Shown: positions 1-64,000 of the stretch, one piece after another
Position numbering within the stretch: the first letter of the stretch is position 1
Layout: every line of letters begins with the position of its first letter
From: an uncultured Cytophagales bacterium
Lineage (GTDB): Bacteria; Bacteroidota; Bacteroidia; Cytophagales; Thermoflexibacteraceae
Direction: 5' to 3'
NCBI GenBank assembly: GCA_938039675.1
Contig: CALHUI010000003.1
Coordinates: 124,001 to 188,000 of the forward strand
Length of the DNA: 64,000 nucleotides
Made by a program: the position numbers and the translations under genes
Notes under the pieces: model-generated
Database searches by the model: none
What the model was told of the DNA's origin: nothing
Seen by the model: only the letters and a program-made list of their open reading frames with translations

Positions 1-1
1 T

Positions 2-2443
2 TGTCAGGCAACAAGCGTAACAATGGCGGCTAACAGCCCTGTCAACGGGCGCGGTTTGTGGCAGCAAATCAGCGGACCTAATGCGGCGCGCATTGAAGAG
101 CCGACCAATCCGCGAACTGTCATTGCAGGCTTGCGTCCGGGTACATATACTTTCCGCTGGACAATCACAGGCAGCGGCTGCCCCGAAACTTCCGACGATG
201 TAGTCGTTACCATCAGTGCGCCTGCAGTGGCAGGTACTGCGCAGACTGTGTGTGTAGGTAGCGTTGTACGCCTTGCCGCCGAACCTGTGGCAGTAGGCAC
301 AGGTCGCTGGACACAAGTAGAAGGTTCTGCCGTTACGATTGATAACCCCACTTCGCCTAATGCCACATTAAGCAACCTTGCACCGGGCAACTACCGCTTC
401 CGCTGGACAATCACGGGCGGCGATTGCAACCCGGGCAGCAGCGATGAGGTTACAATTACTGTTGTAGGCATCACGGCGTCAGAGGGTCAAGCAAACGTAA
501 GCGATGCAGAATACAGCACCTGCCCCAATGAAATTCCAAGCAACGTAACTATTACCGTATCGCCGACCCGTACGGGCGTTCGCTACGAACTGCGCAATGG
601 CTCAACCGTGTTGGCAAGTGCTTTGGGTAATGGCGGTGCGCTGCGCTTTACTATTCCTGCACCTGTGCAAAGCCGCGAACTGACCGTAGTAGCCATTGCA
701 TCAGCTAACGGCTTAACTTGTGCTGAGGTAGAACTAATCGACCGTGCAGTAATTACGGCGCGTCCTTGTCCACCGCCGCCTGTAACCGACCGCCCTGTAA
801 TTGGCGTAGCCAAACAGGCACTGCCTGCTGTGCGTCAAGTAAACGGTGCGTTTCATATCCCGATTGTCATTACGGTGCGCAACTACGGCAACGTACCGCT
901 GACCAACATTGTGGTATCGGACGATATGACCAACGTATTCCCTGCACCTGCGCGTTACAGCATTGTGCGCCAGCCGACCGCAACGGGTTCGTTGGTAGTC
1001 AATCCGCAATTTGACGGAACGGCTGCACAGCCGAATTTGGTAACGGGCGGCAGATTAGAAGTAGGTGAATCGCAAACGGTAACTTTTGTGGTAAGCCTGA
1101 TTCCGAACCGCGCCACAGGACCGTTCTTTAATACTGCTATTGCAGAAGGTTCGCACAACGCAACCCGCGTGCGCGATATTTCGGTGGATGGACAAAACCC
1201 TGACCCGAACTTTGATGGCGACCCGCGTGAAACAAGCCCAACCATTATCCAAGTGCCGCAGCCTGTCAATCGTGCACCGATTGCCGTAGATGACCTGTTC
1301 ACTGTGCAGGGTTGCAGCGAAAACAACGGCGGCAATATCTTAGCCAATGACCGCGACCCCGACGAAGACGAACTGACCGTAACCGTCGTAACCAATGCCA
1401 CAACCCGCCATGGCGGACGCATCAGCATTGCCGCCGACGGTACGATTAGCTACACGCCTGCTTTCGGCTTTACGGGAACGGATGAGTTTACTTACGAAGT
1501 ATGCGACCGTGTAACGCCGCCATTGTGTGCACGCGCTACGATTACCTTCAACGTAATGGCTTGTCCGAATCGTCCGCCGCGTGCACCGGATATTACTCTG
1601 ACTACCGACAACTGTACCAATATTGACCAAGTGCTGGAAATTCCGTTGGTAGATGCAGACGGCGACCCCGTGCGCGTAACCGTTATCTCTGATTTGGTAA
1701 CGCCGCTGCGCGGCATCTTGAACCTCTCTGCTACGGGCAGATTAACTTACCGTCCGGCACTAAATGCAGAAGGGCAAGAGCGCATCACTTACCAAGTATG
1801 CGACAACCGCAACCCTGTGCTGTGTGCTACGGGAACAATTTTCATCAACGTGTTCCTCTGCACCAACCAGCCGCCTGTAGTAACGCCGCGCCGCGAAAAC
1901 ACCGACAACTGTACCGAAATCAGGGGCAGCGTGTTGCAAAACGTAACCGACCCGAACGGCGACCGCGTATCGGTACGTGCCGTAACGGGGGCACGCTCCA
2001 AAAACGGCGGTGTGTTCTCTATCAACCCCGACGGTAGCTTTATCTATACGCCGCCGCAAGGATTCACCGGACAGGATGAGTTCACTTACACCGTTTGCGA
2101 CAACGGCAACCCGTTGAGCAAGTGTACGGAAGGTAAAGTAACAGTAGATGTGTTGCAATGTCGTCAGGTGTTCATCCCGCGCGGTTTCTCACCAAACGGC
2201 GACGGCGTGAACGATAAGTTTGAGATTCTGGGGGCTGACCGCTACGACATCCACTTGCGTGTGTACAACCGCTGGGGCAACCTTGTATTTGAAGACGAAC
2301 ACTATAAAAACACATGGGACGGCACGGCGCAAGGCATAGGCATTGTCATCGGCGAAAAAGTACCCGACGGCACGTACTATTTCATCGTAGACCTGCGCGA
2401 CGGCAGCAAACCGATAGTGGACTTCTTAACCATTCAGCGATAA
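2..2443 (+). CDS. Secreted multi-repeat protein with T9SS type B C-terminal sorting domain (5'-truncated)
   Basis: The frame is open from the left edge, so the true start lies outside the window; 813 codons are visible. The protein is a chain of beta-sandwich modules: two PKD-like repeats (about residues 1-70 and 72-145, both ending in FRWTITG), a DUF11-like segment (about 264-400, with NYGNVPLTNIVV), three cadherin/Ig-like repeats starting near 422, 522 and 621, and a type B sorting domain from about 720 (FIPRGFSPNGDGVNDKF, YNRWGNLVF, DGTYYFIV). In Bacteroidota this C-terminus directs export through T9SS, usually with a dedicated PorP/SprF partner. Such a gene follows 90 bp downstream. Role on the cell surface (adhesin or gliding related) is inference. 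Confidence 0.9.
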   Translation, partial: CQATSVTMAANSPVNGRGLWQQISGPNAARIEEPTNPRTVIAGLRPGTYTFRWTITGSGCPETSDDVVVTISAPAVAGTAQTVCVGSVVRLAAEPVAVGTGRWTQVEGSAVTIDNPTSPNATLSNLAPGNYRFRWTITGGDCNPGSSDEVTITVVGITASEGQANVSDAEYSTCPNEIPSNVTITVSPTRTGVRYELRNGSTVLASALGNGGALRFTIPAPVQSRELTVVAIASANGLTCAEVELIDRAVITARPCPPPPVTDRPVIGVAKQALPAVRQVNGAFHIPIVITVRNYGNVPLTNIVVSDDMTNVFPAPARYSIVRQPTATGSLVVNPQFDGTAAQPNLVTGGRLEVGESQTVTFVVSLIPNRATGPFFNTAIAEGSHNATRVRDISVDGQNPDPNFDGDPRETSPTIIQVPQPVNRAPIAVDDLFTVQGCSENNGGNILANDRDPDEDELTVTVVTNATTRHGGRISIAADGTISYTPAFGFTGTDEFTYEVCDRVTPPLCARATITFNVMACPNRPPRAPDITLTTDNCTNIDQVLEIPLVDADGDPVRVTVISDLVTPLRGILNLSATGRLTYRPALNAEGQERITYQVCDNRNPVLCATGTIFINVFLCTNQPPVVTPRRENTDNCTEIRGSVLQNVTDPNGDRVSVRAVTGARSKNGGVFSINPDGSFIYTPPQGFTGQDEFTYTVCDNGNPLSKCTEGKVTVDVLQCRQVFIPRGFSPNGDGVNDKFEILGADRYDIHLRVYNRWGNLVFEDEHYKNTWDGTAQGIGIVIGEKVPDGTYYFIVDLRDGSKPIVDFLTIQR

Positions 2444-2462
2444 TTCAAACATACCTTTCGGC

Positions 2463-2495
2463 AAACCTGACGGGTTTTCAAAGCCTGTCAGGTTT
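2463..2495 (+). repeat. Intergenic inverted repeat (family A) after the sorting-domain gene
   Basis: A 12-bp stem (2463-2474 with 2484-2495, one G-T pair) encloses a 9-nt loop; the arms read AAACCTGACGGG and CCTGTCAGGTTT. It could slow or end transcription between the secreted protein and PorP/SprF, but there is only a short T run. The same AACCTGA...TCAGGTT core recurs in gaps near 12603, 13402 and 53659, so this is a dispersed element rather than only a terminator. Confidence 0.6.
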
Positions 2496-2533
2496 TGCAA
2501 AGAGGGCAAATCCATAAAACCCAAGGGCAAGCC

Positions 2534-3466
2534 ATGAAAAAAACGCTACTCTTTTTCCTTCTTCTTGTTGCAAGTCTGCCGCTTTGGGCGCAGCAAGACC
2601 CCATGTACTCACAGTATATGTTCAACGGCTTGGTGCTGAACCCTGCCTATGCGGGTAGCCGCGAAGCAATCAACATTACCGCGCTGCATCGCACGCAGTG
2701 GGTAGGCATCCCCGGCGCACCGACTACGACCACCTTTTCGGCTCATGCCCCTGTCAAAAAAGACAACATTGGACTGGGGCTGATTTTCGTCAATGACCGC
2801 ATCGGTGTTATGGAAACTAACAACATTGGTTTCAACTATGCCTACATGCTCAGAATGCGCAAAGGCGTATTGTCTTTGGGTTTGCAGGCTTCGGTGATGC
2901 AGTACCGCGCCGATTTTGCATCGGTGATTCACAATTTTTCCCCTAATGTTTTTGACCCTTCATTTTCTTCGGTGGTCAATCGCTGGTTACCCAATTTCGG
3001 AACGGGGGCGTATTACTACACCGACCGTTTCTACGCAGGTTTGTCCGTGCCCAATATTCTGACTAACAACCTCAACGGGGAAACCAACGTGGCATTTATC
3101 GGCAACAACCGCGCCCGACAGTATCGCCATGCCTTCCTGACTTCGGGCTATGTATTCGACATCACCAAAGGCTTGAAATTGCGCCCTTCATTCCTTTTGA
3201 AATATGTGGATGGTGCACCGTTAGAACTTGATTTGAATGCCAACTTGTGGCTCTACGATATGTTTGCCGTGGGGCTGTCCTATCGTTCGTTTGATTCCGT
3301 TGATGCTCTGTTTGAATTTCAGGTAACGCCGCAGCTTTCCTTAGGCTATGCCTACGACTATACGCTTACGCCGCTGGGGAAATACACGTCCGGCACGCAT
3401 GAAATCATGATTCGTTACGAGTTTGGTTTTGGCAAATCGCGCATTATCACGCCGCGCTATTTTTAA
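2534..3466 (+). CDS. PorP/SprF family type IX secretion system outer-membrane protein
   Basis: A 310-residue outer-membrane beta-barrel protein of the PorP/SprF family. The ATG at 2534 is chosen because it begins a clear signal peptide (MKKTLLFFLLLVASLPLWAQ) followed by the family hallmark QDPMYSQYMFNGLVLNPAYAGS; an upstream in-frame start would spoil the signal. The rest shows alternating amphipathic strands and ends in a strand rich in aromatic residues. PorP/SprF proteins work with T9SS, and paralogues are typically encoded directly after large type B sorting-domain proteins that they help to secrete or anchor, exactly as here. It probably serves the gene upstream and is cotranscribed with the OmpA gene 37 bp downstream. 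Confidence 0.93.
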   Translation: MKKTLLFFLLLVASLPLWAQQDPMYSQYMFNGLVLNPAYAGSREAINITALHRTQWVGIPGAPTTTTFSAHAPVKKDNIGLGLIFVNDRIGVMETNNIGFNYAYMLRMRKGVLSLGLQASVMQYRADFASVIHNFSPNVFDPSFSSVVNRWLPNFGTGAYYYTDRFYAGLSVPNILTNNLNGETNVAFIGNNRARQYRHAFLTSGYVFDITKGLKLRPSFLLKYVDGAPLELDLNANLWLYDMFAVGLSYRSFDSVDALFEFQVTPQLSLGYAYDYTLTPLGKYTSGTHEIMIRYEFGFGKSRIITPRYF

Positions 3467-3503
3467 ACCAATCCCCAATCGTCAATCCTCAATCGCAAAT
3501 CTT

Positions 3504-5504
3504 ATGCGTAACGTTTTCACCTTCTTCCTTTTGCTCATGCTGCCTGCTTTTGCCTATGCGCAAAAGGTGCGCATGAAATTAGCCAACAGCAAATACGAGC
3601 AGTTCCACTATGCCGATGCCATTATGATGTTTGAAGACATCGTGGCATCCAATCCGAATAATTTTGAGGCAACCGAAAAATTGGCGCACAGCTATCGCAA
3701 AATCAACGACAGCAAAAAAGCCGAAGAGTGGTATGCCAAAGTAGTGCAGAACGCCAAGTCGCAGCCTATCAACATGCTCTACTATGCGCAGGCATTGGCA
3801 ATGAACGGCAAATATGCCGAGTCGCGCAAATGGTTTGCAGCCTATTCGGCGGCAGTGAAAAACGACCCCCGCGGCGACCGCTTTGCCCGCGCCTATGCCG
3901 ATTCGGTCATGCGCCGATTCTTTCAGGATTCCGCCCGCTATGTGATAGACACGGTCGGTTTCAATTCGCCGCAGGCAGATTTTAGCCCCATGTTTTTCCG
4001 CAATGGGATTATTTTTGCTTCCAACCGCACGCCGAGCGCAATAACGCCGATTAAGCATACTTTCCAATGGAACAAAACACCGTATTTAGACTTGTACTTT
4101 GCCCAAAACGGCGGCAACAGTGCCGACCGCCTGCGCAAAAGCATCAATTCGCGCTACCACGAAGGTCCCGTAACGTTCTACCGTTCCTACGATTCCATCA
4201 TCTTTACGCGCAACAACTACCTTAACGGCAAGTATCAAACCGCCAAAGACAAGACTAACAAGCTGAAATTGTACTTTGCCAATACCAAAACGGATGCTTC
4301 CGACGATTGGACAAACATTACCGAGTTCCCTTACAACAGCAACGAATATTCTACGGGACACCCTGCACTAAGCACCGACGGGCAAACGCTCTATTTTGTT
4401 TCCGATATGCCCGGCGGCTACGGCGGAACGGATATTTACATGTCCGTATTTCGCAACGGGCGTTGGAGCAAACCGCAGAACTTAGGTGCCGAAATCAATA
4501 CCAAGGGCAACGAAATGTTTCCGTTTATTGATGAAAACGGCGATTTGTACTTTGCCTCTAACGGACACCCCGGGCTGGGCGGATTGGATATTTTTGTGGC
4601 GCGCAGCAAAAACGGTAAGTTTACTGCACCGCGCAACATGGGTGCACCCATTAACAGCAGCCAAGACGATTTTGCCCTCATTTACAGCGAAGACTTAGAC
4701 GAAGGCTATTTCACTTCCAACCGCGAGGGCGGCATGGGCGACGACGATATTTACCGATTCACCGTGAAGCGTTGTAAATTTATCATCGCAGCCGTTAATG
4801 CCCGCACCAAAGAAATCATCACTAAGGCAAAAGTAGAGGCAATAGAGGAAGAAACGGGTGCAAATACCCGCATACAGGCTTTGAACGATACACTGTTTAC
4901 CTTCAAGCCCTTGTTTCAGTCTAATTACAAGTTGCACGCGGTCAAAGAAGGTTTCACCGATGGTTACGCTGCCATTTCCGATTCGGTGCTGGCGACTTGT
5001 TTGCTGAAAGGCTTAGACGTTAGCGATACAATTTTCATCCCCTTAGAGCCTGCCGAGCCTGTGGTAGCCAAAGGCGGCGAGGGCAAACCGCCCGTTTCCG
5101 AATCCACCGGTCGTCCGCGCTATCGCTACAAAGGTGACCCGAACGTGAAAGTAATTGAGGTGAAAAATATCTATTACGATTTTGACAAGTTCAACATCCG
5201 CCCCGATGCGGCACGCGAGTTAGACAAACTTATTGCTTTGATGAACGAGTATCCGTCGCTGAAAGTGGAACTTTCTTCGCATACCGACACTCGTGCCGAC
5301 AACCTGTACAACATCCGTTTGGCACAGCGCCGTTCGCGTTCGGCATACAACTACCTGGTCATGCGCGGCATAGACCCTGCCCGACTGATTGTGAACTCTT
5401 TCGGCGAAAACAAATTGGTCGTAGATTGCCCCGACTTTTCCGATTGCAGCGAAGAAGAGCACCAGTTGAACCGCCGCACGGAAATTATTATCTTGTCGTA
5501 TTAA
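3504..5504 (+). CDS. PorE-like OmpA family protein: TPR, PD40 propeller, regulatory domain, OmpA C-terminus
   Basis: A 666-residue envelope protein. The ATG at 3504 begins a signal peptide ending FAYAQ. In order it shows TPR-like helices (about 20-140), a WD40/PD40 beta-propeller (about 170-425, with repeated YFVSDMPGGYGGTDIY and LYFASNGHPGLGGLDIF blades), a short carboxypeptidase-regulatory-like domain (about 427-530) and an OmpA peptidoglycan-binding domain (about 555-666, YYDFDKFNIRPDA, SSHTDTRADNLYN, NRRTEI). The same order is known for PorE of Porphyromonas gingivalis, a T9SS component that ties the machinery to peptidoglycan. In many Bacteroidota such genes sit next to PorP/SprF. It is either the core PorE or a paralogue dedicated to the secreted protein at the left edge. 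Confidence 0.85.
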   Translation: MRNVFTFFLLLMLPAFAYAQKVRMKLANSKYEQFHYADAIMMFEDIVASNPNNFEATEKLAHSYRKINDSKKAEEWYAKVVQNAKSQPINMLYYAQALAMNGKYAESRKWFAAYSAAVKNDPRGDRFARAYADSVMRRFFQDSARYVIDTVGFNSPQADFSPMFFRNGIIFASNRTPSAITPIKHTFQWNKTPYLDLYFAQNGGNSADRLRKSINSRYHEGPVTFYRSYDSIIFTRNNYLNGKYQTAKDKTNKLKLYFANTKTDASDDWTNITEFPYNSNEYSTGHPALSTDGQTLYFVSDMPGGYGGTDIYMSVFRNGRWSKPQNLGAEINTKGNEMFPFIDENGDLYFASNGHPGLGGLDIFVARSKNGKFTAPRNMGAPINSSQDDFALIYSEDLDEGYFTSNREGGMGDDDIYRFTVKRCKFIIAAVNARTKEIITKAKVEAIEEETGANTRIQALNDTLFTFKPLFQSNYKLHAVKEGFTDGYAAISDSVLATCLLKGLDVSDTIFIPLEPAEPVVAKGGEGKPPVSESTGRPRYRYKGDPNVKVIEVKNIYYDFDKFNIRPDAARELDKLIALMNEYPSLKVELSSHTDTRADNLYNIRLAQRRSRSAYNYLVMRGIDPARLIVNSFGENKLVVDCPDFSDCSEEEHQLNRRTEIIILSY

Positions 5505-5636
5505 GGGTGGCTCTTTGTGCGCTTTGCGTAAACCTTTGCGCTCATTGCGGTAAATGAGGGAGTTTGTGGTTAGTGGCGCAGCCGGCAATCAGTGTTCAGA
5601 AAAACGAATGGTAAAACGATTAACCAACAGCCGTCT

Positions 5637-8489
5637 ATGAATAGATGGAAAATATTAGCAGGCATCATATTGGCATTTTTTGCCGTTACCACCGCATGGG
5701 CGCAAGGCGCAAAAGACATAGAGCCGTTCCCGCCCTTTGAGGGTTTTGAGGCAGTCTATGCTCAACAAACGCCGTTTGTGGTACAGGGCAATAAGCGAGG
5801 CGAAAAAATCCATATCAAATACAACTTCAAAGGCAGCAATACGCCTGCCTTTGTTACCGTTTTGGACTATTACCTACAACTCACCGAAGCCAAAGGCGGC
5901 AAAGCGCAAAAGCGACAACCCAACCAACAGATTTTTGAATACACCCAAAACGGTAAAGACTTTTGGATACAGATTACCGAATCGCGCTTGGGTTCATACG
6001 AACTGATTGGCATTGAGAAAGATACCCCGAAACCGGATGCCCTTGCCGACGATGTACCCCAAGATGCACCCGGCAGCAAGGACTATCCCCTCTTGCCGCG
6101 CCTGCCCAACTACTATATCGCCTCTTATGGCGAAGAAAATTTCTTTTCCAACGGGCAGGCTTCAGGCTATCAATACCGAATCAACTACAAGTTTGACGTG
6201 GAATCGGGCGAAACCCCGATGAAAGATGAGCGCGTTGTGCAACACTATATTGCCAAAGTGCGCGGCTATGGCGGCAAAATTATCCGCAACGACGGCGCAA
6301 CTGCTACGATGGACTTCACCAAAGACCAAGTGTACCGCTGGGTACAGGTCGGCAGTTTTGGCACGAGTTACGAATTGATTGTTGTAGAAAAAGACCTGAC
6401 AGGGCGCACACAGTATGCGCAAAAGTCCAAGCCCTACGAAGTAGTGCAGCCTGTGCCTGCCGAAAAGCAGCGCATTGTAGAAAATGCACTCGCCAAAACC
6501 GAAGCAGCAAAAACCCAACCCGCCGAGCAAAAAACGCAGCCCCGCGAGCAGCCCAAGAAACAGGAAACCGCAATTGCGGCAGCCCCCAAAGAACAGCCGA
6601 AAAAAGAAGCCCCTGCCTTTGAGCCGCAACCGACCGTCGCTGAGGAAAAAATGCCCAAGCAACAACCCGAAAAGGTTGACACGGCTCAATCGCAAACTGC
6701 CATTGTGCAAGACTTGACAGGTGCAAAAGACTACGACCCGCTGGGGCGATTCAAAGGCTATGTTATTAGCAACTACAAAATCGAAGATTTTTACATGGGC
6801 TATAAGCGCAGCGGCTTGAAATATCAAATTAACTACTTGTGGGAAAATCCGAGCATCAAGCCACCCGCCGACGAGCAGGTGATAGCCTATTACATCGGAA
6901 AAATCAAAGCATTGGGCGGTAGAGTCATCCGTAACGACGGAGCAACCGCTACTATGGAGTTTACCGAAAACAACATCTACCGATGGGTACAAGTCGGGGC
7001 GTTTGGGTTTAACTACGAGCTTATTGTCGTAGAAAAAGACCTCAACCGCGACTACACCCAACCCGTAGCGCAAAACAAGCCCTACGAAGTAGTGGAGGAG
7101 CGGTCGGGCGTACAAATCCGCACGGCAACGGGGGCAGCTGACGAACAGACCATTTCAAGCACCCCGACGCTTTCCCGCGAGCAGCGCGAAATACTTGTAA
7201 ATGCACGCCCCGTGCCCGTTCCGCAGGCAGATGCCGAAAATGCCCGCGACTACGAAGGTTTGCCCCGCCGCAGCGGCTACGTTATCAACAGCTACCGCGA
7301 AGAGGATTTCTACATGGGCTACAAGCGCAGCGGCATTAAGTACCACATCAATTACATTTGGAGCGATGCGGCAAGTGCCCCGCCTGCCGATGAAGACATC
7401 ATAGGCTACTACAAAAACCTTGTCAAGCAATACAAGGGGCGCATCATCCGCGATGACGGCCCTACTGCCACGCTGGAATATACCCAAAACAATATTTACC
7501 GATGGATTCAGATTGGTTCGTTTGGCAAAAGTTACGAACTGGTGCTTGTAGAAAAAGACCCTAACCGCAACTATTCGCAACCCGTTTCGCAGAACAAACC
7601 TTATACCGTAGAGCAAATACGCAGCGGCGGTCAGTTGGTGCAGGGTGTATCGGCAAGTGCGGGCATTCTTTCCCCTTCGGCAGCCGAGCCAATCAGTGAG
7701 TCAGGTATTGCGCCCGATGCCGTTGCGCCGCGTATCTACCCCACAGCCGACGCAGAGGGCAGTACCGACTTCCACCTGATGAAGCGCCTACCCGGTTACT
7801 TGATTACTTTCTACAACGAAGGCGACTACCCGCTCACGCCCGGGCAGATGGGCTACAAATACCAAATGGTTTATACATGGGCAGATGCCAACGCTTCGCC
7901 CGTTCCTGATGAGCAAGTCGTGCGGCATTATGTAAACCTTGCCAAGTCCTACGGCGGCAGAGCCATCCGCGACGACGGCGCAACCGCCACGCTGGAATTT
8001 TTTGACGGGGCAAACTACTACTGGGTGCAAGTCGGTTCGTTTGGCAACAGCTATGAACTTATTGTTATAGAAAAAGCCGCCGCAGGAGATGCAGCGGCAG
8101 TTAATCCTGAAACGGCAACTAAGCGCATGTTCCGCAATTTGACCACACAGGGAAAAGTTGTGATGCAAAATATTCTGTTTGAAAACGAAAACAGTGCTGC
8201 ATTGAGGGTAGAAAGCGATGCCGCCTTGGCACTCATTGCCCGCCTGCTTGCCGACCAACCTTCGTTAAAGTTGGTAATTGTGGTGCATACTGCCAAAGGC
8301 AAAAGCATAGAAGCCGACTTGCTGCTTTCCGACCAACGCGCTAAAGCCATTGCGCAGCGACTGGTTGAAAAGTTTAACGTATCGGAAAGCCGCATAGAGG
8401 CACGCGGCGTAGGTTCGCTTGCTCCCCTTGCGCCCAACGACACCAACGGTCGCATGGAGAATGAGCGCATAGAACTGCTTGTTTATTGA
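5637..8489 (+). CDS. OmpA family protein with five tandem copies of a ~105-residue module
   Basis: A 950-residue protein with a signal peptide (AFFAVTTAWAQ) from the ATG at 5637; an in-frame GTG at 5592 would put extra residues before the signal. It contains five modules, near residues 35-131 (divergent), 147-256, 363-475, 535-648 and 709-813. Copies 2-5 share an opening KDYxxLxRxxGY, a central YxINYxW, IIRNDGATATMEF and a closing YRWVQVGSFGxSYELIVVEKD. A low-complexity K/P/Q/E linker (about 260-355) separates copies 2 and 3. The C-terminus (about 838-950) is an OmpA-like domain with an atypical VVHTAKGK where SHTD is usual, so peptidoglycan binding may be altered. The modules resemble the N-terminal part of some proteobacterial OmpA-like proteins (inference). 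It follows the PorE-like gene by 132 bp. Confidence 0.8.
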   Translation: MNRWKILAGIILAFFAVTTAWAQGAKDIEPFPPFEGFEAVYAQQTPFVVQGNKRGEKIHIKYNFKGSNTPAFVTVLDYYLQLTEAKGGKAQKRQPNQQIFEYTQNGKDFWIQITESRLGSYELIGIEKDTPKPDALADDVPQDAPGSKDYPLLPRLPNYYIASYGEENFFSNGQASGYQYRINYKFDVESGETPMKDERVVQHYIAKVRGYGGKIIRNDGATATMDFTKDQVYRWVQVGSFGTSYELIVVEKDLTGRTQYAQKSKPYEVVQPVPAEKQRIVENALAKTEAAKTQPAEQKTQPREQPKKQETAIAAAPKEQPKKEAPAFEPQPTVAEEKMPKQQPEKVDTAQSQTAIVQDLTGAKDYDPLGRFKGYVISNYKIEDFYMGYKRSGLKYQINYLWENPSIKPPADEQVIAYYIGKIKALGGRVIRNDGATATMEFTENNIYRWVQVGAFGFNYELIVVEKDLNRDYTQPVAQNKPYEVVEERSGVQIRTATGAADEQTISSTPTLSREQREILVNARPVPVPQADAENARDYEGLPRRSGYVINSYREEDFYMGYKRSGIKYHINYIWSDAASAPPADEDIIGYYKNLVKQYKGRIIRDDGPTATLEYTQNNIYRWIQIGSFGKSYELVLVEKDPNRNYSQPVSQNKPYTVEQIRSGGQLVQGVSASAGILSPSAAEPISESGIAPDAVAPRIYPTADAEGSTDFHLMKRLPGYLITFYNEGDYPLTPGQMGYKYQMVYTWADANASPVPDEQVVRHYVNLAKSYGGRAIRDDGATATLEFFDGANYYWVQVGSFGNSYELIVIEKAAAGDAAAVNPETATKRMFRNLTTQGKVVMQNILFENENSAALRVESDAALALIARLLADQPSLKLVIVVHTAKGKSIEADLLLSDQRAKAIAQRLVEKFNVSESRIEARGVGSLAPLAPNDTNGRMENERIELLVY

Positions 8490-8572
8490 TAATCTGTTGT
8501 GTCATTTTGCAAAAACATTGTTAGGATTTTTCTTGTCAATTTTCTATTTTCATGCAACAATAGGGGGTAATT

Positions 8573-9061
8573 GTGGAGCGTCCGTTTTCTGTTCTTCTTG
8601 CAGAAAAACTTGTTGATATAGTTTTTGACGAACCCTATGGTCAGGTGCTGTACTTCCCCCGCCTGCATACTGTTTTTGTGGAGATGATTGCTTCATTTTC
8701 TCATCGGCAATACAAGCAGGTGTACACAGCGGGCTACGATGTGCTGAAGCGTTTGCAGGCGAAAGCCTGTGTGGTCAGTCAATCGCGCAGTTTCGGCTCT
8801 TCACTTCAAGACAGAAGTTGGTTGCTGATGTATTGGGTTCTTCTGTTGAGCCGCACCTTACCTACGAAAGAATTTTTGATGATAGGAATTAAAGATTCGG
8901 AAAATAACACCAAGCGCTGGATTGCTGACTATTGGGAGCGTAGTTTTGCGTCAATTGCACCTTTTTCAGCAAATCCTGTTTCAAGTTTTGACGATGCAAT
9001 CAGGCTTATCAAAGAGGCGCATCAAATCCGATACCTTGCAATTACTGACAAACAAATGTGA
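8573..9061 (+). CDS. Hypothetical protein, first of a tandem paralogous pair
   Basis: A 162-residue protein I do not recognise, without signal peptide or membrane segment. The start is a GTG at 8573, preceded by AGGGGG about 6 nt upstream; the next in-frame Met would remove conserved residues. It aligns along its length with the next gene: shared PYGQxLYxP, FSHxxY, ACxxSQxxSxGSSxQDRxWL, IGI/IGL and KRWIADYxE. The alternating strand/helix pattern and length would fit a STAS- or SpoIIAA-like fold, which is only a guess. It lies 83 bp after the OmpA repeat gene and may belong to the same transcript. Confidence 0.75.
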   Translation: MERPFSVLLAEKLVDIVFDEPYGQVLYFPRLHTVFVEMIASFSHRQYKQVYTAGYDVLKRLQAKACVVSQSRSFGSSLQDRSWLLMYWVLLLSRTLPTKEFLMIGIKDSENNTKRWIADYWERSFASIAPFSANPVSSFDDAIRLIKEAHQIRYLAITDKQM

Positions 9062-9095
9062 TTACATGAGTCGTTGGTCTAAATGATTGAAACAG

Positions 9096-9569
9096 ATGCA
9101 CACATTTCCGCAGTCAGCTTTGTATGGCAGTGTGCCCGAAGTGCTTTTTTCCAAGCCTTATGGTCAAATTTTATATTACCCGGACTATCAGGTGTTTTAT
9201 ACGGAAATTATCGGCAAATTTAGCCATCAGGAGTACAGGCATTTATATGAGAGCCTGTTAGCGTTTGTAAAGAAGTACCCTGTACGGGCGTGTATTTCCA
9301 GTCAGGCAAAAAGCAGTGGCTCCTCTATGCAAGACAGAGCATGGTTGGTAACTTCTTGGTTTTCACAACTGAAAGCGGCCGTATCCTCCGATTTTATACT
9401 CATTGGCTTGCGCGAGGCACACGATACAGGTGCATTTAAACGTTGGATTGCCGACTATTTGGAAAAAACGCTTAGTTCTATGGCACCGTTTACAGTCAAA
9501 TCAATGCCTGATTTTGACAGTGCAATAATGTATGTTTTAGAGCAAGCTAAATTAACTTCACTAACCTAA
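9096..9569 (+). CDS. Hypothetical protein, second of a tandem paralogous pair
   Basis: A 157-residue soluble protein, paralogue of the gene ending at 9061. ATG at 9096 is preferred; a TTG at 9087 would add three residues. The conserved stretch reads RACISSQAKSSGSSMQDRAW and is followed by KRWIADYLEKTLSSMAPF, matching its neighbour closely while the N-termini differ, as after an old tandem duplication. Function unknown; a small sensory or anti-sigma-antagonist-like fold is possible but unproven. Its last 23 bp overlap the end of cdsA on the other strand, so the two genes are convergent. Confidence 0.75.
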   Translation: MHTFPQSALYGSVPEVLFSKPYGQILYYPDYQVFYTEIIGKFSHQEYRHLYESLLAFVKKYPVRACISSQAKSSGSSMQDRAWLVTSWFSQLKAAVSSDFILIGLREAHDTGAFKRWIADYLEKTLSSMAPFTVKSMPDFDSAIMYVLEQAKLTSLT

Positions 9570-10386
9570 CAAAGGTAATAATGAACGGGGCAGAGAGCAG
9601 CAGGCTGTCAAAGCGGTCTAAAAAGCCCCCATGCCCGGGGATGGTATTGCCGGAGTCTTTGATGTGGATACTCCGCTTAAAGAGTGATTCTACCAAATCG
9701 CCGTAGGTGCCCGTAATAACTATGATGACTGCTATGCAGAGCCACTCCCACAAGAACAAATCGGTGCAGTAAAGTGAAATGATATAAGCAAACATGAGCG
9801 CCACCAGCGTTCCGCCAATGCTACCTTCCCATGTTTTTTTGGGTGAAATGCGAAAAAATAACTTTCGCTTGCCGAAGGCACGCCCAGCAAAATATGCCCC
9901 CGTATCGCTTGCCCAAATCATGAAAAGAGAGCCTACGATAACTTGATTACTATATGTGCCACTCATAAAAACGACAGTATTCAGCAGTGCAAACGGAACA
10001 GCTACATAAATAATCCCCAAATAAGTGAAAGCTACGTTACGGAAAGGTTTTTCGTCGCGCTTGGAATAAAGTTTGATGACAAAAGCCGTGGAAAGCAGCA
10101 CGAAAACGAGATAATATAATTCATGGTTGAAGTTGTACTTTTCTACGAAAAAAGTCATTGTGAAGAGAATCAGCCCAACCGTTGTACCGAAGGTGCGCAG
10201 CGGCAGGTTGCCGTCAAGCCCCAGCAGTTTGTAAAATTCCAGCAGCGTAAACATGCTGATAAAAAAGAATACTACAAAATATGTCCACTCATTATATGCC
10301 AGCGCACCGAGGATAATCAACGCGCCGATAGCTGCGGCAATAATACGCTGTTGCAGCTCAGTCAAACCGTTCAGTTTCCAATTCAT
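9547..10386 (-). CDS. cdsA: Phosphatidate cytidylyltransferase
   Basis: CdsA makes CDP-diacylglycerol from phosphatidate and CTP in the cytoplasmic membrane, the branch point of phospholipid synthesis. The 279-residue protein has about eight hydrophobic segments and the family signature near the C-terminus (SPKKTWEGSIGG near residue 182, then GDLVESLFKRSIHIKDSG and PGHGGFLDRFDS). The ATG at 10386 lies inside the end of the upstream DUF2007 gene (29-bp overlap), which suggests translational coupling. Length is normal for the family. Confidence 0.95.
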   Translation of the reverse strand: MNWKLNGLTELQQRIIAAAIGALIILGALAYNEWTYFVVFFFISMFTLLEFYKLLGLDGNLPLRTFGTTVGLILFTMTFFVEKYNFNHELYYLVFVLLSTAFVIKLYSKRDEKPFRNVAFTYLGIIYVAVPFALLNTVVFMSGTYSNQVIVGSLFMIWASDTGAYFAGRAFGKRKLFFRISPKKTWEGSIGGTLVALMFAYIISLYCTDLFLWEWLCIAVIIVITGTYGDLVESLFKRSIHIKDSGNTIPGHGGFLDRFDSLLLSAPFIITFVRLVKLI

Positions 10387-10573
10387 GTTTTAAAAGTTGT
10401 ATGGCTTTAATAACCTCTTTGCGCAGTACGTGCACTTCTACTTCTCCGAACAGGTTGTAGGCACTGTCTCGTTTGTTGAGTATAATTGCTTGAATATCAT
10501 GCTCTTGCAACAAGCTTCTGATGATTTCAGCTTGCGGCAGATTGTTTGTGCCGTATATTTTCTGCCAATTCAT
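10358..10573 (-). CDS. DUF2007 family small protein
   Basis: A 71-residue protein of the DUF2007 family (proposed signal-transducing protein). The ATG at 10573 gives MNWQKIYGTNNLPQAEIIRS, the usual start of the family, with the conserved pattern of a sequence that tracks AEIIRSLLQEHDIQAIILN and VEVHVLRKEVIKAIQLL. The fold is a small ferredoxin-like alpha/beta domain in relatives; the function is not established. It overlaps cdsA by 29 bp and follows the CPBP protease gene by 13 bp, so the three form one transcript. Confidence 0.85.
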   Translation of the reverse strand: MNWQKIYGTNNLPQAEIIRSLLQEHDIQAIILNKRDSAYNLFGEVEVHVLRKEVIKAIQLLKHELETERFD

Positions 10574-10586
10574 GGATGATTGTTGT

Positions 10587-11528
10587 TTACTGCCTGTTAC
10601 TTGCATACTGCTTGCGCAACCACACCAACAGCCCGAATACGAGCAAGGCGGAGCCAATAGCTGCCAGCGGAGGAATGGCAGGGGTGTCTTCAATGTTAAT
10701 ATCTATCCATTTTTGATTGTAAGCATACATCAGCAAGACGGTGTAGGCATTATTGAAGAAATGCGCCAGCATCGGCAGTGCCAGATTGCCCGTAAATACG
10801 AACAGATAGCCGAAAACCGCCCCGAGAATCGTGCGGGGCACGAAGCCGTAGAATTGCAAATGGAACGCACTGAACAGAATGGCAGCCGTCCAAACGGCAA
10901 CATGCGGGTTGCCAAACAATTGTTGCAAACGCTTTTGCAGGAATCCGCGGAACAGCCATTCTTCCCCAATACCTGGGATAACGGCAATCACCAGCAGCCC
11001 GAACAGCAGTTCCGGCGGCGATTGGAAATCAATCAACAGCATGGTGAGGCGTTTCAACTCCGCTTCTTTGTCCCGCGCCCAGCTTTCAAACTCTGCCAGA
11101 AAAGCGGGAAATTGCCACGCTTCGTTCCATTTGACCGTCCATGCAATCATCGGCAGAGCAAACAGGACAACCAGAATCCCTGATAACCAGACAGTTGCAG
11201 GCAGCGGTTGGCGAATACCTTCCAATGTTTGCGGATAGAGTTGCTTGTCGGCATCAAACCGCGCCATAAACCAAGCAGGTACTAACAAAAAGCTACCCAC
11301 TGCAATCACACCCTGCATAACGAGCAATCCTAAACGGTCATTGCCCGAGGGTGAGGCCGTCGCCATCAGCAGGCGGTTAATATCCCATTCAAAAAAGGGG
11401 AGCGCCAGCAAAAGACCTATGAAGTTAAAAAAGAACAACCCTGCCAGAAAAGCAGGTATAAACAACAGCAGCGAAGTCCATAGCGCACTTTTGGGTGGCA
11501 ACGGGGCAGCCTCTTTTCCAAAAGACAT
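10587..11528 (-). CDS. CPBP (Abi/CAAX) family intramembrane metalloprotease
   Basis: A 313-residue polytopic membrane protein. All three CPBP motifs are present: GEEWLFRG (EExxxR, about residue 200), FSAFHLQFYG (FxxxH) and HFFNNA (HxxxN). In other organisms members process prenylated or peptide substrates or act in stress and immunity; no substrate can be inferred here. ATG at 11528 is chosen since the 37 upstream in-frame residues are not hydrophobic-protein-like and would run into the promoter region shared with dusB. It heads the operon with the DUF2007 gene and cdsA, which may link it to membrane homeostasis. Confidence 0.88.
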   Translation of the reverse strand: MSFGKEAAPLPPKSALWTSLLLFIPAFLAGLFFFNFIGLLLALPFFEWDINRLLMATASPSGNDRLGLLVMQGVIAVGSFLLVPAWFMARFDADKQLYPQTLEGIRQPLPATVWLSGILVVLFALPMIAWTVKWNEAWQFPAFLAEFESWARDKEAELKRLTMLLIDFQSPPELLFGLLVIAVIPGIGEEWLFRGFLQKRLQQLFGNPHVAVWTAAILFSAFHLQFYGFVPRTILGAVFGYLFVFTGNLALPMLAHFFNNAYTVLLMYAYNQKWIDINIEDTPAIPPLAAIGSALLVFGLLVWLRKQYASNRQ

Positions 11529-11538
11529 ATATTCAGCG

Positions 11539-11546
11539 TAATTTTG
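11539..11546 (+). promoter_or_regulatory. Possible Bacteroidota -7 element for dusB
   Basis: TAATTTTG fits the TAnnTTTG -7 consensus and lies 38 nt before the dusB start; the expected -33 position reads TTTT rather than TTTG, so the match is partial. Confidence 0.4.
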
Positions 11547-11584
11547 CAGGGAAAATATAAAAAGCCTTTCACAATCGGAATAGC

Positions 11585-12589
11585 ATGGTAAAAATCGGTG
11601 ATATTGAGCTGGGAGAATTTCCGTTGTTGCTTGCGCCAATGGAAGACGTAAGCGACCCGCCTTTCCGTGCGGTCTGCAAGCAAAACGGCGTGGATTTGAT
11701 GTACACCGAGTTTATCTCTGCCGAAGGGTTAATTCGGGATGCTGCTAAGAGTGTACAAAAATTGCATATTTTTGAGTACGAACGACCTATTGGCATTCAA
11801 ATTTTCGGCGATAAGGAAGATGTGATGCGCGAAGCCGCTGCCATTGCCGATGCGGTCAATCCCGATTTGGTGGATATTAACTACGGCTGTCCTGTTAAAA
11901 ATGTAGCCTGCAAGGGTGCAGGTGCGGGCTTACTGCGCGATTTACCCAAAATGCAGCGCATTACCGATACGATTGTGAAAATTTGTAAGCGCCCCGTAAC
12001 GGTCAAAACCCGCCTTGGCTGGGACGACAGCACTATTAACATTATTGAAGCGGCGCAGCGCCTGCAAGATGTTGGTATTCATGCACTTACCATTCACGGG
12101 CGCACCCGTGCGCAGATGTACAAAGGACAAGCCGACTGGCGGCTGATTGCTCAGGTGAAAAACCTGCCCAATATCCATATCCCGATTTTCGGCAACGGCG
12201 ACATTGACAGCCCCGAAAAAGCAGTGGAATATCGCAATCGCTACGGCGTGGACGGTATCATGATTGGCAGGGCATCCATCGGCTACCCCTGGATTTTCCG
12301 CGAAGTGAAGCACTACATGCAGACAGGCGAAAAATTGCCGCCGCCGACTTTGCAGGAGCGGGTGGAAACTTGCCGCCAACATTTAGATTTTTCCGTGCGT
12401 TGGAAAGGCCCCAAAATGGGCATTTTTGAAATGCGCCGCCACTATACGAACTACTTCCGATTTATTCCTCACTTCAAGGAATACCGCACGCGCTTGGTGG
12501 AAGCTACTACACAGGAAGCCGTTTCTGCCGTGCTGGATGAGGTGATAGAACGCTTCGCCAACGTGCAGTTTGATATGATGGCGGTTTAA
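11585..12589 (+). CDS. dusB: tRNA-dihydrouridine synthase
   Basis: A 334-residue FMN-dependent enzyme that reduces uridine to dihydrouridine in the tRNA D-loop. The TIM-barrel shows LAPMEDVSDPPFR at the N-terminus (FMN site), VDINYGCPVKNVACKGAGA with the catalytic Cys in VACKG (about residue 103), TVKTRLGWDD, IHGRTRAQMYKG and FGNGDI...IMIGRASIGYPW near the phosphate-binding end. Length is normal for DusB. It is transcribed away from the CPBP gene, with trmB 73 bp downstream on the same strand, so two tRNA-modification genes sit together. Confidence 0.95.
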   Translation: MVKIGDIELGEFPLLLAPMEDVSDPPFRAVCKQNGVDLMYTEFISAEGLIRDAAKSVQKLHIFEYERPIGIQIFGDKEDVMREAAAIADAVNPDLVDINYGCPVKNVACKGAGAGLLRDLPKMQRITDTIVKICKRPVTVKTRLGWDDSTINIIEAAQRLQDVGIHALTIHGRTRAQMYKGQADWRLIAQVKNLPNIHIPIFGNGDIDSPEKAVEYRNRYGVDGIMIGRASIGYPWIFREVKHYMQTGEKLPPPTLQERVETCRQHLDFSVRWKGPKMGIFEMRRHYTNYFRFIPHFKEYRTRLVEATTQEAVSAVLDEVIERFANVQFDMMAV

Positions 12590-12602
12590 ATGCTTTTTAC
12601 AC

Positions 12603-12635
12603 AAATCTGACAGTTCTCCGGAAATTATCAGGTTT
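12603..12635 (+). repeat. Intergenic inverted repeat (family A, degenerate) between dusB and trmB
   Basis: AAATCTGA (12603-12610) faces TCAGGTTT (12628-12635) across 17 nt. It resembles the AACCTGA/TCAGGTT arms near 2463 and 13402, with substitutions. Confidence 0.45.
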
Positions 12636-12662
12636 ATTGACAATGACTTGCATCCAGCAACC

Positions 12663-13334
12663 ATGGGACGACATAAATTAGCGCGTTTTGCTGCCAATCA
12701 GGTGGCGCGTAATGTTTTTGAACGCGGCAAGCCGCACTATGAAACCATTCGCGGCAATTGGCACGAAACCTACTTTCATAATACCAACCCGATTGCGCTG
12801 GAACTTGCCTGCGGACGCGGCGAATATACCGTAGCCCTTGCCGAAAAATTTCCCGAACAGAATTTTATCGGCGTGGACATCAAAGGTGCGCGGCTGTGGA
12901 AAGGCAGCCAGCAGTGCTTGCAAAAGGGGCTGCACAATGCCGCATTCCTGCGCACACAAATTCAGAATATTGAAATGTTTTTTGCTGCGGGTGAAGTGAG
13001 CGAAATATGGCTCATCCACCCCGACCCGCGCCCCAAAGACGGCGATGAGCGCCGCCGCCTAACCAATCCGCGATTTTTGCAGCACTACCGCAACATTGGT
13101 AAGCCGGGCATGTGGTTGCGCCTCCGCACCGACAGCGACCGGCTTTTCCATTACACAATGGAAGTGCTGCAAAACGAAAAAATTACGGATTTGTCCTACA
13201 CGGAAGACCTCTACGAGTCGCCGCTGATAGCCGAACATTTAGACATCAATAGCAAACCCATCCGCACCAAATACGAGGAAATGTTTGTTGCCAAAGGGCA
13301 TAAGATTCATTATTTGAAGTGCCGTTTGTGGTAA
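12663..13334 (+). CDS. trmB: tRNA (guanine-N7-)-methyltransferase
   Basis: TrmB methylates G46 in the variable loop of tRNA with S-adenosylmethionine. The 223-residue protein has the SAM site LELACGRGEYTVALA, the acidic loop FIGVDIKGARLWKG and the family signature IWLIHPDPRPKDGDERRRLT (usually FPDPWPKKRHxKRRL). ATG at 12663 gives MGRHKLARFAAN, a typical start; an in-frame TTG at 12648 would add five residues. It follows dusB on the same strand. Confidence 0.93.
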   Translation: MGRHKLARFAANQVARNVFERGKPHYETIRGNWHETYFHNTNPIALELACGRGEYTVALAEKFPEQNFIGVDIKGARLWKGSQQCLQKGLHNAAFLRTQIQNIEMFFAAGEVSEIWLIHPDPRPKDGDERRRLTNPRFLQHYRNIGKPGMWLRLRTDSDRLFHYTMEVLQNEKITDLSYTEDLYESPLIAEHLDINSKPIRTKYEEMFVAKGHKIHYLKCRLW

Positions 13335-13401
13335 ACCATTCCATAGCAAAGTTGCCATAGAACGGCTTTGAGAACTAAGCAAGTGTGAATTTTGTACGCG
13401 A

Positions 13402-13499
13402 AAACCTGACAGGTCTTGGATACTTTTCAGGTTTAAATGGCTGTTTTTCAATAACTTATACAAAACATTTTTCGCAAACCTCTTGCACTTTTGTATAAA
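13402..13499 (+). repeat. Composite intergenic repeat (family A) after trmB
   Basis: The 254-bp gap 13335-13588 holds no gene I can support. It contains AAACCTGA (13402-13409) facing TCAGGTTT (13427-13434), then a 40-nt block (13460-13499) with CGCAAACCTCTTGCACTTTT, which matches about four bases in five to 53698-53738. Both gaps carry the two blocks in the same order, so this is a dispersed composite repeat. No terminator-like T tract follows the stem. Confidence 0.6.
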
Positions 13500-13588
13500 T
13501 CGCATGGTGATTTTGGCAGATTCACGGACGACTACTGAGGGGGATGTTTTAGAACAAGACAGCCTGCGTTTGTTGTGCCAAGTTGTCA

Positions 13589-14734
13589 TTACCAGCACTG
13601 CCGCAAGAGCGCAAAACGTTGCAACAATTCCCTGAATCGGTCAATAAAATTGGCTTGGGAACGTGCCGCAGCGATTTTTTTGCCTTTGGCAATCATTTCC
13701 CTACGCAGCGACTCGTTGCCGTGCAGTTGTAAAACGGCTGCCGCCATTTCTTCCGCCGATGTGGGGCTGAACAGCAGGGCGGCATCTTCCATTTGCTCGT
13801 GCGCACCCGCAACGGCAGATGCCAGCACAGGGCAACCCAGTGCAAAAGCCTCTAACGGCGGCAGGTTTTCGGGTCCGAAATGCGTCGGGTAAATCAGCGC
13901 AAGGGCGTGTTGATAGAGCGCAACCAACTCATTTTCAGCTACAAAACCGGGGAAATGTACAAATTCGGCAAGCCCCAAGTCGGCAGCGGTTTGCCGAACG
14001 TATGCCTTGTTGCCTTTGTCCGAACCGGTCAGTATCAAGTGCAACTTTTCGCCCTGCGCATGAACCTGCGCCAGCGCATGCAAGAGCGTAATGTGGTTTT
14101 TGTGCGCCCAAAACTGCGCGGGGTAGAACAAATAATCGCCTTCGGGCAGCCATTGCGGGCGCGATTGCGGCTTTTCGGCATATTGCAGGGCAAACTGCGG
14201 GGTCAGGTGCGGAATCAGGAAAATGCGCTCGGGATGCACGCCATAGAACAGCGAAATTTCATCTGCCCCCGCCTGATTACCGATGATGACAAAAGAAGCC
14301 TTCGGCAAATATTGTCGGTAGTAGCCTTCGCGCTTGTCCCACTCGCCGTTGGCACTCACTTCGGGAAAAAACGGCTGTCGGCGGTGCTGTAAATCCCAAA
14401 CAATGTTGATGTACGGCACATCCACGCGGAAATTTTCCCAAGGCGAAAGGTAAAAAATCACGTCGAGGCGGCTTGCCAGCACCACATCCTGCAAAGGATG
14501 CCGCTTGCGCAAACCTGCTTTGAACAATGCCCGTTGCCACAAAGGCGTATCTATATTGCAAAGGCTGAAATTCGCGCTTTTACCGATTTTCAACTGATGC
14601 CGATGCGCATAAAGTACGAACTGATGCTCGCCTTCGGCGGCAAGCAGGCGAATACCTTCCAATATTTCGCGCTCAATGGTAAATCCGCCGCCCTCTTCGG
14701 CGCGCAAACTGCCCGAATATAACCCTACTCTCAT
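13589..14734 (-). CDS. Glycosyltransferase family 4 protein
   Basis: A 381-residue GT-B fold enzyme, expected to move a sugar from a nucleotide donor onto a growing glycan at the inner face of the membrane. ATG at 14734 gives MRVGLYSGSLRAEEGGGFT, the usual glycine-rich N-terminal loop. The C-terminal domain shows AYVRQTAADLG, FPGFVAENELVALYQHA and the EX7E-type donor site GPENLPPLEAFALGCPVLAS. It is the last gene of the glycan island; its ATG overlaps the stop of the upstream methyltransferase as ATGA. Confidence 0.9.
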   Translation of the reverse strand: MRVGLYSGSLRAEEGGGFTIEREILEGIRLLAAEGEHQFVLYAHRHQLKIGKSANFSLCNIDTPLWQRALFKAGLRKRHPLQDVVLASRLDVIFYLSPWENFRVDVPYINIVWDLQHRRQPFFPEVSANGEWDKREGYYRQYLPKASFVIIGNQAGADEISLFYGVHPERIFLIPHLTPQFALQYAEKPQSRPQWLPEGDYLFYPAQFWAHKNHITLLHALAQVHAQGEKLHLILTGSDKGNKAYVRQTAADLGLAEFVHFPGFVAENELVALYQHALALIYPTHFGPENLPPLEAFALGCPVLASAVAGAHEQMEDAALLFSPTSAEEMAAAVLQLHGNESLRREMIAKGKKIAAARSQANFIDRFRELLQRFALLRQCW

Positions 14735-15513
14735 GGTTTTTGTGCAATGGTGAGTACGTGCCATGTGTCGGCATCAATAGCGGTGCTGTGGCTGTACCCC
14801 CGCAGCGATTCGCGCACCTCAAAGCCTGCTTCTTCCAGAAAGGCACACATTTCCTGCACCAAAAAAAAGCGGTTGCGGTGCGTTTCGGTATAGCTGTGTG
14901 CCCTGCCGTTGTTAAAAATTTGATGCACCGTAAAACGGATGTCAGCAATTTGGGTGCAGTAGTCCAACCGCGTTTCCGAAAAGCGAACTACCTCACCGTC
15001 AGGCACTTGCCAGCGTCGGATGCGGGCTTCTTCATAGTGCCGCGCCATGGTCGCGCCGTGCCAGTACTCTATGATGAAAATGCCGCCCGATTTGAGTTTG
15101 TCGTAAATACCGCCCAGCGTTTTGCGAATAGCAGCGTTCGTCAGCAAATAGCCCAGCGAATCAAACAGGCAAAGAGCCGCATCAAAATTGCTGCCCGTTT
15201 GCGGCGGCAGTTCGGACATATCCGCCTGCATGAACGTCAGCAAACCTGCGGGCAGTCTGCCGCTGCGCTCCATTTCCTGCTGTTTGGCGCGTGCCTGCAA
15301 AATCATGTCAGCCGAAAGGTCGGTGGCGGTTATCCGATAGCCCAAAGCCGCTAGCCCCAAGGCATGATTGCCCGTTCCGCAGGCAAGTTCCAAGACGTTT
15401 TTTACACCATAGGCTGCCAATTTTTCATGCAAAAAATCAACTTCCTGCTGATATGGTTTTTGTTCGTAGAAAAGGTCGTACAGTTCGGCAAAAACAGACT
15501 GATAGGTACTCAT
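14731..15513 (-). CDS. Class I SAM-dependent methyltransferase
   Basis: A 260-residue Rossmann-fold methyltransferase. Motif I is VLELACGTGNHALGLA (about residue 38), then ITATDLSADMI and FDAALCLFDSLGYLL, followed by beta strands typical of small-molecule or sugar methyltransferases. ATG at 15513 is chosen because it overlaps the stop of the aminotransferase gene (ATGA) and begins MSTYQSVFAELYDLFY, a common start. The substrate is unknown; its place between a DegT aminotransferase and a glycosyltransferase suggests methylation of an amino sugar or glycan precursor (inference). Confidence 0.88.
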   Translation of the reverse strand: MSTYQSVFAELYDLFYEQKPYQQEVDFLHEKLAAYGVKNVLELACGTGNHALGLAALGYRITATDLSADMILQARAKQQEMERSGRLPAGLLTFMQADMSELPPQTGSNFDAALCLFDSLGYLLTNAAIRKTLGGIYDKLKSGGIFIIEYWHGATMARHYEEARIRRWQVPDGEVVRFSETRLDYCTQIADIRFTVHQIFNNGRAHSYTETHRNRFFLVQEMCAFLEEAGFEVRESLRGYSHSTAIDADTWHVLTIAQKP

Positions 15514-16619
15514 GGGCGAATACTTCGGATAATTTGTGCAATATGTGCGATGCTTTCTTCGCTCAATGAATGGCTTGACGGCAGATAAAGCCCTGTTTCC
15601 CAGAGTTTTTCGGCTACGGGGCAAGCCTCTTGGCGGAAACCTTCCGTTGCTTGCAGGCAAGGCTGTAAATTCATTGGGCAGAAAAAGGTGCGCGTTTCTA
15701 CGCCGTTTTGGTATATTTTTTTGGCAAAAACATCACGATTTATACCGAATTCTTTTTCATTAATCAGAATGCCGTACATCCAATAAACGTGCTTTGCCCA
15801 AGGCTCGCAATGCGGCAAAGTCAGCCCCGGAATGTCGGCTAAGTATTGGTTATACCATGCTGCCATTTGGATTTTTTGGCTGATGATGCGGTCTAATTTG
15901 CGAGTTTGCGCCAGCCCCATGGCGGCTTGCATACCCGTCATGCGGAAGTTGTAGCCTGCTACTTCGTGCCTGAATCGCGGCTTGGTAAAGGCAAGGTTGC
16001 GCAAGAGGCGCAGTTGTTCGGCTAAGTGGTCGTCGTTGGTCAGCACCATGCCGCCTTCACCCGTTGTGATGATTTTATTGGCATAAAAGCTGAAACAGCT
16101 CATATGTCCGAAACTGCCCGCTTTTTTGCCGCGTATTTCCGCCCCGTGCGCCTCGGCAGCGTCTTCAATCACAATTAAGTCGTGGCGATTGGCAATTTCC
16201 ATGAGCCTGTCCATATCCACGGGATGCCCGTAGAGATGCACGGGAATAACGGCTTTGGTGCGCGGCGTAATTTTGGATTCCAGCAAATCCAAGTCTAAAT
16301 TCCACGTAAGTGCCTCACTGTCAACGGGAACGGGAATTGCGCCGTTGTAAATAACCGCCAAAGCGGTGGCAATGTTGGTACTTGCACTGAGCAGCACTTC
16401 ATCGCCCTTGCCGATGCCTGCCGCACGGACAGCCAGTTGCAGCGCGGTAGTGCCGCTGCTGACTGCCACGCCGTGTTTCATACCGCAATAGTCGGCGAAA
16501 GCCCGCTCAAAATCGGGGATATATCGCCCAAAAGAGCCTGAAATTTCGCCGCGAGCGAGCGCATCGGCTACGGCGGCTTTTTCTTCGTCGGCTATTTCGG
16601 GTTCAAAAACGGGAATCAT
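15510..16619 (-). CDS. DegT/DnrJ/EryC1/StrS family nucleotide-sugar aminotransferase
   Basis: A 369-residue PLP enzyme that transfers an amino group to a keto sugar nucleotide. It shows the substrate-entry SSGTTALQLAVRAAGIGKGD, DAAEAHGAEIRGKKAG before the PLP site, and the PLP lysine in SFYANKIITTGEGGM. Together with the cupin protein encoded just upstream (4-nt overlap), it fits the pair that makes amino-deoxy sugars: isomerase then aminotransferase. The exact sugar cannot be told from sequence. Confidence 0.93.
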   Translation of the reverse strand: MIPVFEPEIADEEKAAVADALARGEISGSFGRYIPDFERAFADYCGMKHGVAVSSGTTALQLAVRAAGIGKGDEVLLSASTNIATALAVIYNGAIPVPVDSEALTWNLDLDLLESKITPRTKAVIPVHLYGHPVDMDRLMEIANRHDLIVIEDAAEAHGAEIRGKKAGSFGHMSCFSFYANKIITTGEGGMVLTNDDHLAEQLRLLRNLAFTKPRFRHEVAGYNFRMTGMQAAMGLAQTRKLDRIISQKIQMAAWYNQYLADIPGLTLPHCEPWAKHVYWMYGILINEKEFGINRDVFAKKIYQNGVETRTFFCPMNLQPCLQATEGFRQEACPVAEKLWETGLYLPSSHSLSEESIAHIAQIIRSIRP

Positions 16620-17047
16620 GTGTTTTTCTTTTGAAAATTTACAAAAACTTTGTCGTTTTCATCGCCAAGGAACGGACCTTGCTTCACGCTGATGCACTGC
16701 ATATCTTCCACCACGCGGATGGCATGCACGCCGTGAATGAGCACGATGCCGTCGCCCTGTCGCAGAGTTACTTCGCGCAGCAGTTCGCCATCGTCGCTGT
16801 ACAGTTCCACCACGACCACGCCGCGCTGCACTACAAACATCTGTTGCAAGTCGTGGATTTCGCGTTTAAAGGGCTTATGGTAGTGCGGCGGCTCAGTGAA
16901 TCCTGCCTCGTGCGCCAGCAGACCGAACTGAAACGACGACTCGGGCGGCGAAAAGAAGGTAGTCTTTTCTACGCGAATATCTGACCAAATGATTTCGGCA
17001 TACTTGGTGCCGTTGTATTCAATGATTTCTACTTGATTTTGGGACAT
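16616..17047 (-). CDS. Cupin-fold protein, possible nucleotide-sugar 3,4-ketoisomerase-like
   Basis: A 143-residue single-domain cupin. Histidines in PPHYHKPFKREIHD and the glycine turns QRGVVVVELYSDDGE and LRQGDGIVLIHGVHAIRV match the two conserved cupin motifs. Small cupins beside DegT-type aminotransferases are often sugar ketoisomerases of the FdtA/QdtA type or WxcM-like, but the sequence is not close enough for me to name one. It overlaps the aminotransferase start by 4 nt. Confidence 0.75.
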   Translation of the reverse strand: MSQNQVEIIEYNGTKYAEIIWSDIRVEKTTFFSPPESSFQFGLLAHEAGFTEPPHYHKPFKREIHDLQQMFVVQRGVVVVELYSDDGELLREVTLRQGDGIVLIHGVHAIRVVEDMQCISVKQGPFLGDENDKVFVNFQKKNT

Positions 17048-17048
17048 A

Positions 17049-19025
17049 TCAGTAAGATTTTAAAAGCACAAACCGCTCGCCGGTCTCTGAATCTACAATA
17101 ATTTTTTGAGAAAAGGCAGATAATTCAGAGGGTATCTCGGCATCTTTGGTTATCAGCAAATAGTGAATTTGATATTTTTTAATAAAGTTCATCAAAGTTT
17201 CGTTTTTATCCCTGCCAATAAGCTCGGGATATTTTTTCAAACTGTTCATAAAAAATAAAGTCCGCCACCTCGCTTCTGTTTCATCCGAATATCTTTCTTT
17301 GGTATCATAAACATGTACCCAACTTAAATTAATAATTGCCTGATTTGGGCAAAAATGATACAAATAATCAGCGATGGTTTCAAAGTTAATGCTTATTTTT
17401 CCTCTTTTTAGAAATCTCTCTTGTGTTTGTGCAGAGTTTAGTACGCCAACATGTACTACTTTATGAGCCTTTGAAAGACTGTCTAATACCTCTTTTACCT
17501 CTTGCAGGTATTTTCCTTCATGTACGATAAAAGCACGAGGTTGTATGTCTAACTGATGTGCCCTCAAGGTGCGAAATCCTAAGTAAGCAAAACTTAATAA
17601 AAATAGCCAATAGACAGGCGACTTATAATCAAAAAGTTTTATGATTGCTATTAGTAAAAATACAGTCATTATAATTTTAAACAGTACATATGCATTCGTA
17701 TCATAAAACTGTACCCAATCATATGCAGGCAAAAGAGAACCAAAAACAAGACCTACTGTCAGCGTACATCCTACGAGCACAGATGCTGTAATGAAAAAAG
17801 AATTACCTTTAAGAAGGTTAAATCTTTTCCATATTACTATTGGCAATATTAAAGAAAAAGGAAAATAAACTAACGGAAAATGTAATCCGTTGCGCAACAA
17901 ACGAACAAAATATGCAGTAAGTGAGTAATTTTCAGTTTTTAAGTAAGCATTAAAAGATGATACGGAAGGCTTGAATAGGAAATACAATGCTGCAAATAAT
18001 ATAGTAAATAGGAAAGGCAGCAAAGCCCATGCAATACGAATAGAGGATAATTTATCTTTGAAAACATAACCTAAGATTGCAAAAATAACTACCGCACCAA
18101 AAATACCGGGGGCAGGAGTTGTAAAACACAAAGCAAATATTAAAAGTAATACTGTGCCCGAAGTTACGGAACGTTTGGCAATTAAAATAAATGAAGTAAG
18201 CCAAAACAATTCTGCGATGGCTCTTTTCATGATAAAGAAGTTCGCAGAATGCCTTCCGTGGATAAAGTGATAAATTTCAAAGAAGCCGTTAAATTTGAAA
18301 AAGAAGCTAAAATAGATAATGGATGAAAAAATAAACAGTATTGTTATTGGATATGCAAACAGGAGAGACAAATTGCTTAAAAAGTGTTTTAATAAAATAA
18401 GTGTTACTGCGGCAAGCAAGAGCAGGAAATAGGTATGTGTAATAAAGCTATATGCATAAAAAGTATTCAGCCCCCATAAATGTGCAATAATTCCCGATAA
18501 CCACAATTCAAAATAATGATAGGGGGTCATCCCCTTATAATCTTCTTCCAATAAAGAATAAACGTTATCTGTGCTTTCTACACCGGATAACATAAGAAAC
18601 TCGGAAATACGCCCGTAGAATAAATTATCCGATGAATAGTTATCTGCAAGAAAATCCACTTTAGTTTGTGCAAATGCTATTATGCGAAGCATAAAAAGTA
18701 GTACTGCAATCAATGCAAGGAATATAAAATCCGGATAGGGTTTGTTGCCGGTTTTGCGGGATACTATCGGATTGGTTTTCAGCTGATAAGTAAAAAACAG
18801 TGTTAACGGAAAAACAAGAATAAAAATACTCTGAAACGAAGTTTTTAAAATGGCAACCACAGATACAATTGTCAAAGAGCCGATAAGAGAACTTAGCAGA
18901 AAGTTTACTAAGCTATCTTCCATCTTAACTCTGAAAACGCGCAAAACGATATTACCCGTAATAAAATTAATCAGTATCAGGCTGCACAGCGCAAGAAAAT
19001 AATATGGAGTTTCCTGTAAAGTCAT
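17049..19025 (-). CDS. Polytopic membrane protein, GT-C glycosyltransferase-like
   Basis: A 658-residue protein with at least a dozen hydrophobic segments and a soluble C-terminal part of about 150 residues. The layout (many helices, an acidic loop DNYSSDNLFYG after an early helix, C-terminal soluble domain) resembles GT-C enzymes or O-antigen membrane proteins that use polyprenyl-linked sugars. No family signature is certain. The region is strongly AT-rich compared with genes on either side, suggesting acquisition. It ends 1 nt before the cupin start. Confidence 0.65.
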   Translation of the reverse strand: MTLQETPYYFLALCSLILINFITGNIVLRVFRVKMEDSLVNFLLSSLIGSLTIVSVVAILKTSFQSIFILVFPLTLFFTYQLKTNPIVSRKTGNKPYPDFIFLALIAVLLFMLRIIAFAQTKVDFLADNYSSDNLFYGRISEFLMLSGVESTDNVYSLLEEDYKGMTPYHYFELWLSGIIAHLWGLNTFYAYSFITHTYFLLLLAAVTLILLKHFLSNLSLLFAYPITILFIFSSIIYFSFFFKFNGFFEIYHFIHGRHSANFFIMKRAIAELFWLTSFILIAKRSVTSGTVLLLIFALCFTTPAPGIFGAVVIFAILGYVFKDKLSSIRIAWALLPFLFTILFAALYFLFKPSVSSFNAYLKTENYSLTAYFVRLLRNGLHFPLVYFPFSLILPIVIWKRFNLLKGNSFFITASVLVGCTLTVGLVFGSLLPAYDWVQFYDTNAYVLFKIIMTVFLLIAIIKLFDYKSPVYWLFLLSFAYLGFRTLRAHQLDIQPRAFIVHEGKYLQEVKEVLDSLSKAHKVVHVGVLNSAQTQERFLKRGKISINFETIADYLYHFCPNQAIINLSWVHVYDTKERYSDETEARWRTLFFMNSLKKYPELIGRDKNETLMNFIKKYQIHYLLITKDAEIPSELSAFSQKIIVDSETGERFVLLKSY

Positions 19026-19030
19026 ATGTG

Positions 19031-20656
19031 TTAATTATTCTGAAAAGTATATACGTTAAAGTAACCGGATCGGAATACTTGACTCTCTTGGACAGTAATA
19101 TCGTAATTTTCTTGTAAATACTTTTTATATATTTCAAGCTGTTTGTTATTGCACATTAACTTTATATCATTACGTCCTATAATATCTGTGTATATATTAT
19201 TTATCCGGTAGGCTGCAAGTGATTTCTTCGCTTCATCAAAACGTTGTAAAGAACCCAAAGAAAATAATGTTAGATTATCTAAATAATCTAATGGATGGAA
19301 GAGAGGCATATGCTCATATCTAAAATTATCACCCCAAACTATATACAATTCTTTTTTGTTGGGGTTGAGCTGCTTAACCATAGCTTGATGAGTTATTCGC
19401 CACTGCTTAACATCTTTATCTTTCCGGTAATATTCTCTGACCTGATAAATACTCAATAATATAACAGCAAAAGAAGCAATATACTTTATAAAATCTCTTA
19501 TAATCTCTTTTTCCTGTAATGACACAAGCATCAAAAAAGAACCGCAGAAAAAAAGCGGATTAATAATACGGTCAGGCGGAAATTTAAAAAAATAGTTAAT
19601 AAGAGCAATAACAAAAGCAATCACACTTGTAATTAATACTACAAGCAAAATATTTCCCTTTTTAAAAAACAGGGAAAGAAAAATTAATGAAAATAATAAA
19701 AATATCAGCCCTGTCCCTCTTGAAAAGAAATACTTATTAACGTGATAATATGTACCCGGACGGCTCAAATGGTATATATGATTGCTACCTTGTTTGTATA
19801 AATCAGACACCTGCTTTAGTTTATCCAAACCATACTTTTTATCATCCATAAAGAAAAAATCCATCAACATTTGGTAGTCATTTTCAGACCATAAAATCAT
19901 ATTTAAAATATTTGCTTTTTGATATTGTGTAATCTTATTCATAAACTCATAATCTATAACACGTCTAATAAGTGTAATATAACGATAATCTTCGTCGTAG
20001 TATGTAATATTAACTTGATTTAGTATATGGAGTATAGAAAAATAAATGAAAACATATATTAGCTTATTCAAAATAGCTTTAAATCTAAATAAGCTCGTTA
20101 GAAAAATGATAGACGCTACTGGTAAAACCATAACAGCCGATTCCCAGCGAAGCAAGGTTGCCAATAGCAGCATAAATGTCCCTGATATAAAATAGCTGTT
20201 AATCAGTAGCAACCATCCCGTAAAACCAGTAATTGCAGCGACTACGGTAAATTGTAAAGAAATAATATTTTGTAAACCGAAAATAAGAAAGAAGCCAATG
20301 TATAACAGCAGATGATACCATTTCTTATGCTTTTTCAAATATAAGTAGCTCAGTACCGTATAGCTTGTAAACAATGTTATTACCAAGAACCATGTATAAA
20401 AATCTGTTTGCCTGCCAAATAATAAAGTAAGTGTCTTTAAGAATTTAGATAAAGCAATGTGGATAAATAATACATGCTCGGTTGGCTGATTATTTAAAGT
20501 TCCGATTCCTCTCAAATACATCATCATTCCTACATCATCGTTGGTCTGATAATAGGGCGTAAATATGACATAGGAAATAATGAATAATAACAGGTTTAAA
20601 GTAAGAGAAAATAACAGCGTATTTCCCGAGAAATATTTATTAATAAACTGTTCCAC
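19031..20656 (-). CDS. Polytopic membrane protein of unknown function (possible GT-C type)
   Basis: A 541-residue protein with about ten to twelve hydrophobic segments and a short soluble C-terminus. The first loop has YYQTNDDVGMMMYLRG; an acidic DD pair at this point is typical of GT-C glycosyltransferases and related membrane proteins. The start is a GTG at 20656; I find no in-frame ATG nearby. It lies 5 bp before the next membrane-protein gene and is equally AT-rich. Function not recognised; context suggests glycan assembly. Confidence 0.6.
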   Translation of the reverse strand: MEQFINKYFSGNTLLFSLTLNLLLFIISYVIFTPYYQTNDDVGMMMYLRGIGTLNNQPTEHVLFIHIALSKFLKTLTLLFGRQTDFYTWFLVITLFTSYTVLSYLYLKKHKKWYHLLLYIGFFLIFGLQNIISLQFTVVAAITGFTGWLLLINSYFISGTFMLLLATLLRWESAVMVLPVASIIFLTSLFRFKAILNKLIYVFIYFSILHILNQVNITYYDEDYRYITLIRRVIDYEFMNKITQYQKANILNMILWSENDYQMLMDFFFMDDKKYGLDKLKQVSDLYKQGSNHIYHLSRPGTYYHVNKYFFSRGTGLIFLLFSLIFLSLFFKKGNILLVVLITSVIAFVIALINYFFKFPPDRIINPLFFCGSFLMLVSLQEKEIIRDFIKYIASFAVILLSIYQVREYYRKDKDVKQWRITHQAMVKQLNPNKKELYIVWGDNFRYEHMPLFHPLDYLDNLTLFSLGSLQRFDEAKKSLAAYRINNIYTDIIGRNDIKLMCNNKQLEIYKKYLQENYDITVQESQVFRSGYFNVYTFQNN

Positions 20657-20667
20657 GCCAATTATGA

Positions 20668-20886
20668 TTAACTTATATAACTTTTACCTATACTTACCTC
20701 TACCACCTCACAGCCTTTAACTGCCGCCAGTCGTGTCTCGCCGCTTAGAAACGTCAAGTTACCCGCCGCATCGCTCAACTCAACAAAACTTTCGTGGGCA
20801 GTGACCGACAGCAAGGGGGTGAAGTATTTTCCATTACTAAATAGGAACTGCTTTGGCATATTCATAAATACTTCACATAATTCCAT
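20668..20886 (-). pseudogene. C-terminal remnant of an FkbM-like gene
   Basis: The 72-residue reading frame ends in DAAGNLTFLSGETRLAAVKG and CEVVEVS, nearly the same as the end of the FkbM-like protein at 22109-23035 (DAAGNLTFLSGEARLEAIRG, CEVVEVS). The DNA of the two tails is also clearly similar. Upstream of the tail no homology remains: the sequence runs into the end of the CapA gene with a 14-bp overlap. This is best read as the surviving tail of a duplicated FkbM-like gene. A short expressed peptide cannot be excluded. Confidence 0.65.
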
Positions 20887-22049
20887 TCAATATTTTCAAA
20901 GCCCTCTCAACAACAAAGCGATGCGTATCTATAGATATGTTATGATATAGAAGTATCTGATTCTTTTTGCCGTAATTAAGAATAAATTTTTTAAAGATTC
21001 CCTCTAAAATAGAAAGGATGTGTGCCGGTAACTTTAAGAATGCTTCTTTGTAAATGAGCTTTTTATCACAATAATGATAATAACTTTCATAATATTCATG
21101 CCATGCGGTTACACAGATACTATTTATCCGATTAAAATAATTTATATCATCCAATAAAATAGCTGATAATTCTTTAAACTTATAAACTTCATTACCTATA
21201 AATACACTCTCATTTTTATACTCGAAAAAATATTCTTTTACATCAAGGGATTTATCTTTTTGTGATATTTTGATACTCAAATTTAAGGATTTATTCCATC
21301 TTTCATCGTCATATTTTTCATTAAAAAGAAAGTTGCCCAAACCATAATATATATTTTTTCCTTTGTAAGTCTCCTTAGGTTAAATCACGTGCGGATGAGA
21401 GGCAATTACTAAATCCGCGCCATAGTCTATTAGTGTTCTGTAGAAGTGACGCCATTCAGGTAAGGGAATATCCGCCATTTCCAAACCTGCATGAGGCAGC
21501 ACAATGATAAAATCAACCTCATTTCTAAGATTCATAATATTTTTAGCTATCTGTTCTGAAAAAATCCATGCGTAGCCGTCAGACTGCTCTGGATATTTCA
21601 GGCAGCCAAATTGAGATTCGCCGCAAGCAATTAAAGCTATTTCTAAACCGTTTTTTTGTAATATCAAAGGTGCATAAGTATCTCTAAATGATGTGCCTGC
21701 TCCCAAGATATTAATCTTTTTAGCATTAAGCATTAAGTATGTTAATTGTTTTTTCTAACCCTTTTATATCAAAATCTAATATATGGTTATTGGCAAGAGA
21801 AAAGATATTAAATAAATTCTTTTCCAAAATATACTCATACCCGGCGTGCTGATAAATGTGAGGTCCTGCTTTTACCATACGTTCAAAATTATTATCAATT
21901 ATCGGTGCTTCCCAATTTGCGATTCTAAAATCATGTTTAAGTATGATGTCGGCTACTTGCTCTGAAACAGGATTATTTGCTAACGGCTGCGATATACATA
22001 TATCACCTGCAAAAAATAATGTTATATCATCCGATGAATCATTTATCAT
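20873..22049 (-). pseudogene. CapA family (PGA_cap) gene, broken by a frameshift and a stop codon
   Basis: Read through, this encodes about 390 residues of a CapA/PgsA-type metallophosphatase-like protein involved in capsule or poly-gamma-glutamate production in relatives. Motifs run across three pieces: FFAGDICISQ, ANWEAPI and SLANNHILDF (22049-21726); GAGTS, VLPHAGLE and IASHPHVI (21733-21383); and PKETYKGKNIYYGLGNFLF onward (to 20873). Pieces 1 and 2 are split by a tandem duplication of GCATTAA (21723-21736) that shifts the frame. Pieces 2 and 3 are in the same frame but separated by TAA (21380-21382) where relatives usually have Gln. The gene is probably inactive. Confidence 0.85.
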
Positions 22050-22108
22050 ATATTAGTAAATTAAATCTATCGTTCTGTACACAAGATACAATTATTAAAA
22101 TTTTTTAT

Positions 22109-23035
22109 TTACAATTTGAGCTTTCGCATCGTACTCACTTCTACCACCTCGCAGCCTCTGATAGCTTCCAGACGTGCCTCCCCACTCAAAAAGGTCAGAT
22201 TTCCGGCAGCATCGCGCGACTCGCGGAAACGAGACTCAACAAAACCTTCTCGGGCAGTCAATGGTGGCAAGGGGTTGCGGTCTGTGCGGATAAAATAAGC
22301 ATTATTTCCTGCCCTGTTGCAACCTACAAAATCATAGCCTTTTTGCTCGGCTAAATGGCAGAACGCAGGCAGCGAAGCACCCCAATACAAACCCGAAAAA
22401 TGCGCCCGATGACGGTGAAAATCAGGTTGATAGGGTATAGATATAGCCCTTTCCGCACCAAAAACGCTGTTGTATTCCGCAATGACTATCACAGGATTTA
22501 CCGCCTCAATTGCCTGCCAAACCCAATAGTCGTTGCCGTCTATATCTATACTGAGTAAGCCGATTTCACCCGTAAAGCCATTTTTGACAAAAATGTCGTT
22601 AATATTTTCGCGGGTGATGAATGCACCTACGGCGGTTAAATCGTAGCGCCAGCAAAGGTCGCTGCGGCGGACGGCAGCCATCAGGTTTGCATCGCCGTCT
22701 ATAATCAGCCCGCGCCAATTGTTGTGCATGAGCAGGAATCGGGTGTTAGCTTCCTTGTAGCTTTCTACGCCAAATTCTATGAAAATTTCGGGCAGGGGTT
22801 TGAGTTTTTCAACCAAATATTGGATGATGCCGTCATCGCCGAATTGGGAAAATGCCTGAAATTCAGCCTCTTGCAAGGTTTTGATATGGTTGTTTTTGAT
22901 TTGCCGGCGCAACTGATGCGCTGCCATGCTGCCCAGAAGAAAGCGATTGGCAAGGGTTGCTTGCTCTACGTTATCCAACTGCGTCAGTAATTCGGTTTGC
23001 AGTTTATGTAGTATTTTTTTGATGAGACTCTTCAT
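22109..23035 (-). CDS. FkbM-like methyltransferase family protein
   Basis: A 308-residue protein with a SAM-type Rossmann core: FSQFGDDGIIQYL leads into IFIEFGVESYKEANTRFLL (motif I region), LIIDGDANLM and LLSIDIDGNDYWVWQAI. FkbM-type enzymes O-methylate sugars or other small substrates; in surface-glycan clusters they usually decorate the polysaccharide. The C-terminal tail, about 45 residues, is duplicated as a remnant at 20668. Base composition is ordinary here, in contrast with the AT-rich genes downstream. It starts 34 bp after the next methyltransferase gene of the operon. Confidence 0.75.
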   Translation of the reverse strand: MKSLIKKILHKLQTELLTQLDNVEQATLANRFLLGSMAAHQLRRQIKNNHIKTLQEAEFQAFSQFGDDGIIQYLVEKLKPLPEIFIEFGVESYKEANTRFLLMHNNWRGLIIDGDANLMAAVRRSDLCWRYDLTAVGAFITRENINDIFVKNGFTGEIGLLSIDIDGNDYWVWQAIEAVNPVIVIAEYNSVFGAERAISIPYQPDFHRHRAHFSGLYWGASLPAFCHLAEQKGYDFVGCNRAGNNAYFIRTDRNPLPPLTAREGFVESRFRESRDAAGNLTFLSGEARLEAIRGCEVVEVSTMRKLKL

Positions 23036-23069
23036 GTTTTAATTTTTTACCGCAAAAGGCGCTGGGGTT

Positions 23070-23900
23070 TTACTGCAAAATACGTTGAGGGGTGTTTTTT
23101 CTGAAACAAAACCAGCAAAAGTTATGAAACCAGCGCGGCAGTCCTTTCACCCGTGCAGCAATATTATCTATGGATTTACCCTCTGCAAGTAATTGATAAT
23201 CAGACGCAAATTGTGCCAAAAACTGCTCCCGGCTGAAAATCCAGCTCGGGAACGTTCCCTCAAAGTTTTCTTCCGATTGCACGCATTGTAAAGTAATCAG
23301 ATGTTCCGACCCTTCGTAAAAGGGGGTGCGATGCACAAAGAAATACTGCGGCTGCAATGCCTGCAATTGTCGGATAAATTCCTGATAATTTTCTATAAGT
23401 TGTAACACCCCAGAAGTCAACACAAAGAGAGTTTCTTTGTCGATAATATCGGCATCCTGATAATAAAATTGCAGCACTTTATCACCGTGAAACAGTTCTT
23501 GCCCCAGCGCGACATAGTGCGGCTGTTCTACCACATACCACTGAATGTCAAGCTCTTGCAGCAATGCCCGATGCTGAAACCAAGTACTGCCGAGCGAACC
23601 GCCAAAGTCCAGCACGCGCAACTTGCCGTTGTTTTCCAACGCAGCTTTCAGCAAAAAACTAAGCAGCGGATAGTCGTAGAAGGGTTCGTAAAACAGCTTG
23701 CCGTCGCGTTCAAACAGCGCCTTTCCCTCTTTGACCGCCAGTGCCGATTGCTTGATGCGCTCTAAAATAGCCGCATCGTCATAGCCGCGCGCATGTTGCA
23801 TGGCAGATGCCCAATCGGGAAAGTTGCCTTTCCAATGAATCGGATAGGTTTGCTCAAAAAAGAAAGTTTCGCGGACTTTATGAATGATGCGCCGTATCAT
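23070..23900 (-). CDS. TIGR04325 (LIC12133) family methyltransferase
   Basis: A 276-residue putative methyltransferase found in surface-polysaccharide clusters. Family features are HWKGNFPDWASAMQHARGYD near the N-terminus, GKALFERDGKLF, YPLLSFLL and the motif I region LRVLDFGGSLGSTWFQH (about residue 95). The ATG overlaps the stop of the upstream glycosyltransferase as ATGA, which supports cotranslation. The acceptor is unknown. Confidence 0.85.
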   Translation of the reverse strand: MIRRIIHKVRETFFFEQTYPIHWKGNFPDWASAMQHARGYDDAAILERIKQSALAVKEGKALFERDGKLFYEPFYDYPLLSFLLKAALENNGKLRVLDFGGSLGSTWFQHRALLQELDIQWYVVEQPHYVALGQELFHGDKVLQFYYQDADIIDKETLFVLTSGVLQLIENYQEFIRQLQALQPQYFFVHRTPFYEGSEHLITLQCVQSEENFEGTFPSWIFSREQFLAQFASDYQLLAEGKSIDNIAARVKGLPRWFHNFCWFCFRKNTPQRILQ

Positions 23901-24826
23901 TTGCCTGTGTTAGCGTTCAAAGATAGCATTTTTTTGATGCGCCAGATGTATTTTTTCCAGAGTGGCGGCATGTAGTTTTGTGCGGCTAAGTATGCTACAA
24001 CGGCAGCCCGCGCCTCTTGATTGGCTGCAAGCGGCTGCGGCGACACCTGTACGGGATGTGTGGCTAATCGCACTCGATAAAATTCTTCACTTCCCGCGTG
24101 TGTTCCGCTTTCGTCGTTGCCAATGTTTTCAACTAATGGTTTGCCCGGATAAAGTGCCAACTTACCGGCCAAAAACAACGATGCATACCAGCGAATTGCC
24201 CAAGAATCGTTTTTGCCTTTGACTTGGTCGGTAAGCATTTGGTAAAAAGGATAGGTGTTTTCGTAATTGAATGCACCAATGAGCTTTCTTCGGACAATTT
24301 CCTGCATTAAATATTTGCCATCAGGATTAAAAAGTTGCCAAGCTCGTTGCCAAGTAGCCCAGCCCCAGCAGCCCGGGTCGTTGAGAAAGAAAGTTTCGGG
24401 CAGGTTCGGGATGTCGTAGATATAGGCAGTAATGGCGGCTACTTCGGGCGCATCGGCGTAAAATTGCAGGGCATCGTTTATAAAGCGCAAGAAGTAAGGC
24501 GAAGTAACCATGTCATCTTCCAGCACAATTACGCTCCCGTACCGGGTGACTACTTGCGTTACGCCCGCAATGATTGAAGCTGCAAGCCCTTGATTTTTAG
24601 ATTTTTCATTAATGATTATTTCTTTGAATTGCCAATTTTGGCGAATCAAATGCCTAACGGCAGCAATGTTTTCCCTGTCGGTTGTGGAAGCATCGGGTTT
24701 TGCGCCGTCGGCAAAGATGTAAAGCACACTTTCTTTTGCGCCTTCGTTTTGCTCTAAGGCTTCCAATGTCCGTTGCAAATGCCAAGGACGTTTGTAACAA
24801 AACAAAGCTATAGGGGCGTGGTTCAT
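23897..24826 (-). CDS. Glycosyltransferase family 2-like (GT-A) protein
   Basis: A 309-residue GT-A fold protein. It opens with APIALFCYKRPWHLQRTLEA, has LYIFADGAKPD, the donor-binding acidic VIVLEDDMVTSPYFL (DxD-like EDD) and GCWGWATWQRAW, as seen in GT2-like enzymes of sugar-polymer loci. The 3' part contains an acceptor-side region and ends in a basic tail. It overlaps both neighbours by 4 nt (ATGA), marking a tightly coupled run of four genes. Confidence 0.88.
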   Translation of the reverse strand: MNHAPIALFCYKRPWHLQRTLEALEQNEGAKESVLYIFADGAKPDASTTDRENIAAVRHLIRQNWQFKEIIINEKSKNQGLAASIIAGVTQVVTRYGSVIVLEDDMVTSPYFLRFINDALQFYADAPEVAAITAYIYDIPNLPETFFLNDPGCWGWATWQRAWQLFNPDGKYLMQEIVRRKLIGAFNYENTYPFYQMLTDQVKGKNDSWAIRWYASLFLAGKLALYPGKPLVENIGNDESGTHAGSEEFYRVRLATHPVQVSPQPLAANQEARAAVVAYLAAQNYMPPLWKKYIWRIKKMLSLNANTGK

Positions 24827-25968
24827 TTTTTTATCAGTACACAGGTGATACTGTTTTGAAAAACCGTATCAAAGGCATAATCTGCAATCATATCCTGGTT
24901 ATCAGCAATAAAATAAAAGAGAAAATCGCGTACATTAGTAAAACTTACTAGTTCTGTTTCAAAGGTAGCGTACTCTGTTACACGATAGGAAATAGACAAC
25001 CTCTCCAAAAGACGATTAATTCTTTGAAAGAATCCTGCCAATCGTGCTTTTTTATTTGCCTGAATAGACTCAAATTGCTGTTGTACTATCAATGTGGCAC
25101 CAGAAGGCAGCGCGTAAAAAGTTTTTGCAAACAGCACATAAGATTGTAATGTCGGATACTCAAAAGTAAATGCCGATGCCCCGCCGGCAAGGGCAGCCTC
25201 TATGTTCTCAAAAATTTTTAAGGCGGGGCGAGAGGGTTCTTGCAGGGTTTGACTCAGATACGAGACTTTGACTTCGGTTTTGCGCTTTTCGTATTTTTCC
25301 ATGGCTTTGAGCCAAAGGGTAGGCATCAATTCTTCGGTAGAGGCAGGCGGGTGCCACTGGTGGAAAGTTGGAGCTTCTTCTATGGAAAGCACCTTGCAGG
25401 TCAGACCGATTTTGCGCAAGCGTTTTTTCAAATCCATGTCTTCCACGCCCCAAACTTTGAAATACTCATCAAAGCCGCCGATTTCGTACATGGCATGGTG
25501 CGGAACGGCAATCAGGCCGCCGCTTTCGCTGATAGAATTGACTGGATAATGATAGGATTTATCAAATGCCAATTGCTCATAATCAGAGACTTCAGGGGGC
25601 AGGTAATAGCACTGATACTGCACAAAGGAGTATTCATCTATTTTTTGCAACATGGCCGCAGCAAAATGCGGCGGATAAATCAAATCTACATCAACTATTA
25701 CCAGATATTGACCCGAGGCGGCCGTAATACCTATATTAATGGCGTGTGCCCGCGACCAAAACTGCCTGCGCGAATTATAGTAGATGTAGTTAACGCCAAA
25801 ATCGTGACAGATGGCCTCAATGGATTTTTGTTTGGCTGCATCGCTGCCATAGTCCGCTAAAACAATCTCAAAATCGCAGTCGGTTCTTTGGTTTTGAAGG
25901 AATTGTAAGCATCTGATTACACGCTTGGTTTCACGGTTGCGATATGGTATGATGAATGATAAAAACAT
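24823..25968 (-). CDS. Glycosyltransferase family 2 protein
   Basis: A 381-residue GT-A enzyme. MFLSFIIPYRNRETKRV begins the nucleotide-binding strand; FEIVLADYGSD, ANIGIT-type region AHAINIGITAASGQYLVIVD, the DVDLIY acidic motif and EIGGFDEYFKVWGVEDMDL (acceptor-site ED) follow, as in galactosyl/N-acetyl-transferase type GT2 enzymes. ATG at 25968 is preferred over a TTG nine bases upstream. It lies 11 bp after the asparagine synthase gene and overlaps the next glycosyltransferase by 4 nt. Confidence 0.9.
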   Translation of the reverse strand: MFLSFIIPYRNRETKRVIRCLQFLQNQRTDCDFEIVLADYGSDAAKQKSIEAICHDFGVNYIYYNSRRQFWSRAHAINIGITAASGQYLVIVDVDLIYPPHFAAAMLQKIDEYSFVQYQCYYLPPEVSDYEQLAFDKSYHYPVNSISESGGLIAVPHHAMYEIGGFDEYFKVWGVEDMDLKKRLRKIGLTCKVLSIEEAPTFHQWHPPASTEELMPTLWLKAMEKYEKRKTEVKVSYLSQTLQEPSRPALKIFENIEAALAGGASAFTFEYPTLQSYVLFAKTFYALPSGATLIVQQQFESIQANKKARLAGFFQRINRLLERLSISYRVTEYATFETELVSFTNVRDFLFYFIADNQDMIADYAFDTVFQNSITCVLIKK

Positions 25969-25979
25969 GCTGTACAACC

Positions 25980-27819
25980 TTACTTGCTAATCTGTGGATA
26001 AGCCCGTTTTAAAAATGCCCGCTCCCAAAGATAGGGCATTAATGCTACCCATGCCTGCTCGCCGTCGGAATATTTGGCAGAGGCATTGTCTATGACCTGC
26101 ATCAAAGAGCGGCGAACGGCAGCAGCATCTATCAGCGCAGCATTATTAAATGCCGTATCGGACAGCATATCGCGCAAAGGCTCGCGCCATGCACCGCGCA
26201 TCCAGTCAATGACAGGTGTATTGAAACCGATTTTTCCTGCCGCAAGCGAACTTTTTCCGTTACAATGCCCTTCATCGCATCGCGCAAGATGGCTTTGTAC
26301 GTTCCTCGGCGAACTTTACTCTGCCAATTTACAGAAAACAAATATACGACCAAACGATAATCCATGAAGGGCATCCGACTTTCTACGCCGTTTGCCATTG
26401 AGTAGCGGTCGTAGTTGCGCAGAAGTACGGGCAGGCTTTCCTGATGAAATAATCGCCAAAGTGTTTTGTTCAGGAAGCCAAATTGTCCTTTCAAAGGTTT
26501 CTCTCCGGTTAAAAATCGCAACAATTCGCGGGGCTGATGCCTGAACCGCGAGGCAACAAATCGCAGGTAATAATGCCAATCATAGGGTTTAAAACCTATT
26601 TGCGGCGTAGATAAATTGCTGAAACCGTTGATGGCAGCCAGCACATCGGGCACTTGCCACAGGCGCAACCCGCAATCTAACAGTGTTTCGGTCAGATGCC
26701 CGTAGCCGCTCAGCAACTCATCAGCCCCATGACCGTCTATGCTCACTTTTACGCCTTTTTGTCCAATGGCGGCATATAACAGTATCATTGGGGAAGGTGC
26801 GGTAAGGTACAGCTGCCCAAAGAGATAAATTTGCTGCTCCAATAAATCCCATGCCTTCTGCGGCTCAATGGCGACCGTATCGGCAGCGATATGCAGGTCA
26901 TCGGCTACTTGCAGCGCGTAGGGGGTTTCGTCCAAAAAAGTACCTGTAAGCGATGCAACAAAGGCATTGATATTATCTTTCGAGGCAATTTTTTTAACAA
27001 TCGTAGAAATAATCGCCGAAGAATCAAGCCCGCCGCTCAATGTAAAGCCAATCGGTACGTCTGCCCGCATGCGGATGCGGCAGGCATCGGTAAAAAGTTC
27101 GCGGAATTGTTCTACCTGTTCTTCGTAGTGCTTGGGTACTTGTACCAAGTGCTGCATCGTGTCCCAATAGCGGATGGGGCGCAAACTGTTTTCATTGGGG
27201 CAGATGTAAGCATAATGCCCTGCGGGAAAGCGTTTAATGCCCGCAATGAGGCATTGCTCGGTAGCTTCGTAAGCGAAAGGATTTGCCTTCAAACAGTCAA
27301 AATTATCGGCAACGCGCAACTCGGGCAAGAAGGGAATCGGTGCCTTCATTTCCGAAGCAAAGGCAAATCTACCGCCCGAAAAGGTATAGTACAGGGGTTT
27401 GACTCCGAATCGGTCGCGGCTCAAAAAAAGACGATGCTCTGCCTTGTCCCAAACGGCAAAAGCCCACATGCCGTTGAATTTGAGCAGGCATTGCTCGCGC
27501 CACTCATGGAATGCCGCCAAAATGACTTCTGTATCGGTATCGGAAAAGAAACGGTAGCCTTTGGCTTGCAATTCACTTCTGATTTCCAAGAAGTTATAGA
27601 TTTCGCCGTTGTAGGTAATGACGTATCGTTCGGTTTCCATAGGCTGTTTGCCCTTGTCGCTCAGGTCTAAAATGGCAAGCCGCCGATGCCCAAGCGTGAG
27701 ATACTTGGCAGGTTCTTGCCAAATACCCCAGCATCCGGTCCGCGATGGACGAGCAGGTCTAAAACTTCCTTGAAAGCACTGCTTTGCACGGCAGGCATCG
27801 CACCCAAAATACCACACAT
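25980..27819 (-). pseudogene. asnB: Asparagine synthase (glutamine-hydrolysing), two homopolymer frameshifts
   Basis: The whole gene reads as about 613 residues of AsnB type, which amidates aspartate or, in glycan loci, a uronic acid or similar acceptor. It starts MCGILGAMPAVQSSAFKEV at 27819 with the catalytic Cys2 of the glutaminase domain, contains TYNGEIYNF, and the synthetase PP-loop FTLSGGLDSSAI. The frame is lost twice: at a run of four C (27726-27729) where one more C restores HRGPDAGGIWQEP, and at a run of five T (26231-26235) where one more T restores EKIGFNTPVIDWMRGAW and the final 73 residues to 25980. Both are single-base losses in homopolymers, so sequencing error is as likely as real inactivation. 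Confidence 0.88.
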
Positions 27820-27837
27820 AATATTTGGTTACGGGGC

Positions 27838-28743
27838 TTACAACACCCCACCCGTATGCAAAACTAACACCTTGCTGCCATCTGCAAAGTATTTTTTTTG
27901 CAATAAATCGGCTAAGGCATAAAACAGCTTGCCCGTATAGACCGGCTCAATCGGGATTTGATAACGATTGGTAAAATCTCTGACAAATTGTTCAAGTTCG
28001 GGCGTTGTGCGGGCATAGCCGCCGAAGTGGTAGCCATCTATCACCTCCCAATTATCGGTATCAGGTTGATTGGCTGCTGTTAATAATTGCCGAACGGCTT
28101 GTGATAAAAAATTGCCTTTTAATACACTGATTCCCAAAACTTTGGTGTTGAAGTTGCCGAGGGCAAGTCCTGCCAGCGTGCAGCCCGTTCCGCAGGCACA
28201 GAGCATATAATCAAAAGGTTCGGGGACGTACTGCCAAATTTCGGCACAACCTCCGACTGCCAAGGCATTTGTGCCGCCTTCGGGCAAGATGTAGCAATCG
28301 TCAAAGTTTTCTTCGGGAAAATGTTCCTGCAACCAAGCGCGCATATCGGGCTGCCCGTGGATGCTGCGGTAGTCGCTGCGGTTGAGGTAGCGCAGTTCCA
28401 TGCCCATTTGCTGCATAAATTGCAAGGCAGGATTGAGCGGCAGATGCTCTTCGCCGCGTACATAGCCAATGGTACGAAACCCAAAGTGATGCCCCGCAGC
28501 TGCCGTTGCCCGCAAATGATTGGAATAAGCTCCGCCAAAAGTGAGCAAAGTTTTTTTGCCTTCGCGCTGTGCCTGTTGCAAATTGTATTTGAGTTTGAAC
28601 CACTTATTGCCGTTGATATGCGGGTGCATGAGGTCTAAACGCAAAACAGCAACCTTGTAACTACCTGAAAATGAACTATTCAGATACTGTAAAGGAGGCT
28701 GACGGATGCCATCGGGCAACATTAACAAATCATTCACAATCAT
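27838..28743 (-). CDS. 1-aminocyclopropane-1-carboxylate deaminase/D-cysteine desulfhydrase family protein
   Basis: A 301-residue PLP enzyme of fold type II. The PLP lysine lies in HPHINGNKWFKLKYNL (about residue 47), the substrate-binding serine in TFGGAYSNHLRATA, and the phosphate loop in CACGTGCTLAGLALG. Such enzymes degrade D-cysteine or related amino acids; true ACC deaminase activity is uncommon. It heads the minus-strand island, 18 bp before asnB, but its job is probably metabolic rather than in glycan assembly. Confidence 0.88.
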   Translation of the reverse strand: MIVNDLLMLPDGIRQPPLQYLNSSFSGSYKVAVLRLDLMHPHINGNKWFKLKYNLQQAQREGKKTLLTFGGAYSNHLRATAAAGHHFGFRTIGYVRGEEHLPLNPALQFMQQMGMELRYLNRSDYRSIHGQPDMRAWLQEHFPEENFDDCYILPEGGTNALAVGGCAEIWQYVPEPFDYMLCACGTGCTLAGLALGNFNTKVLGISVLKGNFLSQAVRQLLTAANQPDTDNWEVIDGYHFGGYARTTPELEQFVRDFTNRYQIPIEPVYTGKLFYALADLLQKKYFADGSKVLVLHTGGVL

Positions 28744-29016
28744 TCGGGCATGTTTTGCGTTATTGATGTGGCGAAAAAATATAACTTAGCAGGCTGAATG
28801 TTTAACGCCCTGAAAGAAACTTCGCATAATATGCATAATATATTTAACCGACTGTTTAGAGCATTTTTGAAATGATTGCAGGTGATTTTTTACATAAGTT
28901 GCCAAACATAGACAGCAAATAGCAGCTTAGATTTTTGAGAATGCGATTTGAAAATATTACACCAATTTTGCCTGCAATAAAGGTCATCTTAACTTATGTA
29001 AAACCTTATTAGCAAC
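28744..29016. other. Divergent intergenic region without recognisable gene
   Basis: The 273 bp between two divergent genes must hold both promoters. I see a tandem 9-bp repeat GCATAATAT (28824-28832 and 28833-28841) in an AT-rich stretch, but no convincing TTTG-N20-TAnnTTTG match and no RNA gene. Confidence 0.4.
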
Positions 29017-29340
29017 ATGCCCCAATACGTCCTTTTCCCTACACTGGCGGAGGCCGATGAACAAGTGCCACTTTACGCCACTGCACTCATACGCGCCGAT
29101 AAGCTGGAAATTTGCCTGACACATACGCCGGAGGGATTTTTTGCCATCAGCAATGAATGTACCCATCAGCGGGCTGCCATGCACAAAGGCCGCGTGTTGC
29201 CCGACTGTAAGATTCAATGCCCTTGGCACGGATATAGTTTTTCGCTGAAAAACGGGCAAGAGCTATCAGGCAACGGATGCCCTCCGCTGAAAACCTATCC
29301 GATTACCATATCGGAAAAAGGGTTGGAAATTGAATTATAG
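29017..29340 (+). CDS. Rieske [2Fe-2S] domain protein (ferredoxin type)
   Basis: A 107-residue cytosolic Rieske protein. The cluster ligands are in CTHQRAAMHKG (C-x-H) and CPWHGYSF (C-x2-H), the classical pair. Stand-alone Rieske ferredoxins carry electrons to oxygenases or reductases, but no partner is encoded nearby. Its end lies 3 bp from the stop of rsmA on the other strand. Confidence 0.9.
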   Translation: MPQYVLFPTLAEADEQVPLYATALIRADKLEICLTHTPEGFFAISNECTHQRAAMHKGRVLPDCKIQCPWHGYSFSLKNGQELSGNGCPPLKTYPITISEKGLEIEL

Positions 29341-29343
29341 CGA

Positions 29344-30120
29344 TTAGCTCAATGCGGTGGTCAGTTCCACAAACTCCGCTACGCCAAGCCTCTCTGCGCG
29401 TAAATCCAATAACGGAAGATTTGCAGCATGTCCCGGAATCCCCAAAGGTTTGAGTGCATTGCGTAAAGTTTTCCGACGCTGATTAAATGCTGTTTTAACA
29501 ACCGCAAAAAATCGCTTTTCATCGCAACCAAGTTGAGCGGTAGCATTGCGGCGCAAGGTAATCACTGCCGACTTAACCTTCGGCGGTGGCTGAAATACGT
29601 GCTCATGTACGGTAAATTCATAGCGAATGTCGTAAAAAGCCTGTAACAGTACACTCAGGATGCCGTATTCCTTGCCGCCCGGTTTAGCAGCTATCCGCTC
29701 TGCCACTTCTTTCTGTATCATGCAGACCATTTCAGGGACGAAATGCCTGTTTTCCACCATCTTAAAAAATATTTGCGAAGAAATGTTATACGGCAGATTA
29801 CCGACCAGCGCCAAAGGTTCGCCCTGTGCAAGTTCCGACAGGTTCATTTCTAAAAAGTTGGCATGATGCAGTTGATTGTCAGGCACATAACCGACTTTTT
29901 GCAAATAGGCAACCGATTCGCTGTCTACTTCTGCCAGATGCAATTTCCATGCGGTATTTTTTGCCAGAAACTGCGTCAGCACACCCATACCCGGCCCAAT
30001 TTCCAGCACCTTTCGGTAGTCGCCATGCCCCGACAGCAAACCCGCAATGCGTTCTGCAATGTTTAAATCTTTAAGGAAATGCTGTCCTAAGTGTTTTTTG
30101 GGCTTTACTTTCTCCATCAT
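29344..30120 (-). CDS. rsmA: 16S rRNA (adenine(1518)-N(6)/adenine(1519)-N(6))-dimethyltransferase
   Basis: RsmA (KsgA) dimethylates two adjacent adenines in helix 45 of 16S rRNA during 30S maturation. The 258-residue protein has KKHLGQHFLKD, motif I VLEIGPGMGVLTQFL, and motif IV LVGNLPYNISSQI, with the C-terminal helical domain intact. ATG at 30120 or the next one at 30117 may be used. A weak promoter-like TACCTTTG lies directly upstream on the minus strand (30132-30125). Confidence 0.95.
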   Translation of the reverse strand: MMEKVKPKKHLGQHFLKDLNIAERIAGLLSGHGDYRKVLEIGPGMGVLTQFLAKNTAWKLHLAEVDSESVAYLQKVGYVPDNQLHHANFLEMNLSELAQGEPLALVGNLPYNISSQIFFKMVENRHFVPEMVCMIQKEVAERIAAKPGGKEYGILSVLLQAFYDIRYEFTVHEHVFQPPPKVKSAVITLRRNATAQLGCDEKRFFAVVKTAFNQRRKTLRNALKPLGIPGHAANLPLLDLRAERLGVAEFVELTTALS

Positions 30121-30221
30121 AAGGCAAAGGTACGCAAGGGCTGCACGCTTCTATCCGATTTTTGGGGAAGTTTTTGACAAGATAAATTGGATTTGAAGGG
30201 CGATAATAGCTGACAGATAAA

Positions 30222-30248
30222 AAAGACGCTAATTTCTTTAGCGTCTTT
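30222..30248 (-). terminator. Rho-independent terminator downstream of the 30274-30756 gene
   Basis: A perfect 11-bp stem (AAAGACGCTAA with TTAGCGTCTTT) and a 5-nt loop lie 26 bp beyond the stop of the coiled-coil gene and before rsmA. On the minus strand the stem ends in TCTTT and further T bases, consistent with intrinsic termination. Confidence 0.85.
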
Positions 30249-30273
30249 GCAAAATACATAATCAAAATTTCAC

Positions 30274-30756
30274 CTATGCATCTTGCTTATTACCCGCATC
30301 ATCGGCTTTCTTTTCACCGAAAAATCGATTTTTCAGTCCGGCAAAGGCTTCTTGTACGTCTTCTTTAAAGTCTTCTAACTCCTCCTGAATTTCTTTCATC
30401 AGTTCGCCGCTTTTGGCTTTCGCGACTTTTTCGTCGAATTCTTTGCGCAAGTCGGCAAAGGTTTCCTTTAATTCGTCATCAGCATCATCGGCAAGTTCTT
30501 TCACGCGGCTTTTGATAGATGCGAAAGTTTCCATTGCTTTTTTCTTGTATTCTTCGCGAGTAGCTTCATCGGCCATTTTAGCGCGGATGTCGTCTAATTC
30601 CTCCTGAACTTCTTTGGCTACTTCACTTCCTTTTTCTTGTAAGATGCCCAAAATAGCTTTTGCATCGTCCATCAACTTGTTAAAATCAAATTTGCCTTGC
30701 TCTTGATTAGGCGCTTCTGTGGGCGTGAGGGCGGTGTTTGATGGTGTATCACTCAT
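30274..30756 (-). CDS. Charged coiled-coil hypothetical protein
   Basis: A 160-residue soluble protein with no signal peptide, almost wholly made of Glu/Asp/Lys/Ala-rich helices (for example KEVQEELDDIRAKMADEA) after a short polar N-terminus. Long amphipathic repeats predict a coiled coil or helical bundle, similar in look to YtxH-like or stress-related proteins, but I recognise no family. It is a single-gene unit with its own promoter upstream and terminator downstream. Confidence 0.75.
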   Translation of the reverse strand: MSDTPSNTALTPTEAPNQEQGKFDFNKLMDDAKAILGILQEKGSEVAKEVQEELDDIRAKMADEATREEYKKKAMETFASIKSRVKELADDADDELKETFADLRKEFDEKVAKAKSGELMKEIQEELEDFKEDVQEAFAGLKNRFFGEKKADDAGNKQDA

Positions 30757-30814
30757 GGTGTTTGCAGAGTTTAGTTGGTGAGAAGGACTAAAGTGCTTTG
30801 AGCTACTTTTTTAA

Positions 30815-30846
30815 CAAATGTAGCAAATACTTACTCTTCAGACAAA
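30815..30846 (-). promoter_or_regulatory. Bacteroidota-type promoter for the coiled-coil gene
   Basis: Reading the minus strand, TTTG (30846-30843), a 20-nt spacer and TACATTTG (30822-30815) match the TTTG/TAnnTTTG consensus exactly, about 60 nt upstream of the ATG at 30756. Confidence 0.75.
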
Positions 30847-30862
30847 TGAAGAAATGATTAAG

Positions 30863-31414
30863 TTATTCTACTGCGCGGTACTTGTCGGGGTATTTGGGTG
30901 TAACGTTTTTGTAAAACGCTTTGATTTCTTTCATATCCGCCTCAATATTGCCCGTGGGGTAGAATACTTTGCCGAAACCTGCTTCTTTTTTGGCATAGTC
31001 CAAATAACCCAAGATGATGGGTACGTCTGCGGTTTCTGCTACGCGATAGAAGCCTGTTTTCCACTCTTTAACGGCTTTGCGCGTGCCTTCGGGCGGGATG
31101 AGCAGGTAGAGTTGGTCGTTTTGCGCAAAGAGGCTGACCATGTACTCCACCAAGTTGTTGTTTTTGCTTCTGTCCACGGGAATGCCGCCCGTTGCCCGCA
31201 TCAGGATGCCCAGCGGAAAACGGAACAATTGCTTTTTTCCCAAAAAACGAACAGGCAGGTTGAGCGTATAAAAAACTGACAGCGCAATTGGATAGTCGTA
31301 GTTGGTGGTGTGCGGCGCGGCTACTACCACACATTTTTTTATTTCGGGCGGAATACTTCCCTTAATCGTCCATCCGATGCTGCGGAAGTACCATTTTGCA
31401 ATTTGCGCTATCAT
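30863..31414 (-). CDS. 1-acyl-sn-glycerol-3-phosphate acyltransferase family protein
   Basis: A 183-residue PlsC-type acyltransferase that would acylate lysophosphatidate or a related lipid at the membrane. Motif I is APHTTNYDYP (HX4D), motif III IPPEGTRKAVKEWKTGFYR. The length is short for PlsC but usual for this Bacteroidota subgroup. Its ATG overlaps the nuoJ stop as ATGA, so it is coupled to the NADH dehydrogenase genes even though nothing links them functionally. Confidence 0.9.
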   Translation of the reverse strand: MIAQIAKWYFRSIGWTIKGSIPPEIKKCVVVAAPHTTNYDYPIALSVFYTLNLPVRFLGKKQLFRFPLGILMRATGGIPVDRSKNNNLVEYMVSLFAQNDQLYLLIPPEGTRKAVKEWKTGFYRVAETADVPIILGYLDYAKKEAGFGKVFYPTGNIEADMKEIKAFYKNVTPKYPDKYRAVE

Positions 31415-31914
31415 GGCGAATCAGGGTTATTTTGATTTTGTGCGGCAATATATACGCTTGCGACCAATGCCAACAGCAACAGCATTGCCAGCGTTTCCAA
31501 AGGTAATACGTAGTCGGTGAGCAGTGCCGTTCCCAAATCAGCGATGGAAGGGGGCTCGGCTTGCGGCGTTATTGGCGACAAATGCAACCCTAACCGAACC
31601 AATGCGGTCAGCAGAGCAATGCTCAAAACAGCAGCCATCCCTTGGTACTGGTGGGAAGAGGTAGCCGGTCGCCTGTCTTTTTCAGAGGTGAACATCAGCC
31701 CGAAAACAAGGATAATCAGGATGCCGCCCGCATAGACCATGATTTGCGCTGCGGCGACAAACTCTGCCCCTGCCAGCGCATAAATGCCTGCCAATGAGAG
31801 AAATACCATCATTAGGGCGAGCGCGGCACGCATCAGGTTGCTTGTGAAAAGCACATACAGCGCGGCACTGACCGCCATTAGGGCAAGGGGATAAAACAAT
31901 AGTCCGTTTTCCAT
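31411..31914 (-). CDS. nuoJ: NADH-quinone oxidoreductase subunit J
   Basis: A 167-residue membrane subunit of complex I with five hydrophobic segments. The conserved third segment reads GAEFVAAAQIMVYAGGILI (the pi-bulge helix of ND6/NuoJ), followed by LFGLMF-like VLVFGLMF pattern ILVFGLMFTSE. It follows nuoI by 3 bp. The usual next gene nuoK is not downstream; the acyltransferase gene takes its place. Confidence 0.92.
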   Translation of the reverse strand: MENGLLFYPLALMAVSAALYVLFTSNLMRAALALMMVFLSLAGIYALAGAEFVAAAQIMVYAGGILIILVFGLMFTSEKDRRPATSSHQYQGMAAVLSIALLTALVRLGLHLSPITPQAEPPSIADLGTALLTDYVLPLETLAMLLLLALVASVYIAAQNQNNPDSP

Positions 31915-31917
31915 GCG

Positions 31918-32622
31918 TTACTGTTCGGCAGGTGGTGGCACGGGTGGCTTTTTCATCACCAACTTGGGCTTAACTGCCGGTTTGGGTGCAGGTGTCGGGC
32001 TGCCTTCCGCGGCGGTTTCGGCTGTTTTAGGCTCGGCGGTAGCCGTTGCAGCCGATTGCTTGGCGGCGGCTTTGGCGGCTTCCCGTTCGGCAGCCTCAGC
32101 GCGACGCAAAGCAACTTCTTCCTCGCTCATCTTGGAAAATTTGAAGTTCATTTCTTCCAAGTTGAACACGCTGAAATCGTATTCGGGGGTCATGGTGAGG
32201 CACTCGGTCGGGCAAACGGTGGTGCAAAGTCCGCAGAAGCAGCACTTTGCCATGTCAATGTCAAACTTTGCCGCATAAAGGCGGATAGGTGTGCCGTCGG
32301 AAGCTGTCCCGATGGGTTCGGAGGCTTTAATTGCCTCAATTTCAATGCAATTGACGGGGCAAATTTTGGCACACTTGTCGCAAACGATGCAATCTTCTAT
32401 CTCGTTGTGCAGCTTGTAGCGTCCGTTATCGGGTACGGGCAGTTGCTCTTTGGGATATTGCAGCGTTACGATGCCCTGTTCCTGATGAAAATATTGCGCA
32501 TCGCTCACAGGTAATGTCCCTTGTCGCGGTTTGCGGATGGCATCGCGCAGGTGCTTGCCTGTTAGGTGAATCCCTTGCCAAAGGGTGCGTGCAGCGGTGA
32601 GGATGTTTTGGAAGTAGGACAT
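31918..32622 (-). CDS. nuoI: NADH-quinone oxidoreductase subunit I with extended C-terminal tail
   Basis: A 234-residue peripheral-arm subunit that carries two [4Fe-4S] clusters (N6a/N6b) toward the quinone site. The two motifs are CIVCDKCAKICPVNC and CCFCGLCTTVCPTEC. The core ends near residue 165; the last about 65 residues are an Ala/Pro/Lys-rich low-complexity tail (KAAAKQSAATATAEPKTAET) that most NuoI proteins lack. It lies 9 bp after hisC and 3 bp before nuoJ. Confidence 0.93.
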   Translation of the reverse strand: MSYFQNILTAARTLWQGIHLTGKHLRDAIRKPRQGTLPVSDAQYFHQEQGIVTLQYPKEQLPVPDNGRYKLHNEIEDCIVCDKCAKICPVNCIEIEAIKASEPIGTASDGTPIRLYAAKFDIDMAKCCFCGLCTTVCPTECLTMTPEYDFSVFNLEEMNFKFSKMSEEEVALRRAEAAEREAAKAAAKQSAATATAEPKTAETAAEGSPTPAPKPAVKPKLVMKKPPVPPPAEQ

Positions 32623-32631
32623 AGCTATTAT

Positions 32632-33693
32632 CTACACAAACTGCTGAATCGCGGCTGCCAGTTGGCGGTTTTCCTCGGCTGTGCCTATCGTGATGCGCAG
32701 GCAGCCTTCGCAAAGTGCCAATTTAGAGCGGTCGCGTACAATTACACGGTTTTGCGTCAGGAAATCGTACAATTCCTTTGGGCGCGGCACTTTGACCAAC
32801 AAAAAGTTGGCATCCGAGGGGTACACGTGAAGCACTTGCGGCAACGATTTGAGCGTACCTGCCAGCATTTTGCGCTGTTGCAGCGTTTCGTTCACCATTG
32901 CGCGGAAAGTATCGGTGCGGCTCAAACCGACTAATGCCAACTGTTGGGTTACGCCGTTGATGTTGTACGGTGGCTTAATTTTGTTCAGCACGCGGATAAT
33001 GTCGGTCGAAGCGAACGCCATGCCCAAGCGCAATGCTGCCAACCCCCATGCCTTAGAAAAAGTCTGCAATACCACCAAGTTCGGGTATTTTTCCAGCGAT
33101 TGCACAAAACTCGGCTGTGAAGTGAAGTCAATATATGCCTCATCTACGACTACCAGCCCGTGAAAATGTTCCAGCAGGTAGCGGATGTCGTCCGGTGCCA
33201 TGTTGTTGGCGGTCGGGTTGTTGGGCGAACAAACGAAAATCATTTTGGTGTGCCAATCCACCGCTTCCATAATCGCCTGTGGTTGCAGTTGGAACTCGGC
33301 AGTGAGCGGTATGCGGCGCACTTCCACGCAATTGATTTCCGCACCGACTTCATACATGCCATAGGTGGGTGGGCAAATAATCACATTGTTCAAATGCGGT
33401 TCGCAAAAGGCGCGGTAAAGCAAGTCTATTGCTTCATCACTGCCGTTGCCCAGAAAAATTTGCTCGGGGCGGCAATGTTTCAACTCGGCAATTTTGGCTT
33501 TGAGTTCCTGCTGGTAAGGGTCGGGATAGCGATTAAAAGCCTGCTCGGTAACTGAACCGAAGGCATTTTCGTTGGCATCCAGAAATATGCCCTCTTTGCC
33601 GCTGTACTCGTCGCGGGCAGAGGAATAAGGTTTCAGCCTCGCAATGTGCGGGCGCAGCAACTGGCTGATATTGAATGTATTGGCGGTTGTCAT
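32632..33693 (-). CDS. hisC: Histidinol-phosphate aminotransferase
   Basis: A 353-residue PLP enzyme (fold type I) that converts imidazole acetol phosphate to histidinol phosphate in histidine synthesis. It has LDANENAFG at the N-terminus, FLGNGSDEAIDLLYRAF, CSPNNPTANNM, VVDEAYIDFT and the PLP lysine in FSKAWGLAALRLG. No other his gene is in the window. Downstream nuoI begins 9 bp after the stop, so hisC probably leads this transcript. Confidence 0.93.
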   Translation of the reverse strand: MTTANTFNISQLLRPHIARLKPYSSARDEYSGKEGIFLDANENAFGSVTEQAFNRYPDPYQQELKAKIAELKHCRPEQIFLGNGSDEAIDLLYRAFCEPHLNNVIICPPTYGMYEVGAEINCVEVRRIPLTAEFQLQPQAIMEAVDWHTKMIFVCSPNNPTANNMAPDDIRYLLEHFHGLVVVDEAYIDFTSQPSFVQSLEKYPNLVVLQTFSKAWGLAALRLGMAFASTDIIRVLNKIKPPYNINGVTQQLALVGLSRTDTFRAMVNETLQQRKMLAGTLKSLPQVLHVYPSDANFLLVKVPRPKELYDFLTQNRVIVRDRSKLALCEGCLRITIGTAEENRQLAAAIQQFV

Positions 33694-33758
33694 GTCTGTA
33701 TTTTAATAAACCGCCGGCAGGGATTTTGTCCGCTGACGGGATTTAGAAATTTTTTTAA

Positions 33759-33788
33759 CCCTAACAGTGGCTGCAAGCCCTGTGAGCG
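33759..33788 (+). repeat. Intergenic repeat (family B) upstream of hisC
   Basis: The 186-bp gap between hisC and the aldehyde dehydrogenase gene is repeat-rich: AAACCGC (33708-33714) faces GCGGTTT (33786-33792), and 33759-33788 matches 61591-61620 at 24 of 30 positions by my count (core ACAG-GGCTG and GTGAGCG). No coding signal is seen here. Confidence 0.6.
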
Positions 33789-33879
33789 GTTTACCCATAT
33801 CAGGGTTTGGAAAACACGGTTTCCCCCGCAAAGTACGCGAAGATGTAACTTATTTAACACAAACCCCGCCAAAAAATTG

Positions 33880-35448
33880 CTACTTAAATGCTGATTTTTT
33901 CTCATGCTCAATTCTGCCTTTATCTCTGCGTGGTAAAAGAGCCTCGGGGCAATTTTGAAAGGCAATGGGACGCAGAAAACGGCGCATGGCATCCGTACCG
34001 ACCGAACCGAAGCGCACATCGGTTGTAGCAGGGAAGGGTCCGCCGTGCTGCATTGCCGCCGACACTTCCACGCCCATAGGTACGCCGTTGAAAATCAGTC
34101 TGCCCGCTTTTTCCGTCATTGCAAACAAGCGGTTGTGGCGGGCTGCCAATTCCTGCTCTTCGCCGAAAATGGAACAGGTAAGTTGCCCCTCCGGATGCGA
34201 CAGGCATTGCCACATTTCGCTCTCGTTTTTACAAACAACAGCAATGCTGCACGGTCCGAAAATTTCATCAGCAAAAATCGGGTTATCCAAAAACTGTTTG
34301 CCACTGATTTTCAGCAGGGTAGGAATGCCGATGTTTTGGTCTTCCATGTGCGCTTTGCGGTCGGATACCGCCAGAATTTCCACGCCTGCCTGTTCCATTG
34401 CCCGCATACGGCGGTGGTTGTAGTTGGTGGCGATACCCTCGTTGAGCATCGTTTCAGCTGCTGTTTGCGCAATGCCTTGCGACAGGTGATGTAAAAAATT
34501 TTGAGCAGCTTCGCATTCGGGCATCAACAGCAAGCCGGGTTTGGTGCAAAACTGCCCCATGTTGTTGGTGATAGATTGCGTGAGTTGCACGGCGATGGCT
34601 TCGCCCCTATTTTGCAGGGCTTCGGGCAGCAGCAACACGGGGTTGAGGCTGCTCATTTCGGCAAAAAACGGAATCGGGTCTGCGCGTTCCTGTGCCAAGC
34701 GATAGAGTGCCATGCCGCCTGCCAATGACCCCGTAAATCCGCCTGCTTTGATGTAAGGATGTTGTACCAAACATCGCGCCGTGCCGAACCCATTGTCAAA
34801 CAACATGGAAAAGATGCCTTCGGGCATTTGAGTATCTTTGGCAGCCTTGACGATGGCTTCTGCTGTCAGTTCGCTGGTGCGCGGATGGGCGGGATGCGCC
34901 TTGACAATCACGGGGCAGCCCGCAGCCCACGCGGCGGCACTGTCCACCCCCGCTACGGAATAAGCCAGCGGAAAGTTCGCCGCCCCAAAAACCAGAACGG
35001 GACCAATCGGCACAAGCCTTTTGTACAAGGCAGGCTTCGGAACGGGTTGCCGCTGCGGTTGGGCGGCATCGGTGCGCTCCTCCTGCCAGCCGCCTTTTTC
35101 CAGCAAATCGGCAAAAGAGGTGAGTTGAAACTGCGTGCGCATGCGTTCGCTCATGATGCGGAACGGGGGCAATGCGGTTTCTGCCATGATTGCCTGCATG
35201 AGCGCATCGGCACACGCTTCTAACTCGGCGGCAACTGCCCGCAAAAAGGCAGCCCGCTGTCGGTCGCTGATGTGCCACATATCCTCAAAAGCACTTTTGG
35301 CAAGCTCAACGGCACAGCGGCACTCGCTTTCGGTGGCTTTGTAGAACGTAAAACCCGTCGGTTGGTTGGTACGCGGGTTGATGGATGGAAACGTTACGTT
35401 GCTTTGTCCGCTTCTGCCAAAACCCAAGAATTGTGCACCCTGCATCAT
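33880..35448 (-). CDS. Aldehyde dehydrogenase (NADP+), alpha-ketoglutaric semialdehyde dehydrogenase type
   Basis: A 522-residue aldehyde dehydrogenase resembling the 2,5-dioxopentanoate (alpha-ketoglutaric semialdehyde) dehydrogenase group, which finishes pentose, hydroxyproline or glucarate breakdown. It shows GPVLVFGAANFPLAYSVAGV, the general base Glu in FFAEMSSLNPVLL and the catalytic Cys in NNMGQFCTKPGLL. ATG at 35448 overlaps the stop of the epimerase gene (ATGA); this fixes the start over a longer reading frame to 35544. The partner genes of a sugar acid pathway are absent, so the in vivo aldehyde is uncertain. Confidence 0.88.
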   Translation of the reverse strand: MMQGAQFLGFGRSGQSNVTFPSINPRTNQPTGFTFYKATESECRCAVELAKSAFEDMWHISDRQRAAFLRAVAAELEACADALMQAIMAETALPPFRIMSERMRTQFQLTSFADLLEKGGWQEERTDAAQPQRQPVPKPALYKRLVPIGPVLVFGAANFPLAYSVAGVDSAAAWAAGCPVIVKAHPAHPRTSELTAEAIVKAAKDTQMPEGIFSMLFDNGFGTARCLVQHPYIKAGGFTGSLAGGMALYRLAQERADPIPFFAEMSSLNPVLLLPEALQNRGEAIAVQLTQSITNNMGQFCTKPGLLLMPECEAAQNFLHHLSQGIAQTAAETMLNEGIATNYNHRRMRAMEQAGVEILAVSDRKAHMEDQNIGIPTLLKISGKQFLDNPIFADEIFGPCSIAVVCKNESEMWQCLSHPEGQLTCSIFGEEQELAARHNRLFAMTEKAGRLIFNGVPMGVEVSAAMQHGGPFPATTDVRFGSVGTDAMRRFLRPIAFQNCPEALLPRRDKGRIEHEKKSAFK

Positions 35449-35858
35449 GCGTCTTGCGGTTTGATTTCCTGACAGAGTTCTACCAGCACGCCGCCCGTAG
35501 ATTTGGGATGCAAAAAGCAGATAAGTTTGTTGTCTGCGCCGCATTTGGGCGTTTCGTTGAGCAGTTGAAAACCTTCTGCCTGCAAGCGTTGCATTTCCGC
35601 ACGGATGTCCGCCACTTCAAAGGCGATGTGGTGCAGTCCTTCGCCCTTTTTCTCAATAAATTTGGCAATGGGGCTTTCGGGGCGCGTAGCTTCCAGCAAC
35701 TCTATCTTGGTTTCACCCATTTGGAAAAACGAGGTGTTTACCCCTTCACTGCCGACTTCTTCAATTTTGTAATGCGCTTTGCCAAACAGTTTGTGAAACA
35801 ATTCGTTCGCCTCTGAGAGTCCTTTAATAGCAATGCCAATGTGTTCTACTTTAATCAT
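35445..35858 (-). CDS. mce: Methylmalonyl-CoA epimerase
   Basis: A 137-residue vicinal-oxygen-chelate protein that interconverts (R)- and (S)-methylmalonyl-CoA in propionate metabolism. It has the metal ligands His in VEHIGIAIKGL, His in LHHIAFEV and Glu in VLVELCQEI, and the family stretch SPIAKFIEKKGEGLHH. The length is standard. It is translationally coupled to the aldehyde dehydrogenase gene by a 4-nt overlap. Confidence 0.93.
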   Translation of the reverse strand: MIKVEHIGIAIKGLSEANELFHKLFGKAHYKIEEVGSEGVNTSFFQMGETKIELLEATRPESPIAKFIEKKGEGLHHIAFEVADIRAEMQRLQAEGFQLLNETPKCGADNKLICFLHPKSTGGVLVELCQEIKPQDA

Positions 35859-35867
35859 GCGATTGTT

Positions 35868-36392
35868 TTACAGTTCGGTAAAAGTGATATGAAACTGCCC
35901 GTTGCTGATGCGCAAGCGGTCGTTAGGATTGGTTATATTGACGGCAGTAGCCGAAAATCTGCCTTTGACGATATTCCCCAAAACTTCGGTGATAACAAGT
36001 TGCAAATCGCTCGGGGCGGTGGCGGTAAAATTACGCGTATTGCCCAAAAAAAGCGTGAGCGAAACATTGCGCTCTACGCGAAACGGCGGGCGAATGCCGC
36101 GCAGGTCAAAGCCCGTAAACCGCAGTTGCACCGAACGGCGGTCGGCAAATGACAGTTGGCGGTATAGACTCAAAAAGCCCACGGGCATGGGCAGGTAGCC
36201 GTTAGCATCTGCATCGGGGATGCCGCCCGCATTGCTGAAAACTAATATGCTTTTGTCCGTTGTCAGTCGAATTTGCCCTTCGGGAATATCTACGGGCGCG
36301 TCCCAATCCTCGCCTGCGGGCGCAAGGCTGCAACCTGCAAGCAACAAGGAAAACAATAGCCCTATCACAATATTTCGGATGAATTCGCACAT
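35868..36392 (-). CDS. Hypothetical lipoprotein
   Basis: A 174-residue protein with a lipoprotein signal peptide (FSLLLAGCS, lipidated Cys about residue 20), so it should be anchored in the inner or outer membrane. ATG at 36392 places the signal at the N-terminus; a longer frame from 36482 would bury it. The mature part shows beta-strand character (QLSFADRRSVQLRFTGFD, ISNGQFHITFTEL). No family recognised. It lies 9 bp before the epimerase gene's far side (upstream in the operon). Confidence 0.75.
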   Translation of the reverse strand: MCEFIRNIVIGLLFSLLLAGCSLAPAGEDWDAPVDIPEGQIRLTTDKSILVFSNAGGIPDADANGYLPMPVGFLSLYRQLSFADRRSVQLRFTGFDLRGIRPPFRVERNVSLTLFLGNTRNFTATAPSDLQLVITEVLGNIVKGRFSATAVNITNPNDRLRISNGQFHITFTEL

Positions 36393-36505
36393 TATTCCGA
36401 TGAAATTCCGTAAATTATTTTGCAAATTACCGATTATAAACAGTAAGGATACTTCATATCGTATCCGTGTAAAAATTTCCAATCAGCAACCTAATCGCTT
36501 CCGTC

Positions 36506-36709
36506 ATGGCAAAGAAAATTAATAAAAAACCAATAGACGAACAAACCAAGCCCAAAGTGAACAAGGGATTAGAAGGCTTTGAAGTAAGTATCAATTCGTT
36601 TGGCGAAATTGTTTCAACTAAAAGCATTGACGAAATCAACGCTTTTTTGGATGAACACCTGCCCGACCGCAAAATCCCCAAAAAAGGTGAAGAACCCGAG
36701 CAGCACTAA
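36506..36709 (+). CDS. Small conserved-looking hypothetical protein
   Basis: A 67-residue basic/acidic protein: lysine-rich start MAKKINKKPIDEQ, then LEGFEVSINSFGEIVSTKSI and INAFLDEHLPDRK. The pattern (ordered centre, charged ends) and good codon use suggest a real gene. It is transcribed with the DUF697/SHOCT gene 67 bp downstream. Function unknown. Confidence 0.65.
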   Translation: MAKKINKKPIDEQTKPKVNKGLEGFEVSINSFGEIVSTKSIDEINAFLDEHLPDRKIPKKGEEPEQH

Positions 36710-36776
36710 CTTTATTATCCGGCATCCGTTCAATGCAATAGAGTTCCTGACATTGCATTCAAACACTTACGAAAAA

Positions 36777-37445
36777 ATGATAGACTATTTTTTAAACAAA
36801 ATCAAGGAAACCATGGGCAGCCGCCAAGAGAAATCCGAAGCAGTAATCAAAGGCAGTGTGATGTGGTCAATGGGTGCCGGCTTAATACCTATTCCGGTGG
36901 CAGACATGGTAGCGGTTACGGCTATCCAGATGGATATGTTGAAACAATTGTGCGTAATCTACGAGATTAACTTTTCCGAGTCGCAGTTTAAAGCATTGTT
37001 GGCAACTTTGACAGGCAGCGCACTTTCACGCATGGGTGCGGAAGCCATCAAGATTATTCCCGGCTTGGGCAGTGTGATTGGCGGGGTCAGCATGGCAGCC
37101 ATTTCGGGTGCAACGACTTACGCCGTGGGGCAGGTATTTATGACACACTTTGAAAACGGCGGCAATATGCAAAACTTTGATGCCGAGTCGTTTAAAGAAT
37201 TCTACAAGAAGCAATTTGAGCGTGGTAAAGCCTTTGTGGAAGAGCTGCGCAAAGAAAAGACAACAGCAGAAGCCAGTAAAGCCAAAGGCAGCGAGCAGCC
37301 GCCCAAATCGGCAGGGGGCAGCGGCAGTCCAAACGCTAACGATGCACTCGCCAAACTGCGCGAACTGTCAGAGTTGTTAGACAAAGGACTGATTACGCCT
37401 GAAGAGTTCAAATTGCTCAAAGAAAACCTACTTAAAAGTATTTAA
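36777..37445 (+). CDS. DUF697-like protein with C-terminal SHOCT domain
   Basis: A 222-residue protein. ATG at 36777 starts MIDYFLNKIKE; then a conserved hydrophobic region (GSVMWSMGAGLIPIPVADMV, IIPGLGSVIGGVSMAAISGA) of the DUF697/YcjF type, predicted to be membrane-inserted, a charged linker, a Ser/Gly-rich spacer and a SHOCT motif (LRELSELLDKGLITPEEFKL, about residues 190-220). SHOCT domains act as short oligomerisation modules at the ends of proteins. Role unknown. Confidence 0.8.
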   Translation: MIDYFLNKIKETMGSRQEKSEAVIKGSVMWSMGAGLIPIPVADMVAVTAIQMDMLKQLCVIYEINFSESQFKALLATLTGSALSRMGAEAIKIIPGLGSVIGGVSMAAISGATTYAVGQVFMTHFENGGNMQNFDAESFKEFYKKQFERGKAFVEELRKEKTTAEASKAKGSEQPPKSAGGSGSPNANDALAKLRELSELLDKGLITPEEFKLLKENLLKSI

Positions 37446-37456
37446 CATAAATTAAT

Positions 37457-37488
37457 ATTGCTAAACCCGCATTTTTTGTATAATTTTG
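37457..37488 (+). promoter_or_regulatory. Bacteroidota-type promoter with no gene behind it
   Basis: ATTG (37457-37460), a 20-nt spacer and TAATTTTG (37481-37488) match the TTTG/TAnnTTTG form with one base difference. The site starts right after the DUF697 gene stop and points into a non-coding gap that ends in a hairpin with a T tract. Confidence 0.6.
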
Positions 37489-37494
37489 AGAACT

Positions 37495-37638
37495 ACATGA
37501 GTACTTAACGTTTCTGTGTCATTTCAGGCAAGAGGTTTAGGACTGTAAATGGTAGGATGTTCAATTTCTTTTTTCAAATCAATAGGGTTAAGTTGTAAGT
37601 TTGGAAAAACCTCGTCTGCTTTCAGACGGGGTTTTTTG
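37495..37638 (+). ncRNA. Candidate small RNA between promoter and terminator
   Basis: About 140 nt lie between the promoter at 37457-37488 and a terminator at 37605-37638, with no credible reading frame. The start is estimated as 6-8 nt after the -7 element. The sequence does not match any RNA family I know (it is not tmRNA, RNase P or SRP RNA). The alternative is that the hairpin is only the shared terminator of the two convergent genes. Confidence 0.3.
37605..37638 (+). terminator. Bidirectional rho-independent terminator
   Basis: The stem AAAACCTCGTCTG / CAGACGGGGTTTT with a 4-nt loop is followed by a T tract on the plus strand and by GGTTTTT on the minus strand. It can serve the plus-strand gene or RNA on the left and the minus-strand cytidylyltransferase on the right. 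Confidence 0.85.
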
Positions 37639-37682
37639 CTGGTTTGCCGTTTTCGGCAATTCAGTAGAGGGTCGCATTTGAA

Positions 37683-38357
37683 TTATCCGCCATATACTGC
37701 CCTATGTACCATTTCAGCTACGGTAAAATCTATCTCCTCGTCAATATCAAGGGCTTCATGCTTAGGAATTTCAAGCAAATAAGGGCGATTGCCGATTCGG
37801 TTGTGCCTTTCTATCAAAATTTTTTTATCAAACAGATAGAGGCATGAATTTTCTTCGTAAACGGGTGGTAAATCTTGTGTGCGCAGCAATATATTGGGGT
37901 TATGATTGATGGCACGGGCTAACTCGTCCCACAAGCGGGTTTGCAGGCGCGTTACCGAAAACAGCGAATCATAAATCGGGTATTGTTTGAGAAACAAATC
38001 CACTGCCTTTTGAATGGTTGCCGCACTCAGCAATGGGTTGGTGCTGTGAGTTTGCAGGTAAAAATCGGCTTGTACCTGATTGATAACGTTGAGCAGCACG
38101 TCGTTCATTGGGATAGAACCGTCGCGCAGGTGCTCGGGGCGTTCCAGCAGAATTACTTGTGGAAAGTGCTTCCGCGCATAGTCCATCACTGTCGGGCTGT
38201 CGGTATCAATCACTACTTGGGTGATAGCCGGCACTTTCAGCAAACTTTCCGTTACGTAGTGAAACAGCGGCTTGCCGTTGAATGAGCGGTAGTTTTTTCC
38301 GGGAACGCGCTCACTGTTGTGGCGCATGGGTACAATGGCTGCAATGGTGCGATTCAT
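37683..38357 (-). CDS. Acylneuraminate cytidylyltransferase family protein
   Basis: A 224-residue nucleotidyltransferase that would activate a sugar acid such as a nonulosonate as CMP-sugar. The nucleotide loop is IVPMRHNSERVPGKNYRSF (usually PARxGSKxxxxKN), followed by VVIDTDSPTVMDYA, YLQTHSTNPLL and EALDIDEEIDFTVAE. The H-N-S variation suggests a subgroup rather than a standard NeuA. The gene overlaps the upstream PorW/SprE-like gene start region by 4 nt (38354-38357), so they are cotranslated. Confidence 0.85.
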   Translation of the reverse strand: MNRTIAAIVPMRHNSERVPGKNYRSFNGKPLFHYVTESLLKVPAITQVVIDTDSPTVMDYARKHFPQVILLERPEHLRDGSIPMNDVLLNVINQVQADFYLQTHSTNPLLSAATIQKAVDLFLKQYPIYDSLFSVTRLQTRLWDELARAINHNPNILLRTQDLPPVYEENSCLYLFDKKILIERHNRIGNRPYLLEIPKHEALDIDEEIDFTVAEMVHRAVYGG

Positions 38358-40561
38358 GGTTTTTTGCGTTCTTCTATTTTTTGTAATACTGCTTTTGCCA
38401 TTTCTACAAGTTCGGGGCGACGAGAGGCAGTAATAAAGTTTTTCAGGTCGTTTTCTGCCTGCATCGAAGCAGGCTCTAATGCCAAACGGGATAAAATTTT
38501 CAGCATTGAGATTTGTTCGCTAAGCGGATTGCCGGGATAGCGCACCTCCATTTGATGGAATTGGTCAAGCGCCTGCGCATATTGTCCGCTGCGATACAAT
38601 TCATAGGCTTCAGCATATGCCTTTACAACCGCTGCATCCGCCACTGCTTGAAACGAATCGGCACCTGTTGCTGCTGCGTTCTTATCACCTGAAGCCTTAT
38701 TCAGCAACTGCGCATAGGATGATTCGGGGTATTTTTCCAGCAGTTGGCTTTTGTAAGTATCGGGCTGACAGTCTTTTTGTTCGCTGCACAGGCGGATGAT
38801 GGTGTACAGTGCTTCGGGCACTTTCGGATGGTCGGGAGCTAATTGTACAAATCGTTCCAAATTTGCACGGGCTTTCTGCGGTTCTTTCAGCACCTGAAAG
38901 TATATTTTACTTGTTTGATAGAGTGCCTCTGCCAATACCAAACGGACTTGTTTTGCTTCTGCCTCGTCGGCAGGAATTTCAGCCAATCGTTTGTCCATCG
39001 GCTTTATTGCTGCATAACGGTCTGCCTCCTGTGGCTGGTTTTCCTTGCCTTTCTCTGCCGTGTTGGCTGTCGTTGGCCGCATGATTTCGTCGGATTGCGA
39101 ATCGCGTACTTTGTCGGACAGCCGCCAGTTATCTGCCAGCGGGATATTACCCCATGTGCGGGCAAAAGCCGTTCTGCCGTTGGCAACGGTTTGTGCATTG
39201 TAGAAATACCAAGTATTATTGTTGCCCGATGCACCGGGCAAATTATTGGAAGGCACGGCAGGTACTCCCGAACGGCTTGCGTCTTGCTGAGCGGTTTTGA
39301 GTTGTCGGTCTATCGCAGCTTTTTCGTCTGCAATTTCCTTTTCAAGTGCTTTTTTGCGTTCGGCATCGCTCATCGCATAAAGTCGTAGCAGGCGTTCGGC
39401 ACTTGCTACTTTGGCCTGTTCTTCGGCAAATTGGCCTAAAATTTCGGCCTGTCGCTTTACTGCGTTGTAGTCGGGCGAAGAGGTCGGTAGCACTTGGGAG
39501 GCGCTGTCATAGTACAAAGCCGCATTTGCATAATCCTGCAAACGTTCGTAGTAAATTTTGCCTATTTGCAGGTAAGTTGTGGCTTTTTGTTGTGGTTTGG
39601 CCGTAACGGCTAACGACTTTCGGTAAGCCTCCAATCCTTGTTGAAATTGGCCGCGTTTTACCTCAAAACTCCCTATTTCAAACAAAATGCGGTCTTTGTA
39701 CTCAGCATTTTTAGGGTCTTTTAACAGCAATTGTAAGGTTTTATCTGCTTTGGCAACCGCAACTTTATCTGCAAAATTAATCGCACTTGCCGTGTTGAGT
39801 TGGGAAAGAAACAGCATTTCAAAAGGAGGGTTGCTGTGCGTCAGTTGGCTGTAATATTGGTAGGCCTTTTCAGACTTACCCAATCGCTGACTAATTTGGG
39901 CAATCATAAAAAGCGCTTTGATGCGCATTTCTTTGTTGGTAATAAAGGGCAGTGCTTTTTCAAGATAAGCCGAGGTTCTTGGCAAATCCTGCTCCAACCG
40001 ATAATAATGTGCCATGTTCAGATAAAAGTCGCGGGCATTGTCATTATTAATCGGATTATCGTCTTTGCTCAGATATTCAGCCGCATATAGGGCATCCTTG
40101 CTGTTGTTTTGTTCAATAAAAAGCCTTTGCAACCATATCAGCGCCGTATGTCGTGCATTGGGGTCAGGGCTGTTCGTATTGACGTACTTAAAGGTAGTGG
40201 CGGCATTCCGGAAATCGCCCATGTAGAGCCGTGCTTTGCCAATTAGCAGATAGCAATCGTCCACCCATTTGCTGCGCTCATGAAATTTGATGGGTAAAGA
40301 AGCCTTTTCAATGACATATTCCAGACCTGTCTTTTGCGAAGCACCCGAAGCAGAATCAATCCGAGGAAATACCATCAGTATATCGCCGTAGTCATTAGGA
40401 GCGGCAGCCAATAAAGCTGCTTCTACTTCCAGCATCTTTTCTTTGGCAAGAAAATAGGCATTGAATCGGGCGGTCGTATCATGATATACCTGACAGGCAT
40501 TGAGCATGATTAAACCCGTGCCCGATAGCAACCACCGATAAAAATAAAGAGGTATGCGCAT
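38354..40561 (-). CDS. TPR lipoprotein, PorW/SprE-like T9SS/gliding component
   Basis: A 735-residue protein with a lipoprotein signal (GLIMLNACQ) and many TPR-like helices (LIGKARLYMGDFRNAATTFK, DFYLNMAHYYRLEQDLPRTS, QIGKIYYERLQDYANAALYY, and a further block near 560-660). A helical K/E-rich region and a Ser/Asn-rich stretch (about 395-460) separate two TPR groups. The opening NAYFLAKEKMLEVEAALL and DYGDILMVFP, length and lipobox agree with PorW/SprE, which acts with PorE and the T9SS ring. The assignment is by recognition of layout, not by a decisive motif. Confidence 0.7.
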   Translation of the reverse strand: MRIPLYFYRWLLSGTGLIMLNACQVYHDTTARFNAYFLAKEKMLEVEAALLAAAPNDYGDILMVFPRIDSASGASQKTGLEYVIEKASLPIKFHERSKWVDDCYLLIGKARLYMGDFRNAATTFKYVNTNSPDPNARHTALIWLQRLFIEQNNSKDALYAAEYLSKDDNPINNDNARDFYLNMAHYYRLEQDLPRTSAYLEKALPFITNKEMRIKALFMIAQISQRLGKSEKAYQYYSQLTHSNPPFEMLFLSQLNTASAINFADKVAVAKADKTLQLLLKDPKNAEYKDRILFEIGSFEVKRGQFQQGLEAYRKSLAVTAKPQQKATTYLQIGKIYYERLQDYANAALYYDSASQVLPTSSPDYNAVKRQAEILGQFAEEQAKVASAERLLRLYAMSDAERKKALEKEIADEKAAIDRQLKTAQQDASRSGVPAVPSNNLPGASGNNNTWYFYNAQTVANGRTAFARTWGNIPLADNWRLSDKVRDSQSDEIMRPTTANTAEKGKENQPQEADRYAAIKPMDKRLAEIPADEAEAKQVRLVLAEALYQTSKIYFQVLKEPQKARANLERFVQLAPDHPKVPEALYTIIRLCSEQKDCQPDTYKSQLLEKYPESSYAQLLNKASGDKNAAATGADSFQAVADAAVVKAYAEAYELYRSGQYAQALDQFHQMEVRYPGNPLSEQISMLKILSRLALEPASMQAENDLKNFITASRRPELVEMAKAVLQKIEERKKP

Positions 40562-40657
40562 GAAAATTAACTCATGATGAAGAAAGGATTACAGCGATGT
40601 TCCGATAGTGGCAAGGGATGTTGCTTGCAAATATAACAAAAAGCGTGGCATAAGAAA

Positions 40658-40689
40658 TTAGCTCAAAACCAAAATAGTCCTTACTTTTG
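40658..40689 (+). promoter_or_regulatory. Probable promoter of the M23 peptidase-bactofilin-ATP synthase run
   Basis: TTAG (40658-40661), a 20-nt spacer and TACTTTTG (40682-40689) lie 21 nt before the TTG start at 40710. The -33 box has one mismatch. The region 40562-40709 separates two divergent genes. Confidence 0.6.
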
Positions 40690-40709
40690 CTGTAAAATTT
40701 TGGCGATTT

Positions 40710-41567
40710 TTGGAAAAAAAGACTATTTATGACTGGTTATCGCATCGTTTGTGGCTGATTATCCGCGATGCAGAAACGCTGGCACCGCGCTTCAGCACGC
40801 AAATAACAGGAGCAAGCGTAGTGGTTGGGCTTGCCGGCTTGCTCGTCTTGTGTTTTTTTGCCAGCTGGATGTTTTATCAGTTAATTGGTTACTTCCAAAG
40901 CGGCATGCAAAACGAAAACGATATTAAGCGGCAAATAGTGAGTCTAGCGATGAGCATAGACTCGCTATCGGAGGCCTTAGAAGCGCGCGACCGCTATATC
41001 AACGATTTAAAACTTGTCATGCAGGGCGAAACACCTTACAATAATGTTCGGAAGAAGATTGGAAATGCCGATGTAGTGAAGGTCAATCCTGAGGAAGTTG
41101 CTAAAATTAACCCAATAGATTCATCTTTTCGCACCATATTTGAAATGGAGGCTTCCGCTACTCGTCCCGTTCGCAATGCAGCCAATGCCCAACTGAAAAG
41201 TTTTGTGTTTTTTACGCCGTTGAAAGGAGTTTTGTTAGGCAAATTTGAACCGTATCGACAGCATTACGGCGTGGACATTGTTGCACGCAAAAATGAACCT
41301 ATTAAAGCAGTTGCCGACGGTACTGTAATCATTTCCTCATGGACACAGGATTCGGGCTATACCATTGGTATCCAACACAAAAATCAACTGATTTCTTTCT
41401 ATAAGCACAATTCGGTGTTGTTGCGCAAAACAGGAGAAACCGTTCGTGCAGGAGACATCATAGCCATTATCGGCAACTCCGGCGAGCTAACTGACGGGCC
41501 GCATCTGCATTTTGAACTATGGTATAACGGAAGTCCTGTAAATCCTGAACAATACATTTCTTTTTAA
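40710..41567 (+). CDS. M23 family metallopeptidase (LytM-type)
   Basis: A 285-residue inner-membrane-anchored peptidoglycan endopeptidase. A single TM segment (about 32-58), then a coiled region (about 65-105) and a LytM domain from about 165 with the zinc ligands in QHYGVDI (HxxxD) and PHLHFE (HxH), so it looks catalytically complete. The start is a TTG at 40710; no in-frame ATG precedes the TM segment. Just downstream comes a bactofilin gene; LytM-bactofilin pairs shape the cell in several bacteria. Confidence 0.9.
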   Translation: MEKKTIYDWLSHRLWLIIRDAETLAPRFSTQITGASVVVGLAGLLVLCFFASWMFYQLIGYFQSGMQNENDIKRQIVSLAMSIDSLSEALEARDRYINDLKLVMQGETPYNNVRKKIGNADVVKVNPEEVAKINPIDSSFRTIFEMEASATRPVRNAANAQLKSFVFFTPLKGVLLGKFEPYRQHYGVDIVARKNEPIKAVADGTVIISSWTQDSGYTIGIQHKNQLISFYKHNSVLLRKTGETVRAGDIIAIIGNSGELTDGPHLHFELWYNGSPVNPEQYISF

Positions 41568-41597
41568 CTAACTTGCTCAGCAAACAACTCACAAACT

Positions 41598-42026
41598 ATG
41601 GCCATATTCAATTCATCTAAAGAAGAGCGTAAAGTACAGGAAAACATCAGTACTATTGCTAATATTATCGGTAAAGGAACGCAAATCACAGGTGATATAG
41701 ACACTCCCGGCAATATCAGAATAGATGGTTCGGTGAAAGGCAATATCAGGTGTAAGCAAAAACTCGCCATGGGGCAAGGCTCATTGCTGGAAGGCAATAT
41801 TTACGCACAGAATGCCGAGATAGAGGGCGAAGTAAGAGGCACTATTGAAATAAGCGAAGTGCTGATTTTGAAAGCTACAGCCGTAGTAACCGGTGAAATA
41901 TATACTGCCAAGCTTGTTGTAGAAAACGGTGCCAAACTCAACGGCACCTGCAAAATGGGCGAAAGCATCAAATCCATCAAAACAGAAGATGCAGCCGGTA
42001 AACAAACCCCAAAAACATATCAATAA
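41598..42026 (+). CDS. Bactofilin family polymer-forming protein
   Basis: A 142-residue protein with a beta-helical core (about 15-120): GKGTQITGDIDTPGNIRIDG, VKGNIRCKQKLAMGQGS, EGEVRGTIEISEVLILK and VVTGEIYTAKLVVENGAKL. Bactofilins polymerise without nucleotides, bind the inner membrane and localise cell-wall enzymes such as the M23 peptidase encoded 31 bp upstream. Its end overlaps the next gene by 38 bp, tying the shape genes to the ATP synthase operon. Confidence 0.92.
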   Translation: MAIFNSSKEERKVQENISTIANIIGKGTQITGDIDTPGNIRIDGSVKGNIRCKQKLAMGQGSLLEGNIYAQNAEIEGEVRGTIEISEVLILKATAVVTGEIYTAKLVVENGAKLNGTCKMGESIKSIKTEDAAGKQTPKTYQ

Positions 42027-42213
42027 CTACCTGAAATATTCGGGAATGGCTTTTGAGCTGGCAGGGGCACTGCTGTTGGGATATTGGGCAGGTCGTTGGG
42101 CAGACAGCTATTTGGCTCTGCCCAAATCACTTGGAACGATGGCATGTATGATGCTCTTTTTGTTTGCCGCACTTTTTCATATCCTGCGCAGCTTGATGAA
42201 GAACAATTCTTAA
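41989..42213 (+). CDS. AtpZ/AtpI family F0F1-ATPase-associated protein
   Basis: A 74-residue membrane protein with two TM helices (FELAGALLLGYWAGRWADSY and the MACMMLFLFAALFHIL region) separated by a short loop. The AG(x)GYxxGRWxD pattern is typical for AtpZ/AtpI-type proteins, which assist assembly of the ATP synthase c-ring or Mg/Ca uptake. ATG at 41989 lies within the bactofilin gene (38-bp overlap); an earlier in-frame start at 41929 would add a polar head without support. Confidence 0.82.
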   Translation: MQPVNKPQKHINNYLKYSGMAFELAGALLLGYWAGRWADSYLALPKSLGTMACMMLFLFAALFHILRSLMKNNS

Positions 42214-42224
42214 AATAAAAATGC

Positions 42225-42623
42225 ATGAAGCCATTCATTAAAAGCCTGAGCCTTCTTACGCTCTTGTGTGCCGCTGTTATGGTACTGCTCGGTCTTTGGC
42301 AAGCAGAACTCATCGTGCCATATTCGTGGTACCTACTGGGATATTTTTTTGTTATAACGCTTCTGACCTACTACATGGTCTGTCAGAGCAACAAAGAACC
42401 GCTTGATTTCCCTAATTACACACTTGGCGCAACGGCTATTCGCTTGCTGATTTCAGCTATCATTTTGGGCGTTTTCTTTTGGCAAGTAAAAGACAAAGCC
42501 GCACGATGGCACTTTACGATTACTTTCTTCGTTATATATTTTTTGTTTACTGCTTTTGAAATTAAATCATTGATGGCTAAATTGCGCCAAAATTCCGGAA
42601 AGACGGATAAAAAAGATGCTTAA
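42225..42623 (+). CDS. Small membrane protein in the AtpI position
   Basis: A 132-residue protein with four hydrophobic segments and a charged tail (KLRQNSGKTDKKDA). Its place between the AtpZ-like gene and atpB, with an 8-bp overlap of atpB, matches the position of atpI or its Bacteroidota replacement. I cannot assign it by sequence alone. Confidence 0.75.
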   Translation: MKPFIKSLSLLTLLCAAVMVLLGLWQAELIVPYSWYLLGYFFVITLLTYYMVCQSNKEPLDFPNYTLGATAIRLLISAIILGVFFWQVKDKAARWHFTITFFVIYFLFTAFEIKSLMAKLRQNSGKTDKKDA

Positions 42624-43659
42624 AACTTTACGTAACCTACTGATAATTAGCAGTTTATTTGTATTTTCAAATGCTGCTTTCGCCAAGGGCAACAATCACG
42701 GAGATGATACTTTTTCGCCCAAAGATATGATTCTTCATCACATTGGAGATGCATACGATTGGCACTTTTTTGATTATTACAAAAGCGACGGGACAGTTGT
42801 GCATGTATCTATCCCGCTACCTGTCATTCTGATTACCGACGGACATTTGGATATTTTTCTGTCAAGCGAATTTCATCATGGCGAGCAACAAGTGATACGT
42901 GGCGACCGTGTTTATCGCCTCAATCATGGGCACATTGAGGAAGCCAACGGAAAAAAGGTTATTGACCTTTCGTTTACCAAGAACGTAGCTTCCATGTTTA
43001 TAGCCTGCATTGTACTGATTATTATTTTTACCTCTGTTGCAAAAGCCTATCAAAAGCGTCCGGGACAAGCACCAAGCGGTTTGCAGGCATTTATTGAGCC
43101 GATTATTCTGTTTGTTCGCGACGATGTGATTATTCCTAATATTGGTGAGAAGAAATACAAAACATATTTGCCCTACCTGATGACATTGTTCTTCTTTATT
43201 TGGATGAATAACTTGCTGGGGCTGATTCCAACCGGAGCAAACGCATCAGGTAACATTGCTTTTACGCTTACATTGGCAGCTTTTACCGCCATCATTACCA
43301 ATGTTTCGGGCAATAAAGACTACTGGAAGCACATTTTCGCAATGCCGGGTGTGCCCAAACCGATGCTGATTATCATGATTCCCGTAGAACTCATCGGCAT
43401 CTTGACCAAGCCGTTTGCACTAATGATTCGTTTGTTTGCCAACATTACCGCAGGACACATCGTTATCCTTTGCTTGGTAAGTTTCATCTTCATCTTTAAA
43501 AATGCAATTCTTGGTTTACCGGTAGGATTCGTGGTTGTTGCCATCACATTCCTCGAACTGTTTGTTGCTGCTTTGCAGGCATACATTTTCACCCTGCTTT
43601 CAGCACTATTTATCGGCTTGGCAATTGAAGAACACGAGCATCAAGAAGCTCACCATTAA
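42616..43659 (+). CDS. atpB: F0F1 ATP synthase subunit a
   Basis: The membrane stator subunit that forms the two proton half-channels. The 347-residue protein begins with a signal-like segment (IISSLFVFSNAAFAKG) and a long extracytoplasmic region (about 25-115) before the channel helices; such extensions are common in this phylum. The essential arginine is in PFALMIRLFANITAGHIVIL. Further helices follow to the C-terminus. It overlaps the preceding gene by 8 bp. Confidence 0.95.
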   Translation: MLKTLRNLLIISSLFVFSNAAFAKGNNHGDDTFSPKDMILHHIGDAYDWHFFDYYKSDGTVVHVSIPLPVILITDGHLDIFLSSEFHHGEQQVIRGDRVYRLNHGHIEEANGKKVIDLSFTKNVASMFIACIVLIIIFTSVAKAYQKRPGQAPSGLQAFIEPIILFVRDDVIIPNIGEKKYKTYLPYLMTLFFFIWMNNLLGLIPTGANASGNIAFTLTLAAFTAIITNVSGNKDYWKHIFAMPGVPKPMLIIMIPVELIGILTKPFALMIRLFANITAGHIVILCLVSFIFIFKNAILGLPVGFVVVAITFLELFVAALQAYIFTLLSALFIGLAIEEHEHQEAHH

Positions 43660-43708
43660 TCCTTGGAGTGATTTACTCAATTTTATATACCTCTAACTTT
43701 TATCACAC

Positions 43709-43957
43709 ATGTTGTCTAACATTCTTCTGGAAATGACTGGCACTACAGGCGCGCTGGGCGCAGGTATTGGTGCAGGTATTGCAGTTTTGGGTGCCGGTTT
43801 GGGTATTGGCCGTATTGGTGGCAGTGCTGTTGAGTCTATGGCTCGTCAGCCTGAAATGGCTGGCCGTATTCAAACTGCTATGCTGATTTCAGCAGGTCTT
43901 ATTGAAGGTGCCGCTCTGTTTGCCATTGCGGTATGTTTCATCGTGGGCAACACCTAA
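43709..43957 (+). CDS. atpE: F0F1 ATP synthase subunit c
   Basis: An 82-residue two-helix proteolipid that makes the rotor ring. Helix 1 carries the glycine-rich packing motif (GAGIGAGIAVLGAGLGIG), the loop MARQPEM contacts the central stalk, and helix 2 has the ion-binding Glu66 in LIEGAALFAI. The Glu is followed by Gly rather than Thr/Ser and there is no Na+ motif, so protons are the likely ion. A strong hairpin follows before atpF. Confidence 0.95.
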   Translation: MLSNILLEMTGTTGALGAGIGAGIAVLGAGLGIGRIGGSAVESMARQPEMAGRIQTAMLISAGLIEGAALFAIAVCFIVGNT

Positions 43958-43970
43958 GACTAACTAAAGA

Positions 43971-43999
43971 AAGCCGTCGGCAGTCAGTGCAGACGGCTT
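43971..43999 (+). terminator. Hairpin between atpE and atpF (attenuator or stability element)
   Basis: AAGCCGTC (43971-43978) pairs with GACGGCTT (43992-43999) across 13 nt and is followed by CTTTG. It could cause partial termination or protect the atpE message, raising subunit c relative to the rest. Confidence 0.65.
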
Positions 44000-44059
44000 C
44001 TTTGTCCTGATTGGTTAGAGAAATGTATTTGTGATTTTGACCTAAAAACCTATACGATA

Positions 44060-44554
44060 ATGGAATTAGTTACTCCCGGCTTAGGCCTGATTGTCTGGAC
44101 AAGTTTATTTTTCTTAATTGTACTTTTCCTGCTGAGAAAGTTTGCATGGAAGACTATTTTGGACAGCATTGACGAACGCAATAAATCAATTGAAGATGCG
44201 CTGAAGGCTGCCGACCGTGCACGTGCCGAAATGGCGCAACTGAAAAATGAAAATGAGGCATTGTTGCAAGAAGCCCGCGCTGAGCGCGACAAAATGCTGC
44301 GTGAGGCTAAGGCTGCCGCTGACCGCCTGATTAATGAGGCACATGAAAAAGCAAGTGCAGAAGGTCAGCGCTTAATCAAACAAGCACAAGAAACCATCAA
44401 TAACGAGAAGAACGCGGCACTGACTGAGGTAAAAAATCAAATTGCCACGCTTTCTTTGGAACTGGCAGAAAAAGTGCTTCGTGCCAAATTGAGCGACCGC
44501 AGCGCACAAGAAGAGCTGGTAAAAGAATACATCAAAGACCTGAAAGTAAACTAA
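44060..44554 (+). CDS. atpF: F0F1 ATP synthase subunit b
   Basis: A 164-residue stator stalk protein: one N-terminal TM helix (GLIVWTSLFFLIVLFLL) then a long continuous coiled coil (about 30-150) with the usual DRARAEMAQLKNENEALLQE heptad pattern. It lies 102 bp after atpE, beyond a hairpin, and 4 bp before atpH. Confidence 0.95.
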   Translation: MELVTPGLGLIVWTSLFFLIVLFLLRKFAWKTILDSIDERNKSIEDALKAADRARAEMAQLKNENEALLQEARAERDKMLREAKAAADRLINEAHEKASAEGQRLIKQAQETINNEKNAALTEVKNQIATLSLELAEKVLRAKLSDRSAQEELVKEYIKDLKVN

Positions 44555-44558
44555 CGCG

Positions 44559-45116
44559 ATGTCAGAATTTAAAGTAGCATCCCGATACGCCAAATCGCTG
44601 GCAGGTCTTGCACAGGAAAAAGGCGTGCTGAACGAGGTGCACCAAGATATGGTGCTCTTTGCAAAAGTATGTGAAGAGAATAGAAGCCTCCGCTTATTGT
44701 TGCGCAACCCGATTATCAACCGCGACATCAAGCTCAGCATCATCCGCAAAATATTCGGTTCACATGTGAACCCGCTGACTATCAGTTTCTTTGAAATCAG
44801 CGTTCGCAAGCACCGCGAGGATATGTTGGAGTCTATCGCTATAGAGTTTCACAAACTTTATAATCGGATGAATAACATCGAGCAGGGGCATTTAGTAACG
44901 GTCATCCCACTGAACAATGAACTTTTGCATCAGTTTCAGCAGGAAGTTCGCCGCATAGCAGGCAAAGAGGTGGAACTGAAAGTGACAGTAGATCCGGAAC
45001 TGATTGGCGGTTTTGTACTGACCATCGGCGATAAGCAAATAGACGACTCTGTTCGCAGCCGTCTGAACGATTTGCGCAAAGCGTTCAGCTATAACCCTTA
45101 CATCAAAGAATTATAA
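44559..45116 (+). CDS. atpH: F0F1 ATP synthase subunit delta
   Basis: A 185-residue subunit that joins the peripheral stalk to the top of F1. The N-terminal six-helix domain opens with ASRYAKSLAGLAQEKGVL and the C-terminal part has LKVTVDPELIGGFVLTIGDK, the classical OSCP/delta signature. It follows atpF by 4 bp. Confidence 0.95.
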   Translation: MSEFKVASRYAKSLAGLAQEKGVLNEVHQDMVLFAKVCEENRSLRLLLRNPIINRDIKLSIIRKIFGSHVNPLTISFFEISVRKHREDMLESIAIEFHKLYNRMNNIEQGHLVTVIPLNNELLHQFQQEVRRIAGKEVELKVTVDPELIGGFVLTIGDKQIDDSVRSRLNDLRKAFSYNPYIKEL

Positions 45117-45149
45117 GTTTTGCATCTAATATCTTAAGCATATACAATC

Positions 45150-46730
45150 ATGGTTCAGATTAGACCTGATGAGGTTTCAGCAATATTGAGAGAGCAACTC
45201 TCAAACTTTAAAACCGAAGCCGAACTCGAGGAAGTCGGTACGGTATTGCAGGTAGGCGACGGTGTTGCCCGTATTTATGGTTTAACAAAAGCACAATCCG
45301 GCGAATTGTTGGAGTTTTCCAATGGCTCGCAAGGCTTAGTGCTGAACCTAGAAGAAGACAACGTAGGTGCTGTAATTTTGGGCGACTCTACCGGTATCAA
45401 AGAAGGTGATACGGTAAAACGTACTCGTAAAATTGCCTCTATCCGCGTAGGTGAAGGCATGTTAGGCCGTGTGGTAAATACATTAGGACAGCCTATTGAC
45501 GGCAAAGGCCCAATTACTGGCGAATTGTTTGAAATGCCGCTGGAACGCAAAGCACCCGGTGTTATTTACCGTCAGCCTGTAAACGAGCCACTGCAAACCG
45601 GTATCAAGGCTATCGACTCTATGATTCCTATTGGTCGCGGCCAGCGCGAGCTCATCATTGGTGACCGTCAGACCGGTAAAACCGCCGTTGCGATTGATAC
45701 CATCCTGAACCAAAAAGAATTTTACGATAAAGGCGAGCCTGTGTACTGTATCTACGTAGCCGTAGGTCAGAAGGCTTCTACTATTGCGCAAGTGGTTGCA
45801 GCTTTGGAAAAAGGCGGTGCTTTGCCTTATTCAATTGTTGTGGCTGCTTCTGCTGCCGACCCTGCTCCTATGCAGTTCTATGCACCGTTTGCGGGTGCTG
45901 CTATCGGTGAATATTTCCGCGATACCGGCCGCCCTGCACTGGTGGTTTATGACGATTTGTCTAAGCAAGCTGTTGCTTATCGCGAAGTATCGCTGCTGTT
46001 GCGCCGCCCCCCCGGCCGCGAAGCTTATCCCGGCGACGTATTCTATCTGCACTCTCGCTTGTTGGAACGTGCGGCTAAGCTGAACAAACAAGACGTAATT
46101 GCTCAACAAATGAACGACTTGCCTCCTTCGCTGCAAGGCAAAGTAAAAGGCGGTGGTTCTTTGACAGCTCTCCCTATTATTGAAACACAAGCGGGCGACG
46201 TTTCTGCTTACATCCCTACCAACGTAATTTCCATTACCGATGGTCAGATATTCCTCGAGTCTAACCTGTTTAACTCAGGTATCCGCCCGGCTATCAACGT
46301 AGGTATTTCGGTATCTCGCGTAGGTGGTGCTGCTCAAATCAAATCCATGAAGAAAGTAGCGGGTACGCTGAAGCTCGACCAAGCGCAGTTCCGCGAATTG
46401 GAGGCTTTTGCTAAGTTCGGTTCTGACCTCGATGCTGCTACCAAACTGACTATTGAGCGCGGTCGCCGCAACCAAGAAATCTTGAAGCAAGGACAGTTCT
46501 CGCCCGTACCGGTAGAAAAGCAAGTCGCCATTATCTACGCTTCTACCAACGGTTTGTTGGATAACATTCCCGTAAACCGCGTGCGTGAGTTTGAGCAACT
46601 GTACACTACGCAGTTGGAAGCTAACTATCCGGAAGTACTGAAAGGCTTAGCACAAGGTAAGCTGGATGATGAAATCACCTCTGTACTGAAAAAAGTAGCT
46701 GCCGATTTGGCAAAGGGTTTTGCAAAATAA
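45150..46730 (+). CDS. atpA: F0F1 ATP synthase subunit alpha
   Basis: A 526-residue non-catalytic nucleotide-binding subunit of F1. Key features: P-loop [13 protein letters not shown] (about residue 172), [20 protein letters not shown] and the signature [14 protein letters not shown]. Codon use is strongly of the highly expressed type in this gene. atpG follows 34 bp downstream; the beta (atpD) and epsilon (atpC) genes are not in the operon and must be elsewhere. Confidence 0.97.
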
Positions 46731-46764
46731 TTTTTGATTGACGACGTATTTAAGCATTTCAGCA

Positions 46765-47652
46765 ATGCCAAGTTTAAAGGAAGTAAGAAATAGAATCAAT
46801 TCGGTGCGCTCTACGCAGCAAATCACCAAAGCAATGAAAATGGTGGCTGCCGCTAAGCTACGCCGCGCACAAGATGCCATTATCCAAATGCGTCCTTATT
46901 CGCAACGCCTTCAAGGTATCCTGACCAATATTATGGCTACCGTTGAAGAACAATCGGCTAATGCGTTCTCTGAAAGCCGCACCGTACAAAACGTACTGAT
47001 TGTCTGTATTACTTCTGACCGTGGTCTGTGCGGGAGCTTTAATACGAACGTAATCAAGGCATGCAGCGCGCTGATGAACAGCAAATATGCCGCACAGCAC
47101 AAAGCCGGTCGCGTAACTGTTTTGACCATTGGCCGCAAAGGGCGCGATTTCTTCAAACGCAGAAACGTGCCATTAGTAGATAGCTTTACCGAATTGTTTG
47201 GTAAACTTTCTTTTGACCAAGTACGGCTGGCGGCAGAGTTCGCAATGGATGGCTTCCTGAGCAAAAAATACGATGCCGTAGAGTTGGTTTACAATGAGTT
47301 TAAGAACGTTGCGACGCAAATTGTACGCACGGTTGTTTATTTGCCGCTGCAACCTGCCGATGACCGTCCGGTTGTTGCCGAATCATCTACCGATTTTATC
47401 TACGAGCCTAATAAGGAAAGCATTGTGGCTGAGTTATTGCCTAAAACGCTGAAAATTCAGTTCTATAAAGCATTGCTCGAATCCAATGCTTCCGAACACG
47501 GCGCACGTATGACCGCCATGGACAAAGCAACCGAAAATGCAGGCGAGCTCCTCAAAGAACTGCGTCTGATTTACAACCGTTCGCGTCAGGCTGCCATTAC
47601 CAAAGAAATCCTCGAGATTGTGGGTGGTGCCGAGGCTCTTGCAAACGGATAA
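46765..47652 (+). CDS. atpG: F0F1 ATP synthase subunit gamma
   Basis: The 295-residue central rotor shaft. ATG at 46765 gives MPSLKEVRNRINSVRSTQQI, the normal N-terminal helix (with TKAMKMVAAAKLRRAQ), followed by CITSDRGLCGSFNTNVIK and the C-terminal helix ASEHGARMTAMDKATENAGE with YNRSRQAAITKEILEIVGGA. It closes the operon and is followed by a terminator-like hairpin. Confidence 0.96.
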   Translation: MPSLKEVRNRINSVRSTQQITKAMKMVAAAKLRRAQDAIIQMRPYSQRLQGILTNIMATVEEQSANAFSESRTVQNVLIVCITSDRGLCGSFNTNVIKACSALMNSKYAAQHKAGRVTVLTIGRKGRDFFKRRNVPLVDSFTELFGKLSFDQVRLAAEFAMDGFLSKKYDAVELVYNEFKNVATQIVRTVVYLPLQPADDRPVVAESSTDFIYEPNKESIVAELLPKTLKIQFYKALLESNASEHGARMTAMDKATENAGELLKELRLIYNRSRQAAITKEILEIVGGAEALANG

Positions 47653-47679
47653 ACCTAAGCTTATATCTTACATTTTCAG

Positions 47680-47706
47680 AAGCCTCTGCATTTGCGGGGG
47701 CTTTTG
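47680..47706 (+). terminator. Terminator after atpG
   Basis: AAGCCTC pairs with GGGGCTT (one G-T pair) about 30 nt after the atpG stop and is followed by TTGTGTTTT. This ends the ATP synthase operon. Confidence 0.7.
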
Positions 47707-47755
47707 TGTTTTCCCGCAAAAAACCTAAATTGTTTGCATCAAAATCCGCCGTCCT

Positions 47756-50143
47756 ATGTTCCGATTGCTTGGCAGTTGTTGCCTGCTTTGGCTGGTACTC
47801 AGCCTGCAACTGATTGCTCAAACCTCACAAATCCATTTTCTTTCAGGTATAGACAGAGAAAACCCTGTGCAGTGGGATTTTCAAATAGATAAAGGCAGAA
47901 AATCGGGCAGTTGGCAAAAAATCAATGTGCCTGCTTGTTGGGAAACCGAAGGTTTTGGCGAATACAGCTTTGGTACCGTGCCGTCTGATGAAAAAGCTGT
48001 TTACAAGCATCAGTTTATGGCATTACCGATTTGGCAAGACAAGCATATTAATCTCGTATTTGAAGGCGTTCTGACAGACGCAGAAGTCAAACTCAACGGA
48101 GTTAATCTCGGTACGCATCAGGGAGCTTACGAACGCTTCGTGTTTGATGTATCCTCACTGTTGAAATTGGGCACAACCAATGAGTTGGAAGTAGCGGTGA
48201 GTAAACGCAGTGCTAATGCTGCCATTGCACAGGGCAAAGTACCCATGTGGCTGTTTGGTGGCATTTACAAGCCCGTATATTTGGAAGTATTACCGCCTGT
48301 ACATATCACAGGTATGACCATTGAAACCCAAGCCGGCGGCTACTTGGCAGCGCAGATATACATCAACAAAAAAGAGAATGTACAAATAGTTGCCTATCTG
48401 CAAGATATGGAAGGGAAACCGGCGGGCACTCTCTTGCAGAGCAATATCAAGCCAATACCTGCGAATAACACCGCAGGGTTTCAGTTTACGGCAACATTTT
48501 CGGGTGTGCAGGTATGGTCTGATGAATTTCCACAGCGCTACCGTTTAGTAACAGAATTGCAAGATTCGCAAGGCAAAGTACTGCACCGAACTTCCCAAAT
48601 TGTCGGCTTTAGAACCGTTGCGGTCAAAAATGACGGGCTTTATATCAATGACAAAAAAATGAAGTTGCGCGGGGTAAAATACCGGGCGCATTGGCACGAA
48701 AGCGGTATCAGTGTCGGCAGGCAAATCAGTGAGTTAGACGGCCTGTTACTCAAAGAACTGAATGCCAATGCCTTATATAACCCCTTCCATCAGCCCGATG
48801 CTCATTTGCTCGATGTTTGTGATTCACTTGGATTGTATGTGATTTACACGGTTGTGGAAGGCAGTGCGCCTGCTGCCACCATTAGCCGCGATTTAAACCA
48901 TCCAAGTGTTATTCTGATGGCTGCCGACAGTCGCGGCAAACTGCCCGAAGGACGGCCTGCCATCAGTCCTGCCGATATGGAAGAGCTACCGATTCAATCC
49001 ATTAATGATGCCGTTTTTACAAAAGCATGGCAATCGGTAAATAACGGCAAACAAATGGGACTGTTTCTCTCATCTTTTGCCGATGAACTTGTAAAAGAGG
49101 ACGGAAAGCCTATTGAAAAGCCTTCTGCCAACGGAGGCATCGTAAACGCTTACAGAAATCGCAAGCCGGTTTTTCATGCTGTTGCAGAGATGTGGTCGCC
49201 CCTGCAATTGAGTACCGAAAGTGCCGATGGGCTTTTTTATGGAACGCTAACAGTTCATAATAAGTTTACTTTCACCAATTTGAACCGCTGTAAATTTCTC
49301 TGGCAACTTATAGATATCGCCAATCCATTAGGTAGTACTGTCAATTTGCGGATAGTTGAAAGTGGGATAGCAATTCCGCCAAACGTTGTGCCGGGAGTAA
49401 AGGATAAACTTCTGCTCAATTTGCCCGCTAATTGGCAGGAGCGCGACCTGTTGGCAGTAACAGCCTTATCGCCCATGGGTAGCGAAATTTATACTTGGCG
49501 TTTACCAATTACGACACAAGAGCGCAACATCCCGCAACTACTGCTTGGCGAGTTTGCAGAAACAACTGCACCTCAGAAAACAAACGACGGCTGGGAACTT
49601 ATCGGAGGCGATGTTGCCGTCAGCCTACATTCTTCGGGGCATATATCGGCAATCAAGGTGCAAGGTAAGCTGCTGAAAATTCATGGCATAGCACAGAGTG
49701 AAGCACCCCTTGGAACAGCCGATATACAGCAAGGAACAATTACCTTTCGTTATCCTGAATCTGCCGCAGTTCGTAGTATCAGCTATGCCCTGTCCGATGC
49801 GGGCGTGCTGCGTATTCAGTACACAGGTAAAGAAATTGCTTTTGCATGCGCTGAGTCATTCCATGAAGTAAGCGCATTTGCTGCCGGCCCTTTTCCCGAA
49901 GGGCAAATTAAAGGCCTGCCGATAGGTCTTTATCAACAAAAAACACCCTTGTACGAAGGCGATTACCGACAATTCTACTGGGCAAAGTTGCGTACTGCTG
50001 CCGTGCCAATCAGCATTATGACCACTTCCAATAATGTTATTATGCGCCTGTCGTCTGTCGGACAAATCCTGTTTATCAATGCTTCATTAGGAAAAGCAGG
50101 TATTCCTTCCGTAATAACCCTGTTTTTCAAAGCCGGCGAATAA
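47756..50143 (+). CDS. GH2-like beta-galactosidase family protein, probably catalytically inactive
   Basis: A 795-residue exported protein: signal peptide (LLWLVLSLQLIAQT), a GH2 sugar-binding domain (about 30-190, NVPACWETEGFGEYSFG, FEGVLTDAEVKLNGVNLGTH), an immunoglobulin-like middle domain (about 195-290), then a short TIM-barrel part (LRGVKYRAHWHE, LLDVCDSLGLYVIYTVV, NHPSVIL) and C-terminal beta-sandwich domains. In active GH2 enzymes the acid/base Glu follows NHPSVIxWSxGNE; here the sequence reads NHPSVILMAADSRGKLPEG, and I find no candidate nucleophile Glu in the usual place. It could be a carbohydrate-binding or structural relative. It is monocistronic, with marR 94 bp downstream. Confidence 0.75.
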   Translation: MFRLLGSCCLLWLVLSLQLIAQTSQIHFLSGIDRENPVQWDFQIDKGRKSGSWQKINVPACWETEGFGEYSFGTVPSDEKAVYKHQFMALPIWQDKHINLVFEGVLTDAEVKLNGVNLGTHQGAYERFVFDVSSLLKLGTTNELEVAVSKRSANAAIAQGKVPMWLFGGIYKPVYLEVLPPVHITGMTIETQAGGYLAAQIYINKKENVQIVAYLQDMEGKPAGTLLQSNIKPIPANNTAGFQFTATFSGVQVWSDEFPQRYRLVTELQDSQGKVLHRTSQIVGFRTVAVKNDGLYINDKKMKLRGVKYRAHWHESGISVGRQISELDGLLLKELNANALYNPFHQPDAHLLDVCDSLGLYVIYTVVEGSAPAATISRDLNHPSVILMAADSRGKLPEGRPAISPADMEELPIQSINDAVFTKAWQSVNNGKQMGLFLSSFADELVKEDGKPIEKPSANGGIVNAYRNRKPVFHAVAEMWSPLQLSTESADGLFYGTLTVHNKFTFTNLNRCKFLWQLIDIANPLGSTVNLRIVESGIAIPPNVVPGVKDKLLLNLPANWQERDLLAVTALSPMGSEIYTWRLPITTQERNIPQLLLGEFAETTAPQKTNDGWELIGGDVAVSLHSSGHISAIKVQGKLLKIHGIAQSEAPLGTADIQQGTITFRYPESAAVRSISYALSDAGVLRIQYTGKEIAFACAESFHEVSAFAAGPFPEGQIKGLPIGLYQQKTPLYEGDYRQFYWAKLRTAAVPISIMTTSNNVIMRLSSVGQILFINASLGKAGIPSVITLFFKAGE

Positions 50144-50236
50144 AACTGCTGATATTTTCGCAAGAAAAAATTCATAAGTGGTATGCAAGCATAATATTTT
50201 TGCTTACTTTTGACAGAAATACACGGTGGTATAGCG

Positions 50237-50731
50237 ATGAGTAAGCAAGACAACGATAAGAGAAAGCAATCCGTTGATTTCAGTGTAAAGGCAACATGGC
50301 TGGCAATAGCCAAGATGTATAACATGTTGGGGGCAGAGCATGGTATTACCCACTCAAACGGTTTCGTGTTGTTAAACATAGACAAAGAACACGGTACACC
50401 CGCAACTAAAATTGCCCCCCTGATGGGCATGGAAGCCCGTAGCCTGAGCCGTATGCTGAAAATAATGGAGGAAGAGGGAATGATTTATCGCCAACAGGAT
50501 GAAAAAGACCGCCGAAAAGTGCTGATTTGCCTGACCGAAGAGGGTAAAATTAAGCGGGAAGCCTCACGTCAGGTGGTAAAAGAGTTCAACAAACGAGTGC
50601 GAGAAGCAGTTAGCGAAGAAAAAATGCAGGTGTTTTTCGAAGTCATTGATAAAATCAATGAGGTGGTAGAGTCTTACAAAATGCCTACGCTCGAATTAGA
50701 CTTAGACGAAGAATCTTTAGCTTTTAAATAA
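50237..50731 (+). CDS. MarR family transcriptional regulator
   Basis: A 164-residue winged-helix regulator. ATG at 50237; the DNA-binding part shows LLNIDKEHGTPATKIAPLMG, SLSRMLKIMEEEGMIYR (recognition helix) and the wing DEKDRRKVLICLTEEGK. MarR proteins respond to small ligands and often control the neighbouring operon; here DUF2147 and a FadN-type enzyme follow with 1-bp and 53-bp gaps. A possible -7 box TACTTTTG sits at 50205-50212. By position it may repress fatty-acid degradation in response to acyl-CoA or fatty acids (inference). Confidence 0.92.
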   Translation: MSKQDNDKRKQSVDFSVKATWLAIAKMYNMLGAEHGITHSNGFVLLNIDKEHGTPATKIAPLMGMEARSLSRMLKIMEEEGMIYRQQDEKDRRKVLICLTEEGKIKREASRQVVKEFNKRVREAVSEEKMQVFFEVIDKINEVVESYKMPTLELDLDEESLAFK

Positions 50732-50732
50732 C

Positions 50733-51161
50733 ATGAGAATCCGTTTTTGGGGCCTCGCTGTTTGCATCATTTGGCTTTTGAGCAACTCCTCATTTAGCCA
50801 AGACATAGTCGGCAAGTGGAAAACTATTGATGACGCGGATGGAAAACCACGTTCTATTGTAGAAATTTACAAGCAAGGAGATAAGTATTTTGGTAGAATT
50901 GCTGAAATTTTCTACCGCGCCAATGAAACTCCCGACCCCGTTTGCGACAAATGCACCGACGACCGCAAGGGTAAAAAAATTATCGGCATGGTTATTATTC
51001 GCAATCTGGAAAAGAAAGGCAACGAATTTAGAGGGGGCGATATTTTAGACCCCAACAACGGCAAAATTTACGATTGCAAGTTGTGGGTTGAAAACGGCGT
51101 GCTGAAAGTACGCGGCTATATCGCTTTCCTTTACCGCACACAAAACTGGTACAAGCATTAA
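50733..51161 (+). CDS. DUF2147 domain protein
   Basis: A 142-residue exported protein: signal peptide (IIWLLSNSSFSQ), then the DUF2147 beta-barrel-like domain with DIVGKWKTIDDADGKPRSIV, CDKCTDDRKGKKIIGMVI, GGDILDPNNGKIYDCKLW and YIAFLYRTQNWYK at the end, which are the family signatures. The function is unknown; the fold is lipocalin-like in appearance. It stands between marR (1-bp gap) and the beta-oxidation gene (53-bp gap). Confidence 0.9.
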   Translation: MRIRFWGLAVCIIWLLSNSSFSQDIVGKWKTIDDADGKPRSIVEIYKQGDKYFGRIAEIFYRANETPDPVCDKCTDDRKGKKIIGMVIIRNLEKKGNEFRGGDILDPNNGKIYDCKLWVENGVLKVRGYIAFLYRTQNWYKH

Positions 51162-51214
51162 TAAGTTTCATTCATCTTCAATTAGACACGACGACCAATC
51201 ACCAACCAAACGAA

Positions 51215-53620
51215 ATGAAAAACCGCAGCATCAAAAAAGTAGCCGTATTAGGTTCCGGCGTGATGGGCTCACGCATCGCTTGTCATTTTGCCAATATTGG
51301 CGTAGAAGTGCTTCTGTTAGATATTATACCTGCCGAACCCAACGAGGCTGAGCGGGCAAAAGGGCTGAACGCTGAGCATCCGGCAGTGCGCAATCGCATT
51401 GTAAACGACGCATTGGCGGCAGCGCTCAAATCCAGTCCTTCGCCGGTGTATCATTCCAAAGTCGCTTCCCTGATTCAAACCGGAAATTTTCAGGACGATA
51501 TGAAAAAAATTGTCGACTGCGACTGGGTTCTAGAAGCCGTCGTTGAGCGTTTAGACATCAAAAAGCAGATATTTGAGCAGGTAGAAAAATTCCGCAAAAA
51601 AGGCACGCTGATTACCTCCAACACATCGGGCATTCCTATGGCACTCATGTGCGAAGGCCGCAGCGATGATTTTCAGGCAAACTTTTGCGGCACGCACTTC
51701 TTCAACCCACCGCGCTATCTGAAACTGCTGGAAATTATCCCCGGCCCGAAAACCAACCCCGATATTGTGGATTTCCTGATGCACTACGGCGCGCTTTATC
51801 TGGGCAAAGAAACCGTATTGTGTAAAGATACTCCTGCATTTATTGCCAACCGCATCGGTGTTTACAGCATGATGTCGGCCATGCACAAGCTGGATACTTT
51901 TGACTTAACCGTTGATGAAGTGGATACGCTGACGGGTACTATTATTGGGCGTGCCAAGTCAGCAACCTTCCGCACCAGCGATGTGGTAGGTCTGGATACA
52001 ACCGTAAACGTAGCTAACAACCTGTACGCAGCACTTACGCACGACGAAAGCCGCGATGCCTTCCAACTGCCGCGCGTTGTCAAAGAACTTTATGACCGCA
52101 AGTGGTTGGGCGATAAAACAGGTCAGGGCTTCTTTAAAAAGGTAAAAGGCGCAGACGGCAAAAGTCAGATTCTGACCCTGAACCTCAAAACTTTTGAATA
52201 CGAGCCGCAAACCAAGCCTAAATTTGACTCTATAGGTGCGGTAAAGGATATTGACAACGTTAAGTTGCGCATTCCGAAATTAGTTAATGGCAATGATAAA
52301 GCGGGTGAATTCTATCGCGCTACTTTCTACGACCTGTTTAAATACTGCTCGTATCGCATCCCCGAAATCGCCGATGAACTCTACCGCATTGACCAAGCCG
52401 TAGCCGCCGGTTTTGCTTGGGAACTCGGTCCGTTTGAAACATGGGACTTGCTCGGCGTTCGCGAAACAGTTGCCAAAATGGAAGCCGCCAACGAAAAACC
52501 CGCACAGTGGGTGTATGATATGCTGGCAGGCGGCAACGAATCGTTCTATAAGGTAGAAAAAGGCATCCGCCACTACTACGACATCCCGACTAAATCCTAC
52601 AAAGTTATTCCGGGCAGCGAAGGCTTTATCATTCTGGATAACCTCCGCCCTACCAACAAAGTATGGGGCAATACAGGCACTACCCTGTTTGACCTCGGCG
52701 ACGGCATCTTGGGCTTAGAGTTCCATACCAAAATGAACAGTATGGGCGCAGAGGTTTTGGAAGGTATCAATACGGCTATTACCAAAGCGGAAGAAAACTT
52801 CCGCGGCTTGGTAATTGGTAACGACGGGGCAAACTTTTCGGCAGGTGCAAATCTTGCTATGCTGTTTATGGCAGCCAGCAACGGCGAATTTGATGAAATC
52901 AACTTCTCTATTGCTGCTTTCCAAAATACGATGATGCGTGCCCGTTACTCATCTATACCCGTAGTAACTGCACCTTCGGGGCTGGCACTCGGCGGTGGCT
53001 GCGAACTTCAACTCCACGCCGACCACATTCAGGCACACGCGGAAACCTACATGGGTTTGGTGGAAGTAGGGGTTGGCTTGATTCCTGCGGGCGGCGGCAC
53101 TAAAGAAATGACCCTGCGTGCATCGGATAGCTATGCCAAAGGCGACGTGGAACTGAACCGCCTGCAAGAGTTCTTCATGAACATCGCCACGGCGAAAGTT
53201 TCTACTTCGGCGCATGAAGCCAAAGACTTAGGGTATATTCGCCCAACCGACGGCATTACGCTACACCGTTCACGTGTATTGGCTGATGCCAAGCGTGCAG
53301 CCATTGTACTGGCCGAAATGGGCTACACCAAACCTGTACAGCGCAAAGACATTAAAGTGCTGGGTAAAACCGCGCTGGCACTGTTTGAAACAGGTATTGT
53401 AAGTATGCGCTACGGCAACTACATCAGCGAACACGATGCAAAAATTGCCAAGAAAATTGCTTACGTAATGAGCGGCGGCGACCTGAGCTATCCGCAAATG
53501 GTCAGCGAGCAGTACCTGCTCGATTTGGAACGCGAAGCCTTCCTGTCACTTTCTGGTGAGCCTAAAACATTAGAGCGCATACAAGGGCTGCTGTTCAAAG
53601 GCAAAACTGTCCGTAACTAA
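51215..53620 (+). CDS. 3-hydroxyacyl-CoA dehydrogenase/enoyl-CoA hydratase (FadN type)
   Basis: An 801-residue beta-oxidation enzyme. The N-terminal NAD-binding dehydrogenase domain comes first (VAVLGSGVMGSRIACHFAN, THFFNPPRYLKLLEIIPG), then the C-terminal helical dehydrogenase domains (IANRIGVYSM) and an enoyl-CoA hydratase domain near the C-terminus (about 490-680, SAGANLAMLFM, GLALGGGCELQLHAD). This order is that of FadN/FadB-like single-chain proteins of Bacillus and Bacteroidota. It probably hydrates and oxidises acyl-CoA in the cytoplasm, under local MarR control. Thiolase and acyl-CoA dehydrogenase genes are not adjacent. Confidence 0.92.
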   Translation: MKNRSIKKVAVLGSGVMGSRIACHFANIGVEVLLLDIIPAEPNEAERAKGLNAEHPAVRNRIVNDALAAALKSSPSPVYHSKVASLIQTGNFQDDMKKIVDCDWVLEAVVERLDIKKQIFEQVEKFRKKGTLITSNTSGIPMALMCEGRSDDFQANFCGTHFFNPPRYLKLLEIIPGPKTNPDIVDFLMHYGALYLGKETVLCKDTPAFIANRIGVYSMMSAMHKLDTFDLTVDEVDTLTGTIIGRAKSATFRTSDVVGLDTTVNVANNLYAALTHDESRDAFQLPRVVKELYDRKWLGDKTGQGFFKKVKGADGKSQILTLNLKTFEYEPQTKPKFDSIGAVKDIDNVKLRIPKLVNGNDKAGEFYRATFYDLFKYCSYRIPEIADELYRIDQAVAAGFAWELGPFETWDLLGVRETVAKMEAANEKPAQWVYDMLAGGNESFYKVEKGIRHYYDIPTKSYKVIPGSEGFIILDNLRPTNKVWGNTGTTLFDLGDGILGLEFHTKMNSMGAEVLEGINTAITKAEENFRGLVIGNDGANFSAGANLAMLFMAASNGEFDEINFSIAAFQNTMMRARYSSIPVVTAPSGLALGGGCELQLHADHIQAHAETYMGLVEVGVGLIPAGGGTKEMTLRASDSYAKGDVELNRLQEFFMNIATAKVSTSAHEAKDLGYIRPTDGITLHRSRVLADAKRAAIVLAEMGYTKPVQRKDIKVLGKTALALFETGIVSMRYGNYISEHDAKIAKKIAYVMSGGDLSYPQMVSEQYLLDLEREAFLSLSGEPKTLERIQGLLFKGKTVRN

Positions 53621-53650
53621 CAATAAGCATACGAACGAGTTATTGCAATC

Positions 53651-53738
53651 ATACTTAAAAACCTGACAGGTTTAAGTATCTCTTTCTTGGCATTTACACA
53701 AGGCGTTTTTTTGCAAACCTCTTTTGCTTTTGCATAAC
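53651..53738 (+). repeat. Composite intergenic repeat (family A) after the fadN-type gene
   Basis: The 339-bp gap 53621-53959 holds no gene I can support. An inverted repeat (ATACTTAAA ... TTTAAGTAT, 53651-53679) surrounds ACCTGACAGG; a block at 53698-53738 with TTGCAAACCTCTTTTGC matches 13460-13499. Order and content are the same as in the gap after trmB. Confidence 0.65.
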
Positions 53739-53770
53739 TGTCGGGTTGACTTAGAACCCGGCAGTTTTTT
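53736..53770 (+). terminator. Rho-independent terminator after the fadN-type gene
   Basis: AACTGTCGGGTT (53736-53747) pairs with AACCCGGCAGTT (53755-53766), including one G-T pair, loop of 7 nt, followed by TTTTTT. A very strong intrinsic terminator for the marR-DUF2147-fadN transcript. Confidence 0.9.
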
Positions 53771-53959
53771 ATTGTTTGCCAACTGTTAATTTTTCTGAAT
53801 TAGCAAACCTTTTACAGGGTTTTCATGTAAATTTATACAAAAGAAGATACTCTCTTTACTAATCAAGTTTGTGTTATTATCTTTTAATAAGGCAGCACAA
53901 ACAATGTAATTGAAACCGCACCTTAGTTTTTAGTACTTTACCTTAAACCACCAACACTT

Positions 53960-54244
53960 ATGAATCCGAATGTCATGTTAGCAAAAGAAGCTGTCAATCC
54001 GCACATGTTTGCGCGACACGATGTGTTGCAAGATAGTAAAATGCGTGCTGACCGAAAGTCTCAAATCCAAAAGGCAACTGCTTTGGGAAATATATATCGG
54101 CATAAAGTAAAAATCATTTGTCAATTGGCAGATGGTCGAGTAGGGCAACTACTAACCACCATTTGGCAGTCGGATGATAAATACGTGAGTCTAAAAGGGG
54201 GACGCATAATCCCTGTTAATTCTATTCTGCGGATAGAGTACTGA
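53960..54244 (+). CDS. Hypothetical protein
   Basis: A 94-residue soluble protein. The centre (LGNIYRHKVKIICQLADGRV) and C-terminus (LTTIWQSDDKYVSLKGGRII followed by PVNSILRIEY) look like a small beta-barrel or SH3-like domain; the first 30 residues are polar. No family recognised. It is monocistronic, with a terminator 27 bp after the stop. It is short but well-formed and has ordinary codon use. Confidence 0.7.
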   Translation: MNPNVMLAKEAVNPHMFARHDVLQDSKMRADRKSQIQKATALGNIYRHKVKIICQLADGRVGQLLTTIWQSDDKYVSLKGGRIIPVNSILRIEY

Positions 54245-54271
54245 ATATCCCCGCTATAAAAACTGAGGCAC

Positions 54272-54306
54272 GCACGAGGTATGTCATTAGTATCTCGTGC
54301 TTTTTT
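54272..54306 (+). terminator. Terminator after the 53960-54244 gene
   Basis: GCACGAGGTA (54272-54281) pairs with TATCTCGTGC (54291-54300), one G-T pair, loop of 9 nt, followed by TTTTTTG. Confidence 0.9.
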
Positions 54307-54400
54307 GTGTAATTAGGTTGATTTATGACAAATCAACTTTTCCTATACGTATCCAAATAGGTTAGATTATCTATCAATCTGCTTTTTATTTAAACAAAAC

Positions 54401-54438
54401 AAAAAAGCCATTCCGAATTTTTTCGGAGTGGCTTTTTT
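54401..54438 (-). terminator. Bidirectional terminator at the end of rpmA
   Basis: AAAAAAGCCATTCCGAA (54401-54417) faces TTCGGAGTGGCTTTTTT (54422-54438) with a 4-nt loop. On the minus strand it terminates rplU-rpmA, 23 bp after the rpmA stop; on the plus strand it may also stop readthrough. Confidence 0.9.
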
Positions 54439-54460
54439 GACACGAACAATGCTGCTTTAA

Positions 54461-54721
54461 TTAGCCTTGTGTTGCAGGCTCAACCGATACAAAAGAGCGG
54501 TCTTTGCTGCGCTTAAATGTTACAGTGCCATCTACCAGTGCAAACAGGGTGTGGTCTTTGCCAATACCTACGTTTTTGCCCGGATGATGCTTGGTACCGC
54601 GTTGGCGAACGATAATGTTGCCGGCTATTACTTGCTGGCCACCGAAAATTTTCACGCCGAGGCGCTTGCTTTCCGATTCGCGACCGTTTTTGGAGCTACC
54701 TACCCCTTTCTTGTGTGCCAT
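54461..54721 (-). CDS. rpmA: 50S ribosomal protein L27
   Basis: An 86-residue large-subunit protein near the peptidyl transferase centre. It has the normal start [21 protein letters not shown], then [21 protein letters not shown], matching L27 throughout. There is no N-terminal cleavage extension of the firmicute type. It follows rplU by 20 bp and is followed by a strong terminator. Confidence 0.97.
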
Positions 54722-54741
54722 AGTCGTATCAGAGTTTAAAC

Positions 54742-55053
54742 TTATGCGTTAATTTCTTCAATGAGTACTTTGGTAAACTGCTGACGATGTCCGTTGCGCT
54801 TCACATAAGTTTTGCGGCGCTTTTTCTTAAAAATTACCACCTTCTCACCTTTTACATGGGCAAGCACTTTACCTGTTACTTTCGCACCCGATACTGTCGG
54901 AGTTCCAACGTTTACGGTGCCGTTATCATCTACTAGCAATATGCGGTCAAAAGTGAGCACATCACCTTCGGCTGCGTCCAAACGATGCGTGTAGATGAAA
55001 CGGTCTTTTTCTACCTTGAACTGTTGTCCGGCGATTTCTACAATTGCGTACAT
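54742..55053 (-). CDS. rplU: 50S ribosomal protein L21
   Basis: A 103-residue large-subunit protein. ATG at 55053 gives [20 protein letters not shown]; the C-terminal signature [20 protein letters not shown] is present. A longer frame to 55122 crosses the promoter and is rejected. rpmA is the next gene, the standard pair. Confidence 0.97.
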
Positions 55054-55085
55054 CTTATTCGTTTTTATGAATGGAAAAAGTGGGG

Positions 55086-55117
55086 CAAAATTAGCCCAAT
55101 TATTCCGAACCGCCAAA
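55086..55117 (-). promoter_or_regulatory. Promoter of rplU-rpmA
   Basis: On the minus strand TTTG (55117-55114), a 20-nt spacer and TAATTTTG (55093-55086) match the Bacteroidota consensus perfectly, about 33 nt before the rplU ATG. Confidence 0.85.
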
Positions 55118-55149
55118 GCCATGCGGAAAAGTTTTTCGGAGAAATCGGC

Positions 55150-57081
55150 TTATAGTTTATAGCGCACAAAAGCTTCAATGGCCTCATATTCAGCCAAGCC
55201 AAGTTTGTCGTACATTTCGGCAGTGGCGCGGTTGCGGTCTTCGGCGCGCTGCCAAAACTCGCGGGCATCGGAACCCGGGAACAGTGGGCGGTCTTTTTGC
55301 GACTGATGCTTGAAAATAGCACGGCGCTTGCGCAGCAACTCTTGCGGGCTGATGGGCACTGCCATTTCTATCTGGTCAATGTCCCACTCTTGCCATGCAC
55401 CGCGATAGAGCCATATGTAGCAGTCTTTCATCCATTTTTCGTTTTTCAAACGGTTGCAGGCCTCAAAAACGGCTTGCAAACACACGCGGTGTGTGCCGTG
55501 CGGGTCGGAAAGGTCACCTGCTGCATAAATCTGGTGCGGTTTAACCGATTGCAGCAAGTCCACTGTAATCTGAATATCGGCTTCGCCTATGGGGTTTTTC
55601 TTGACGCGACCGGTTTCGTAGAACGGCAGGTCGAGGAAGTGCATGTTGCTGTCGGGTACGCCGCAATAACGGCAGGCGGCTTTGGCCTCTCCGCGGCGAA
55701 TCATACCCTTAATCATCTGAACCTCAGGAATATCTACCTGTCCCGGCTGTTTGTTGCGGATGAAATCTACAATCGTATTGAACCAATTTTTTACTGCATC
55801 GCCTTGCAGGTTGATAGATTTGCTGATGTCGTTTACAAAGTCGGCGAAGCGAATAGCATCGTCATCAAAGACGGCAATATTGCCCGAAGTTTGATAGGCT
55901 ACGTGCACATCGTGCCCTTGGTCAACTAATCGGAGCAGTGTGCCGCCCATAGAAATTACGTCATCATCGGGGTGGGGGCTGAAAATAACTACCCGCTTAG
56001 GGAAAGGTTTGGCACGTTCGGGGCGATGGCTGTCGTCTGCATGGGGTTTGCCTCCCGGCCATCCGGTAATGGTATGCTGCAACTGGTTGAAAACCTGAAT
56101 ATTGATATTGTAGGCAGGGCCGTATTCGGTTACCAATTCGCTCATGCCGTGTTCGGTGTAATCATTGTCGGTGAGTTTCAGAATGGGCTTGTTTACCTGC
56201 TGGCACAACCACACTACGGCACGACGGATGAGTTGCGGGTCGTTCCAACGGCAGGGTCCAATCAGCCAAGGAGTCTTGATGCGGGTCAGTTGTGCGGCAG
56301 CGGGCTCATCCAGCACCACTACGCTGTTATTGTGCGATTGCAGAAAGGTAGCGGGAATCATTTCGGTCATATTGCCTTCTACCGTACTGCGAATCATTTT
56401 GGCTTTGCCTTCTCCCCATGCCATCAGGATAATTTTGCGCGCTTTTAAAATTGTACCGACACCCATCGTAAGGGCACGGCGCGGCACATTTTCTTCGCCG
56501 AAAAAGTCGCTTGCTGCATCAATCCGGGTCAGGCGGTCTAAGGTAACCATCCGCGTGGTTGATTCTTTGGAAGAGCCGGGCTCGTTAAAACCGATGTGCC
56601 CTGTGCGGCCAATTCCCAACAATTGAATATCAATTCCTCCGGCAGCTGTAATTTTCCGTTCGTATTCGTGGCAGAAGGCATCGGCCTGATTCATGGGGAT
56701 AGTACCGTCGGGGATGTGGATGTTTTCACGCGGAATATCCACGTGGTCAAATAAATATTCATTCATGAAACGGACGTAGCTCTGCAATGAGTCGGGCTGC
56801 ATGGGGTAATACTCGTCCAGATTGAAGGTAATGACATTAGAGAAACTTAGCCCTTCTTCGCGATGCATCCGCACCAACTCTTCATATACTCTGGTGGGTG
56901 TTGAGCCTGTAGCAAGCCCCAAAACAGCCATTTCTCCTTTCTTTTGTTTGATTTTGATAAGTGCCGCAATTTCCTGTGCAACAGCTTTAGATGCTTCTAC
57001 CGCATCGGGGTAAATTTCTACCGGTATTTTTTCAAATTTTCGCAATTGGCTTAATTCTGCAGTCGTCCGATACTGTCCCAT
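55150..57081 (-). CDS. nagB: Glucosamine-6-phosphate deaminase fused to a PIG-L deacetylase-like domain
   Basis: A 643-residue two-domain protein. Residues about 20-275 form the NagB domain (VLGLATGSTPTRVYEELVR, TFNLDEYYPM, GIGRTGHIGFNEPGS), which converts glucosamine-6-phosphate to fructose-6-phosphate and ammonia. Residues about 370-620 form a PIG-L/LmbE domain with zinc-site residues in FSPHPDDDVISMGG and SDPHGTHR, typical of N-acetylglucosamine deacetylases. The two steps (deacetylation, then deamination) form a short amino-sugar catabolic chain. Such fusions occur in Bacteroidota; here the linker carries no other domain. Confidence 0.92.
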   Translation of the reverse strand: MGQYRTTAELSQLRKFEKIPVEIYPDAVEASKAVAQEIAALIKIKQKKGEMAVLGLATGSTPTRVYEELVRMHREEGLSFSNVITFNLDEYYPMQPDSLQSYVRFMNEYLFDHVDIPRENIHIPDGTIPMNQADAFCHEYERKITAAGGIDIQLLGIGRTGHIGFNEPGSSKESTTRMVTLDRLTRIDAASDFFGEENVPRRALTMGVGTILKARKIILMAWGEGKAKMIRSTVEGNMTEMIPATFLQSHNNSVVVLDEPAAAQLTRIKTPWLIGPCRWNDPQLIRRAVVWLCQQVNKPILKLTDNDYTEHGMSELVTEYGPAYNINIQVFNQLQHTITGWPGGKPHADDSHRPERAKPFPKRVVIFSPHPDDDVISMGGTLLRLVDQGHDVHVAYQTSGNIAVFDDDAIRFADFVNDISKSINLQGDAVKNWFNTIVDFIRNKQPGQVDIPEVQMIKGMIRRGEAKAACRYCGVPDSNMHFLDLPFYETGRVKKNPIGEADIQITVDLLQSVKPHQIYAAGDLSDPHGTHRVCLQAVFEACNRLKNEKWMKDCYIWLYRGAWQEWDIDQIEMAVPISPQELLRKRRAIFKHQSQKDRPLFPGSDAREFWQRAEDRNRATAEMYDKLGLAEYEAIEAFVRYKL

Positions 57082-57141
57082 AAGTTTCTGATAGTTTGTA
57101 GCTCAAAAAAATTTATGTTTGTAAAGCTAACAAAACGGCAT

Positions 57142-58407
57142 ATGAAAAGTATGAAAAAGAAACTTGTTTTCCTTGCAATAGTTGCAATAATGGCCATACA
57201 GGCACGTGCGCAGCAAGATAAGTTGATTACAGACTTGTTGGAGAGCCGCCGCGACCTGTTCGGAACCGTCCTGAGCGACCCTGCCAAATACGAAGTGCAA
57301 ATTATTTACACCCAAATAGACCGCGACAAGAAAAACCGCCCCATTTTAACCCATTATACCTATCGGTTAGACGACAAGCAGTATTTCTATCCGGCGAGCA
57401 CTGTGAAGCTACCAACCGCCATTGTTGCGCTGGAAAAAATTAATCGTTTGAATATCAAAGGATTAGACCGTGAAACGCCCCTGCGCATAGACAGTGCCTA
57501 TACCGGACAAACTGCCGTTGTTACCGACGAAACCTCGCCTAACGGATTGCCTTCTATTGGTCATTATATCAAAAAAATATTGCTGGTGAGCGATAATGAT
57601 GCTTACAACCGCCTCTACGAATTTATCGGGCAAGAAGAGCTGAACGAATCGCTGCATGCCAAGGGTTTCAACCTGCGGCTGATTCACCGCCTTTCGGTGG
57701 GCGATACGCAAGAAACTGCGCGCTACACCAACCCTATCAGTTTTTACAGGGGCGATGAAATCATTTACCAACAGCCATTAGTAAAAAATGAAAAAAGTTA
57801 TCCTAATACGCTGACTACCACGCTCAAAGGTAAGGGTTACATGAGTTTTCGCAATAACCCCAACGGAGAACTGATTGAAAAGCCAATGGATTTTTCGGAT
57901 AAGAATTACTATCCGCTCTCTACGATGCACAAAGTCCTTCAAACACTTATTTTTCCCGAAACCGTACCGCCCGGGCAACGTTTTAACCTTACCAAAGACG
58001 ACTACCGCTTTCTGTATCGCCACATGAGCATGTACCCCAAAGAAAGCGGCGGCTACCCTGCCTATACCGACACCTGCTGCAACTACGACAGTTATTGTAA
58101 GTTTTTCATGTATGGCGATACCAAACAACCCATCCCGAAAAATATACGCATTTTTAATAAGGTTGGCGACGCATACGGCTACCTGTTAGACAACTCCTAT
58201 ATTGTAGATTTTGAAAACAACATTGAATTTATGCTCAGTGCCGTAATATATGTAAACGAAGACGGTATTTTCAATGATGACAAATACGAATACGAAAGCA
58301 TCGGCTTCCCGTTTATGGCTAATCTGGGTCGTGTAATTTATGCGCACGAACTTAAACGCAAGCGCCAAAATAAACCGGATTTAATCAAATTTAAATTTAC
58401 CTACTAA
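57142..58407 (+). CDS. Serine hydrolase, class A beta-lactamase-like fold
   Basis: A 421-residue exported protein from the ATG at 57142 (next possible ATG 57151): signal peptide (VFLAIVAIMAIQARAQ), then a penicillin-binding/class A-type core with STVKLP (SxxK, in FYPASTVKLPT, about residue 91), VSDNDAYNRL (SDN) and a weak third motif NKVGDAYG (usually KTG). An upstream ATG at 57115 overlaps a -7-like TATGTTTG (57114-57121), which supports the later start. The core has insertions relative to beta-lactamases, so a peptidase or amidase role is as likely as antibiotic resistance. The NuiA-like gene follows 2 bp later. Confidence 0.8.
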   Translation: MKSMKKKLVFLAIVAIMAIQARAQQDKLITDLLESRRDLFGTVLSDPAKYEVQIIYTQIDRDKKNRPILTHYTYRLDDKQYFYPASTVKLPTAIVALEKINRLNIKGLDRETPLRIDSAYTGQTAVVTDETSPNGLPSIGHYIKKILLVSDNDAYNRLYEFIGQEELNESLHAKGFNLRLIHRLSVGDTQETARYTNPISFYRGDEIIYQQPLVKNEKSYPNTLTTTLKGKGYMSFRNNPNGELIEKPMDFSDKNYYPLSTMHKVLQTLIFPETVPPGQRFNLTKDDYRFLYRHMSMYPKESGGYPAYTDTCCNYDSYCKFFMYGDTKQPIPKNIRIFNKVGDAYGYLLDNSYIVDFENNIEFMLSAVIYVNEDGIFNDDKYEYESIGFPFMANLGRVIYAHELKRKRQNKPDLIKFKFTY

Positions 58408-58409
58408 AT

Positions 58410-58790
58410 ATGTTACCGGTTGATACTCAACATACAGAGGGTGCTGTCATCAGCGAGTTGCGCCAATTGAGCGAGGGGCTGCTGCTGCTCAGCGAATCGG
58501 AAGCACCTTTTGAAATTATGGCACTCACCGCTTTCCCCGAATGCTCCGAAGGTATGGAAGCAGTTAGCTTAGATGATATTTTAGTCTATTCGGCTACTCC
58601 ACAGGAGTGGCACACCGAAGAGGATAAAGCCGTTGTTGCTCGTTTTGCTGCTTTTAAAACAGCCATAGAACAGCGCTTGCAAAACCTGCGGGTCTGCAAA
58701 AGCACCGAAGGCGGTCAAAAGGAGATTTGGATAATCGGCAACAGCGAGGAGGGCATTGTTTGCATCCGCACAACTGTCGTAGAAACGTAG
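58410..58790 (+). CDS. NuiA-like (nuclease A inhibitor family) protein
   Basis: A 126-residue soluble acidic protein resembling the nuclease A inhibitor family: LRQLSEGLLLLSESEAPFEI is the family hallmark, with WIIGNSEEGIVCIRTTVVET at the end. NuiA of Anabaena blocks a sugar-non-specific nuclease by its C-terminal residues. Here no nuclease gene is adjacent. Bacteroidota carry related proteins of unknown role. Confidence 0.75.
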   Translation: MLPVDTQHTEGAVISELRQLSEGLLLLSESEAPFEIMALTAFPECSEGMEAVSLDDILVYSATPQEWHTEEDKAVVARFAAFKTAIEQRLQNLRVCKSTEGGQKEIWIIGNSEEGIVCIRTTVVET

Positions 58791-58818
58791 GAGTGAGCAG
58801 TAGAGAAAATTACTTACG

Positions 58819-58855
58819 ACAAGAAAACAAGAATCTTGTGTCCTTGTATTCTTGT
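58819..58855. repeat. Inverted repeat between the nuiA-like gene and parC
   Basis: ACAAGAAAACAAG (58819-58831) and CTTGTATTCTTGT (58843-58855) can pair with one mismatch over an 11-nt loop. No T tract follows; it may be a weak terminator or a regulatory hairpin ahead of the parC promoter. Confidence 0.45.
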
Positions 58856-58911
58856 GATGAAGTAAACATCAGCGATGCTTGCAATCCACGCACTTAGCCG
58901 CCTTACACCCG

Positions 58912-58943
58912 ATTGGCGGTTCAATAAAAAAATATACTTTTGC
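58912..58943 (+). promoter_or_regulatory. Promoter of the topoisomerase IV subunit A gene
   Basis: ATTG (58912-58915), a 20-nt spacer and TACTTTTG (58936-58943), 16 nt before the ATG at 58960, follow the Bacteroidota consensus closely. Confidence 0.8.
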
Positions 58944-58959
58944 ATAAAAATTGATTTTC

Positions 58960-61431
58960 ATGGAACAGAACAGCGGACAGATGCAGGAGGTACTCCCGGT
59001 TTCGGGGATGTATGAAAACTGGTTTCTGGATTATGCGTCCTATGTAATTTTAGAACGTGCCGTGCCGGCCATTGAAGATGGTTTGAAGCCTGTTCAACGA
59101 CGTATTCTTCATTCCATGAAAGAAATGGATGACGGACGCTACAACAAAGTAGCCAACATCATTGGGCAAACTATGCAATACCACCCGCACGGCGATGCTT
59201 CCATTAGCGATGCCATTGTGAATCTGGGGCAGAAAGACCTGCTGATAGACACACAAGGCAACTGGGGCGACATCCGCACAGGAGATGGGGCAGCAGCTCC
59301 GCGTTATATTGAAGCCCGATTGAGCAAATTTGCATTAGATGTGGTCTTCAATCCGCAAACTACCCAATGGCAGGCATCTTACGACGGGCGCAAGAAAGAA
59401 CCCGTTACGCTGCCCGTTAAATTCCCGCTGCTGTTGGTGCAAGGCGTAGAGGGTATTGCGGTCGGGCTTTCCACCAAAATTCTGCCGCACAATTTCTGCG
59501 AACTTATCCGCGCCTCCATAGACCTGCTCAAAGGTCGGGAGATAGAACTTTACCCCGACTTCCCGACGGGGGGCATGGTGGACGTTACCAACTACCAGCA
59601 AGGGCGCAAAGGCGGCAAAGTCCGCGTTCGTGCCCGAATTGAAGAATTGGACAGCAAAACACTGGTTATCAGAGACATCCCCTACGGCACAACTACTACG
59701 GCACTGATTGAATCCATCATTAAGGCCAACGATGCGGGTAAAATCAAGATTAAAAAGGTGGTGGACAATACCGCCAAAGATGTTGAAATACTCATTCATC
59801 TTGAACCCAAAACTTCGCCCGATATTACCATCGGGGCACTCTATGCTTTTACCGACTGCGAGGTGAGCATTTCGCCCAATGCCTGCGTAATTGTAGGTGA
59901 CAAGCCGCAATTTCTTGGAGTAGATGATATTCTGAAAATCAACACCAAGCAAACCTTAGACCTGCTCCGACGCGAATTAGAAATCAAACGCGCCGAGCTG
60001 CTGGAAAAACGGTTGTATGCGTCGTTGGAAAAGATTTTCATCGAAAACCGCATCTATCGCAATATTGAAGAGTGTACTACTTGGGAAGATGTCATTCTGA
60101 CCATAGACAAAGGCATCAGCCCCTACAAGTTGCAGTTTTACCGCGAAATTACCCGCAAGGACATTATCGCACTGACCGAAATCAAGATTAAGCGCATTTC
60201 CAAATACGATGCCTTCAAAGCAGACGAACTGATGCGCAAACTTGCCGAAGAACTTGCCCAAACCGAGTATCACTTGGCGCATCTGGTAGAATTTGCGATT
60301 GATTATTTTAAAAACTTATTGGCCAAATACGGCAAAGGCAGAGAGCGGAAAACCGAAATCCGCACCTTTGACACCATCACCGCTACCAAAGTAGCTGCCA
60401 ATAACCAAAAACTGTACATCAACCGCAAAGAAGGCTTTATTGGTTTTGGTTTGAAAAAAGATGAAGACGTGGAGTTCATCTCCGACTGCTCGGACATTGA
60501 CGATATTGTCGTTTTCCTGCGCAGCGGCATCTTCAAGGTGGTAAAAATTGCCGAAAAAGTTTTTGTGGGAAAAGACATCCTTCATGCCGAGGTGTTCAAC
60601 AAAGACGACGAACGCCGCACTTTCAATATGCTCTATTTGGATGGCGAAAGTGGTATCACTTACGCCAAGCGCTTCCAAATCGGCGGCATTACTCGCGACA
60701 AGGAATATGACCTGACCAAAGGCACCAAAGGGTCTAAGGTGCTGTATTTTACCTCTAACCCCAACGGAGAGGCAGAACTTATTACCGTTACGCTTACGCC
60801 CGGCTGCAAGGCAAAGGTCAAAGTTTTTGACTATGATTTTACTGACCTTGCCATCAAAGGGCGCAGTGCACAAGGCAATATTCTGACGCGCTACCCTGTG
60901 AAGAGTGTGAAGCTGAAAATGGCAGGTGTTTCTACGTTGGGCGGCTTGGATATCTACTACGACCCTGTAATCGGCCGCCTCAATACTGACAAAAGAGGCT
61001 ATTTGCTTGGCACATTCACCGGTGAAGATACTATTCTGGCATTGTACAAAGACGGTACATACGAAATGACCAACTACGACCTTGCCAATCGATATGAACC
61101 TAATGATGTGATTAAACTTTACAAGCTGACAAAAAATACCATTGTATCGGCTATTTACTTTGACGGTGAAAACCAAAATTATTACGCCAAACGCTTCCAG
61201 ATTGAAACGACTTCATTGGGTAAGAAATTTTCATTCCTTTCCGACCATCCGAAGTCTAAACTGCTGGTAGCCTCAGCCGATGAACAAGTGCAGGTAAAAA
61301 TTCACTACGTTAAACCGGATAAGAAGGAAGAAACAGCCGTTTACGACTTGGACATGCTGGCCGAAGTGCGCGGATGGAAAGCACTTGGCAATCGCTTGCC
61401 CTATGCAAAAATTAAGTCGTTGGAAATATAG
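58960..61431 (+). CDS. parC: DNA topoisomerase IV subunit A
   Basis: An 823-residue type IIA topoisomerase subunit that decatenates chromosomes with ParE. ATG at 58960 (a TTG nine bases upstream is possible). Key parts: ILERAVPAIEDGLKPVQRRI, YHPHGDASI, the active-site tyrosine in DGAAAPRYIEARLS (about residue 111), a coiled gate (about 330-460) and a C-terminal beta-pinwheel without the GyrA box, which argues for ParC rather than GyrA. The partner parE is not in the window. Confidence 0.92.
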   Translation: MEQNSGQMQEVLPVSGMYENWFLDYASYVILERAVPAIEDGLKPVQRRILHSMKEMDDGRYNKVANIIGQTMQYHPHGDASISDAIVNLGQKDLLIDTQGNWGDIRTGDGAAAPRYIEARLSKFALDVVFNPQTTQWQASYDGRKKEPVTLPVKFPLLLVQGVEGIAVGLSTKILPHNFCELIRASIDLLKGREIELYPDFPTGGMVDVTNYQQGRKGGKVRVRARIEELDSKTLVIRDIPYGTTTTALIESIIKANDAGKIKIKKVVDNTAKDVEILIHLEPKTSPDITIGALYAFTDCEVSISPNACVIVGDKPQFLGVDDILKINTKQTLDLLRRELEIKRAELLEKRLYASLEKIFIENRIYRNIEECTTWEDVILTIDKGISPYKLQFYREITRKDIIALTEIKIKRISKYDAFKADELMRKLAEELAQTEYHLAHLVEFAIDYFKNLLAKYGKGRERKTEIRTFDTITATKVAANNQKLYINRKEGFIGFGLKKDEDVEFISDCSDIDDIVVFLRSGIFKVVKIAEKVFVGKDILHAEVFNKDDERRTFNMLYLDGESGITYAKRFQIGGITRDKEYDLTKGTKGSKVLYFTSNPNGEAELITVTLTPGCKAKVKVFDYDFTDLAIKGRSAQGNILTRYPVKSVKLKMAGVSTLGGLDIYYDPVIGRLNTDKRGYLLGTFTGEDTILALYKDGTYEMTNYDLANRYEPNDVIKLYKLTKNTIVSAIYFDGENQNYYAKRFQIETTSLGKKFSFLSDHPKSKLLVASADEQVQVKIHYVKPDKKEETAVYDLDMLAEVRGWKALGNRLPYAKIKSLEI

Positions 61432-61573
61432 GCCGCCAAACATCTTGGCTGCCTCCTTGTTTGCGGCAAGTGCACAACAAGCCGACTTGTTGCATCGCTT
61501 GTAGCGCATAAGTAAGCTGAACAAAATGAAGTATCTTTGTTCCTGAAAGCATCGTTAGCGCCTGCAACGGCTA

Positions 61574-61620
61574 ACGGGCTTTTGTAAAATCCCTGACAGC
61601 GGCTGAAAAGCCCGTGAGCG
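61574..61620 (+). repeat. Intergenic inverted repeat (family B)
   Basis: ACGGGCTTTT (61574-61583) and AAAAGCCCGT (61606-61615) form a perfect 10-bp stem; the segment 61591-61620 is related to 33759-33788 (24 of 30 by eye). Confidence 0.6.
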
Positions 61621-61628
61621 AATTTTCA

Positions 61629-61668
61629 AAAAGGTTCAATCGCAAAATTCTTTGCAATTGAACCTTTT
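61629..61668 (+). terminator. Strong hairpin, likely the parC terminator
   Basis: AAAAGGTTCAAT (61629-61640) and GCAAA (61642-61646) pair with TTTGC (61651-61655) and ATTGAACCTTTT (61657-61668), leaving one mismatch and a 4-nt loop. It ends in T residues and lies about 200 bp after parC. Confidence 0.75.
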
Positions 61669-61839
61669 GAAGTATGCTTTAAATCGCCTACTTGCTTAAT
61701 CACCCAAAAAATAACCACATTACCTCCGCCCCGATGTGGTGCTACGGCTTTTTCCGTTTTCTTCACAAGAAATTTTAAGGTCATTGGCAACCTTTTTCTT
61801 GGGCGGCTGTCTATACAAGTAAAATCTCGATAATGCGCA

Positions 61840-62412
61840 TTGGAAACCGTTACCGCCGATATACACCGATACCTGATTGAGCGATGTTTGGAACAAGACC
61901 GCAAGGCGCAGTTCCAGATTTATAAGCTCTACTCCGACGCCATGTACAACGTTTGCTACCGCATGTTGAAGCGCGAAGAAGATGCTCAGGACGTGTTGCA
62001 GGAGGCATTTGTGGATGCTTTCACCAAATTGCACACGTTTCGCTTTGATGCTGCCTTTGGCTCATGGCTCAAACGGATTGTAATTAACCGTTGCATCAAC
62101 GTTTTAAAAAAGCGCAAGTTGCTGACTATCAATGTAGAGGAGCCCAAGTTAGTCCATATCCCTGACGATACGGAGACAGACGAAAGCGAAATCGAATGGG
62201 AAATTGGCCAAGTGCGCCGCTGTATGGATAAGTTGCCCGAAGGCGCGCGCATAGTACTGAACCTGTACCTGTTTGAAGGCTACGACCACGCAGAAATAGC
62301 GGAAATTCTGAACATTACCGAATCAACCTCCAAAGCACAATACAGCAAAGCGCGTAAGCGCCTGCGTGAAGTTCTTACCAAAGAAAGGGCTGCATTATGG
62401 AAGATAAGTTAA
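61840..62412 (+). CDS. RNA polymerase sigma factor, ECF (sigma-70 family)
   Basis: A 190-residue alternative sigma factor. Region 2 is AFQIYKLYSD-like QFQIYKLYSDAMYNVCYRML with REEDAQDVLQEAFVDAFTKL and FGSWLKRIVINRCINVLKKR; region 4 has LPEGARIVLNLYLFEGYDHA and EIAEILNITESTSKAQYSKA. The start must be the TTG at 61840: an in-frame stop (61831-61833) lies just upstream and no ATG occurs before conserved residues. The next gene overlaps by 16 bp and encodes a membrane protein in the anti-sigma position. Confidence 0.93.
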   Translation: METVTADIHRYLIERCLEQDRKAQFQIYKLYSDAMYNVCYRMLKREEDAQDVLQEAFVDAFTKLHTFRFDAAFGSWLKRIVINRCINVLKKRKLLTINVEEPKLVHIPDDTETDESEIEWEIGQVRRCMDKLPEGARIVLNLYLFEGYDHAEIAEILNITESTSKAQYSKARKRLREVLTKERAALWKIS

Positions 62413-62942
62413 AAAAACTGGTGCAAATGCACCGCAAAGAAGCAGACACACTGCAAGCCCCCGATTTTTTGTGGGAGCGCATAGCGGCTGAATTAGACCA
62501 ACAGCAACAAATCAATGTGCAACCGATGCGCCGTGTATGGCTCAAGCTACTTTTGCGCGTGGCAGCGGCGGCAACAGTTTTGCTGGTGGCAGGTATTTTT
62601 GCTATTAGGCAATGGCAACCTACCAACAATACGGCAAGCACATGGGCAAACTACCCCGAATTGCAACAAGCAGAAGCCTACTTTCAACCGATGATTGTTG
62701 CCAAAGTGCAACGCTTGGAACAAATCGGCGACAAAGCACTGACAGCGGCACTGCTGCAAGACCTTGCCCTGCTGGAAAAAGACTACGAAACGCTCGCCAA
62801 AGATTTGCGAGATAATGCTGATAATCAGCAACTTGTAAAAGCAATGGTAGAAAATTACCGCAGCCGTTTGCAACTGTTGGAGCGAATTCTGAACGAAATA
62901 GAACAAAAGCAAAGCAATGAAAAAGCGGATACTCAGTTATAG
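62397..62942 (+). CDS. Probable anti-sigma factor, single-pass membrane protein
   Basis: A 181-residue protein with a short N-terminal cytoplasmic part (MHRKEADTLQAPDFLWERI), one TM segment (about 50-70, LLLRVAAAATVLLVAGIFAI) and a coiled-coil periplasmic domain (about 85-175). Overlap with the sigma gene (16 bp) and this topology indicate an anti-sigma factor that holds the sigma protein until an envelope signal arrives. There is no zinc (ZAS) motif, so the binding mode differs from common anti-sigmas. Confidence 0.75.
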   Translation: MEDKLKKLVQMHRKEADTLQAPDFLWERIAAELDQQQQINVQPMRRVWLKLLLRVAAAATVLLVAGIFAIRQWQPTNNTASTWANYPELQQAEAYFQPMIVAKVQRLEQIGDKALTAALLQDLALLEKDYETLAKDLRDNADNQQLVKAMVENYRSRLQLLERILNEIEQKQSNEKADTQL

Positions 62943-64000
62943 ATGGATTTTTTGGGCACTCTTGCTGCCTGTGTATGCAGCCGCTGCTCGTCCGTTCAAC
63001 AATGAAACCGACGAAACAACCGATAGCAAGGAAGTGCGCGTTTCCAAAAAGTTGGCATTTGATTTCAAATCGCAACCCGACCTGACCGCGCAGCTCAATC
63101 TGAAATATGCGCAGATTGTGATAGTCGGCTGGGCAAAAGACTCGGTGAAAGTAGAAGCTGAAATTACAGCCACAGGTGCAAACGTTGCCGAAGCCAATAA
63201 AATTCTGGAACGGGTGGCGTTGAAGTACGAGCACACCCCTAACCGATTGAATATGCGGCTTGATATTACACAAGAACCAACCGTTACCAAAAAAGAAGAC
63301 AGCGGTTTTGGCAATATTATGAGCGGATTGGTGCAATCGTTTGCCGGAGGTGCCGCCCTCAAAACCTCAGGCAATAGCAATGTCAATATAGACCAGAATA
63401 ACTTGAAAGTGGCTATAAAAGTGCGACTGCCGCAGGCAGCAATGCTCGTGATAGAGAATCGCTACGGCAATACCGAACTGACGGGCAGTTTTATCAACAA
63501 AATAACAGCCAACCTATTCTATGGCGACTTCAGAGCCGAGCGCCTCAATGCCGTACAATTAGATATCAGCTACGGGGAAATTTACATCCGCCAATTGCTG
63601 AAAGGTACTTTATACTTGCGTCAGGGAAGCATGAAATTGGAACGCGGCAGCGAGTTAAACCTCCATTCCAACGGAGCTACCATTGAACTCGATTCGGTAG
63701 CCAACCTGTGGTTAGACTCCCGCAACGATGATGTAGCAGTCAAAAAAGCGGGCAAACTGAACGGCAAAACGCATTTTACCAAGTTAGACATTCAACAACT
63801 GAGCACTGAAAGCAACCTTGAAACACAGTTTGGCAGTTTGCAAATAGCGCGCTTGCACCCCTCGCTTACTACGCTGGACGTAATGGCACGCTCTACCGAT
63901 ATCCGCTTGGACAACCTGCCGACCGACACCCGCTATGACCTTGTGGTGCGCCCCGATAAGTGGCAAGCTCCCGAGCGCCTGCTGCGCATGGAGCGGCAGC
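62917..64000 (+). CDS. Exported DUF4097-like beta-helical protein (3'-truncated)
   Basis: The reading frame is open to the right edge; 361 codons are visible. It starts at ATG 62917 with a signal peptide (WIFWALLLPVYAAAA), overlapping the anti-sigma gene by 26 bp. The body is a run of short beta strands (LKYAQIVIVGWAKDSVKVEA, MLVIENRYGNTELTGSF, LDISYGEIYIRQL, LYLRQGSMKLERGSELNLHS) typical of DUF4097/DUF2807 putative adhesins. It may be a target or sensor of the sigma/anti-sigma pair. Confidence 0.75.
   Translation, partial: MKKRILSYRWIFWALLLPVYAAAARPFNNETDETTDSKEVRVSKKLAFDFKSQPDLTAQLNLKYAQIVIVGWAKDSVKVEAEITATGANVAEANKILERVALKYEHTPNRLNMRLDITQEPTVTKKEDSGFGNIMSGLVQSFAGGAALKTSGNSNVNIDQNNLKVAIKVRLPQAAMLVIENRYGNTELTGSFINKITANLFYGDFRAERLNAVQLDISYGEIYIRQLLKGTLYLRQGSMKLERGSELNLHSNGATIELDSVANLWLDSRNDDVAVKKAGKLNGKTHFTKLDIQQLSTESNLETQFGSLQIARLHPSLTTLDVMARSTDIRLDNLPTDTRYDLVVRPDKWQAPERLLRMERQ

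Follow-up and report, generated by a model that had tools for sequence, protein, structure and literature searches.

A predicted periplasmic protein with five DUF4892/DcrB-like modules and an altered OmpA domain as a candidate fourth subunit of a type-B T9SS adhesin locus

What could a protein made of five copies of one module and a C-terminal OmpA domain be doing next to genes related to the T9SS? We asked this question for a window of 64,000 nucleotides (the whole stretch of DNA analysed) from an uncultured Cytophagales bacterium, in which the gene of the repeat protein is the last of a row of four on one strand, after a giant type-B adhesin, a PorP/SprF-family protein and a PorE-like protein, with gaps of 90, 37 and 132 bases along the row (Table 1). 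A preliminary description of this DNA had proposed that the repeat protein plays a role in the T9SS or in the link between outer membrane and peptidoglycan, and held that tandem copies of its module had not been described. Read by eye, the N-terminus of the protein looks like a type I signal peptide and has no lipobox, and the full-chain model has a helix at aa 2–22, within this region. The gene is unique in its own genome, where the other 10 matches cover the OmpA part only (nine with E ≤ 7.1e-6 and a weak one at 0.07). We also scanned for terminators and promoters, with an outcome near the shuffled expectation.

Table 1. Features of the adhesin locus and of the repeat protein, in window positions
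Feature	Positions	Strand	Basis
Giant adhesin gene, 3' part (5,206 aa; start at window position -13177)	1..2443	+	domain profiles
PorP/SprF-family shuttle protein, 310 aa, without cysteine	2534..3466	+	291 bits
PorE-like TPR/PD40/OmpA protein, 666 aa, pocket D-N-R intact	3504..5504	+	profiles
Repeat protein gene, 950 aa, without cysteine (ATG at 5637, stop ending at 8489)	5637..8489	+	ORF and translation
Putative signal peptide region, aa 1-23, without lipobox cysteine	5637..5705	+	read by eye
Module 1 (divergent), aa 24-129	5706..6023	+	local alignment, model
Module 2, aa 146-253	6072..6395	+	local alignment, model
Long K/Q/P/E-rich linker between modules 2 and 3, aa 254-361	6396..6719	+	sequence, model
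KPYEV motif after module 2	6429..6443	+	sequence
Module 3, aa 362-468	6720..7040	+	alignment, single-module and full-chain models
KPYEV motif after module 3	7077..7091	+	sequence
Module 4, aa 535-641	7239..7559	+	alignment, full-chain model
KPYTV motif after module 4	7596..7610	+	sequence
Module 5, aa 708-814	7758..8078	+	alignment, full-chain model
OmpA domain PF00691, aa 851-943	8187..8465	+	Pfam profile
Altered DAP pocket segment HTAKGKSIEADLLLSDQR, aa 884-901, A-D-R for D-N-R	8286..8339	+	sequence alignment

The repeat itself is as the preliminary description had it, about 105 residues present five times per chain, in four close copies and a divergent one. Pairwise local scores were 258–378 among copies 2–5 and 83–116 between copy 1 and the others, while the top score over any pair in a shuffle control (300 shuffles per pair) was 58. 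Identity to copy 3 is 52% for copy 2, 60% for copy 4, 46% for copy 5 and 30% for copy 1. A chance repeat is ruled out by these scores, together with the repeated fold described below. At the DNA level the copies are only 57–64% identical, so that the repeat is an old one at the level of the protein. Neither a hypervariable tandem repeat nor one that homogenises its copies is compatible with this and with the positional clades found within each genus.

A model of copy 3, built from an alignment of 19 modules (those of the window and of proteins L093–L096), reached a pLDDT of 95.2, with the order two strands, one helix, four strands. The fold assignment rests on VIA-align, whose best match was the N-domain of PA1624 of Pseudomonas aeruginosa (6td9; Z 10.3, rmsd 2.5 Å, 13% identity, spanning 100 of the 107 module residues), followed by DcrB (Z 9.6); all further rows, including the Eag proteins EagT6 and SciW at Z about 7, have Z ≤ 7.5, the range that the tool calls common or merely similar arrangements. 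Foldseek alone gave zero module matches at E ≤ 0.001, its best being DcrB at E 0.019. Along the full-chain model this order of elements recurs five times and is followed by the OmpA domain, in agreement with the repeated fold anticipated from the sequence; an unknown fold is ruled out by the confident module model and by this five-fold recurrence. The full-chain model is otherwise weak (mean pLDDT 61.8, pTM 0.25), and as a prediction it is uninformative on contacts between modules. Its linkers fall below a pLDDT of 50 (aa 261–359 in the linker between modules 2 and 3), and they are probably disordered, judging from this very-low-confidence prediction.

By direct sequence comparison the module stands apart from the named families. 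The repeat protein has no match to PF16234 (DUF4892) or to PF08786 (DcrB, DUF1795) among Pfam families at E ≤ 10, so that the likeness to DcrB and Eag proteins is one of fold. PF16234 also found nothing in its own genome and nothing over the cut-off in 40 genomes of the class, and was absent from the best 25 of the 26 families matched by 17 proteins with module and OmpA domain. We searched sequences of solved structures with a profile of tandem modules (A2) and with another that also included single-copy proteins (A6); neither gave a credible match (best E 0.035 and 0.022), and PA1624 and DcrB were not among the matches. A link nevertheless emerged stepwise: A2 picks up single-copy proteins in other Bacteroidota (best E 1.3e-9), and A6 picks up, among others, proteins of 330–350 residues (L123 at 2.5e-10, L126 at 8.4e-8). 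Ten of the 13 proteins of that A6 search were scanned against Pfam and three match PF16234, with 42.5 bits for L126, 27.3 for L123 and 16.7 for L124, one of them above the cut-off of 28.8. This stepwise link and the fold result together place the module in the DUF4892/DcrB-like group, and by predicted fold and profile similarity the module is a DUF4892/DcrB-like domain. The similar fold alone proves no function.

The nearest known architecture is that of PA1624, which PMC7716261 assigns to DUF4892, describing a domain similar to DcrB, Mog1p and PsbP at its N-terminus and, at its C-terminus, an OmpA-like domain without glycan-binding motifs. Like the repeat protein, PA1624 has the module fold followed by an OmpA-like domain, but it has one module instead of five, and the modules of the window have no PF16234 match of their own. 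Proteins with one homologous module and an OmpA domain (such as L097, L098, L119 and L126) are also found in Bacteroidota. The module is no orphan, being DUF4892/DcrB-like and usually present once before OmpA. We found no published description of tandem copies, judging by titles, abstract openings and selected passages, in a search mostly outside subscription journals.

We looked at the distribution of the module in three samples of genomes. In the order sample, 19 of 291 genomes had a match: three with five copies, three with three copies and 13 with a single copy. The carriers of the 5-copy form are one genus and those of the 3-copy form another genus of the same Cytophagales family, and the two forms together occur in 6 of 13 genomes of that family; named carriers are Thermoflexibacter ruber (3-copy form), Bernardetiaceae bacterium SKYG123 and two Cytophagales MAGs. 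The phylum sample gave matches in 7 of 395 genomes and the class sample, searched with A6, in 14 of 395, the window's own genome being counted each time. In the other sampled genomes a lone module nearly always precedes a normal OmpA domain, and we saw three or more copies in no form but that carried by the two genera. One protein of genome G423 (L102, 424 aa) has two tandem copies, apparently duplicated separately. Copy number thus varies among relatives, five in one genus, three in another and two in this separate case.

The tree of modules (32 modules, 108 columns; 8 of 29 inner branches open) carries a long-branch warning for copy 1 and several single-copy rows. Copy 1 forms one clade across both genera (97/100). 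Inside a genus, each copy position groups as a clade of its own, with copies 3 and 4 as sisters in the genus of the window (86/89); copies 2 and 3 are not single clades across the two genera. The single-copy modules lie apart from the tandem ones (89/99, an open fork). The positional clades and the shared clade of copy 1 suggest that the copies are stable. The dN/dS between the two closest species was 0.09 for the modules, 0.31 for the linkers and 0.17 for the OmpA domain; as judged from these ratios, the modules and the altered OmpA domain are under purifying selection, and the value for the latter indicates that the altered domain is maintained. We also noticed a motif, [NS][KQ]PYx[VL], at all 15 of the places following modules 2–4 in 5-copy proteins and modules 2–3 in 3-copy proteins, with none after module 1 or 5 in the tandem proteins. 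This KPYxV-type motif may belong to the repeat unit or may serve in binding.

Is the protein then connected to the T9SS? The adhesin has PKD, cadherin-like and Big domains and a type-B signal (TIGR04131, 46 bits for a cut-off of 35; CHU_C PF13585, 82.4 bits), which was checked by profile on the adhesin of the window alone. Concerning the neighbours named in the preliminary description, PorP/SprF is confirmed by its profile score, while the product of 3504–5504 stays below both NCBIfam cut-offs (336.8 of 600 bits for PorE, 432.7 of 620 for CHU_0125) and is therefore called PorE-like. The repeat protein is not a PorE either, as NF052230 reaches 30.7 of 600 bits through the OmpA region alone and Pfam gives no TPR or PD40 match. 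Nor does it look like a T9SS substrate: it has no match to CHU_C or another sorting domain in Pfam, and its C-terminus is the OmpA domain rather than a type A or B signal.

The order adhesin, PorP, PorE-like, repeat protein is kept in G000, G002, G003, G008 and G012, five of the six carriers of the repeat gene, where the repeat protein is encoded with a type-B substrate, a PorP-like and a PorE-like protein. G008 and G012 have one or two ORFs of 138–214 codons between PorP and PorE-like, and in the sixth genome, G011, repeat gene, PorP and PorE-like are on three separate contigs. Among the 13 genomes of the family, orthologs of PorP (at least 68%) and of PorE-like (at least 65%) were present in 6/6 with the repeat gene and in 0/7 without it, the best in those seven being 51% (G005 and G007 for PorP; G004, with a fragment, for PorE-like). 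As the carriers are two genera, this co-occurrence may reflect few inheritance events. SprA, on the contrary, is present in 12 of the 13 genomes, and the genome in which it is missing (G012) is 62% complete. A core T9SS component is ruled out by this comparison, given that the repeat protein is found in 6 of 13. Moreover, G001, of the same genus as the window, has SprA without repeat protein, PorP or PorE-like, indicating an accessory type-B locus and not core T9SS. The proposed T9SS role is thus upheld as a link to a T9SS locus, conserved in five of six genomes, and not as a part of the core system.

The relatives with one or two copies show a different setting. We fetched 14 neighbourhoods among 33 relatives and probed them with PorP of the window, its PorE-like protein up to the OmpA domain and the C-terminus of its adhesin; 13 of the 14 had no match to any of them (BLASTP E ≤ 1e-3, a threshold that very divergent partners could escape), and one (G044) had a weak PorP match, 26%, about 5 kb off. 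The same architecture of module and OmpA domain outside T9SS loci suggests that the ancestral job was probably T9SS-independent. It would also suit a general envelope protein, similar to the single-copy family scattered across the sampled Bacteroidota, that merely sits in an adhesin operon. We consider this distinctly unlikely in view of the gene order kept over two genera, the 6/6 versus 0/7 co-occurrence, and the pocket change and three or more copies seen only in the tandem form, the other relatives having one module (two in L102) and, where an OmpA domain is present, the pocket Asp.

The OmpA domain is clear (PF00691, 47.5 bits for a cut-off of 27.2) and contains, at aa 882–889, the VVHTAKGK that had drawn attention as a replacement in the peptidoglycan-binding motif. 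In PorE, according to PMC7192894, the side chains touching DAP are Asp576, Asn584 and Arg591, the last forming a salt bridge with the DAP carboxylate. The corresponding positions of the repeat protein are A886, D894 and R901, so that the DAP-binding Asp/Asn/Arg triad is not complete. This A-D-R pocket occurs in all six tandem proteins, while the Asp is kept in 32 of 32 relatives with an OmpA domain (31 D-N-R and one D-D-R; 33 relatives outside the tandem group, from three samples), bearing out the changed pocket. Among the relatives read, the change was therefore seen only in the tandem form. The PorE-like neighbours have D-N-R in 5/5 seen, as do other OmpA matches of the window's genome (7/7 fetched of ten). 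From these residues, the OmpA domain would no longer bind DAP in the usual way; standard wall binding appears to have been lost while the domain stayed under selection.

An unlikely alternative is that the protein is a second peptidoglycan anchor, whose OmpA domain would still hold on to the wall through a pocket adapted to a different or modified stem peptide, while the modules would set the distance to the outer membrane. The clear OmpA fold, an altered pocket that is conserved rather than decayed, and R901, which keeps the carboxylate-binding Arg591 of PorE (PMC7192894), would agree with it, but two of the three DAP-contacting side chains of PorE (Asp576 and Asn584) are replaced in 6/6 proteins and the canonical triad is already supplied by the PorE-like neighbour. 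As Asp and Asn are both kept by PorE-like and replaced in the repeat protein, a role of the latter in the link between outer membrane and peptidoglycan is plausible only indirectly.

Known systems offer a frame for the locus. According to PMC9143113, PorE of P. gingivalis binds PorP, which in turn binds the type-B protein PG1035, and its authors propose a tether to the wall, through PorP and PorE-like proteins, for type-B proteins that do not move. In F. johnsoniae, five operons encode a type-B substrate and its shuttle together with a PorE homolog, and for one of the five a static complex was proposed (PMC12618676). PorE and PorE-like proteins such as Fjoh_3950 are periplasmic, end in an OmpA domain and are linked to PorP-like and type-B proteins (PMC9143113, PMC12618676), as we suggest for the repeat protein; the described PorE differs in having TPR and a beta-propeller instead of DUF4892-like modules, and a D-N-R pocket, and the window has a separate PorE-like gene beside the repeat gene. 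SprF, which is mobile, is attached to GldK by way of its twin-cysteine tail (PMC12635249). A covalent link between PorP and GldK of this kind can be set aside for the window, whose PorP has no cysteine and fits the static rather than the gliding class. Considering the known static type-B class and this PorP, the locus resembles the static class with a fourth gene added.

We therefore lean, with moderate confidence, towards a complex that anchors a type-B adhesin statically and has the repeat protein as its fourth subunit, soluble in the periplasm and built as a flexible chain of protein-binding beads, with PorE-like as the wall anchor. The protein would be exported by Sec, remain non-lipidated in the periplasm and serve as an accessory subunit in a T9SS locus dedicated to a type-B adhesin. 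The adhesin would exit through SprA and remain bound to the PorP shuttle, the PorE-like protein would tie PorP to peptidoglycan, and the repeat protein would join this complex within the periplasm. Its modules, perhaps with the KPYxV motifs after most of them, would form a flexible multivalent chain binding partners of the complex, candidates being PorP, PorE-like, the adhesin CTD and neighbouring complexes, and the OmpA fold would have turned from a DAP-binding anchor into a domain for proteins or other ligands. We infer from the sequence that it serves as a scaffold in the periplasm and that its beads hold other members of the complex. A more specific version, in which a multi-bead scaffold with an OmpA domain turned to protein recognition clusters PorP–PorE-like–adhesin complexes or holds the adhesin during export, is possible but doubtful.

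The fold could also suggest a periplasmic chaperone keeping the adhesin of more than 5,000 residues competent for secretion, one segment per module. The T6SS Eag proteins EagT6 and SciW are indeed among the fold matches, and Eag (DUF1795) chaperones are, according to PMC7773334, homologous to DcrB and bind transmembrane segments of effectors. Their Z scores, however, fall in the range of merely similar arrangements. Module number also does not track adhesin length, with open frames of 5,221 and 5,685 codons in two 5-copy genomes against 5,673 and 5,659 codons in two with the 3-copy form, and one would not expect a chaperone to end in an OmpA domain. We regard this reading as very unlikely.

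In conclusion, three linked changes, the multiplication of the module, its recruitment to an adhesin locus and the change of the pocket, are more interesting than the repeat itself. The fixing of static type-B adhesins to the wall is only now emerging, with a current model in three parts (adhesin, PorP shuttle and PorE-like protein), to which this locus adds a conserved fourth protein; we found no earlier description of a fourth subunit of such loci in the literature searched. As the 3-copy form is carried by the cultured Thermoflexibacter ruber, the proposal is open to testing. The locus offers DUF4892/DcrB-like domains a possible functional context, and it is a natural case of an OmpA domain that appears to lack standard wall binding and yet is under selection.

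Long open frames lie antisense to the module DNA of the repeat gene (the gene for five modules and a C-terminal OmpA domain), and their peptides resemble one another because the sense strand is itself repeated; these are probably shadow frames rather than genes.

Downstream, the products of the two small adjoining genes are paralogues (37-41% identity in cross-matches), neither of which matched any family in Pfam and NCBIfam scans. The pair also lies 3' of the repeat gene in the relative G002, and was looked for 3' of the repeat gene in the relative G003 and not found there. On the other side lies the giant adhesin gene, for which three relatives have an open frame 5,659-5,685 codons long.

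Features discussed (negative positions lie upstream of the window start)
Feature	Location	Strand	Size
Giant adhesin gene	window -13177 to 2443	+	5,206 codons
Long antisense ORFs over module DNA	window 6162-7115, 7155-7616, 7788-8258	-	
Small protein gene, first of pair	window 8573-9061	+	about 160 aa
Small protein gene, second of pair	window 9087-9569	+	about 160 aa
Protein matching module profile (genome G722)	L125 1426-1860	+	145 aa
Two-copy module protein (genome G423)	L102 1093-2364	-	424 aa

We also observed that, in the C-terminal part of the three-copy proteins L040, L041 and L042, the linkers from last module to OmpA domain are N/Q-rich, in contrast to the K/Q/P/E-rich linker of the five-copy form. 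In the G722 protein, an OmpA pocket was looked for and none was found. The G423 protein has a normal D-N-R pocket, and its two-module tandem apparently arose by an independent duplication.
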